A stretch of 32,857 nucleotides of DNA from Peptococcaceae bacterium. GTDB taxonomy: Bacteria > Bacillota > Peptococcia > DRI-13 > PHAD01. A program made the translations under genes and the position numbers. The notes under the pieces are model-generated. The model did no database searches and had not been told where the DNA came from. It saw only the letters and a program-made list of their open reading frames with translations. Position 1 is the first letter of the stretch; every line of letters begins with the position of its first letter. Location: contig JANLFJ010000004.1 in assembly GCA_024655825.1 (NCBI GenBank), positions 79,158-112,014 of the forward strand, read 5' to 3'. Below, in pieces: positions 1 to 32,857 of this stretch.

Positions 1-1797
1 TTCGGAATCCGAAAGGAAGGCGGTTTCTACCAGGATGGAAGGCACCCTGGTCTCTCGTAACACGGCAAAGTTTTCCTGGAGGACCCCCAGGTCGTTCCTG
101 CCGCCGGCTTTAACCAGTTCTCGCTGGACGAGAGTGGCAAGCTTTTGCCTGCTGTATCTCTGGTCACTCAATTCGCTGTTGTTCAAGGGAGCGTAATAAT
201 ATGTCGAATGCCCAGAAATTTTTATTTTCTTGTTATCGGAAAAATTGGCATGGATGCTGACAAAAATATCGGCACGGCTGTTGTTGGCCAACCAGGCACG
301 CTCCGCCAGCGAAAGTTCTGTCTGCCCGGTGTGGGTCATGATGACCCTGGCCCCCGCCTGTTCCAGCAGCCTTTTGAGCTTAAAGGCAATATCCAGATTA
401 ACATCTTTTTCCTTAAGCCCCGTCTTTATGCCTATCGCTCCGGGATCAAGCCAACCTCCCGGCTGGACGCTGGAATGGCCGGGATCAACGACGATGATTT
501 TCCCGCTCAATCCTGCAGTCTGGACAACTCCAATCTGGATCCTGGTCACTTTTGCCGTATCGTCAAAACTCACCGTCTGGGTGGGAGCATAGGAAAAAGT
601 CAGCTCGATTATGGCCTTATCAGCCTGGGAATAAATCTTTATCCCGCTGATCCCCAGCCTGGTGATCTTTCCCTCGTAATTTCGTTCAGTGGCGCCTTCC
701 AGCTCCAGGGTAATGGTGTTTTTATCTTTAGCGGTCTTGATCTGGTACTGGCTGCTTGTCCACCCTTCCAGCAGCAATATGGGCCTTCCGGAAGAATCGA
801 TTATCTTGAAATTCCTGCCCTCGCTAATTGGTGCAATCAGCGCTTCGCTCTCCAGTATTGTCCCCCGGGAAGCGGCACCTGGTGAGTCAGGACTTGTCAG
901 CCAGTTCACGATCCACCCTTTCGTTCCATTGGAAAGCCTGATTTCCAGCCACTCGCCATCTCTTCCCGTGACAGCCAGGCGGTCGCCTTTTTTGACCTGG
1001 GCAACCACCGCCGCTTCGATAGAAGCCTGCTGCCTGATGTTGACTGTGCTGCCGGTAACTATAACCGTGTCAAGCGGTGTGTTCTCCGGAGATGCTTCAG
1101 AGGAAAGCCTGACATATTCTCCACAAACCCAACCCTCGACGTCGCCAACCGCTATTTTGTACCACCCGCCCTGAGCGGCGGTAACAGGGTGCTTTTCGTT
1201 CATGCCGATCTTGGTCACCAGCGGGTACTCCGTGTCCGGGCCGCTCCTGACATTGAGGACCTCCGTGGTCACCGTGATATACTGCCGCCCGTTTTGTTCC
1301 GGTATCGTCCCGCTTTGAACGGCGACAGGCTCCACGACCGTATACCACCCGGCAATCCAGCCTTTAACACCGCCTGGCGCCTGAACAAGGTACCAGCCGT
1401 TTTTTTCATCGGAAACCACAAGCAGCGTGCCGGACCGGACCTGCCCTACCTTGGCATAACCGGCGCCAGGCCCTTTGCGTATGTTTACGGTGCTGCCGGT
1501 AACCTTGACCGTTTTTTGACCAGTGTTTATTTGCACCAGGCTCTTATGTACCCATCCTTCGGTTCCACCGCTATTTAAACGGACTTTCAACCAGTCGCCC
1601 GACTTTTCAAGCGTCTCCACTTCCTGCCCGGCTTGAGCCTTTGCCACTACCGCAAAGTTCAGCCCAGGACCTTTTCGCACATTGACAACACTACCGGTTA
1701 CAATACCCTTTTCACCTGCCCAGGCGGGTGTTAGGGGCCATAAGAAAACAAAGAGGAGGGCAAAAAGCAACGCTTTCTTCGGGTATGTAAAAATCAC
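1..1797 (-). CDS. N-acetylmuramoyl-L-alanine amidase with four SH3 domains (3' end outside window)
   Basis: Secreted cell-wall hydrolase that would cleave the amide bond between MurNAc and L-Ala in peptidoglycan. The frame is open from a GTG at 1797 (GGAGG about 8 bases upstream) to the left edge, giving 599 codons with no stop. It starts with a hydrophobic signal peptide, followed by four bacterial SH3 repeats. Each repeat has a V(L/V)N(V/I)R core and ends in GW (V/I). An AMIN-like beta-rich region follows, then an Amidase_3 domain: VVDPGHS at about 500-475, an LAERAWLANN helix, SIHAN, and VETAFLSDSE at the very edge. The zinc ligands His (DPGH), Glu and His (SIHAN) are all present. It lies downstream of the GerMN gene on the same strand, but a strong terminator separates the two. 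The C-terminus lies outside the window. The assignment is firm; the physiological role (autolysis, sporulation or germination) is not decided. Confidence 0.9.
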   Translation of the reverse strand, partial: MIFTYPKKALLFALLFVFLWPLTPAWAGEKGIVTGSVVNVRKGPGLNFAVVAKAQAGQEVETLEKSGDWLKVRLNSGGTEGWVHKSLVQINTGQKTVKVTGSTVNIRKGPGAGYAKVGQVRSGTLLVVSDEKNGWYLVQAPGGVKGWIAGWYTVVEPVAVQSGTIPEQNGRQYITVTTEVLNVRSGPDTEYPLVTKIGMNEKHPVTAAQGGWYKIAVGDVEGWVCGEYVRLSSEASPENTPLDTVIVTGSTVNIRQQASIEAAVVAQVKKGDRLAVTGRDGEWLEIRLSNGTKGWIVNWLTSPDSPGAASRGTILESEALIAPISEGRNFKIIDSSGRPILLLEGWTSSQYQIKTAKDKNTITLELEGATERNYEGKITRLGISGIKIYSQADKAIIELTFSYAPTQTVSFDDTAKVTRIQIGVVQTAGLSGKIIVVDPGHSSVQPGGWLDPGAIGIKTGLKEKDVNLDIAFKLKRLLEQAGARVIMTHTGQTELSLAERAWLANNSRADIFVSIHANFSDNKKIKISGHSTYYYAPLNNSELSDQRYSRQKLATLVQRELVKAGGRNDLGVLQENFAVLRETRVPSILVETAFLSDSE

Positions 1798-1896
1798 TGA
1801 ATCGCCTCCTTCCCAGGAAAACGCCTCGTCTTTGACCCTGATCTTTATTCGCCCCGCCCTGTCGAATTCCCTCTAAAAATGTCACGGTAAATGGTG

Positions 1897-1920
1897 GAAA
1901 AAAAGCGCCTCGCGGCGCTC
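1897..1920 (-). terminator. Intrinsic terminator after the GerMN gene
   Basis: On the minus strand a GC-rich hairpin (AGCGCC paired with GGCGCT, GCGA loop) overlaps the GerMN stop codon and is followed by seven U residues. It separates GerMN from the amidase gene. Confidence 0.85.
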
Positions 1921-2518
1921 ATTTGATCAGGCTGGTGTTTCTGGCCAGGGTCTGGTCTATTTTTACATGCCCCAGGAGCGTGCTGACCCGTTTGCCGTCG
2001 ATTCTCAGTTCCACTTTTTCCACTGTCGGGAACTGGGTAATCGTATTGACTATCGAATAAACAGCCAGTTTTTCCGCATCAGCCGAAGCAGGCAAGTCTT
2101 TAATCAAATCGCCGCTTAAGTCAACAATCGCCAGCCCGTCCGGCTTGACATTAATGTCCAGGAGTTTTGTGCTGGCCGGCAGGGTCGGCTGCAAACCAGC
2201 TTGTGTCGGGCCTTTAATCAGTTCTTCAATAGTAGCCCTGGCAATTCCCACAACTTTAGGGATTACCCGTTCCTCCATAACCAGTTTCCCCGATTTGTCA
2301 GTAAAATAGAGGGCAACCGTCCTGGTTTCACCGCTCACCGGAGCTGCGGCATTCGGGTTCTCAATGACGACAGTCGGAATCAACGTATCCGTACCGGTTT
2401 TCCCCTGGTTCTTGTTAAACCCCTGTTTTAAGGCAGATATTTTGTCCGTCAAAAAGCACCCGCTCAAAACAGTACAAAACAGCATCATTATTAGTAAGAG
2501 GAGCGCTGCTTTTTTCAT
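1919..2518 (-). CDS. GerMN-domain lipoprotein
   Basis: A 199-residue lipoprotein. The chosen ATG at 2518 gives a clean signal: M-K-K, a hydrophobic stretch and lipobox LSGC with Cys21 as the lipidation site. A purine-rich GGAAGGGGG lies about 11 bases upstream. A longer reading from 2548/2551 has no ribosome site and would put charged residues before the signal. The mature part contains one GerMN domain: TVALYFTDKSGKLV, then an IEELIKGP helix, VDLSGDL, and a C-terminal VEKVELRIDGK strand. GerMN domains occur in sporulation/germination protein GerM and in many envelope lipoproteins. The single-domain form with no sporulation neighbours does not prove a role in germination. It sits beside a cell-wall amidase, which suggests an envelope function. 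Confidence 0.85.
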   Translation of the reverse strand: MKKAALLLLIMMLFCTVLSGCFLTDKISALKQGFNKNQGKTGTDTLIPTVVIENPNAAAPVSGETRTVALYFTDKSGKLVMEERVIPKVVGIARATIEELIKGPTQAGLQPTLPASTKLLDINVKPDGLAIVDLSGDLIKDLPASADAEKLAVYSIVNTITQFPTVEKVELRIDGKRVSTLLGHVKIDQTLARNTSLIK

Positions 2519-2615
2519 TTCTTTTTCATCCCCCTTCCTTCCACTCATCACTAATACTTATACTTGGAAAGGAGAGGTTTTATGACAACTATCTTCTTCC
2601 TTTTGCCTTTTCACT

Positions 2616-2654
2616 TTAAAGACTTCACCCTCCAAGCGCGGGCGAAGTCTTTAA
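2616..2654 (-). terminator. Probable terminator after the antiporter gene
   Basis: Inverted repeat with 11-bp arms (TTAAAGACTTC at 2616-2626, GAAGTCTTTAA at 2644-2654) lying 16 bases past the antiporter stop. The U-tract on the minus strand is weak, so efficiency is uncertain. Confidence 0.55.
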
Positions 2655-2669
2655 GTTTGGAATTGCATA

Positions 2670-4055
2670 TTACAGGAAAAACACCAGGGTGACCAGGACG
2701 AAGATGGGCAAAAGTATGGGTATGCTGTACTTGAGCATGTATCCGAAGAAGCTCGGCATGGGAACCCCGCCCTCCTCGGCGATGGAGCGCACCATGAAGT
2801 TCGGGGCATTGCCGATATAGGTGTTTGCGCCAAAGAATACCGCGCCCGCCGAAATAGCCATCAGGTAAATGGGATGCTCTACCAGCAGCCTGGCCACAGC
2901 AGCAGGTTCCGCCATCCCGGGGTAGAACCGGCCCAAAGCCGTGCTGAAAAAGGTGAGATAGGTCGGCGCGTTATCCAGAAAGCTGGACAAACCTCCCGTT
3001 ATCCAGAAATAGTGATACGGCTGCTGCACCGCGCTGGTGATGAATCCCAGCGAACCGGTTTCGCCGGCTTTCAGCATGGAAAGCACCGGCGCCATCGTTA
3101 TAAATATGCCAAAGAACAGGTAAGCCACTTCCTGGATGGGAGCCCAGGTAAACTCGTTCTCTTCTCTCAGCTTCCAGGGAGTCACTAGAAGCGAGATTAT
3201 GCCGATCAATATCAGCAGCCCATCCCGGACCAGGTCCTGCACGGCGCGGTGCACTCCGAGGATGCTGACCTCGCCCCAGTGGACGCTGCCGCTCATCAGG
3301 ATGGAACCGACGATGCCGCCCAGCAGCAGGAAGTTATAAACGCCCAGTATTTCCAGGACTTTGCCGGATCCGTTTGCCGCCACCACTTCCTCTTTTGGCG
3401 AAAGATTGACTGTGCCTGCCTGTTCCTTGCGCAGGTAGTAAAAATCAAAGGCCAAATAAACCAGCAGCAAAACAACCAATACCAGCAGCATGGGAACAAT
3501 GAGCCGCAGGGTCCAGAAAAAGGGCACGCCGTGTAAGAAACCAAGGAACAAGGGCGGGTCGCCCAGTGGTGTCAGGGCCCCTCCCACGTTGGCCACAAAG
3601 AAAATAAAGAAGACGACCATGAAAGCCCGGTACTTGCGGTATTTATTGATCCTCAGAAACGGGCGGATAAGCAGCATGGCAGCCCCCGTCGTGCCCATCC
3701 ACGACGCCAGGGTGGCCCCGGCGGCCAGGAAACCCGCATTGACCAGGGGAGTGCCTTTCAACGTGGTGCGGAGCAGCACTCCCCCGCCCACGGTATACAG
3801 GGCCCACAGTAAAATAATAAACGGAATATAATCGACAATAATAATGTGCAGCAACTCATAGGCCGCTTCCCCGTGGTAAAGCATAATCAAAGGCACTGCC
3901 GCGACCGCGGCCCAAAAAAAAGAAACCTTGGGATAATGGTGATGCCAAAACTCAGGCGCCAAAACCGGAAACAACGCAATCGACAGCAGCATGCAGGCAA
4001 ACGGCAGTCCCGCTAAAAGGGGCAGTTGAGTACCCAGTGAATGCTCCAAGGTCAT
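2670..4055 (-). CDS. Na+/H+ antiporter-like ion transporter (IT superfamily, CitMHS_2-like)
   Basis: A 461-residue polytopic membrane protein with about eleven to thirteen hydrophobic segments. Two diagnostic re-entrant-loop motifs are visible: GTTGAAMLLIRP at about 121-132 followed by NVGGALTPLGDPPLF at about 156-170, and in the second half GGLSSFLDNAPTYL. Paired motifs of this kind mark the ion transporter superfamily (NhaD, ArsB, CitMHS). The SSxLDNxP element resembles NhaD-type sodium/proton antiporters, while overall features fit the putative citrate/antiporter group CitMHS_2. The substrate (Na+/H+ or an organic anion) cannot be fixed from sequence. The start ATG has GGAGGAG only 3-4 bases upstream, which is tight. 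It is monocistronic, between lgt and the GerMN gene. Confidence 0.8.
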   Translation of the reverse strand: MTLEHSLGTQLPLLAGLPFACMLLSIALFPVLAPEFWHHHYPKVSFFWAAVAAVPLIMLYHGEAAYELLHIIIVDYIPFIILLWALYTVGGGVLLRTTLKGTPLVNAGFLAAGATLASWMGTTGAAMLLIRPFLRINKYRKYRAFMVVFFIFFVANVGGALTPLGDPPLFLGFLHGVPFFWTLRLIVPMLLVLVVLLLVYLAFDFYYLRKEQAGTVNLSPKEEVVAANGSGKVLEILGVYNFLLLGGIVGSILMSGSVHWGEVSILGVHRAVQDLVRDGLLILIGIISLLVTPWKLREENEFTWAPIQEVAYLFFGIFITMAPVLSMLKAGETGSLGFITSAVQQPYHYFWITGGLSSFLDNAPTYLTFFSTALGRFYPGMAEPAAVARLLVEHPIYLMAISAGAVFFGANTYIGNAPNFMVRSIAEEGGVPMPSFFGYMLKYSIPILLPIFVLVTLVFFL

Positions 4056-4201
4056 TCTCCTCCATATCTTTACTTTTACCCCCCAATTATTAAGTCTCTG
4101 TTTATTTATTCTCTCTTTGTTTTATGCGCGGAAATCATCCGCTTTGTGAATATTAGCACATTATAGCAACACAGTCAAGATATTGTAATAGATTAAAGCA
4201 A

Positions 4202-4948
4202 TTACTCGCTCTTGCGGTGCAGGAAAAGCAGCCCGCCCGCAACAACGGCCGCCAGGGCGCTGACAACCTGGGCGGCCCGCAAACCGGAAGCCAGCATGAG
4301 GCTGTCCGTCCTCAGTCCCTCGATAAAAAAGCGGCCCAGGGAATAAAACAGGACATAGCTGAGAAAAACGTCACCTTCTTTTATTTTAGGCCTCCTTCTC
4401 AGCCAAAGGAGAAAAAGAAAAATGCCCAGATCCCAGAGCGACTCGTAAAGGAACGTCGGGTGCCGGTAGGCGCCGTCAATATACATGGCCCAGGGGATTT
4501 TATCCGGATCCACCTCGTAACCGTACGCCTCCTGGTTGAAGAAGTTGCCCCAGCGGCCGATGGACTGACCCAGCACAATACTGGGAGCGGATATATCGGC
4601 CGCCTGCCAGAAGCTGATCCCGTACCTTTTCAAAACGAAGTAAGCCGCAATAAAAGCAGCTATCAAGCCGCCGTGAATAGCCAGGCCGCCGTGCCAAACC
4701 GCCACGATTTCGCCAGGGTACCGGCTGTAGTAATCCCAGTTAAAGATGACGTAATATAAACGGGCGCCGATAAAAGCCACCGGTAAAGTGACAATAATTA
4801 CATTTAAGAAATGGTCGGCGTTCAATTTTTTACGTTCCGCTTCCCGGAGGGCTAATAACGTACCCAGCAGCACCGCTGAAGCAATCAGGATTCCATACCA
4901 GCGAACCGTCAGGGGACCAAGCGAAAAAGCGACAGGGTTAATATCCAT
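4202..4948 (-). CDS. lgt: Prolipoprotein diacylglyceryl transferase Lgt
   Basis: Integral membrane enzyme that transfers diacylglyceryl from phosphatidylglycerol to the lipobox cysteine of prolipoproteins, the first step of lipoprotein maturation. The 248-residue length is typical. Recognisable landmarks are the N-terminal VRWYGILIA segment, GARLYYVIF, VWHGGLAIHGGLI, the Lgt signature GRWGNFFNQEAYG, and YESLWDLGIF plus GRFFIEGLRTDSL near the C-terminus. About seven transmembrane segments fit the family. GGGAGG lies about 12 bases before the ATG. Likely clients in this window are the GerMN protein (Cys21) and the CapA-like protein (Cys20). Confidence 0.96.
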   Translation of the reverse strand: MDINPVAFSLGPLTVRWYGILIASAVLLGTLLALREAERKKLNADHFLNVIIVTLPVAFIGARLYYVIFNWDYYSRYPGEIVAVWHGGLAIHGGLIAAFIAAYFVLKRYGISFWQAADISAPSIVLGQSIGRWGNFFNQEAYGYEVDPDKIPWAMYIDGAYRHPTFLYESLWDLGIFLFLLWLRRRPKIKEGDVFLSYVLFYSLGRFFIEGLRTDSLMLASGLRAAQVVSALAAVVAGGLLFLHRKSE

Positions 4949-5048
4949 TGTTATCTTCAGCCTCCCTGCAGCAGAAGCTGTTGCCTTTTAAATTATTCTG
5001 CTAATGCTAATATTATTGATTAACCACCGGAGTTCAATACAAAGACAA

Positions 5049-5477
5049 TTATAGAGCGTAAAGCTGTTCGCCGCGCAGCAGCGAAACCCCAGCCTTTTCA
5101 ATCGCGCTCAGGGCCTGCTGGGGATTCTCCACGCGGATAATAACCACCGCGTCTTTCCTGGCCGTTCCAATGAAAGCATAAGCGTATTCCACGTTTATGC
5201 CGGCCTGTTCCAGTTTCTCCAGGACCCCGGCCAGTCCTCCAGGATTATCGGGAACCTGCACGGCCAGCACATCCGTGATGCTGACGACAAACCCTTTTTC
5301 CCTGAGCACCTCATAGGCCATGTCAGGGTCATTTACAATCAGGCGCAGCACGCCGAAATCCGTGGTGTCGGCGACGGAAAGAGCCCTGATGTTTATTCCC
5401 GCTTCGCCAAGTTCCCGGCACACCTGGGCCAGGCGGCCCTTCTTGTTTTCAAGGAATAAAGAAATCTGCTTGACCAT
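5049..5477 (-). CDS. Tandem ACT-domain protein
   Basis: A 142-residue cytoplasmic protein made of two ACT domains. Residues about 3-68 (QISLFLENKKGRLAQVCREL, then INIRALSVADTTDFGVLRLIV) and about 70-140 (VLAVQVPDNPGGLAGVLEKL, then INVEYAYAFI) each show the beta-alpha-beta-beta-alpha-beta pattern, with a Gly at the ligand-binding turn. ACT domains bind amino acids or other small ligands as regulatory modules. Stand-alone tandem ACT proteins in Firmicutes often lie next to phenylacetate-CoA ligase genes, but no such gene is here, so the ligand is unknown. Excellent ribosome site AAGGAGGTG 5 bases before ATG. It is transcribed divergently from the YitT gene. Confidence 0.88.
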   Translation of the reverse strand: MVKQISLFLENKKGRLAQVCRELGEAGINIRALSVADTTDFGVLRLIVNDPDMAYEVLREKGFVVSITDVLAVQVPDNPGGLAGVLEKLEQAGINVEYAYAFIGTARKDAVVIIRVENPQQALSAIEKAGVSLLRGEQLYAL

Positions 5478-5664
5478 GTTAACACCTCCTTCATTTTTCT
5501 ACCTTCCCTTTTCGCCACGGAGAAGGATTTATCCTTCCGGACGATCAGCGGTATACAAGATATTTGCTGCTTACCTTTTTCGATGCTTTGGACGGCTACC
5601 TTTAAGGAGCGAACTGCAAAAAATGGAAATACTAAAAACAGTTGCTGGAGAGGTGAATCATCTG

Positions 5665-6495
5665 ATGAAGGCACTTGCATCTTATGCGGGCATAGCCGCC
5701 GGCTCGGTCATCTTTGCCTTGAGCCTCAACTTCTTCTTTATCGCCAACGGCCTGGCCGAGGGAGGCTTAACCGGCTTAGCCCTGATCGCGCATTACCTTG
5801 CCGCGCTGCCCACAGGCTTAACACTGGCAGTATTAAACGTTCCCCTGCTGCTCCTGGGCTGGTCGAGGTGGGGGGTTTCCTTTATCTTCAAAACACTGCT
5901 CAGCGTGCTGATCATTGCCGCAACCGTGGACCTGACCCAGGGGCTCGGCGTGCCCACGCACGACCTGCTGCTCGGCGCGCTGTACGGCGGCGCCTTTTCC
6001 GGCGTAGGCACAGGCATAGTCCTCCGTTCAGGCGCAACAACAGGCGGCATTGACGTAATCGCCCGTTTTATCCATGAAAAATACGGCATCAGCATGGGGA
6101 AAATCTATTTTTCCTTTGATTTTGCGGTTCTCACGCTTTTTGCTTTACTGTTCGGGCTTGAAAAGGCCCTTTATACCCTGGTGGCCCTGTTTGTTTTCAG
6201 CCAGGTGATCGACCGGGTTATTGAAGGGGTTAACGGAGCCAAAGCGGTCATCATCATCTCGCGGGCCGCGGCGGCCATCACCCAGGATATCATCAACAAA
6301 CTGGACCGCGGGGCCACGGTTTTGCGGGGATACGGGGCTTATACCGGCAGGGAAAGGGATGTTCTTTATGTGGTAGTGGGCCGGCAGCAGCTGCTGCGCC
6401 TGAAAAAAATCGTGCAGGACCAGGACCCGCACGCTTTTGTCATTGTCAACGACGTGCATGAAGTTTTGGGCGAAGGTTTCAGGAGGACCTTTTAG
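5665..6495 (+). CDS. YitT family membrane protein (YitT_membrane + DUF2179)
   Basis: A 276-residue protein with five to six hydrophobic segments, followed by a soluble C-terminal DUF2179 domain (about residues 185-270; DRGATVLRGYGAYTGRERDVLYVVV is typical). Family landmarks are ANGLAEGGLTGLALI, GALYGGAFSGVGTGIVLRSGATTGGIDVIA and a KYGISMGKIYFSFD stretch. I chose the ATG at 5665 because GGAGAGGTG lies about 9 bases upstream. An ATG at 5623 (14 residues longer) is possible but its Shine-Dalgarno is poorly spaced. The family is widespread in Firmicutes and its function is unproven. The 3' end overlaps the convergent DUF4127 gene by 17 bases. Confidence 0.92.
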   Translation: MKALASYAGIAAGSVIFALSLNFFFIANGLAEGGLTGLALIAHYLAALPTGLTLAVLNVPLLLLGWSRWGVSFIFKTLLSVLIIAATVDLTQGLGVPTHDLLLGALYGGAFSGVGTGIVLRSGATTGGIDVIARFIHEKYGISMGKIYFSFDFAVLTLFALLFGLEKALYTLVALFVFSQVIDRVIEGVNGAKAVIIISRAAAAITQDIINKLDRGATVLRGYGAYTGRERDVLYVVVGRQQLLRLKKIVQDQDPHAFVIVNDVHEVLGEGFRRTF

Positions 6496-8044
6496 CCGCC
6501 TGGCCGGAAACGGGAACCGTCACTTTTATTTCAAAGGAGCGGGCCCAGGGAAAAACAACCGTGTATTTTTCGTAACCCAAATCCTGCAAGTGCGGTGTCA
6601 TCAATTCCCGCAGCTTTTGGTTAGCCTCACCCCATCGCGAGCCAAAATCAGCCGTGTCGATTCCTTCCTTTTGCGCCCACCTGTTAAATTCGCGCCTGAC
6701 TATGCCCTGGAACAAATAGTCGTCTATAATTCTCACCGCCTGGAAATCCCGGTGGGCTTCCAGTCCCTTCAAGTCCTTGGGAAACCTGCTGTGGTGATAA
6801 TCCAAAAGCAGCCCGTGCGCCAGAACGGTCCCGATGCTGTTCCCCGCCGTGTTCCAGCCGGCATAGGCATCCGCCGTCTCGTACAGTTTATCCACACCCA
6901 CGGCCTCAAGCAAACCCTCATCCGCCCTGTTTGTGCAGGCTATATCAGCCAAAGCGATGATGCCGTCCCGGCTCCGGCGGCCCTGCAGCGTATCGCATAA
7001 AGACCGGGCATAAGCAGGATCACGCAGGGGCTGGCTGTGTATATAGACCGCAATCCGGCCGCTTTCTTCCAGGCTTGCTCCCAGGTATTCCACTCTTTCC
7101 CTTGTCATCTCTCCCGCCGAAACACCTTCGTAAGGAAAGATCGTCTCCTGATCCGCGGGGTTTAACCAGGTTACGGCAACCGACGCTTTTTTCGCCGGGC
7201 CGGCAATCTTCCTGGCAAGAACCAGCATAGTCAGGTCATCCGCCCCGTGAATGAATTTTATTCTCTCCCCCAGGCCTTTTTGCGCGGCTGCGGCCTGCAG
7301 CCTTTCGAATACCCTGCTGTTTAACCCGTAAGGAACCGCATCGTCAATCCCCACCACCAATTCTTTGCAAAGGCTGGCCTGCGTCAGATCAAACAGGGCG
7401 CCTGCCAGGTTTTCAGCTCCCTGATAGACTGCCTTGTAGGACGCCAGGATTTGTGGGGGCAGTTTTCTTTCCAGCCTGGAGACCTCAACCCGCAAGAACG
7501 CTTCTTCCTTTTCCGTAAACTGCTGGCGATCATCATTTTCAAGCCTGCCGACCAATTCTGCCCAGCGCGCCAAATCTTCACGGTAGTTCCACAGATCTGT
7601 GAACTGGCTGGGAAGGTGACGCGGCACTATATATAGAAGTGTAATATCTTTGTTTTTATTATTTTTTAAAAATGTCGCCAGCCGGTCAAGCCTGCTTCTT
7701 AGATCGCTGTAAGAAGCAGCATCCCTGGAAGCAATAAGCCCCCCATTAATTATTTCGTTAACGCTGATGACCATTTTCCCCGCCAGGTCCCGGTTTTCCT
7801 CCAGCCACGCCAGCAACTCGTCTGCCGGCGCAGGCTTCAAATACAAATCAAGTTTTTCCGGGGGCGGCAGGATTACTTCCGCACCGCCGAGTTTCCCCAG
7901 CATTTGCGCGTACTGGGTGTTAACCGGCCGGCTGTCCAGGGGCACGAGAAGAATAACCTGGCGGGCGTACCGGAATAAAGAAAGGTAAGCAATAACTACG
8001 GCCGCAAAGATAATCAGGCTCGTCAGGACCAGGATGCGTTTCAC
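6479..8044 (-). CDS. DUF4127 family protein
   Basis: A 521-residue protein beginning with a GTG at 8044 preceded by AAGGAGG at 5-base spacing. It has an N-terminal hydrophobic anchor (residues about 4-24), then the DUF4127 opening motif ILLVPLDSRPVNTQY and a conserved VISVNEIINGGLIASR segment. Further landmarks are IVPRHLPSQF and the GIDDAVPYGLNSR region, which resembles an acidic metal- or substrate-binding loop. The family has no established reaction; the anchor suggests an extracytoplasmic location. It overlaps the end of the convergent YitT gene by 17 bases, so the two mRNAs are complementary at their 3' ends. I can assign the family but not a function. Confidence 0.87.
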   Translation of the reverse strand: MKRILVLTSLIIFAAVVIAYLSLFRYARQVILLVPLDSRPVNTQYAQMLGKLGGAEVILPPPEKLDLYLKPAPADELLAWLEENRDLAGKMVISVNEIINGGLIASRDAASYSDLRSRLDRLATFLKNNKNKDITLLYIVPRHLPSQFTDLWNYREDLARWAELVGRLENDDRQQFTEKEEAFLRVEVSRLERKLPPQILASYKAVYQGAENLAGALFDLTQASLCKELVVGIDDAVPYGLNSRVFERLQAAAAQKGLGERIKFIHGADDLTMLVLARKIAGPAKKASVAVTWLNPADQETIFPYEGVSAGEMTRERVEYLGASLEESGRIAVYIHSQPLRDPAYARSLCDTLQGRRSRDGIIALADIACTNRADEGLLEAVGVDKLYETADAYAGWNTAGNSIGTVLAHGLLLDYHHSRFPKDLKGLEAHRDFQAVRIIDDYLFQGIVRREFNRWAQKEGIDTADFGSRWGEANQKLRELMTPHLQDLGYEKYTVVFPWARSFEIKVTVPVSGQAAKRSS

Positions 8045-8100
8045 GGGAACCTCCTTATGGCGAGCTTTACCTTTCTTTATTATAACAGGAATGCAAACAG

Positions 8101-9147
8101 TTAAACACTATCCAGGTCGGCAAAAGAACCCATTTCATTGATTATTTTACAGGCCGCATCAATGAGGGAAAAAGCCAGGGCGGCACCCGTCCCTTCTCCG
8201 AGGCGCATGTTCATCAGGAGCAGCGGTTCCATTTCCAGCTTCTCCAAAACCAGCCTGGCCCCTTTTTCCGCCGAAAGGTGCGATGGAATGAGGTAGTTTC
8301 TTACCAGGGGGTTCAGCCTGACCGCAGCCAGCGCGGCTGTCCCCGCAATAAAACCGTCAATGACGACGGCTGTCCTGCGGGCTGCAGCAGCGAGGCAGCA
8401 CCCGACCAGGCCGGCGAGATCAAGACCGCCCACCTTAGCCAGAACGTCTATGGGATCGCGCCCATCAGGCCGGTTAACGGCAAGCGCCTCCCTGACAGCC
8501 TTCAACTTTAAGCGGTAAGCCTCATCGCCGCCTCCCGTCCCTGCTCCCACCACCTCTTGGGGGCATACGCCGGTCAACCCCGCCAGGACAGCAGCAGTAG
8601 TGGTGGTATTGCAGATACCTACTTCGCCGGTACCCAGCACCCCTATCCCGCTTTCAATAAGGAAATTGGCCGCTTCAATCCCCACTTCAACAGCCCTGAT
8701 CGCTTCCTCCCTGGTCATAGCCGGACCCTTGACGATATTGCCAGTGCCGTTCTTGATTTTTCTCGACAGGATGTGTTCGCCTCGAACTTCGCCCTTTATC
8801 CCCACATCTACAACCAGCAGGCGGCAGCCGGCATGCCGCGCCAGCACAGAAACGCCAATCAGGCCTGGTCCGGCCAGTTCCGCCACAACCCTGGTGATTT
8901 CCTGGGGATAGGTGTGAAAACCTTCTTCATAAACACCGTTGTCAGCAGCCATCATGACGATACCCTTAGGCCTGACCCGGGGAAGAGTCTCGCCGTAAAT
9001 CCCGGCCAACTGGACCGCCAGGTCCTCAAGTTTACCCAGGCTGCCCGGCGGCTTCAGCAAGCCGTCCAGCCTGTCACGGGCTTTGGCCATAGCTGTTTCG
9101 TCAAGCGGAGCAATGTTGTTCAAGGTTTCGGCCATCAGTTGATCCAT
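8101..9147 (-). CDS. cobT: Nicotinate-nucleotide--dimethylbenzimidazole phosphoribosyltransferase
   Basis: Cytoplasmic enzyme that makes alpha-ribazole phosphate from nicotinate mononucleotide and dimethylbenzimidazole, to build the lower ligand of cobalamin. At 348 residues from the preferred ATG (9147; AGGAG about 10 bases upstream; a GTG at 9153 would add two residues) it matches the family length of about 350. Motifs include LDGLLKPPGSLGKLEDLA, MMAADNGVYEEG, GIGVLGTGEVGICNTTTTAA, a Gly-rich VGAGTGGGDE loop and the C-terminal MRLGEGTGAALAF, which carries the family's catalytic Glu. It is transcribed alone from a leader with a cobalamin riboswitch and terminator. Repression by coenzyme B12 is therefore expected. 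No other cobalamin genes lie in the window. Confidence 0.97.
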   Translation of the reverse strand: MDQLMAETLNNIAPLDETAMAKARDRLDGLLKPPGSLGKLEDLAVQLAGIYGETLPRVRPKGIVMMAADNGVYEEGFHTYPQEITRVVAELAGPGLIGVSVLARHAGCRLLVVDVGIKGEVRGEHILSRKIKNGTGNIVKGPAMTREEAIRAVEVGIEAANFLIESGIGVLGTGEVGICNTTTTAAVLAGLTGVCPQEVVGAGTGGGDEAYRLKLKAVREALAVNRPDGRDPIDVLAKVGGLDLAGLVGCCLAAAARRTAVVIDGFIAGTAALAAVRLNPLVRNYLIPSHLSAEKGARLVLEKLEMEPLLLMNMRLGEGTGAALAFSLIDAACKIINEMGSFADLDSV

Positions 9148-9186
9148 ATGCACCTTCTCCTTTAAATGTTTTACTTCATTAATTTA

Positions 9187-9216
9187 AAAGTCCACGGTAC
9201 TATTACCGTGGACTTT
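9187..9216 (-). terminator. Terminator hairpin of the cobalamin riboswitch expression platform
   Basis: A perfect 13-bp stem (AAAGTCCACGGTA at 9187-9199 with TACCGTGGACTTT at 9204-9216) and 4-base loop, ending on the minus strand in CUUUUAAAUU. It lies between the aptamer and cobT, where a ligand-controlled terminator is expected. The U-run is short, so the block could also act partly on translation. Confidence 0.75.
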
Positions 9217-9236
9217 GCCATCATCCATGTTTTTGA

Positions 9237-9415
9237 TTCATTCAGGCAGGTCTCCTGGCTCTGGCTCCTCGCCTGCTGTGACCTTCCCGCAAAACGCGGT
9301 GGCAGTCTGCATACTGCAGCACAGCGGCTCCCCAGTTACAGTGGCGGGTCCGCCGGGGATTTGCACCCCGTTCCCTATTCTCCCCTAAGGGCACCTGGAT
9401 GAGTGATTGTTATTC
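9237..9415 (-). promoter_or_regulatory. Cobalamin (adenosylcobalamin) riboswitch upstream of cobT
   Basis: Read on the minus strand the leader contains the class landmarks in order: CCAGGTGCCC, GGGGAGAATAGGGAA, GGTGCAAATCCCC, the core GCCACTGTAACTG, a variable arm, GGGAAGG, and the B12-box end GAGCCAGGAGACCTGCCTG at about 9241-9260. This is the Rfam cobalamin riboswitch layout. It lies about 90 bases before cobT with a terminator hairpin between them, so ligand binding should switch cobT off. Confidence 0.95.
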
Positions 9416-9451
9416 ATTTGCCCCAGCGCGTATGCGCGCATATCAATGTAT

Positions 9452-9480
9452 ATTATAATTCGTTTTTTCCGCTTTAACAA
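9452..9480 (-). promoter_or_regulatory. Promoter for the cobT leader
   Basis: On the minus strand, TTGTTA (9480-9475), 17 bases, then TATAAT (9457-9452). The predicted start near 9445 is about 30 bases before the riboswitch. A perfect palindrome TATGCGCGCATA (9431-9442) lies just after the start. Confidence 0.75.
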
Positions 9481-9495
9481 CCCCTTGAAAACTGT

Positions 9496-10332
9496 TCAAT
9501 ACGATTCGCCGCACAGCCTTTTAATCAGGGCAATTTCCCCGGCGTAACCCTCGTTATCGTTAGGTGTCTCCAGGATAAGGGGTATTCCCCGCAAATCCCT
9601 GTCGCAGGCTATTTCCTTGATAACCTCCAGACCAAGAACGCCCTCGCCGAGTTTGGCATGGCGGTCGCGTCTTGAGCCGGTTGGGAACACGGAATCATTG
9701 AGGTGCACAACTTTCAACCTTCCCAGGCCGATTTTGCGGTCAAACTCTTCTTTCACTTTTTTCCACTTCGAAAGGTCATAACCGGCCGCAGTAAGATGGC
9801 AAGTATCCAGGCAAATGCCCAGCTGCGGGTGATTGCCGCACTCTTCGAGAATAGCGCGAAGCTGGTCAAAGCTATGGCCCAGTTCGGATCCTTCCCCAGC
9901 CATCCCTTCGATGAGAATGCTCACGTCCCCCGGAAGAACCGGCAGGAGCTCCCTAAGCCCCTGCCCAACAAGCATCAGGCCAGTTTTTTCTTCCTGCCCG
10001 CCGTGGGTCCCCGGGTGCAGCACAAGATACGGCGCTTTCATTTGACTAGCCCTGAGCATATCATCCTTTAAAGTGCTGATGGTGAATTCTCTTACCTCTG
10101 ACCTGGGCGATGCCAGGTTATATGTATAGGGCGCGTGGGCCACAATAGGCCCGAATTTATGTTCTTCCATCAGCACGAAGCCCTTTTCGAGGTCGTTTTC
10201 CTCCAGCCGCCTGGCGCTGCCGCCGCGGGGATTTCTGGTAAAAAACTGAAACGTATTTGCCGTCATTTCCGCTGCTGCGGCTGCTGCTCCCGACAGTCCC
10301 CTGGAGATGGAGACATGCGCGCCGATAATCAT
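9496..10332 (-). CDS. nfo: Endonuclease IV (AP endonuclease)
   Basis: Metal-dependent base-excision repair enzyme that cuts 5' of abasic sites. It is 278 residues from the ATG at 10332 (MIIGAHVSISRG start, GGGAG about 9 bases upstream); longer readings add residues not seen in the family. It has a TIM-barrel layout with zinc ligands in family motifs: GAHVS, NTFQFFTRNPRG, APYTYNLASP, LHPGTH, LIEGMAG, GICLDTCHLTAAGYD, VVHLNDSVFPTGSRRDRHAKLGEG and PLILETP. In the NDS motif the usual "NDSK" lysine is replaced by Val, and the third-signature HxxLGEG reads HAKLGEG. It is followed upstream on the same strand by ogt, forming a DNA-repair pair with a 22-base gap. Confidence 0.95.
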   Translation of the reverse strand: MIIGAHVSISRGLSGAAAAAAEMTANTFQFFTRNPRGGSARRLEENDLEKGFVLMEEHKFGPIVAHAPYTYNLASPRSEVREFTISTLKDDMLRASQMKAPYLVLHPGTHGGQEEKTGLMLVGQGLRELLPVLPGDVSILIEGMAGEGSELGHSFDQLRAILEECGNHPQLGICLDTCHLTAAGYDLSKWKKVKEEFDRKIGLGRLKVVHLNDSVFPTGSRRDRHAKLGEGVLGLEVIKEIACDRDLRGIPLILETPNDNEGYAGEIALIKRLCGESY

Positions 10333-10354
10333 GAAAGGACTCCCTCTTTCCAAA

Positions 10355-10858
10355 CTAATGCTTTTGTTCCAGTTCAAGCAGCCAGGCCTTTCTGGCAATG
10401 CCCGCTCCGTATCCGACCAGCCGCCCGTCATGCCCTACCACCCTGTGGCAGGGAACTATAACGGCCAGCGGATTGCGGTTGCTGGCCTGGCCCACAGCGC
10501 GGCAGGCTCTGGGACTGCCGGTCCTTTTAGCCAGCTCCCCGTAGCTGATCCTCTCGCCGTATGGTATGCCGGCCATTTCACACCAAACCTTTTCCTGAAA
10601 AGACGTTCCGCTAAAAGAGTAAGGGATCTGGAAAACCTTGAGTCCTCCCCGGAAATAAGCTGCAAATTCGCTGCCGGCCCAGGTAAGAAGCGGCGTGTTT
10701 TTACCAACAAGCTCGAATCCTGCCGGGATAAAATTCTGTTCCCCATCGTGAAAACCGGCAAAACGCAAGCACTTTTCATCGGCTATCAACCTAAAAGTGC
10801 CCAGAGGGCTGTCGATATCCCGGTAATACAGCGTTTCTTTCTTTTTTATCCCCGCCAC
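10355..10858 (-). CDS. ogt: Methylated-DNA--protein-cysteine methyltransferase
   Basis: Suicide repair protein that removes alkyl groups from O6-alkylguanine. It is 167 residues, with an N-terminal ribonuclease-like domain (about 1-80) and the C-terminal DNA-binding/active-site domain. The latter shows FQEKVWCEMAGIPYGERISYGELAKRTGSPRACRAVGQASNRNPLAVIVPCHRVVG, quoted here as consecutive motifs: FQEKVW, the PYG helix-turn-helix start, RAVGQASNRNP and the PCHRV box with acceptor Cys137. It lies directly upstream of nfo on the same strand and is probably cotranscribed with it. The zinc-finger protein gene precedes it with an 18-base gap, so these may form one unit. Confidence 0.95.
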   Translation of the reverse strand: MAGIKKKETLYYRDIDSPLGTFRLIADEKCLRFAGFHDGEQNFIPAGFELVGKNTPLLTWAGSEFAAYFRGGLKVFQIPYSFSGTSFQEKVWCEMAGIPYGERISYGELAKRTGSPRACRAVGQASNRNPLAVIVPCHRVVGHDGRLVGYGAGIARKAWLLELEQKH

Positions 10859-10876
10859 GGCAGGACTTCCCTCCTA

Positions 10877-11299
10877 TCACCCGCACATCCCGCGATAAAT
10901 AAGGTAAAGCGCGCTCCATAACGCCGCTGCTCCCAGCAGCCTGTATAACCAGGTTTTGAATTTTTTCGAGCGGGTTATCCCGTGATAAACCGCTGCGGCA
11001 CCCAGGACCCCCAAGGCTACGCTGGCCAGCGCCAGAAAATATCCCCAGGTTGTCGGCTCCCGCAAGCCCCACTCGACTTTCATGCTCCTGGCAATCAAAA
11101 AAGCAAAGACCACAAGAACAGGCGCCAGAACATATTTTCTTTTTCTTTCCTTTGCCTGGTAACAACCTTCGCATATCCAGCGGGCGTGAAAAACGTTGTG
11201 CCAGCGGTTCACCGCATGTTTATGCGTTTCGCAAATTGCCAGCCCGCAGATGCCGCAGCGCTCCGTGGCTTTTTCTTCGCAGTAATGGCAGCGTGCCAT
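10877..11299 (-). CDS. Zinc-finger (B-box-like) membrane protein, function unknown
   Basis: A 140-residue protein from the ATG at 11299 (GGAGG 9 bases upstream); a reading from 11320 adds seven residues and lacks a ribosome site. Residues about 3-45 hold a Cys/His-rich module: CHYCEEKATERCGICG, then CETHKHAV, and later HARWICEGC. This resembles bacterial B-box-type or treble-clef zinc fingers. Two to three hydrophobic segments follow (about 55-72, 85-107 and 118-137). The layout (cytoplasmic zinc module plus membrane anchor) suggests a protein-protein interaction role, but no function is known to me. It lies in a tight minus-strand run with ogt and nfo. Confidence 0.7.
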   Translation of the reverse strand: MARCHYCEEKATERCGICGLAICETHKHAVNRWHNVFHARWICEGCYQAKERKRKYVLAPVLVVFAFLIARSMKVEWGLREPTTWGYFLALASVALGVLGAAAVYHGITRSKKFKTWLYRLLGAAALWSALYLIYRGMCG

Positions 11300-11344
11300 C
11301 CCGGTCAGCCTCCCGTTCATATTGTCAACAGCTCGAATGGTTTG

Positions 11345-12049
11345 CTATAAACCGCCTTCCAGGATAAACTCCAATAAATCCTGCAGCGACCCCTCGCGGT
11401 CCGCCTGCGTCGATGACCTGCCTTTATCGACCAAGTAATCGGTTACCAGGAACGTCCTGACGCCCAGTTCGCCTGCCGCCAGGTCCTCTTCGCGGTCATT
11501 GCCGACCATCCAGCAGTCTTCCGGCTTCAGACCCAGCCTCTCAAAAATATCCCGGTAATAGAGAAGGTTAGGCTTGCAGGCGCGGCTTGTCTCATAGCTG
11601 GTCACGAGCCGCCAGGGGAAACGATCTATACCTGCCCAGCGCATCCGTTCTTCAACGGCCGCGAGCGGGAAAAGGGGGTTTGTCGCCAGGACCACCTCCC
11701 GGCCGGCGGCGAGGACGGCTTCCACGACGCGCGAGGGTAACCCGCTTGGTTTGACACATTTCTTAAGTTTCTTGAATTCAGTGGAGTAGAACCTTTCCAA
11801 AACCGGATAAACATCTTCCTTTTCCAATTTCAACGCGGGAAGAAAATGTTTCATGAAGAGTTCCTCATTTGTACAGGACCCGTCGTTCCGCATCATGATC
11901 GCGGTGCATCTTAAGAGTTCTTCGATAAAGGCCTCCGGGCTGGCCAAACAGGAGCAGTAACTAGAAATTGCCTCCAGGTAAGACTTGAAAAACTCGTTGA
12001 ACTCAACCGGCAAAAGCGTCCCGTCGAGATCGAAAAGCACAGCCTTCAT
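11345..12049 (-). CDS. HAD-family hydrolase (phosphatase-like)
   Basis: A 234-residue haloacid-dehalogenase-fold protein. The start at 12049 (MKAVLFDLDGTLL) is supported by GGAGG 5 bases upstream. Motif I is D7-L-D9-G-T, giving the Asp nucleophile and acid/base. Motif II is represented by VVLATNP (Thr in place of the usual Ser/Thr). The motif III Lys is probably in SRACKPNLLYYRDI. Motif IV is VGNDREEDLAAGELG. The inserted helical segment between motifs I and II (about residues 15-90) is a C1-type cap, as in phosphoglycolate phosphatase-like enzymes. The substrate is unknown. An unusually long hairpin lies just upstream. Confidence 0.88.
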   Translation of the reverse strand: MKAVLFDLDGTLLPVEFNEFFKSYLEAISSYCSCLASPEAFIEELLRCTAIMMRNDGSCTNEELFMKHFLPALKLEKEDVYPVLERFYSTEFKKLKKCVKPSGLPSRVVEAVLAAGREVVLATNPLFPLAAVEERMRWAGIDRFPWRLVTSYETSRACKPNLLYYRDIFERLGLKPEDCWMVGNDREEDLAAGELGVRTFLVTDYLVDKGRSSTQADREGSLQDLLEFILEGGL

Positions 12050-12086
12050 GTGATCCTCCAACATCTGAAATCACATTCATTATAAA

Positions 12087-12146
12087 CGATTAAACTCAAA
12101 CAAGAAACACCCCCTTTTTGAGGGAGTGTTTCTTGTTTGAGTTTAA
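12087..12146 (-). terminator. Very long inverted repeat after the 89-aa gene
   Basis: Arms of 22 bases are perfectly complementary (left ATTAAACTCAAACAAGAAACAC from about 12088, split here at its 20-base limit: ATTAAACTCAAACAAGAAAC plus AC; right arm ends at 12146), with a CCCC/GGGA apex. On the minus strand the stem starts at the stop codon of the preceding gene. A TATAAT follows it at 12079-12084 on the minus strand and may serve the HAD gene. Probable terminator, but the stem is much longer than usual. Confidence 0.6.
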
Positions 12147-12412
12147 TCTTCTCCCGGTTCATCCGCAGCGGCATTTTTTTTGGGAAATTCATATATCCTG
12201 CACTCTTCTTTTTTTAAACTGTCACTTTCGTGCTTCTGGACAGCCTGTTCAAAAACGTCCCCGCTGGCCAGGTTGATAATCCGTGTAATTTCGTTGATTC
12301 CGTCAACATCATTCTCCACCACAAACTCACCGGCAGGGGATCTCAGGTCGATCAGGTTGTTGATCAATGCCTGCAGCATTTCTTTGGACAGAGTTATACG
12401 AACATGCGCCAT
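12143..12412 (-). CDS. Small hypothetical protein (89 aa)
   Basis: A short cytoplasmic protein whose ATG at 12412 is preceded by GGGGGAG at 6-base spacing; an upstream reading (12427) would overlap that site. The sequence opens MAHVRITLSKEMLQALINNL, followed by a hydrophilic strand/helix mix (GEFVVENDVDGINEITRIINLA), and ends in an acidic, Lys-rich tail (KKNAAADEPGED). No family recognised. The stop codon is embedded in the long inverted repeat that ends the transcript. Reading frame, ribosome site and terminator together make a real gene likely. Confidence 0.65.
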   Translation of the reverse strand: MAHVRITLSKEMLQALINNLIDLRSPAGEFVVENDVDGINEITRIINLASGDVFEQAVQKHESDSLKKEECRIYEFPKKNAAADEPGED

Positions 12413-12537
12413 GCGGTACTCCCCCAAAAAGGTGTTTCTAATTCATTATAGAAAAGAACGTGTTAAGTGCTACTTAAAAATGAACTAAAAATGATAACGA
12501 CCCGTCATCAGCTGCAGTCCCCGAAAAGTAAAATAAC

Positions 12538-12565
12538 ATTAGCGTGGCTGAGCATCCACGCTAAT
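12538..12565 (-). terminator. Terminator hairpin after the DUF3243 gene
   Basis: 10-bp perfect stem (ATTAGCGTGG / CCACGCTAAT, 8-base loop) overlapping the 3' end of the DUF3243 gene. On the minus strand it is followed by UGUUAUUUUACUUUU, an interrupted U-tract. Confidence 0.65.
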
Positions 12566-12818
12566 GCTGCGTAATTTTTTTCTTCCCTATCCTGAGCACT
12601 ATACCCGCAAGCATATTCTTTTCTTCTTCACTTGCGTTCTCCCAAATCTCTTTTATCAGCGCTTCCTCGACATTATCGGGCTTCACAAAATGTCCCAGCA
12701 AGTTCCCCATGCTGACCATTCCCTTAATCATCATTTCATCGGTCAGCCCGTGCGCCAGGCCGTCGCGAATGGCGGCGGAAAGCTCTGCGGGAAAACGCTC
12801 AATCGATTGGTTCATCAT
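12561..12818 (-). CDS. DUF3243 domain protein (YmfJ-like)
   Basis: An 85-residue protein from the ATG at 12818 (GGGGGG 5 bases upstream; the GTG at 12824 overlaps that site). The pattern GLTDEMMIKGMVSMGNLLGHFVKPDNVEEALIKEIW followed by EEEKNMLAGIVLRI, given here as its key parts (Gly-Met/Leu-Ser/Thr-Asp-Glu, then a KPDN-type turn, then EEExxxLA), matches the small DUF3243 family of Firmicutes exemplified by B. subtilis YmfJ. Function is unknown. The gene is monocistronic and divergent from the gene at 12938. Confidence 0.72.
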   Translation of the reverse strand: MMNQSIERFPAELSAAIRDGLAHGLTDEMMIKGMVSMGNLLGHFVKPDNVEEALIKEIWENASEEEKNMLAGIVLRIGKKKITQH

Positions 12819-12937
12819 ACTCACCCCCCTGTTATATCTTGCCCTGTTTGTTTTGCAATATCCTTTCTTTCCTCTTTACCATGAACCCCGTTCCGCCCTG
12901 CAACATAAAATACATAGGTGAAACGGGAGGTGTAAGC

Positions 12938-13747
12938 ATGTATAAACAATTTCAAAAGGACTACCAGTTTCCCCTGGATAATAAGATAACGATACTCGGG
13001 CTGCGTGTTGAAACGGGACCCCAGCCGCTGCACGACATCTCGCCAGATACGCTGAAACTAAAAGACAACTGGAAAATTCAAATTGTCTATAAACCTTACG
13101 ACAGCGGCAGACAGTCGGTACCCCTCTTGCTGGAATTGCCTGTTCTCTGGGAAGATGAGTTGAATTGGGTAGGCAATTTGCCGGCGGCGCTTTCTATCTC
13201 GTATAAAAAGAAACCGCGAAGCGTTTCCGCCTTCCTTCAGGAAACATCCTCGAAAAAGTACTCATTATACCTGACCCTGGAAACATTGATCGAAATCGAT
13301 TTTGTGGAAAGCGCCCCCGCAAATGAGCAGGATCCCGGAACAGAAACAGTAACAAAAAAAGAAAAAGAACCAAGGGAAAGAACATTGGAAGATAAATTAA
13401 TCCAGCTTTCCGGGCAAATTGACGAACTTGTTAAAAAAGTGACCAGCCTTGAAAAAAAAATGAACTTTTCCCACGCCGCCGAAGGCAGGATCGGCGGTTA
13501 TGTGCTGGACTCCTTCACTATGATACCTATCGGCAAATGCATCATTGAATTCTGCCCAAAAGACAGCATAGAAGCGAGCATCAAAATTGCCACAGACGGC
13601 CGTGGTTTTTACTCAGTCAGGGGCATTGCTCCGGGAACCTATGATCTAAAAATAAAGCACCCCCGCTATGCACCTCTCGCTATCAAAGACTACGTCATCA
13701 ACGAAGGCGACAACAAATACCAGGACTTCTTATTGCGCAGGGCTTGA
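12938..13747 (+). CDS. Carboxypeptidase-regulatory-like domain protein
   Basis: A 269-residue protein starting at ATG 12938 with GGGAGGTG 6 bases upstream. Three parts are visible. An N-terminal beta-rich region (about 1-125, with no signal peptide) is followed by a charged Glu/Lys-rich linker and a short coiled-coil segment (about 150-178; DKLIQLSGQIDELVKKVTSL). The C-terminal ~85 residues form a transthyretin-like carboxypeptidase regulatory fold (IGGYVLDSFTMIPIGKCIIEF, then TDGRGFYSVRGIAPGTYDLKI and a closing DFLLRRA). That fold usually mediates adhesion or protein contacts. No signal peptide is seen, so the location is unclear; a spore or surface structure is conceivable but unsupported. 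A small helical protein gene follows 13 bases later. Confidence 0.68.
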   Translation: MYKQFQKDYQFPLDNKITILGLRVETGPQPLHDISPDTLKLKDNWKIQIVYKPYDSGRQSVPLLLELPVLWEDELNWVGNLPAALSISYKKKPRSVSAFLQETSSKKYSLYLTLETLIEIDFVESAPANEQDPGTETVTKKEKEPRERTLEDKLIQLSGQIDELVKKVTSLEKKMNFSHAAEGRIGGYVLDSFTMIPIGKCIIEFCPKDSIEASIKIATDGRGFYSVRGIAPGTYDLKIKHPRYAPLAIKDYVINEGDNKYQDFLLRRA

Positions 13748-13760
13748 AAGGAGGTAAATC

Positions 13761-13946
13761 ATGGGTACCAGTGAAATGCTGCAGCGCTCTATCACGTATG
13801 AAGAAGCCATCCTGAGGAACTACAAGCAATACGTGGAACAGGCCGGGTCGACGGAAGCAGGCGACCTTTTCGCTCAACTCATCGAGGAAAAAACCGGCCA
13901 GATAGAAAGATTGAGAGCTGTGCTGAAAAAATATTGCAAGCCTTGA
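13761..13946 (+). CDS. Small helical protein (61 aa), ferritin/rubrerythrin-like helices
   Basis: A 61-residue, almost wholly helical protein with AAAGGAGG about 7 bases before its ATG. The sequence TYEEAILRNYKQYVEQAG, then AGDLFAQLIEEKTGQIERL, looks like two amphipathic helices of a ferritin-like bundle; the E...Y and EE...Q spacing recalls rubrerythrin-type proteins. It is far too short for a full four-helix bundle, so it may dimerise or be a fragment-like small protein. It lies 13 bases after the regulatory-like domain gene, probably in one operon, and ends before a terminator at 14013. Confidence 0.65.
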   Translation: MGTSEMLQRSITYEEAILRNYKQYVEQAGSTEAGDLFAQLIEEKTGQIERLRAVLKKYCKP

Positions 13947-14012
13947 GGTTCGCACCGCCAGCGTCCCAAGTTGTGGGAAAAAACGGTGATGGAACCATTC
14001 GCTACGATAAAA

Positions 14013-14044
14013 GGAGACGCCCGGCATTAGGCGTCTCCTGCTCT
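14013..14044. terminator. Bidirectional terminator between convergent genes
   Basis: 10-bp stem AGGAGACGCC (14013-14022) with GGCGTCTCCT (14031-14040), lying between the plus-strand 61-aa gene and the minus-strand DUF2062 gene. The minus strand follows with UUUUAU, so it is stronger in that direction. Confidence 0.75.
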
Positions 14045-14509
14045 TTATAAGGCGCGCCTGATAAAGTTAAGCACGTTTTTCCTGTGCCTCTTTAAGAGCA
14101 AGCACCCTAACCACCAGAGTAAAACAACCGCTGCGATCCCATTGATTAAAGAGCCTATCACAAAGGCTTTGCCGAGGATAAGAACATCCCGCCATCCCAG
14201 ATGGGACATTTTTTTGACGGCAAAACAAAGGTTGTGGCGGGCGGGTTGAACAAAAAAATCCCCAACAAGAAAATTAAAATAAAAAAAGAGAGGAAAAAGA
14301 GGCATCGTCAGCGCCCAGGCCAGGGTGGCCGCAGCGAGGTTGGTCCTGAACAGGCCGGAAAGGGCAGCCGTAAAAAGAGCGCCAAGACCGCAGGTGGGAT
14401 AAAAATGAACAGCGGTGCCCAGAGCGATCCCTCCCGCTACAGACTTCGGAGAATCATGAAGGCGGCAGAGCCTTATTAAGTAATACTTTAACCGTCGCCT
14501 GTAGATCAA
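14045..14509 (-). CDS. DUF2062 membrane protein
   Basis: A 154-residue protein using a TTG start at 14509, supported by AAGGAGG 7 bases upstream. The DUF2062 hallmarks are present: an N-terminal basic stretch (YRRRLKYYLIRL), SPKSVAGGIALGTAVHFYPTCG, an AAATLAWALTMPLFPLFFYF segment with the typical NP/P-rich helix, and a C-terminal hydrophobic hairpin (ILGKAFVIGSLINGIAAVVLLWW). Two to three membrane segments. The family has no established function. The 141 bases upstream are very AT-rich and should hold its promoter. Confidence 0.85.
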   Translation of the reverse strand: MIYRRRLKYYLIRLCRLHDSPKSVAGGIALGTAVHFYPTCGLGALFTAALSGLFRTNLAAATLAWALTMPLFPLFFYFNFLVGDFFVQPARHNLCFAVKKMSHLGWRDVLILGKAFVIGSLINGIAAVVLLWWLGCLLLKRHRKNVLNFIRRAL

Positions 14510-14650
14510 CTGTTCCCCTCCTTATTTTAATGTTAACTTTTTATAATGTTAATTTATTCTATCTTTTTGTTAATAATCCCTTTTAGAAATATATTAATAA
14601 AAAGATTTTTTAAATGAATTATTACCATATATCTATTATCCAATCTATTT

Positions 14651-15811
14651 TCAGGTTTGGTCGATCAGGCGAGGCAGTTCCAATAGGCCGTGTCCCTGCT
14701 GCTCCCTGCCAAGGTTTTCCAAAATAACAGCCTTTTCCGACATCATCTCCCTAAGGCGGGAGGAAGGCAGCGGTCCGTAATAATTAATAATGTCGGCCAC
14801 GGCGCCGGTTACGTGCGGTGCGGCGAAAGAAGTACCGCTTTTTCTTGAATAGCCCGTTCCCAGCCAGTCCGAATAAACGTCCACTCCCGGAGCACAAAAG
14901 TTGATTTCCAGGCCATAGGATGAAAAACTGGCCAGCTGGTCGTTTTTATCAATCGCCGATACGGCAATAACCTCCGGCAAACGCGCCGGAAAATTAACCT
15001 CCTGACCATCGTTTCCCGCAGCGGCGACCATCAGGATGCCCCTGGCGTGAACGGCTTTGACGGCACGAATAATGGCTTCGCTGGTCTCAGACGTTGAAAA
15101 ACTCATATTAATCACGCTGACCTGCCTCCTTATTAACCAGTCCATCCCTTCAACGATATCGGAAAGGTTGCCGCTCCCATCCTTTTTAAAAGCCTTTACA
15201 ACGTAAAAGTCGACATAGGGGTTAATCCCCACCATCCCGTTAACGTTGCAGGCTCCGATAATCCCGGCGATGTGAGTGCCGTGCCCGTAGTCGTCCAGGA
15301 AGCTTGCCTGGCCGTCTAGGGTACTGGTGCCGTCGCGAACGTTTCTCCGCAAATCGGGATGATAATAGTTTATTCCCGTGTCAATGATCCCGACGCGAAC
15401 CCTTCTTTCTTTCAACTTGCCCCAAACCTTGGGCGCGCCGATCCGTTTCAGCCCCCAGTCCACGATCCTGCCGCCTTTGACCGGTGCGGGCGGGGCCACA
15501 GGGGGCAGCTGAACAGGTTTTGGAAATGCTGGAAAAGGAAAAATCGACCTTGGAGCAACCAATGCCGGGAAAAGGCAGAGCTTGAACGTAATATCGTCTT
15601 CCACCCTGACTTTTTCCGATAAAATGCGAGCCTCAGCCAGGACGTTTCCTTCTTTTGGGAACTCGCAGAGGTACCCGTTGATCAGGGGCAGTTCTTTTAT
15701 TATCCTGCCGTCGGAAGCTTTGAGAGCTTCGCGCAAATCAGATAAATAAGCGGCATCCCGGGCCGTTACGACCTTCCTGACCCAGGTTTCTTTTTTTTCT
15801 TGAGCTGGCAT
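14651..15811 (-). CDS. S8 subtilisin-like serine protease
   Basis: A 386-residue subtilase. The ATG at 15811 has AGGGG 9 bases upstream; the longer reading (15850) lacks a ribosome site. Catalytic triad: Asp144 in VGIIDTGIN, His177 in DYGHGTHIAG, Ser328 in KSGTSFAAPHVTGA, with oxyanion Asn267 in AAAGND. Residues about 10-90 resemble an inhibitor-like prodomain (VVTARDAAYLSDLREAL, then EDDITFKLC), followed by a Pro-rich linker (about 95-112) before the catalytic core. There is no hydrophobic signal peptide, so it may be intracellular, spore-associated or exported by another route. It is divergent from the CapA-like lipoprotein gene. Confidence 0.92.
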   Translation of the reverse strand: MPAQEKKETWVRKVVTARDAAYLSDLREALKASDGRIIKELPLINGYLCEFPKEGNVLAEARILSEKVRVEDDITFKLCLFPALVAPRSIFPFPAFPKPVQLPPVAPPAPVKGGRIVDWGLKRIGAPKVWGKLKERRVRVGIIDTGINYYHPDLRRNVRDGTSTLDGQASFLDDYGHGTHIAGIIGACNVNGMVGINPYVDFYVVKAFKKDGSGNLSDIVEGMDWLIRRQVSVINMSFSTSETSEAIIRAVKAVHARGILMVAAAGNDGQEVNFPARLPEVIAVSAIDKNDQLASFSSYGLEINFCAPGVDVYSDWLGTGYSRKSGTSFAAPHVTGAVADIINYYGPLPSSRLREMMSEKAVILENLGREQQGHGLLELPRLIDQT

Positions 15812-15889
15812 TTTTTCGTTCCCCTTCCTGACATAAAATAAACTTTCCATTTACCTTATGCCGGGAAAAGGGAATTGGCTACATTGAAG

Positions 15890-15919
15890 GGGACAACGCG
15901 TTTGTTTTATTGGTATAAT
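15890..15919 (+). promoter_or_regulatory. Promoter of the CapA-like gene
   Basis: GGGACA (15890-15895), 18-base spacer, consensus TATAAT (15914-15919), about 25 bases before the ribosome site. The -35 matches only four of six positions. Confidence 0.55.
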
Positions 15920-15949
15920 TGTTTTAATACAAGGCAGGGAGTGAAGATA

Positions 15950-17191
15950 ATGAAAAAACTTTACAAATTGCCGGTATTTGTCTTTTTAGCCCTTTGTTTA
16001 GCCGGCTGTGGAACCGATGCCAGCGCCACAGCCGTGCCGTCTCCCGTGCCTGCTGAAACAGTCCTGGCCGTACCGCCGCCGGATGAACTGATCGTTATAA
16101 CGGCTACTGGCGATATCATGATGCACAACACCCAGATCAAGGCAGGTTACAGGCCTGCCGACGGCAGTTATGACTTTTCCAGTTTTTTTGAATATGTTTC
16201 ACCATTGTTACGCGCATCCGATTTGGTCATCGGTAATCTGGAAACTCCTTTGGCCGGTAAAAAAGCCGGCTACAGCGGTTTCCCAAGGTTTAATTCTCCA
16301 GAGGCCCTGGCTGAAAATCTCAAAAGAACTGGCTTTCATGTAGTCACCACGGCCAACAATCACTGCCTGGACAAAGGTGACAGCGGCCTGGCAAGCACAC
16401 TGGACTTCCTTGACAGGGAAGGGCTTTTACACACAGGCACGGCACGCAGCCAGGAAGAACACAACAAAATACTTGTCGTTGAAAGAAAGGGAATAAAAAT
16501 TGCTGTACTTGCTTATACATTTGGCACGAACGGCATACTGCCGGATAAGAGCCGGCCTTTTTCCGTAAATTACCTGGAAGCGGAAAAAGTAATACTTGAT
16601 ATAGGCAGGGCTAAAAGCGAAGGAGCACAGCTGGTCATTACCTGCCTGCATTATGGTGTTGAATACCAAACCCACCCCAACGCTGAACAGATAAATCTTG
16701 CCGCCGCTTTCCTGGAGGCCGGCGCCGATGTCGTCCTCGGTCACCACCCCCATGTCCTGCAGCCACCGGCTGTTGTGAGAAGCATGCAAACCGGCGAAGA
16801 GAAAAACAAGTTCGCCGCCTATTCACTTGGAAACTTCATTTCAGACCAGCGCGGCCTGGAAAGGGAATCAAGCATCATCCTCAACCTGTATTTCGGGATT
16901 GACCCGCTTACAAGAAAGCCTTATTTTAAGAAGGCAGCTTACATACCAATTAAAACGCGCCGCTTTCGGCAAAACGGCAGCCTTTGTTTTCAAGTTCTGC
17001 CTATCGAGGCGGCCTTAACAAGCATTAAAACCAAGCGCGCATCCGGTTTTACCCGCCGGGACGAAATAGAACTTGAAGGGGCCTGGGCATATGTGACCAA
17101 TCACCTGAACACGCAAGACCCGTTATTGAGCCTGCAGCCGCTTCCTATCCCCCTGCAAGGGCTGCAGATAATCAGCAAATGGCAGCAATAA
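15950..17191 (+). CDS. CapA-family lipoprotein (PGA_cap metallophosphatase-like)
   Basis: A 413-residue exported lipoprotein: MKKLYKLPVFVFLALCLAGC, with Cys20 as the lipidation site. A Pro/Ala-rich spacer follows, then a PGA_cap domain of the calcineurin-like fold. Motifs in order are ITATGDIMMHN (metal-binding Asp55), VIGNLETPL, TTANNHCLDKG, TCLHYGVEYQ and VLGHHPHVLQP. CapA proteins take part in poly-gamma-glutamate capsule synthesis or export, but many family members lie outside cap operons, as here, and their substrates are unknown. GGGAGTG lies about 6 bases before the ATG. It is convergent with the DUF2284 gene, 24 bases apart. Confidence 0.88.
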   Translation: MKKLYKLPVFVFLALCLAGCGTDASATAVPSPVPAETVLAVPPPDELIVITATGDIMMHNTQIKAGYRPADGSYDFSSFFEYVSPLLRASDLVIGNLETPLAGKKAGYSGFPRFNSPEALAENLKRTGFHVVTTANNHCLDKGDSGLASTLDFLDREGLLHTGTARSQEEHNKILVVERKGIKIAVLAYTFGTNGILPDKSRPFSVNYLEAEKVILDIGRAKSEGAQLVITCLHYGVEYQTHPNAEQINLAAAFLEAGADVVLGHHPHVLQPPAVVRSMQTGEEKNKFAAYSLGNFISDQRGLERESSIILNLYFGIDPLTRKPYFKKAAYIPIKTRRFRQNGSLCFQVLPIEAALTSIKTKRASGFTRRDEIELEGAWAYVTNHLNTQDPLLSLQPLPIPLQGLQIISKWQQ

Positions 17192-17215
17192 AAGAACTCG
17201 CCGGCCTAACAGACC

Positions 17216-17797
17216 TTAAACTATCAATAGAAGCCCCACCACCTGTATAGAGCCTTCCCGGAAACTTACCGGCACCTGCGCTCTCCGGCACGTTTCCATC
17301 ACGTCGATTCCTGCGGCTTCCATGGACGGCCTGGCTTCGGCAGGTTTATTGCAGCTTTCGGCCCCGAGTTTCGCGCCGCATATCTCGCAGAGTTTACAAT
17401 TGCCGCCGCCCAAACCCAGGCTTAATGAAAAGCCCATCTCTAACGCCTTTTTCTCCAGGGTGGTAAGTATGCCAAGGATTTCAAGGCTCAACCTTTTAAA
17501 CGCTTTATCCTTTTCTTTGTTTGAAAGGCCCGCCTCTATTTCCTGCTCCTTTACCACCAGCAAGGCCAGCCTGTATTTTGATGCGCCCGTCTTAAACTCC
17601 TCGCTGGTGGGAACAAAAGGAGGACACATGAAATTCTTGCCGTAATGCGAACACAGGTTCTGCCTGCATTTTAAAGTGACCCTCGGGTCAAAGACTACTT
17701 CTTCCGCCCAAATAAGTTGTGCCCGCTCGCACCCCAATTTGAGCGCTTCCTCTTGCAGAAGCAAACAGTTTTTTATCTGGTTTTCTACACCAGGCAC
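17216..17797 (-). CDS. DUF2284 cysteine-rich metal-binding protein
   Basis: A 193-residue protein. I chose a GTG at 17797 because GAGGTGGGAG lies just before it; the longer open frame upstream is hydrophobic non-homologous sequence that overlaps the divergent gene's promoter. The DUF2284 pattern is present: CRQNLCSHYGKNFMCPPFVP (residues about 43-62), then GGGNCKLCEICGAKLGAESC near the C-terminus. These cysteines suggest a metal or Fe-S site. The family is common in anaerobes and has no proven function. Confidence 0.82.
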   Translation of the reverse strand: MPGVENQIKNCLLLQEEALKLGCERAQLIWAEEVVFDPRVTLKCRQNLCSHYGKNFMCPPFVPTSEEFKTGASKYRLALLVVKEQEIEAGLSNKEKDKAFKRLSLEILGILTTLEKKALEMGFSLSLGLGGGNCKLCEICGAKLGAESCNKPAEARPSMEAAGIDVMETCRRAQVPVSFREGSIQVVGLLLIV

Positions 17798-17909
17798 TAT
17801 GCTCCCACCTCTTTTTTCAATAATCTTTAACAAAAGTATAACAAATAGTTTTTCAAATACTAAGATATGATTTAGAATACAACTGTATAAAATAACGAGG
17901 GGATATCTC

Positions 17910-18986
17910 ATGTTTGCCGGAGCCAGAATTATTAAAACAGGCATAGCCGTTGCCCTAAGCCTGTTTATATGCAATTATTTCAACATTCAGCCGTCACTTT
18001 TCGCCGGAGCAGCCACAGTGCTCAACATGCAGCCTTCCTTGGGTTTGAGCCTTTACAACGCCAGGGAACAGCTTCTTGTGCATTTTCTTTCTGTTTCCAT
18101 CGCCATTCTTCTTGGTTTGACCATTGGTACCAGCCCGCTGAGCATAGGACTTTCTACCATAATAATTATCCAGTTATGCAAGATTTTTAAGTGGCGGGGC
18201 GGCATCTCCGCTGGAGTAATGGCCGCTATATTTGTCCTGGCTTCCCCCAATGCGGAGTTTCTTAACCATGCCCTGGTCCGTTCACTGGCCATCTTTGTCG
18301 GGGTCAGCGTAGCCTTGGTTGTCAACCTGACCATTGCTCCTCCCCGTTATCGCCAGCCCTTGCAAAAAAAGCTGGTCGAATTAAATATGCTGGTTTCCCA
18401 GCATTTTTGCGAAGCCGTGCAGGGTTTTCTCCACCTTTCTTTACCCACGGCGGAAGAGAAAGAAACAATGACCAAAAAAATAGAAAACCTCTTTCGGGAA
18501 AGCCAGCACCTTTATGACCTTTATCGATTCGACATCGGACCACATACGGAAAAACAGGAAAACAAGCAAGAGGTAGTAAGCAGGTACTTTAACGAATACC
18601 TGGCCTATAACAAGGGCCTCTGGCAAAGAACGCGCGACGTCCTTTTTTTGGCGGAAGAAAGAAAAGAAAGGCGCAAAAAAGCCGGTAATCTTCCTATCAG
18701 TCCTGAATTTCAAGAAGTGCTTGATCTTTTATCAAACGCGCTTGATATTTTCGTCAAGAATAATGACGAATTGAAAAACAAGCTTGAAAACCGTCCTTTT
18801 GTTCAGGTTGATGAGCCGCGCATCTGGTGCAAAATGGACGACATCTTAAACCGCTGGCACGACAGCTTCCCGTCGGGAAGCTACCGCTTGCACGCCTTAA
18901 TCGAAGTATCGCTTGTAACCTATAAAATACGGTGGGCTGCAAGGGAAGCTGCCCGGCTGCTCAATGAAGAACTCCCGGCTTATTAA
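17910..18986 (+). CDS. Aromatic acid exporter family membrane protein
   Basis: A 358-residue protein with GAGGGG about 7 bases before the ATG. Residues about 5-150 contain five to six hydrophobic segments with the family opening RIIKTGIAVALSLFI, then QPSLFAGAATVLNMQPS, SLYNAREQLLVHFLSVSIA and a KWRGGISAGVMAAIFVL segment (ArAE_1 / DUF939 type). The C-terminal ~200 residues are helical and cytoplasmic. The E. coli AaeB-like proteins export hydroxybenzoates; the short Firmicute form lacks tested substrates. Divergent from the DUF2284 gene. Confidence 0.85.
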   Translation: MFAGARIIKTGIAVALSLFICNYFNIQPSLFAGAATVLNMQPSLGLSLYNAREQLLVHFLSVSIAILLGLTIGTSPLSIGLSTIIIIQLCKIFKWRGGISAGVMAAIFVLASPNAEFLNHALVRSLAIFVGVSVALVVNLTIAPPRYRQPLQKKLVELNMLVSQHFCEAVQGFLHLSLPTAEEKETMTKKIENLFRESQHLYDLYRFDIGPHTEKQENKQEVVSRYFNEYLAYNKGLWQRTRDVLFLAEERKERRKKAGNLPISPEFQEVLDLLSNALDIFVKNNDELKNKLENRPFVQVDEPRIWCKMDDILNRWHDSFPSGSYRLHALIEVSLVTYKIRWAAREAARLLNEELPAY

Positions 18987-19020
18987 TATGCCTGCCGTGT
19001 AATAACAGTTCTCGATTTCG

Positions 19021-19049
19021 TTGACAATCGCCTCTAACCTCAATATAAT
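19021..19049 (+). promoter_or_regulatory. Consensus sigma-A promoter for the tRNA locus
   Basis: TTGACA (19021-19026), exactly 17 bases, TATAAT (19044-19049): a perfect match to the housekeeping consensus. The predicted start (about 19056) is ~13 bases before the first tRNA sequence. Confidence 0.9.
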
Positions 19050-19068
19050 TGATATGTGAAAATTTGTT

Positions 19069-19115
19069 GCTGGTGTAGCTCAGCGGCAGAGCAGCTGATT
19101 CGTAATCAGCAGGTC
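19069..19115 (+). pseudogene. 5' portion of a tRNA-Thr(CGT), missing T-arm and 3' acceptor strand
   Basis: The sequence forms the acceptor 5' strand GCTGGTG, the D-arm GCTC/GAGC and the anticodon stem GCTGA/TCAGC with loop TTCGTAA (anticodon CGT), and then a variable loop AGGTC. From 19116 the T-arm, the CACCAGC complement and the CCA are absent and are replaced by AT-rich unrelated sequence. It cannot mature as a tRNA as it stands. Confidence 0.8.
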
Positions 19116-19170
19116 TGTAATTGTTGATAAGGTAATATAAACGCAAAAACAGTTTTGATAAAATAAAAGC

Positions 19171-19191
19171 GAGGGCGGAAGTCCCGCCCTC
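19171..19191 (-). terminator. Minus-strand intrinsic terminator between the two tRNA copies
   Basis: 8-bp GC-rich stem GAGGGCGG / CCGCCCTC with 5-base loop. On the minus strand it is followed by GCUUUUAUUUUAU; the plus strand has no U-tract. No minus-strand gene upstream of it is recognisable. Confidence 0.65.
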
Positions 19192-19199
19192 CCATATAT

Positions 19200-19274
19200 G
19201 CTGGTGTGGCTCAAAGGCAGAGCAGCGGTATCGTAAACCGCAGGTTGGAGGTTCGATTCCTCTCACCAGCTCCA
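19200..19274 (+). tRNA. tRNA-Thr (anticodon CGT), complete with encoded CCA
   Basis: Complete cloverleaf: acceptor GCTGGTG/CACCAGC (7 perfect pairs), D-stem GCTC/GAGC, anticodon stem GCGGT/ACCGC with loop ATCGTAA (CGT reads ACG, Thr), 5-base variable loop AGGTT and T-arm GGAGG-TTCGATT-CCTCT. The tRNA body ends with discriminator T at 19271 and CCA at 19272-19274. No separate promoter is obvious, so it may use the one at 19021. Confidence 0.93.
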
Positions 19275-19277
19275 ATG

Positions 19278-19313
19278 AAAAAAACGTGTAGTTTCAATGA
19301 CTGCACGTTTTTT
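19278..19313 (+). terminator. Intrinsic terminator after tRNA-Thr
   Basis: Stem ACGTGTAGT (19284-19292) with ACTGCACGT (19300-19308), one mismatch, followed by six T (19308-19313) and preceded by an A-run. Confidence 0.8.
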
Positions 19314-19352
19314 ATTGCTCATTTGATTATCCATTAATTAGGGAAATTCGTC

Positions 19353-19381
19353 TTGTATTGTTCGTTTGAGAGATGTATAAT
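19353..19381 (+). promoter_or_regulatory. Promoter of the helix-turn-helix gene / defence operon
   Basis: TTGTAT (19353-19358), 17 bases, TATAAT (19376-19381), about 34 bases before the ATG at 19415. Confidence 0.65.
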
Positions 19382-19414
19382 AATGCTGACATACTTCGAC
19401 AGGAGTTTTTTACC

Positions 19415-19600
19415 ATGGATTATGTTACCCCCAAGGACAAAGCAATTGAATGGGGTCTCACACAGCGCAGAGTTGAAGTGCTCTGCGATAAAGGCCGTAT
19501 CCCCGGAGCTTATCGCCTCGGTCGTGTTTGGGCTATTCCGAAGGATGCCGAGAAACCGATAGATGGAAGAACAAAAGCGGCGAAATTGAATCAGAAATGA
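19415..19600 (+). CDS. Small helix-turn-helix protein (excisionase/MerR-like), 61 aa
   Basis: AGGAG lies 9 bases before the ATG. The protein is one winged-helix DNA-binding domain: YVTPKDKAIEWGLTQRRVEVLC forms the helix-turn-helix, then KGRIPGAYRLGRVWAIPKDA matches the wing of excisionase-family/MerR-like proteins (RIPGAxRxGRxWxIPxxA). The tail is basic. These proteins act as excision directionality factors or as small transcriptional regulators. Its place as first gene before a restriction-type operon suits either a controller of that operon or an island excision factor. There is a 99-base gap to the ATPase gene, with an AT palindrome TTATATTATAA at 19627-19637. Confidence 0.85.
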   Translation: MDYVTPKDKAIEWGLTQRRVEVLCDKGRIPGAYRLGRVWAIPKDAEKPIDGRTKAAKLNQK

Positions 19601-19699
19601 GAATATTTTATAGTTTTTATAGCGCGTTATATTATAAGTCCGTTTTATTGAATAGCAAGTACTTTAAAATGGATGCAATGCGATATAGGAGGTTTGGAG

Positions 19700-21505
19700 A
19701 TGGGCTATCAGTCGATACAGCTAAATATGACCCCAGAACTTTTTGACCGTAGTATTAAAGCCTCACCAAAGGATGCTGTAAAAGAACTTATTTGGAATTC
19801 TTGCGATGCCGATGCAAAAAATATAGAGGTATCTTTTGAAATTGATAACTTTATCGGAGTAGATAATGTTACTGCCGTTACTGTTAAGGATGATGGGACA
19901 GGTATTCCCTTTGAGCGAATTCAGGATATTTTCGGCCGATATGGTAGTTCGGATAAAACATACTGTCATAAAAGCCCTAATGGTCGCGTGTATCACGGAA
20001 AGCTCGGGCAAGGCAGATATAAGTGTTTTGCAATCGGCACTTTCTTAAAATGGAAAACTGTATATCAAGCAGTTGATTCTAAAAAATATAGTTATGAAAT
20101 CAACATTAATTCTGGGTCAAGATTAAGTGTCGATTACAGTGAGAAACCAGAGCTTGTTGGTAATGATGTAAGCACGGGAACAGTTGCGACTATAACTGGA
20201 ATTCTCGAAGATAACATAGGTACTATTTCAAAACTGGCTGATAATCAAATTATGATCCCAGATATCTTGTCCACTTTTGCTCCTTACCTTCTTGCTTATA
20301 ATGATATTTCCCTTACATATAACGACATAAAGATCGACCCTGAACATTTGATAAAGAAGCGCGATGAACGTGACTTCGTGTATGAATATGGAGAAAAAGT
20401 AAAAGAAAGCGTTTCAGCTAAGGCCGTGGCAATACGCTGGATAGAATCCTACTTTAGTAAGCTCTATATATGTGGTGAATCCGGCGTGGTATTTGATGAG
20501 CGGGATTATACTACGTTACAAAAGAATGACACGTCAATTTATTTGTTGAGCAGCTATTATGAAAAGATGCACCAGGAGAACACCCTAGCTTTTGGGAAGG
20601 CAGATCCTGTATATGATTACTTTGTCAACGAAGCACGAAAATTTGCAAGGGAGTTCACACAAGACCAAGAAGTAGATGATGCTACTGCGGAAATCATTAG
20701 AATTAAGGAAGAAGGGATTTATCCATATCCATCTGAACCGTCGGATGAGATGGCAAAGGTTGAGCAAAGGGTATTCGATGTATTTGCAGTTGAGATAAAT
20801 CGTGCTGTCCCTCAGTTAAGAACATCGAATAAGCAAACGAAAAAACTTACCTATCGGCTTATCAAAGAAGCAATCAACACAAATCCATCCAGTATCCAAA
20901 CCATCCTCACAGAAGTTTTCAATTTGTCGCAGCAACAGCAAGATGATCTGGCAGAATTGTTGAAGCATACGACGCTTACGGCAATAATCGATACGGCAAA
21001 AACGGTTGCTGACAGACTGACGTTCATCTATATGCTTGAACAGTTGGTTTATAACGACTCGATCGGAAAACCCATCAAAGAGCGAACGCAGTTTCATAAA
21101 ATTCTTCTCAAAGAACTATGGATATTCGGAGAAAAGTATTATCTAGGGACATCCGATTTCTCTTTGAAAAACTTACTCAAGGCGCATATACAATGTTTGG
21201 GCAGGGATGACCTTATTCCCGAAATTCCGCCTGAAGCAACTGAGGATTTAACGCGGATCCCTGATATTTGCTTGTTTCAGCAGTCTTGTCCTGATTATGA
21301 ACGCTATGAACATTTAGTTATTGAACTAAAACGTCCCACCTTAACTCTTACACTTAAGGAGCTTGATCAGAAAAACAAATTCAGATACGAGTTTTTGAGG
21401 AAGAAGCTTAATTATGAAGTGAGCAATGATCCCAATTTTACGATGGATTATTTGCTATCAAAGCACGCAGAACTATTCCCAAAAGCGGATAAGGAGGCAA
21501 AATAA
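19700..21505 (+). CDS. GHKL (MutL/MORC-like) ATPase with candidate C-terminal PD-(D/E)XK motif
   Basis: 601 residues; GGAGG 7 bases before the ATG. The N-terminal HATPase fold has all Bergerat motifs: N box E29-LIW-N33-SC-D36-A, G1 D64-D-G66-T-G68, and a lid/G2 GKLGQGRYK with G100, G103 and G105. The order and spacing resemble MutL/MORC-type ATPases rather than sensor kinases, and no histidine phosphoacceptor domain is present. The middle region is mostly helical. Near the C-terminus P521-D522 and E542-L-K544 (IPDICL, then HLVIELKRP) fit a PD-(D/E)XK nuclease signature, followed by a helix with Gln. It is the first large gene of an operon with a methyltransferase 2 bases downstream. GHKL ATPases next to restriction-modification genes are a described theme. 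The precise role (DNA loading, target choice or an effector) is inference. Sampled GC is about 33%, well below its neighbours. Confidence 0.88.
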   Translation: MGYQSIQLNMTPELFDRSIKASPKDAVKELIWNSCDADAKNIEVSFEIDNFIGVDNVTAVTVKDDGTGIPFERIQDIFGRYGSSDKTYCHKSPNGRVYHGKLGQGRYKCFAIGTFLKWKTVYQAVDSKKYSYEININSGSRLSVDYSEKPELVGNDVSTGTVATITGILEDNIGTISKLADNQIMIPDILSTFAPYLLAYNDISLTYNDIKIDPEHLIKKRDERDFVYEYGEKVKESVSAKAVAIRWIESYFSKLYICGESGVVFDERDYTTLQKNDTSIYLLSSYYEKMHQENTLAFGKADPVYDYFVNEARKFAREFTQDQEVDDATAEIIRIKEEGIYPYPSEPSDEMAKVEQRVFDVFAVEINRAVPQLRTSNKQTKKLTYRLIKEAINTNPSSIQTILTEVFNLSQQQQDDLAELLKHTTLTAIIDTAKTVADRLTFIYMLEQLVYNDSIGKPIKERTQFHKILLKELWIFGEKYYLGTSDFSLKNLLKAHIQCLGRDDLIPEIPPEATEDLTRIPDICLFQQSCPDYERYEHLVIELKRPTLTLTLKELDQKNKFRYEFLRKKLNYEVSNDPNFTMDYLLSKHAELFPKADKEAK

Positions 21506-21507
21506 CT

Positions 21508-24045
21508 ATGGCACGTCCAAGAAAAAAGCAGCTCAGCGACGCCGATATAGCGAAGATGCGCGATATTGAGACTTATGAACACTCGGATAAGAAACGCACT
21601 AATAATCCGCCTGTGGGCATGGCGCAATACGACAAGGTGCAGGAAACGAAAAAGACCTATCAGTTTGACCCGCATCTTGACCCGACGCTGCAATGGGCGG
21701 GCAAGGCCGAGGGCATGAGTTTTGACGTGCCGACTTCCTCTATACATATCCATGAGTCCATCAAGCCGCACAAGATTATCCGTGCGGTGCAGGCCATTGG
21801 CGACGATTATGAGGATAAGCAGATAAGTCTATTTGAAACGCCGGTTGAGAGGATGCGCCGCCGCAGGGATGCTATCGAATTCTATCAACACGGCGTCAAC
21901 TGGACAAACCGACTCATTGCCGGCGACAGCCTTGTAATCATGAACTCCCTGCTGGAAAAAGAGGGTATGGCCGGGCAGGTGCAGATGGTCTACATCGACC
22001 CGCCTTACGGTATCAAGTACGGCTCCAATTTTCAGCCGTTTGTGGACAAGCGCGACGTTAAGGATAAAAAGGATGAGGACTTAACCCAAGAACCTGAAAT
22101 GATTAAAGCCTTTCGGGATACCTGGGAGTTGGGCATCCATTCTTATCTGACCTACCTGCGCAACCGTCTATTGCTGGCAAGAGAACTGCTGTCTGATAGC
22201 GGAAGTGTGTTTGTACAGATAAGCGATGAGAACGTTCATTTGGTTAGAAATCTTTGCGATGAAGTCTTTGGAGCAGAAAATTTTATTAGCATCATCATAT
22301 ATAAAAAAGGTGGCACAGCTACAGCTTCGCAACTTAGCAATATTGCTGACTTCATCATTTGGTACGGCAAGGACAAAAAGCAAATTAAGTATCATCAATT
22401 ATTTGAAGCCAAAGTTGTTGGTGAAGGAGAGTCAACAGGTGAAAGGTACGACCAGCTGGAATCTCCTGATGGCACAATTCGTAGACCGATGACGCAAGAA
22501 GAAAAGAAGAATCCGTCACTGATTCCAAATGGCTGGAAAGCATATAAGCTGTCTAATCCATGTTCACAACATGATAATCCGAATCATCGCACAACGCCAC
22601 TGATTTTTGAAGGTAAAGAATACTATCCTCCAAATGATAGACAGTGGTCAGTCCCAATAGATAAGATGTACAATTTAATTAAGGCAAATAGGATCGTCTC
22701 AACTGGAAAGAATCTTGCATATGTCATGTACATTGACGACTATCCTGTTATGCCTATCAATAATATCTGGGTGGATTTCTTATTAAGGACCGCTCGGATA
22801 TATGTTGTACAGACATCCGAAAAAGTAATTGAGCGTTGTCTTTTGATGTCAACTGACCCAGGTGATCTTGTGCTTGACATTACCTGCGGCAGCGGAACAA
22901 CAGCCTACGTTGCCGAACAATGGGGCCGACGCTGGATTACCTGCGATACATCTCGTGTTTCCTTAGCAATAGCCAAAAAGCGTCTTATGACGGCAGTTTA
23001 TGACTACTATAAGCTGGCACATCCAGAACAAGGCGTTGGCAGCGGCTTTGTCTACAAAACCGTGCCTCACATAATGCTAAAGAGTATTGCCAACAACGAG
23101 CCTCCTGCACAGGAAACCCTGTATGACCAGCCGGAAGTGGATAAAACCAAAATCCGCATCACCGGTCCGTTCACTGTGGAGGCCCTGCCCGCGCCGGTTG
23201 TCAAGCCGTTGGACGATGCGGCGGAGCCGGAGGCAGACTTTGGAGCCAAACAGACCGACTGGCGTGAGGAGCTCCGCGCTACAGGCATTCTTGCCCGCAA
23301 CGGCGCGAAAATAGAGTTCTCCCGAGTCGAGCCGCTTGCCGGGACCAAATTCCTGCAGGCCGAAGCTGAAACAAAAGAAGATACGCCGCGCCGCGCTGTC
23401 ATCTGCTTCGCCGGTGAGACAAAGCCGATGGATTCCCGCATGGTGGCGCTGGCACTTGACGAGGCACAGGATTTACGGCCAAGTCCCAAGCTCATCATTT
23501 TTGCCGCTTTTCAGTTCGATCCGGAGGCGGCTAAAGACATCGACGATACCAACTGGCCCGGGATGACACTGCTGAAGGTACAGATGAACACCGATCTGAT
23601 GACCGAAGACCTCAAGAAAAAGCGTTCCTCCAACCAGAGCTTCTGGCTGGTGGGCCAGCCTGATGTTGAACTCATCGAAATCGACAGAGGCAAGGACAAA
23701 GGAAAATATAAGGTCAGGGTTAACGGCTTTGATTATTACGATGTAAAGAAAGGCACGGTGGAATCCGGCAATTCCGACCGCATTGCCATGTGGATGCTGG
23801 ACACTAATTACGATGGCATGTGTGTTGAACCAATGCAGGTGTTTTTCCCGATGGGGGGCAAAAAAGATGGGTGGAACAAGCTGGCTAAGACACTGCGGGC
23901 CGAAATCGATCAGGAGCTCATCGAGCAATATGCCGGTAACGAGTCCCTGCCGTTCAAGGTTGAATTCAATACACAGATCGCAGTCAAGATTATCGACGAC
24001 AGGGGCATTGAAAGCCTTAAGGTAATAAAGGTAGGTGACCGCTGA
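21508..24045 (+). CDS. Site-specific DNA methyltransferase, type III Mod-like (beta class)
   Basis: 845 residues, with AAGGAGG inside the preceding gene. Amino-methyltransferase (N6-adenine or N4-cytosine) of the beta order: catalytic motif IV D164-P-P-Y167 comes first (VYIDPPYGIKYGS), and the SAM-binding motif I (LVLDITCGSGTT, D457 and G461-G463) comes after. The interval of about 290 residues holds the presumed target-recognition domain. An N-terminal extension (1-125) and a long C-terminal region (about 530-845) of mixed alpha/beta type have no recognised motif. Base composition switches inside the gene: sampled 60-base lines show 58% GC at 21961, 33% at 22261, 35% at 22381 and 67% at 23221. 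This points to a swapped target-recognition segment. The stop overlaps the Res start by one base (TGATG). Target sequence unknown. Confidence 0.92.
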   Translation: MARPRKKQLSDADIAKMRDIETYEHSDKKRTNNPPVGMAQYDKVQETKKTYQFDPHLDPTLQWAGKAEGMSFDVPTSSIHIHESIKPHKIIRAVQAIGDDYEDKQISLFETPVERMRRRRDAIEFYQHGVNWTNRLIAGDSLVIMNSLLEKEGMAGQVQMVYIDPPYGIKYGSNFQPFVDKRDVKDKKDEDLTQEPEMIKAFRDTWELGIHSYLTYLRNRLLLARELLSDSGSVFVQISDENVHLVRNLCDEVFGAENFISIIIYKKGGTATASQLSNIADFIIWYGKDKKQIKYHQLFEAKVVGEGESTGERYDQLESPDGTIRRPMTQEEKKNPSLIPNGWKAYKLSNPCSQHDNPNHRTTPLIFEGKEYYPPNDRQWSVPIDKMYNLIKANRIVSTGKNLAYVMYIDDYPVMPINNIWVDFLLRTARIYVVQTSEKVIERCLLMSTDPGDLVLDITCGSGTTAYVAEQWGRRWITCDTSRVSLAIAKKRLMTAVYDYYKLAHPEQGVGSGFVYKTVPHIMLKSIANNEPPAQETLYDQPEVDKTKIRITGPFTVEALPAPVVKPLDDAAEPEADFGAKQTDWREELRATGILARNGAKIEFSRVEPLAGTKFLQAEAETKEDTPRRAVICFAGETKPMDSRMVALALDEAQDLRPSPKLIIFAAFQFDPEAAKDIDDTNWPGMTLLKVQMNTDLMTEDLKKKRSSNQSFWLVGQPDVELIEIDRGKDKGKYKVRVNGFDYYDVKKGTVESGNSDRIAMWMLDTNYDGMCVEPMQVFFPMGGKKDGWNKLAKTLRAEIDQELIEQYAGNESLPFKVEFNTQIAVKIIDDRGIESLKVIKVGDR

Positions 24046-26849
24046 TGGCAGGTATCGACCAACTTATTATCAATTCGGCTTTCAGGGAGCCGGAAAGCCA
24101 CTGGAAATATGACTTAAACACACAGTCCTTTATACGTGAGCCCGGCCGCCGCCCTGCCGGATATTTCATCGCCGGACAGGGCAGCAACCAATACAATGAC
24201 ATCGGGCAGTTCGTCGAGCTGCCATTGGTGAACACAATTCGCCCGCGCGTAAAAGCATGGCGCGAGGCGGGGTATCCCGGCGTAACCGGAGTGACAAAAA
24301 AACTGCTGGAGCATTGGAATGACAGAGACGCACGTCAATATCAGTTTTTCTTTTGCCAGCAGGATGCGATCGAAACGCTGATCTGGTTAACAGAAGCACC
24401 CGACGCAAATAAAGTGGGGATTGATATACCAGGTGACGGTGGGTCATTTCGCCGTATCTGTACCAAGCTCTGTACCGGTGGTGGCAAGACCACCGTCATG
24501 GCGATGCTCATCGCCTGGCAGGTCTGCAACAAAGTTACCTATCCGCAGGACAAGCGTTTTTCTAAAAACGTTTTCATCGTCGCACCCGGCCTTACGGTCA
24601 GGAGACGTCTGGAGGTGCTGCAGACCGGCGGCGACGACAATTATTACACGCAGTTCAGCGTTGTGCCTGTCGGGCTCATGGACAAGCTCCGTCAGGGCAA
24701 GGTTATCATAAACAACTGGCAGGCGCTGGCGTGGGACAGTGAAGAAAAATTGGCAAAGAAAAAAGGCGTTGATAAGCGTGGTGCAAAGAGCGACGAGGCA
24801 TATACCAGAGAAGTGTTGGGCGATATGGCCGGTGCGAGCAATATCCTTGTTATTAATGACGAGGCACACCATGCGTGGAGGAAAAACCCCGAAATCAAAG
24901 TAAAGCTTTCTAAAGAAGAAAAGGAAATGGAGCAGGAGGCCACTGTGTGGATCGGAGGTCTTGACCGCATCCAAAAAACACGCGGTATCCTTACTTGCTA
25001 TGATTTTTCGGCGACGCCCTTTGCGCCGTCAGGCAAAAGAAATGATGAAGAAGCTTTATTCGGCTGGATCGTCAGCGACTTTGGGCTCAACGACGGTATC
25101 GAATCCGGACTTGTCAAAACACCACGAGTCGTTGTTCGCGATGACGGCATGCCGGATGCGGAAAGCTTCCGATCCAAGCTATATCATATTTACGCAGATG
25201 ATACCGTTAAAGAGGACATCAATCGAAAGGCACAGGAGGAAGAACCGTTGCCCGACTTGATTAATCAGGCGTACTATTTACTGGGCAAGGACTGGCTGGA
25301 AATCTACAAATCATGGAAAGAGCAAGGCTCCGTCGTGCCTCCGGTCATGATCACTGTCGCAAATCGCACAGAGACGGCGGCGCGTATCAAGTATGCTTTC
25401 GACCACAAACGGATTCCGGTTGATGAACTCTGTGTGCCGGAATATACAATTCATATTGACTCAAAAGTCCTTGACGCAGTCGATGCGGCGGATGAAGCAC
25501 CCCAAGCGGAGCAGATTGATGAAAGCAGCGATGAAGAAGAAGGCGGCACCGAAAAAACTTATAGCAAGAAAGACGCAGCCGCCATTCTTCGCGAAACGGT
25601 TGACACTGTCGGCAAGCGTGGAAAACGCGGTGAGCAAATCAGGAATGTTATCTCTGTCGGTATGCTAACCGAGGGATGGGATGCAAAAACCGTTACTCAT
25701 ATTCTCGGCCTGCGGGCCTTTTCCAGCCAGCTGCTCTGTGAGCAAGTGGTCGGACGCGGCCTGCGTCGGACATCTTATGACCTGGCCGAAGGAAGCGATA
25801 TGTTTACACCGGAATATGTTAACATCTTCGGTATTCCGTTCTCGTTTTTACCGCATGAGTCTGGAGAGGACGGTAAAGCTCCGACCACACCTCCAAAGAC
25901 GCAGATAGAGGCCCTAAAAGAAAAAGTCGCATATCAGATCAGTTGGCCGAACATCGTTCGCATTGACCGGGTATGGAAGCCGAAACTGTCACTGGACATC
26001 GATAAGATTGACACGCTCGTAATAGAGGCGCAAGATACTCGGCTTCGCGCTGATCTAGCCCCTATCATCGACGGTAAGACCGATCTGATGAAGTGTACGG
26101 AAATCGACTTGCAGAAGCTCGATTCAGGACTTCGTATGCAGCAGATAATATTTGAAACCGCAGGACAGGTCTATGACCTTCTGAAGTCCTCATGGCAAGC
26201 TGAAGGAACAAAGTTTGCCTTGCTCGGTCAGGCAATCCGACTCGTTGAGGATTACCTGAATTCCGGAGTAATTGTGATTAATCCGCCGCTGTTCAACACA
26301 GACCCGGTGCGCCAGCGGATTATTTACATGATGAACATGAACAAGATAGTCCAACACCTTTGGGGATTCATCAAGCTGGAGCAGACGGAAAAGCTCATAC
26401 CGGTATTCGATCAGAGCCGTAAAGTACGCAGCACCGGTGACATGATCACATGGTATACAAGCAAGCCATGTTTCATTACACAGCACTCTCATATTAGCCA
26501 CTGTGTGTTCGACAGCACATGGGAAGCCTCGGAAAGCTATGTGCTGGAGAAGAACCCTGATGTTATGGCGTGGGCAAAGAACGACCACCTTGGATTTGAG
26601 ATTATTTATGTTTTCGATGGCGTTGTCCGCAAATATGTTCCCGATTTCCTGATTAGGCTTTCCAACGGCAAGACGCTTGTACTGGAAACAAAGGGGCAGG
26701 ATACCCGCCAAAATCGGGAAAAACGAAAAGCATTGGCTGAGTGGGTTGAGGCTGTGAACGGTCTTGGCGATTATGGTGAGTGGTGCTGGGATGTCTCATT
26801 CAATATTGCAGATGTGGATGGAATTATTAAGAAACATTTGAATTCGTAA
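24045..26849 (+). CDS. Type III restriction Res-like DEAH helicase-nuclease
   Basis: 934 residues, translationally coupled to the methyltransferase (TGATG overlap). Superfamily 2 helicase motifs: Walker A C-T144-G-G-G-K148-T-T, Walker B/DEAH ND272-E-A-H275-H, motif III SATPF, and motif VI VVGRGLRRT. An acidic linker rich in Asp/Glu sits at about 480-505. The C-terminal nuclease core reads VPD867-FLIRLSNGKTLVLE881-TK883-G, a PD-(D/E)XK site as in type III Res subunits. With the Mod-like protein it should form an ATP-dependent restriction enzyme cutting DNA that lacks the cognate methylation. All key residues are present, so it is probably active. No terminator is obvious after the stop. Confidence 0.93.
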   Translation: MAGIDQLIINSAFREPESHWKYDLNTQSFIREPGRRPAGYFIAGQGSNQYNDIGQFVELPLVNTIRPRVKAWREAGYPGVTGVTKKLLEHWNDRDARQYQFFFCQQDAIETLIWLTEAPDANKVGIDIPGDGGSFRRICTKLCTGGGKTTVMAMLIAWQVCNKVTYPQDKRFSKNVFIVAPGLTVRRRLEVLQTGGDDNYYTQFSVVPVGLMDKLRQGKVIINNWQALAWDSEEKLAKKKGVDKRGAKSDEAYTREVLGDMAGASNILVINDEAHHAWRKNPEIKVKLSKEEKEMEQEATVWIGGLDRIQKTRGILTCYDFSATPFAPSGKRNDEEALFGWIVSDFGLNDGIESGLVKTPRVVVRDDGMPDAESFRSKLYHIYADDTVKEDINRKAQEEEPLPDLINQAYYLLGKDWLEIYKSWKEQGSVVPPVMITVANRTETAARIKYAFDHKRIPVDELCVPEYTIHIDSKVLDAVDAADEAPQAEQIDESSDEEEGGTEKTYSKKDAAAILRETVDTVGKRGKRGEQIRNVISVGMLTEGWDAKTVTHILGLRAFSSQLLCEQVVGRGLRRTSYDLAEGSDMFTPEYVNIFGIPFSFLPHESGEDGKAPTTPPKTQIEALKEKVAYQISWPNIVRIDRVWKPKLSLDIDKIDTLVIEAQDTRLRADLAPIIDGKTDLMKCTEIDLQKLDSGLRMQQIIFETAGQVYDLLKSSWQAEGTKFALLGQAIRLVEDYLNSGVIVINPPLFNTDPVRQRIIYMMNMNKIVQHLWGFIKLEQTEKLIPVFDQSRKVRSTGDMITWYTSKPCFITQHSHISHCVFDSTWEASESYVLEKNPDVMAWAKNDHLGFEIIYVFDGVVRKYVPDFLIRLSNGKTLVLETKGQDTRQNREKRKALAEWVEAVNGLGDYGEWCWDVSFNIADVDGIIKKHLNS

Positions 26850-26903
26850 TAGCTATTCGACTTGAGGTATGATAATGTATGTTGCTGATAGGAGGCGGCA
26901 CAT

Positions 26904-27029
26904 ATGGATTACATACCGAAAACACTGGTATCGCAAATTACAAAGCAACTTAATAGTTTCAAGGACGGGCATCCGGCTGTTGACCATAAGGTTAGGCCGG
27001 ATGCCCGCTCGGCATTTAATAGGAAGTGA
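26904..27029 (+). CDS. 41-aa small protein
   Basis: A short ORF with an AGGAGG 8 bases before its ATG, as good as any in the window. The product is basic and hydrophilic (MDYIPKTLVSQITKQLNSF start, RPDARSAFNRK end). An 11-bp inverted repeat lies inside it (GGGCATCCGGC 26967-26977, GCCGGATGCCC 26996-27006, 18-base loop). It ends 6 bases before the next gene, so it may be a true small protein or a leader ORF with a regulatory hairpin. No family recognised. Confidence 0.5.
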   Translation: MDYIPKTLVSQITKQLNSFKDGHPAVDHKVRPDARSAFNRK

Positions 27030-27035
27030 AGCGTA

Positions 27036-27782
27036 ATGAAAAGATATATTACTATTACCTGCATTACCATTACCGCCTATGTCGCAATGTATGCCGCCGT
27101 GTGGCCTCAAAACTCCGAGAATGAGGTAATACCCGTCAAACAGGAAAAACCCGTTATAAGCGCCGACGTGGCAGCAACGCAGGAAGAACTGATGCAAATC
27201 ATTTTCTCTGCCGATACGCAATCACCCGGACCGACGGAAACCGAAGAATCAACAACAGAGAAAGAACAAGCGTCATCACCGCCTGATGAGGCCATACTGG
27301 AACCCGAAGCAACCGGTACACCAGAACCGACGTCAACGCCCTCATCGGCTCCCAAACCGACATCCTCATCCGCGCCGCCCTCATCTGACCCCAAGCCGGG
27401 GACAATAGCTGTTATCGACGGTAATCGATGTATGTGGATTCCAGGCTTCGGCTGGGTCAAGGATGAGGGAAGCGGTGCACAAGGAACAATAGTTGGCAGT
27501 CCCGGAGATGAGCTTACCGGCAATAAGGTTGGACAGATGGGCGGCGGCACTATCGTAGACGGCAAAGGCGACATCAACAAGATGGTTGGTATCATGGGAG
27601 AAGATGACACTCTTCCCTCCGAAAAATTCACTCCTGCACCTGGATCGAAAGCCGTCATCGATGGTAAGCCAAGCGTATGGATTCCCGGCTTCGGCTGGAT
27701 AGAGGACAACGGCGGAGGAAACGTCGGCACCGTTGCCGAGGATATGTACGAGAACGGCCATAAAATCGGGATAATGGATTAA
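27036..27782 (+). CDS. Anchored or secreted protein with Ser/Thr/Pro linker and two WIPGFGW repeats
   Basis: 248 residues; AGGAAGTGA just upstream of the ATG. It begins with a hydrophobic segment (KRYITITCITITAYVAMYAAVW, given as residues 2-22) that is either a signal peptide or an N-terminal anchor. Residues about 60-125 form a low-complexity Pro/Ser/Thr/Glu-rich linker, as in wall-spanning proteins. The rest is two copies of a ~45-residue module: AVIDGNRCMWIPGFGWVKD (about 128-146) and AVIDGKPSVWIPGFGWIED (about 206-224). Each is followed by a Gly-rich stretch and an xKxGxM end (GNKVGQMG, GHKIGIMD). The family is unfamiliar to me by function; the repeats resemble small beta cell-surface modules. 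A decayed third copy lies at 29005. Confidence 0.75.
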   Translation: MKRYITITCITITAYVAMYAAVWPQNSENEVIPVKQEKPVISADVAATQEELMQIIFSADTQSPGPTETEESTTEKEQASSPPDEAILEPEATGTPEPTSTPSSAPKPTSSSAPPSSDPKPGTIAVIDGNRCMWIPGFGWVKDEGSGAQGTIVGSPGDELTGNKVGQMGGGTIVDGKGDINKMVGIMGEDDTLPSEKFTPAPGSKAVIDGKPSVWIPGFGWIEDNGGGNVGTVAEDMYENGHKIGIMD

Positions 27783-27789
27783 AACAGAA

Positions 27790-27836
27790 AAAAAACACAG
27801 CGGCCTGCCGGAATGTTCCGCAGGCCACTGTACTCA
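27790..27836. terminator. Bidirectional terminator hairpin between convergent genes
   Basis: Stem GGCCTG-CGGAA paired with TTCCG-CAGGCC inside ACAG/CTGT (27797-27831). On the minus strand it is followed by eight U residues, giving a strong terminator for the gene ending at 27866. It also closes the plus-strand WIPGFGW gene, though more weakly. Confidence 0.85.
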
Positions 27837-27865
27837 CATTTATCACCTTTTTGTACTATCATCAA

Positions 27866-28534
27866 TTAATAGTAAAACGCCTCATCCAACAACAACTGAA
27901 ATACTTGCTTAGACGTTTCCCTGTCCCGGTAGGTCAGCGAGTACAGTAATTGGTTGGTTATCCCCTGAAGAAAAATATCCATTGCTTTAACAATCAGGAA
28001 CCGCTGGCAAAACAGCAGGTTTAAATGCTCCATTTCATTTTCCCCGCCGAGAGCTTCACAGATTTCGTTGTAGAGGTTATTCAGGTCTACGATATCAAGG
28101 AAAGCCCTGATGTCGGCAACAAGATCTGTATAATACTGCTCGTATGCAGACTCCAGATAACTGCTCGAAAGCATCACATCATATAGAGACAGCTTGGTAA
28201 AACTCTCCTGATACTTTAAGGGATGAGCATCAATAAATGTCCTGACCTGTTCGTAAAACGGATGATCGTTGCTTTTTGTATCACCTCTGAGTATTTCTGC
28301 ACACAGGCTGTTTAAGGTACTTTCAGTTTCGAAGCCTTCGGAAGCAGCTTCATATGCCAGTATCCCGTTTGTCGCCTCAAATAAGTACGAGAGGTATTTG
28401 TCCAGCAGATACCCCTGCTTCTCAAGCCTTATACGTATTTCAGTCGCCTGTTTAAAAAATTCCTTAAATGATCGCTTTAACTCATCCACGGATGCACTGC
28501 CAAGAATACCGGATTCGTTTTCAAAAATGTTCAT
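27866..28534 (-). CDS. Helical protein of unknown function (222 aa)
   Basis: Start at ATG 28534 (GGGAG just upstream; the longer frame runs through hairpin-forming leader). The product is acidic and almost entirely alpha-helical (MNIFENESGILGSASVDEL start, a run of amphipathic helices with many Tyr/Leu/Glu, QVFQLLLDEAFYY end), with no signal peptide, membrane segment or recognisable motif. The 5' leader on the minus strand has two hairpins: GAGGGCA/TGCCCTC (28572-28590), and CCGAC/GTCGG (28541-28561) whose second arm overlaps the Shine-Dalgarno. The gene runs opposite to its neighbours and is divergent from the candidate small RNA at 28695. No function can be proposed. Confidence 0.7.
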   Translation of the reverse strand: MNIFENESGILGSASVDELKRSFKEFFKQATEIRIRLEKQGYLLDKYLSYLFEATNGILAYEAASEGFETESTLNSLCAEILRGDTKSNDHPFYEQVRTFIDAHPLKYQESFTKLSLYDVMLSSSYLESAYEQYYTDLVADIRAFLDIVDLNNLYNEICEALGGENEMEHLNLLFCQRFLIVKAMDIFLQGITNQLLYSLTYRDRETSKQVFQLLLDEAFYY

Positions 28535-28660
28535 TTTCTCCCGACCTTTCAAATGTAGTCGGAAGGTTCCCGAGGGCAAGGTATGCCCTCTACAAAAAAG
28601 CGTACACAAAGGCGGACGGCATCGCTGCCAGGACCCCTTGCATACGCCGAAAACTTTGAA

Positions 28661-28689
28661 TTGTGGAACACCATGAAAAGTGTTAGAAT
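28661..28689 (+). promoter_or_regulatory. Promoter of the candidate small RNA
   Basis: TTGTGG (28661-28666), 17 bases, TAGAAT (28684-28689). The predicted start at about 28696 coincides with the 5' strand of the RNA's closing stem. Confidence 0.55.
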
Positions 28690-28694
28690 AATCA

Positions 28695-28788
28695 CGTCAT
28701 AGTGCCGTTTACGGTTGCGCGGGGTGGCTGCTTCACCTTTCGCAGGGCTGGTGTGTCGGAATCGCACCAGCCTGCTATGACGTTTTTT
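28695..28788 (+). ncRNA. Candidate structured small RNA with intrinsic terminator
   Basis: A closing stem CGTCATAG (28695-28702) with CTATGACG (28775-28782) encloses three local hairpins: CCG-TTTA-CGG, a TGCG...CGCA arm with an inner GGGTG/CACCT helix, and an 8-bp GGCTGGTG/CACCAGCC hairpin (about 28746-28772). The closing stem is followed directly by six T (28783-28788). A -10/-35 pair ends 5 bases before the first stem base. There is no plausible ORF or ribosome site in it. I do not recognise the family. Confidence 0.6.
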
Positions 28789-29004
28789 CGTCTGGGAAAC
28801 TCCCGTAGTTCTAATACAGCTCTGATTGGAGAAAATGTCAAGTTAATATTGAAGTTTATTGCACGTTACTCTCTAGTCCCATTTTCACAGTCTCCAGCAT
28901 CTCCTATTCTTATGGGCGTATACTTCGGGCTTGTCGACGGAAGATTGGCAAGCTCTTTACTTTATTTCCAAACAGTTCGGTGCCCATCTCGCATGGGGGT
29001 GGTC
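28789..29004. other. Intergenic stretch with no supported gene
   Basis: AT-richer sequence between the small RNA terminator and the pseudogene. Open frames crossing it have no ribosome site or recognisable product. I see nothing further in it. Confidence 0.6.
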
Positions 29005-29209
29005 AATCCGTCGCCATCTGAAAAACACGATCCCGTGCCGGAAACGAAAGCCGTCGGTGACGGCAAGCGGTGTGTAGATTCACGGCTTCGTCTGGATCAA
29101 GGACAACGGTGGAGGGAACTTTAGCAGTATCGTCGAGGACATGTACGAAAACGGCCTCAAGATTCGAATTATCGATTTATACCGTTTCACATTGAAAGAC
29201 CTACATTAA
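29005..29209 (+). pseudogene. Frameshifted remnant of a WIPGFGW-module protein
   Basis: The sequence matches the last ~60 residues of the gene at 27036. The first frame reads SPSEKHDPVPETKAVGDGKRC against LPSEKFTPAPGSKAVIDGKPS. After a 2-base deletion near 29076 (GTA-GATTC against GTATGGATTC) the match continues one frame over as GFVWIKDNGGGNFSSIVEDM, then YENGLKIRIID, to a TAA at 29207. The signal peptide and linker parts are missing. The flanking terminator at 29195 is intact. Confidence 0.85.
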
Positions 29210-29227
29210 CCCGGTAGGTCTTTTTTA
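29195..29227 (+). terminator. Intrinsic terminator after the pseudogene
   Basis: Stem AAAGACCTAC (29195-29204) with GTAGGTCTTT (29214-29223) and a U-run to 29226. A classical strong terminator. Confidence 0.88.
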
Positions 29228-29543
29228 TGCATTTTGCTGAAAATGCAGAAATAGCAAAAACTTTTCCGTGCAGATAGCCTTCTCAACGTGGAAATTAATA
29301 GAGGGAATTTTTAATTTTACTCCGCTCAATCCCTCGATATTTTCCTTAAAGAAGTGAGGAAAAATTTTTGACAACTGAATAACCGCGCCCGGAGTGGATA
29401 CTTTCAGGCGAAGCATGCCAGGACCCTGCAAATGCAGGCGAGCGTGCCAATGAAATGAGAACGCCGTGTTGGTCACGCAAGGCCGCAGGGCAGAAACCTG
29501 GCCGGGAGCGCGGTGCAAATCTCTTTACGAACGGAGGTGAATC
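29228..29543 (+). other. Leader region of the RepA-like ATPase gene
   Basis: No supported long gene. The first part is AT-rich with hairpins TGCATTTT/AAAATGCA (29228-29247) and ATTTTCCT/AGGAAAAAT followed by TTTT (29339-29369). A TTGACA (29368-29373) may be a -35 element, but a matching -10 is unclear. From about 29385 the sequence turns GC-rich and structured: CCTGC-AAAT-GCAGG (about 29425-29440), and GCCAGG able to pair with CCTGGC further down. A short overlapping ORF starts near 29456 (MRTPCWSRKAAGQKPG) without a good ribosome site. It may be a regulatory leader. Confidence 0.45.
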
Positions 29544-30512
29544 ATGCAGAAAAAGAAAAACAGGCTTATCCGGATGAGCGACATTCCGTCAGAGCAGGTG
29601 CGGTGGCTGTGGTATCCGTACATTCCTTACGGTAAAGTCACCATCATTCAGGGCGATCCCGGAGAGGGAAAAACATCTTTTGTTCTGGCGATGATCGCGC
29701 TGCTGACCAATGGCGAACCGCTACCGGAGGAAGAAGCTGCAAGTCCTCCCATCAACGTCATCTACCAGTCGGCTGAGGACGGGCTGGCGGACACCATCAA
29801 ACCCCGGCTGGAACGATCGGGTGCGGACTGTTCCCGAGTGCTTGTGATTGATGAAGCGGACAAAGAGTTAACGCTGTGCGATGAAAGACTGGAGCAGTCT
29901 GTTCAGGAAACCGGCGCGCGTCTGATTGTGCTTGATCCGCTGCAGGCCTATCTCGGTTGTGATGTGGACATGTACCGTGCCAACGAGGTGCGTCCGGTAA
30001 TTAAACGTCTGTGTTCCATGGCAGACCGCACCGGCTGCGCTGTCATCCTCATCGGCCACATGAATAAGGCGCAGGGATTGAAAGCTTCCTACCGTGGTTT
30101 GGGCTCCATTGATTTCAGGGCGGCGGCAAGGAGCGTGCTTCTGGTCGGGAGACTGAAAGATAACCCAGGTATCCGGATCGCTGCCCACGATAAAAGCAGC
30201 CTGGCTCCTGAGGGAAAATCCATCGCGTTTTCTCTGGATGCGGAGAACGGTTTTCAGTGGAAAGGATACTGCGACGCCACGGTGGACGAAGTTCTTTCCG
30301 GAACCGGCTCCGTAAAGACCAAGACGATGCTGATGGAGGACGAACTGAAAAAGTTGCTGACCGATCCCGTCTCTGTTGAAGAAGTATTCCGGAGGGCGGC
30401 AGAGCTGGGTATTTCGGAGCGCACCGTCAACATTGCAAAGAAAAATATCGGCGCTCGGTCTGTGAAGCTGGGGAGCCAATGGTACTGGCAGATTCCTGAT
30501 TCAAGGATGTAA
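29544..30512 (+). CDS. RepA-like AAA_25/RecA-fold ATPase
   Basis: 322 residues; CGGAGGTGA upstream of the ATG. A RecA-fold NTPase: Walker A G37-DPGEG-K43-T-S, the SAEDG element (76-80), Walker B LIVLD131-P, and a sensor-like LIGHMNKAQG loop. This arrangement matches RepA-type hexameric helicase/AAA_25 proteins carried by plasmids and integrative elements. The C-terminal ~70 residues (VSVEEVFRRAAELGISERTV, then KLGSQWYWQIP) form a winged-helix-like domain, common in these proteins. It probably acts in replication or mobilisation of the element. Four direct repeats lie immediately downstream. No relaxase or replication initiator is seen nearby. Confidence 0.87.
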   Translation: MQKKKNRLIRMSDIPSEQVRWLWYPYIPYGKVTIIQGDPGEGKTSFVLAMIALLTNGEPLPEEEAASPPINVIYQSAEDGLADTIKPRLERSGADCSRVLVIDEADKELTLCDERLEQSVQETGARLIVLDPLQAYLGCDVDMYRANEVRPVIKRLCSMADRTGCAVILIGHMNKAQGLKASYRGLGSIDFRAAARSVLLVGRLKDNPGIRIAAHDKSSLAPEGKSIAFSLDAENGFQWKGYCDATVDEVLSGTGSVKTKTMLMEDELKKLLTDPVSVEEVFRRAAELGISERTVNIAKKNIGARSVKLGSQWYWQIPDSRM

Positions 30513-30577
30513 GGGTGCAATGTCTTATATGCTTTGCATCCTTGCAACCTTCCCGAAGCTTTGCGGAGCGAAGTGTA

Positions 30578-30744
30578 ACCAAGTGGGCTAACTTTGAGGC
30601 ATGGCGGGGGCCGACATCAGCAAAAGTATACCATGTTGGCTAACTTTCACGCAGTTTGCGGCAGGCGGAACTTGCACCAACATGGCTCACTTTTGGGCTT
30701 TCAAAATCCGGACAAGCGATACTTAAACCAACTTGGCTCACTAT
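30578..30744 (+). repeat. Four ~18-bp direct repeats at ~50-bp spacing (iteron-like)
   Basis: Copies: ACCAAGTGGGCTAACTTT (30578), ACCATGTTGGCTAACTTT (30630), ACCAACATGGCTCACTTT (30676), ACCAACTTGGCTCACTAT (30727). Start-to-start intervals are 52, 46 and 51 bases. The consensus is ACCANNTTGGCTMACTTT, with an imperfect CCA-N3-TGG dyad in each. They lie just after the RepA-like ATPase gene in a region without a gene. Confidence 0.8.
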
Positions 30745-31186
30745 TTACGAGGTACGAAGTATGAACACCGGCAGGCAACAGCCCGTATTCACCGCCTGTT
30801 CGCCTCTGTACCGCCTTTTCCCGGCAGGATGATACCATACACCCGCAGGCAGGACAATGCCATTGTCGGGGCTTTGTGAAGGAATGGCGGCGCAAACAAC
30901 CGTTACCTTTATTCAGCCTATTTCAGGAGGTGAACCATACGGTCGAAAATGAGGCAGGTTAAAGGAGCGGGGTCGCAGAGCGCCCCCACTCTGGCGAACA
31001 TCGCCCCGCAATGCGGGTCGGATGGCATTTTTCTTCGGGGTCAGAAATTGCCCCTTGGGGTCGGCTTCGGGGTCGCGCAACGAAAAAATGCCGCATTTAC
31101 CGCAGAAAAAGGAAGTCCAGAGCGGGGTCATAGCCGGAGTCACGCAATGATGGAGGCATTTGAAAATTATGATAAGGAGGATCATT
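30745..31186 (+). other. Low-coding region with GGGGTC motifs
   Basis: No well-supported gene. A 23-codon ORF (MNTGRQQPVFTACSPLYRLF...) begins at 30761. A 109-codon frame (30949-31278) overlaps the better-supported gene at 31187 and its ATG is 20+ bases from the AGGAGG at 30925. Five copies of (C/T)GGGGTC occur at 30968, 31036, 31056, 31068 and 31123. It may hold element control or transfer sequences. Confidence 0.4.
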
Positions 31187-31393
31187 ATGCCGTTTTTATT
31201 CAAGGGAGATTTCAGAGTCAACAGCACAATTATACACGGGGTACAGTATGTAACCTTCAGCTTTTTCGATGGGGATAAGCTGATATTCGATAAGGTCGGG
31301 GACATTATCGAACAGACCTTTAGGGCAACTCAGGCTGACACAGTTCCGAATGAAAATATATCGAAAAATAGTATAGCTATTGAAAAGGATTGA
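31187..31393 (+). CDS. Small hypothetical protein (68 aa) before the recombinase
   Basis: The ATG at 31187 has AAGGAGG 6 bases upstream, an excellent site. The 68-residue product begins MPFLFKGDFRVNSTIIHGVQ, continues with an alternating beta-like pattern (YVTFSFFDGDKLIFDKVGDI) and ends in a polar tail. There is no signal peptide or known motif. It lies 35 bases before the serine recombinase on the same strand, so it is probably cotranscribed and could be a recombinase accessory factor, but that is only contextual. Confidence 0.7.
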   Translation: MPFLFKGDFRVNSTIIHGVQYVTFSFFDGDKLIFDKVGDIIEQTFRATQADTVPNENISKNSIAIEKD

Positions 31394-31428
31394 TGGTATT
31401 GTGTGTTGCTGAAAGAGAGGTGTTATAT

Positions 31429-32793
31429 ATGGCAACAGAAAAAGCGGCAATTTACTGCCGGCTCAGCCAGGATGACGGTCAGACCGGAGAGAGCGGCAGC
31501 ATTCAAACTCAAAAAACGCTGCTCACACAGTACTGCAGTGACCATCGCATAACCATCGGTGGTTATTATTGTGATGACGGCTGGTCGGGAACAAACTTTG
31601 ACCGCCCGGATTTTCAGCGCATGATTGGCGACATTGAGGCCGGGATGATCAACACGGTCATAGTCAAAGACCTGTCCCGCTTCGGCAGAGAATACGCCCA
31701 GATGGGTCTATACATCGAGCATTACTTCGAGGAAAAGGGCGTCCGGTTTATTTCGGTGACGGAGAATATAGATACAAAAAGCGGTGTTGATAATCTCATG
31801 CTGCCCTTCACCAACGTCATCAACTCATACTATGCAAGGCAGGCGTCCACAAAGACCAAGGCGGCGCACAGAGCGCGGGCGAAAGCGGGGATGTACCTCG
31901 GTGGTCACGCTCCGTTCGGGTATCTGAAAGACCCGAATGATCGACACCACCTTATTATCGACCCTACTGCCGCCGACATAGTGAGGGAGATTTTCCAGTT
32001 GTTCGCTGATGGTATCGGCTATGTACGCATGACGAAAATCCTAAGAGAGCGGAAAATTCTGAACCCAATAGCGTACTTCAATCAGAACAATCCCGATTAC
32101 TACAAAAGCGATTACTGGCGTAAACCGTTTGACTGGCATGCCACATCCGTGCGGGCTATACTCTCCAACCGCGCATACATAGGACAGGTTGTATTCGGAA
32201 AAACAAAGACGAAGGGCTTCTTTGACAAGACCCGAATTCCGTCGCCGGAGGAGGATTGGATTGTAGTCGAAAACGCACATGAGCCAATCATCTCACAGGA
32301 GCTTTGGGACACAGTGCAGCAGTTGATGAAGAGCCGCAGACGTGAAAACAGCAGCGGAGAGGTACAGATGTTCGCGGGGCTGGTCAAGTGTTCCAAATGC
32401 GGTTCATCGCTTAACGTCAGCTTCGATAAGAAGAAAGGCAAGTATACCGGATTTTCCTGTTGGGTCTACAAGAACTATGGCAAGGAGCGATGCACATCTC
32501 ACGCCATCGGCTGGAAAACCATGAATCAGCTTGTGCTGGAGGACATCCGCCGTAATGCGAAGGCAGCGAAGCTGGCGACGCAAAAATACAAGGATATGCT
32601 CATCACCGCCAAGACCGAGAAGAAAAAGCAGGAAACCGAAAAATGCAAGCGCGAGCTCAAAACCGTAGAAAAGAGAATCGCAGAACTGGACAAAATACTG
32701 AACAAGCTCTACGAGGATTTGGCACTCGGAAAGCTTCCTGAGGAACGATATCAGGTCATGTACAAACGCTACCCTGAAAACCATAGACCGTAA
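31429..32793 (+). CDS. Large serine recombinase (TnpX/Tn4451-like), C-terminally short
   Basis: 454 residues from the ATG at 31429 (GAGAGGTG upstream). The N-terminal resolvase domain has catalytic Ser13 in YCRLSQDD, the GYYCDDGWSGTNFDRPDFQRM segment (key residues DDGWSG, FDRP), VIVKDLSRFGRE and the long E-helix YYARQASTKTKAAHRARAKAG. The recombinase domain (about 160-290; GGHAPFGYL, ILSNRAYIG) and the zinc beta-ribbon (CSKCGSSL ... CWVYKNYGKERC) follow, then a coiled coil (about 400-440). Family members usually run to ~520-560 residues; here the frame ends at MYKRYPENHRP soon after the coiled coil. Catalytic parts are intact, but the C-terminal synapsis region may be lost. A hairpin follows at 32815. 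Confidence 0.88.
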   Translation: MATEKAAIYCRLSQDDGQTGESGSIQTQKTLLTQYCSDHRITIGGYYCDDGWSGTNFDRPDFQRMIGDIEAGMINTVIVKDLSRFGREYAQMGLYIEHYFEEKGVRFISVTENIDTKSGVDNLMLPFTNVINSYYARQASTKTKAAHRARAKAGMYLGGHAPFGYLKDPNDRHHLIIDPTAADIVREIFQLFADGIGYVRMTKILRERKILNPIAYFNQNNPDYYKSDYWRKPFDWHATSVRAILSNRAYIGQVVFGKTKTKGFFDKTRIPSPEEDWIVVENAHEPIISQELWDTVQQLMKSRRRENSSGEVQMFAGLVKCSKCGSSLNVSFDKKKGKYTGFSCWVYKNYGKERCTSHAIGWKTMNQLVLEDIRRNAKAAKLATQKYKDMLITAKTEKKKQETEKCKRELKTVEKRIAELDKILNKLYEDLALGKLPEERYQVMYKRYPENHRP

Positions 32794-32814
32794 AAAGGCA
32801 ACACAAAAACAAGA

Positions 32815-32837
32815 CTGCGGAAAATAATTTTTCGCAG
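32815..32837 (+). terminator. Terminator-like hairpin after the recombinase
   Basis: 10-bp stem CTGCGGAAAA (32815-32824) with TTTTTCGCAG (32828-32837), one G-U pair, 3-base loop. No U-run follows, so it could instead be a recombination-end repeat. Confidence 0.45.
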
Positions 32838-32857
32838 CCTCTGACAGGCAGTGACAA

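Follow-up and report, generated by a model that had tools for sequence, protein, structure and literature searches.

The window (the whole 32,857-nt stretch of Peptococcaceae DNA analysed) contains, on its reverse strand, the gene of a 222-aa all-helical protein (27866 to 28534; MNIF...RDxETSKQVFQLL) and, on the forward strand opposite the leader of this gene, a small structured RNA (28694 to 28788). The two are situated between an intact DUF6550 gene (27036 to 27782) and a relic at 28988 to 29185 (+), a degenerate second copy of the DUF6550 C-terminal region that is 72% identical at the DNA level to its counterpart in a related locus, L044. The segment from 19200 to 26849 carries a tRNA-Thr, followed by genes for an HATPase protein and for what we take, from the sequences alone, to be a type III-like DNA methylase and a helicase-like restriction subunit; these genes are likely to be the defence cargo of an island. 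A structured-looking GC-rich leader (GCATGCCAGGACCCTGCAAATGCAGGCGAGCGTGCC...; 29400 to 29543, +) precedes an AAA_25 ATPase gene and is well conserved in L044. The surroundings expected for the RNA in the original prediction, a mobile region and an adjacent helical-protein gene with a structured leader, were supported.

The promoter of the RNA was read directly from the sequence as TTGTGG-N17-TAGAAT (28661 to 28689, +), with the −35 box at 28661 to 28666 and the −10 box at 28684 to 28689. The RNA itself, of about 94 nt, starts at 28694 and ends in a T6 tail (28783 to 28788); its fold, its homologues and their covariation define a perfect four-way junction, with no base left unpaired at the junction itself. 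A closing stem of 10 bp (28694 to 28703 with 28774 to 28783) encloses hairpins H1 (28704 to 28715), H2 (28716 to 28744, apical loop 28728 to 28732) and H3 (28745 to 28773, apical loop 28756 to 28762). The minimum-energy fold of 28694 to 28789 reached −49.7 kcal/mol, compared with −29.9 ± 3.2 kcal/mol for 200 dinucleotide shuffles (z = −6.2), none of which attained the energy of the window RNA. A small RNA with its own promoter, three enclosed hairpins and a U6 tract had been predicted, and was confirmed by the sequence, by this z value and by conservation in relatives; the predicted start at the opening of the closing stem also held, while the stem proved to be 10 bp long instead of 8. A simple promoter and terminator scan returned neither signal, because the −35 box matches at only 3 of 6 positions and the U tract comes after a multibranch stem; even so, relatives conserve the two signals. 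The promoter spacer includes an inverted repeat, AACAC-N8-GTGTT (28668 to 28685), which is kept in L046 and L047, is not kept in L044, and is a possible operator.

On the opposite strand, the promoter of the helical-protein gene (TTGACA-N17-TGTATT; 28813 to 28841, −) lies past the 3′ end of the RNA, so that the leader spans the entire RNA in antisense and then reaches a terminator. This leader, of 272 nt (28535 to 28806, −; start inferred from the −10 box), holds the RNA complement at 28789 to 28694, followed by an intrinsic terminator and putative attenuator (GGCGTATGCAAGGGG...CCGCCTTTGTGTACGC-TTTTTT; 28594 to 28648, −), the Shine-Dalgarno region and the gene. A hairpin that would sequester the Shine-Dalgarno region was read from the sequence at 28538 to 28566 (−; CCTTCCGAC...GGTCGGGAG); it is present in the window and in the helical-protein modules, and L024, which has no RNA, keeps it too. 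Between the terminator and the start codon of the window gene no good promoter was found (best score, 8/12, with a 16-nt spacer). At its 5′ end (28805 to 28794, −) the leader has a short GGGnTTTCCC-like element with apparent complementarity to GGGAAA/AACC beyond the terminator (28574 to 28560, −); such elements, present in most modules (e.g., L064, L065 and L066), might form a long-range helix around the whole switch.

A BLAST search of the RNA against 150 related genomes gave, apart from the window, best matches that resembled chance (top seven inspected), and the window's own genome holds a single copy. Plasmid and phage collections and viral contigs yielded no relatives, three viral-contig candidates (L053 to L055) being rejected by the covariance model. 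With the neighbouring helical protein as the query, nine loci (L044 to L052) were obtained, and a single-sequence covariance model detected the RNA in three of them (L044, L046 and L047), in each case divergent from the protein gene. A four-sequence model then gave further RNA loci at 61 and 34 bits, in genomes with other family members, and matched 22 of 394 genomes of one order, several genomes being multicopy. Five of these matches (L071, L078, L079, L081 and L082) were judged spurious by eye, since they lacked the four-way junction or had it out of place, and L061 (18.7 bits, partial structure) was excluded from the count. A third model, run over a class and over the phylum of the window, added copies, and the aligned set comprised 71 copies from about 35 genomes, with maxima of 11, 10, 8, 7 and 7 copies per genome. 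The carriers, which number in the dozens, are gut- and sludge-type Firmicutes. One locus (L069:803-2806, −) is a tandem array of four antisense modules within 2 kb; in another, an antisense module has a skipping-rope RNA (RF02924; L126:2488-2603, −) about 0.9 kb away.

The same four-way junction was recovered in nearly all independent single-sequence folds of the first relative set. Over the 71 copies, 34 of the 36 base pairs showed compensatory changes on both sides, thus bearing out the RNA in the homologue covariation check that had been proposed for it, and 94.4% of pair cells were standard pairs. The covariation score was 0.615, compared with 0.227 ± 0.007 in shuffles (0 of 500 as good) and 0.07 to 0.12 in slid-alignment controls; because the model guided the alignment, these figures lean towards structure, yet the independent folds agree with them. 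G-U pairs occupied 458 cells and A-C pairs 28, which shows that the structure was selected on the forward strand and fixes this as the RNA strand. That this is a real RNA family is very likely.

It is also apparently undescribed, being absent from Rfam 15 and unmatched by any family there. No Rfam 15 match covered the window RNA at an E value of ≤10, and the only matches elsewhere in the window were the tRNA and a cobalamin riboswitch (9228 to 9413, −), the latter apparently upstream of a CobT-like gene. The only tRNA that ARAGORN and Rfam found in the window was the tRNA-Thr at 19200. Similarly, when Rfam 15 covariance models were run against 40 relative loci, no family matched the RNA, in keeping with the assignment to no known family in the original prediction, and literature searches, in which few subscription papers were covered, found no description of it.

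The arrangement of opposed promoters and terminator recurred with the RNA. In an alignment of the four closest loci, an opposite-strand promoter (TTGACW-N17-TGTAWT) was conserved beyond the RNA 3′ end, as was a terminator between the RNA complement and the gene; the same layout was observed in modules on unrelated genes and in nearly all relatives. The RNA promoter, conserved in nearly all modules as TTGnnn-N17-TAnnnT, had a mean best score of 9.5/12 versus 7.0 in block-shuffled sequence (70 modules), and the leader promoter one of 9.9/12 versus 7.6. Leader terminators averaged −19.2 kcal/mol versus −5.4 kcal/mol when shuffled (−27.3 and −2.9 kcal/mol, respectively, for the window), and 53 of 66 were more than 5 kcal better than their own shuffles. 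On the leader strand 46 of 58 modules, and on the RNA strand 19 of 58, had an open reading frame with a ribosome-binding site starting within 330 nt. It is thereby demonstrated, at the level of sequence, that the RNA is antisense to a leader with a terminator of its own; both opposed transcripts very probably exist, and RNA and leader are best read as one regulatory module rather than as a free-standing gene plus its neighbour. The RNA had been described as an independent gene lying divergent to the helical-protein gene. The adjacency stands, while independence and mere divergence do not, given that the RNA lies antisense inside the leader of that gene, whose promoter (28841 to 28813, −) is beyond the RNA 3′ end.

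The 222-aa helical protein is the target by position in nine modules. Other targets by position were DUF6809 proteins, HTH regulators, a GGDEF response regulator, LRR/SLH/M23/CHAP surface proteins, a serine recombinase and a TnpB-like protein; no replication initiator (rep) gene was identified among them. Nor was the short hydrophobic toxin peptide of type I toxin-antitoxin systems encountered, the window target being a soluble-looking helical protein of 222 aa and the other targets large or enzymatic proteins. The helical protein gave no significant match in Pfam or NCBIfam; its AlphaFold2 model was all-helical (pLDDT, 76), and a fold search against the PDB returned no match at an E value of ≤0.001. 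Protein matches to open reading frames of about 490 aa were rejected, the one checked being a glycogen synthase matched by chance. Relatives of the gene in L048 to L050 lack the RNA and have a promoter of the same type much nearer the gene, and in L045, also devoid of the RNA, the leader upstream of the terminator has apparently been lost; the cassette is thus separable from the gene. In genome G744, two modules (L110 and L115) each precede a serine recombinase gene by about 470 nt, the two genes being near-identical.

Copies within one genome differed mainly in their loops. In G348, where 11 copies were found and nine were read, the stems were nearly constant (0 to 0.02 differences per site, except for 0.13 in the H3 5′ arm) and the H1 loop showed 0.10 differences per site, while the H2 and H3 loops reached 0.57 and 0.65 and were distinct in all nine copies, which as copies within one genome are nonindependent observations. 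G203 and G237 presented the same pattern of constant stems and variable loops; in G920 all parts were more diverged, and no two copies had loops in common. With loops that vary from copy to copy, an antisense RNA would be expected to act on its own leader only. Promoter spacers in the same alignment were about as divergent as the loops, so that the loop data represent an absence of conservation, perhaps a lack of constraint rather than selection. We hypothesize diversifying selection on the loops, and for the same reason do not claim their divergence as proof of positive selection.

The leader terminator resembles the antisense H2 in the same 5′-3′ sense, which means that the H2 complement in the leader is able to pair with both terminator arms. 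In the L074 module, for example, GAGU/ACUC occurs in both H2 and the terminator, and in G348 AAGG/CCUU does. For both arms, the H2 complement paired better with its own terminator than with shuffled arms in 28 of 28 genomes. Own pairing also exceeded that with terminators from other genomes in 26 of 28 cases (P = 3e-5) for the 3′ arm of the H2 complement with the terminator 5′ arm, and in 18 of 28 (P = 0.002) for the other arm. We infer from these sequence comparisons that such conserved complementarity to the own terminator is the expected mark of a preemptor; the resemblance between H2 and the terminator may be due to common descent. In equilibrium folding of the free leader, the terminator formed in 41 of 52 modules, including the window (probability, 0.95), and the antiterminator dominated in only 11, in most of which masking of the antisense region restored the terminator. 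With the RNA complement masked, the probability of the terminator rose on average from 0.75 to 0.91, that of the window being 0.95 either way, and for the window's own leader equilibrium folding thus predicts no switch. As the terminator forms in most free leaders, the switch must be kinetic or else not general.

Taken from sequence, it is reasonably probable that the RNA is a cis-encoded antisense RNA which would control the opposite-strand gene by transcription attenuation. When the antisense RNA is scarce, the H2-complementary segment of the leader would pair with the terminator arms, and the polymerase would read through into the gene. With plentiful antisense RNA, kissing contacts would form between its H2 and H3 loops and their leader counterparts, and pairing would then spread; with the H2-complementary segment occupied, the terminator would form and the gene would be off. 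The conserved G-U pairs would give the antisense RNA a tight fold, while the leader copy, with A-C at those positions, would fold loosely. The module would thereby most likely be an off-switch private to its own gene.

An antisense RNA could also act in cis without attenuation, the leader duplex being cut by RNase III or translation being blocked, with the terminator merely tuning read-through. Full complementarity and the hairpin over the Shine-Dalgarno region suit such an action, as does the terminator predicted in most free leaders regardless; we nevertheless regard it as unlikely, since more than 150 nt separate the RNA complement from the downstream start codon, with a conserved terminator in between, and complementarity to the own terminator is kept across genomes. 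Less probable still is a reading in which function resides in the leader strand, as a riboswitch or another kind of sensing attenuator, and the antisense promoter is incidental. A terminator plus a Shine-Dalgarno hairpin is typical of an expression platform, and the same leader is found on varied genes; against this, reading the structure on the leader strand would leave only about 77% standard pair cells, as opposed to 94% for the RNA strand, the antisense promoter has been conserved, and the loops vary among copies of one genome, unlike an aptamer core.

The RNA's own promoter and terminator and its stable fold would also fit an independent trans-acting small RNA, which we judge improbable because its position inside the leader is fixed in nearly all modules and the accessible loops, H2 and H3, vary from copy to copy, so that no common trans target is preserved. 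A UCACCU motif in H2 that might have targeted Shine-Dalgarno sites in trans was set aside on the same grounds of loop variation and fixed position. That the palindrome acts at the DNA level, as a cruciform serving as recombination site, mobile-element end or protein-binding site, is hardly credible: modules are often located in mobile regions and some genomes are multicopy, yet strand-specific conservation of G-U pairs would be meaningless for duplex DNA, and the promoters are in register with the structure.

Among known systems, the pT181 and pIP501 types are the closest to the antisense attenuator proposed here, differing from it in scaffold, targets and copy number. In pT181, the small structured antisense RNA RNAI arises from inside the repC leader, and a preemptor-controlled conditional terminator precedes the gene. 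The module likewise has a small structured antisense RNA inside the leader and a terminator separating the antisense region from the gene (53 of 66 modules), and its antisense promoter, inside the leader, is convergent with the leader promoter, as in systems of this type; the replication-initiator target of this type was not found. Whereas pT181 RNAI has two hairpins and serves plasmid replication control, the module has a four-way junction with three hairpins, and a genome may have many copies of it, on chromosomal as well as mobile-element genes. Recognition in pT181 is a kissing-hairpin interaction (PMC3753616). The Inc18 plasmids pIP501 and pAMβ1 (RNAIII/repR) share with the module convergent promoters and an antisense RNA of similar size, that of pIP501 being 136 nt long and inducing premature termination of the leader by attenuation (PMC4981023). 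According to a title cited in PMC4981023, two loop pairs are needed at once in pIP501, which would parallel the two variable loops of the module. Unlike pIP501, the module has no fixed CopR-like partner, and no rep gene was found downstream of it; no Rfam family matches its RNA.

Orthogonal pT181 attenuators have been engineered on a constant scaffold by altering hairpin loops and upper stems so that pairs ignore each other (PMC3753616). G348, with different loops in its nine read copies, appears to be a natural set of this kind, with putative orthogonality. Chances seem about even that the family constitutes a natural portable cassette, that is, Firmicutes antisense attenuators in up to 11 copies per genome, built on a four-way-junction scaffold with two variable loops as a private address, on surface-protein, regulator and mobile-element genes. 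If so, this chromosomal family, in which one scaffold recurs 5 to 11 times per genome, would amount to a natural library of attenuator sets, and would represent an undescribed regulatory layer for surface-protein and mobile-element genes in gut Firmicutes.
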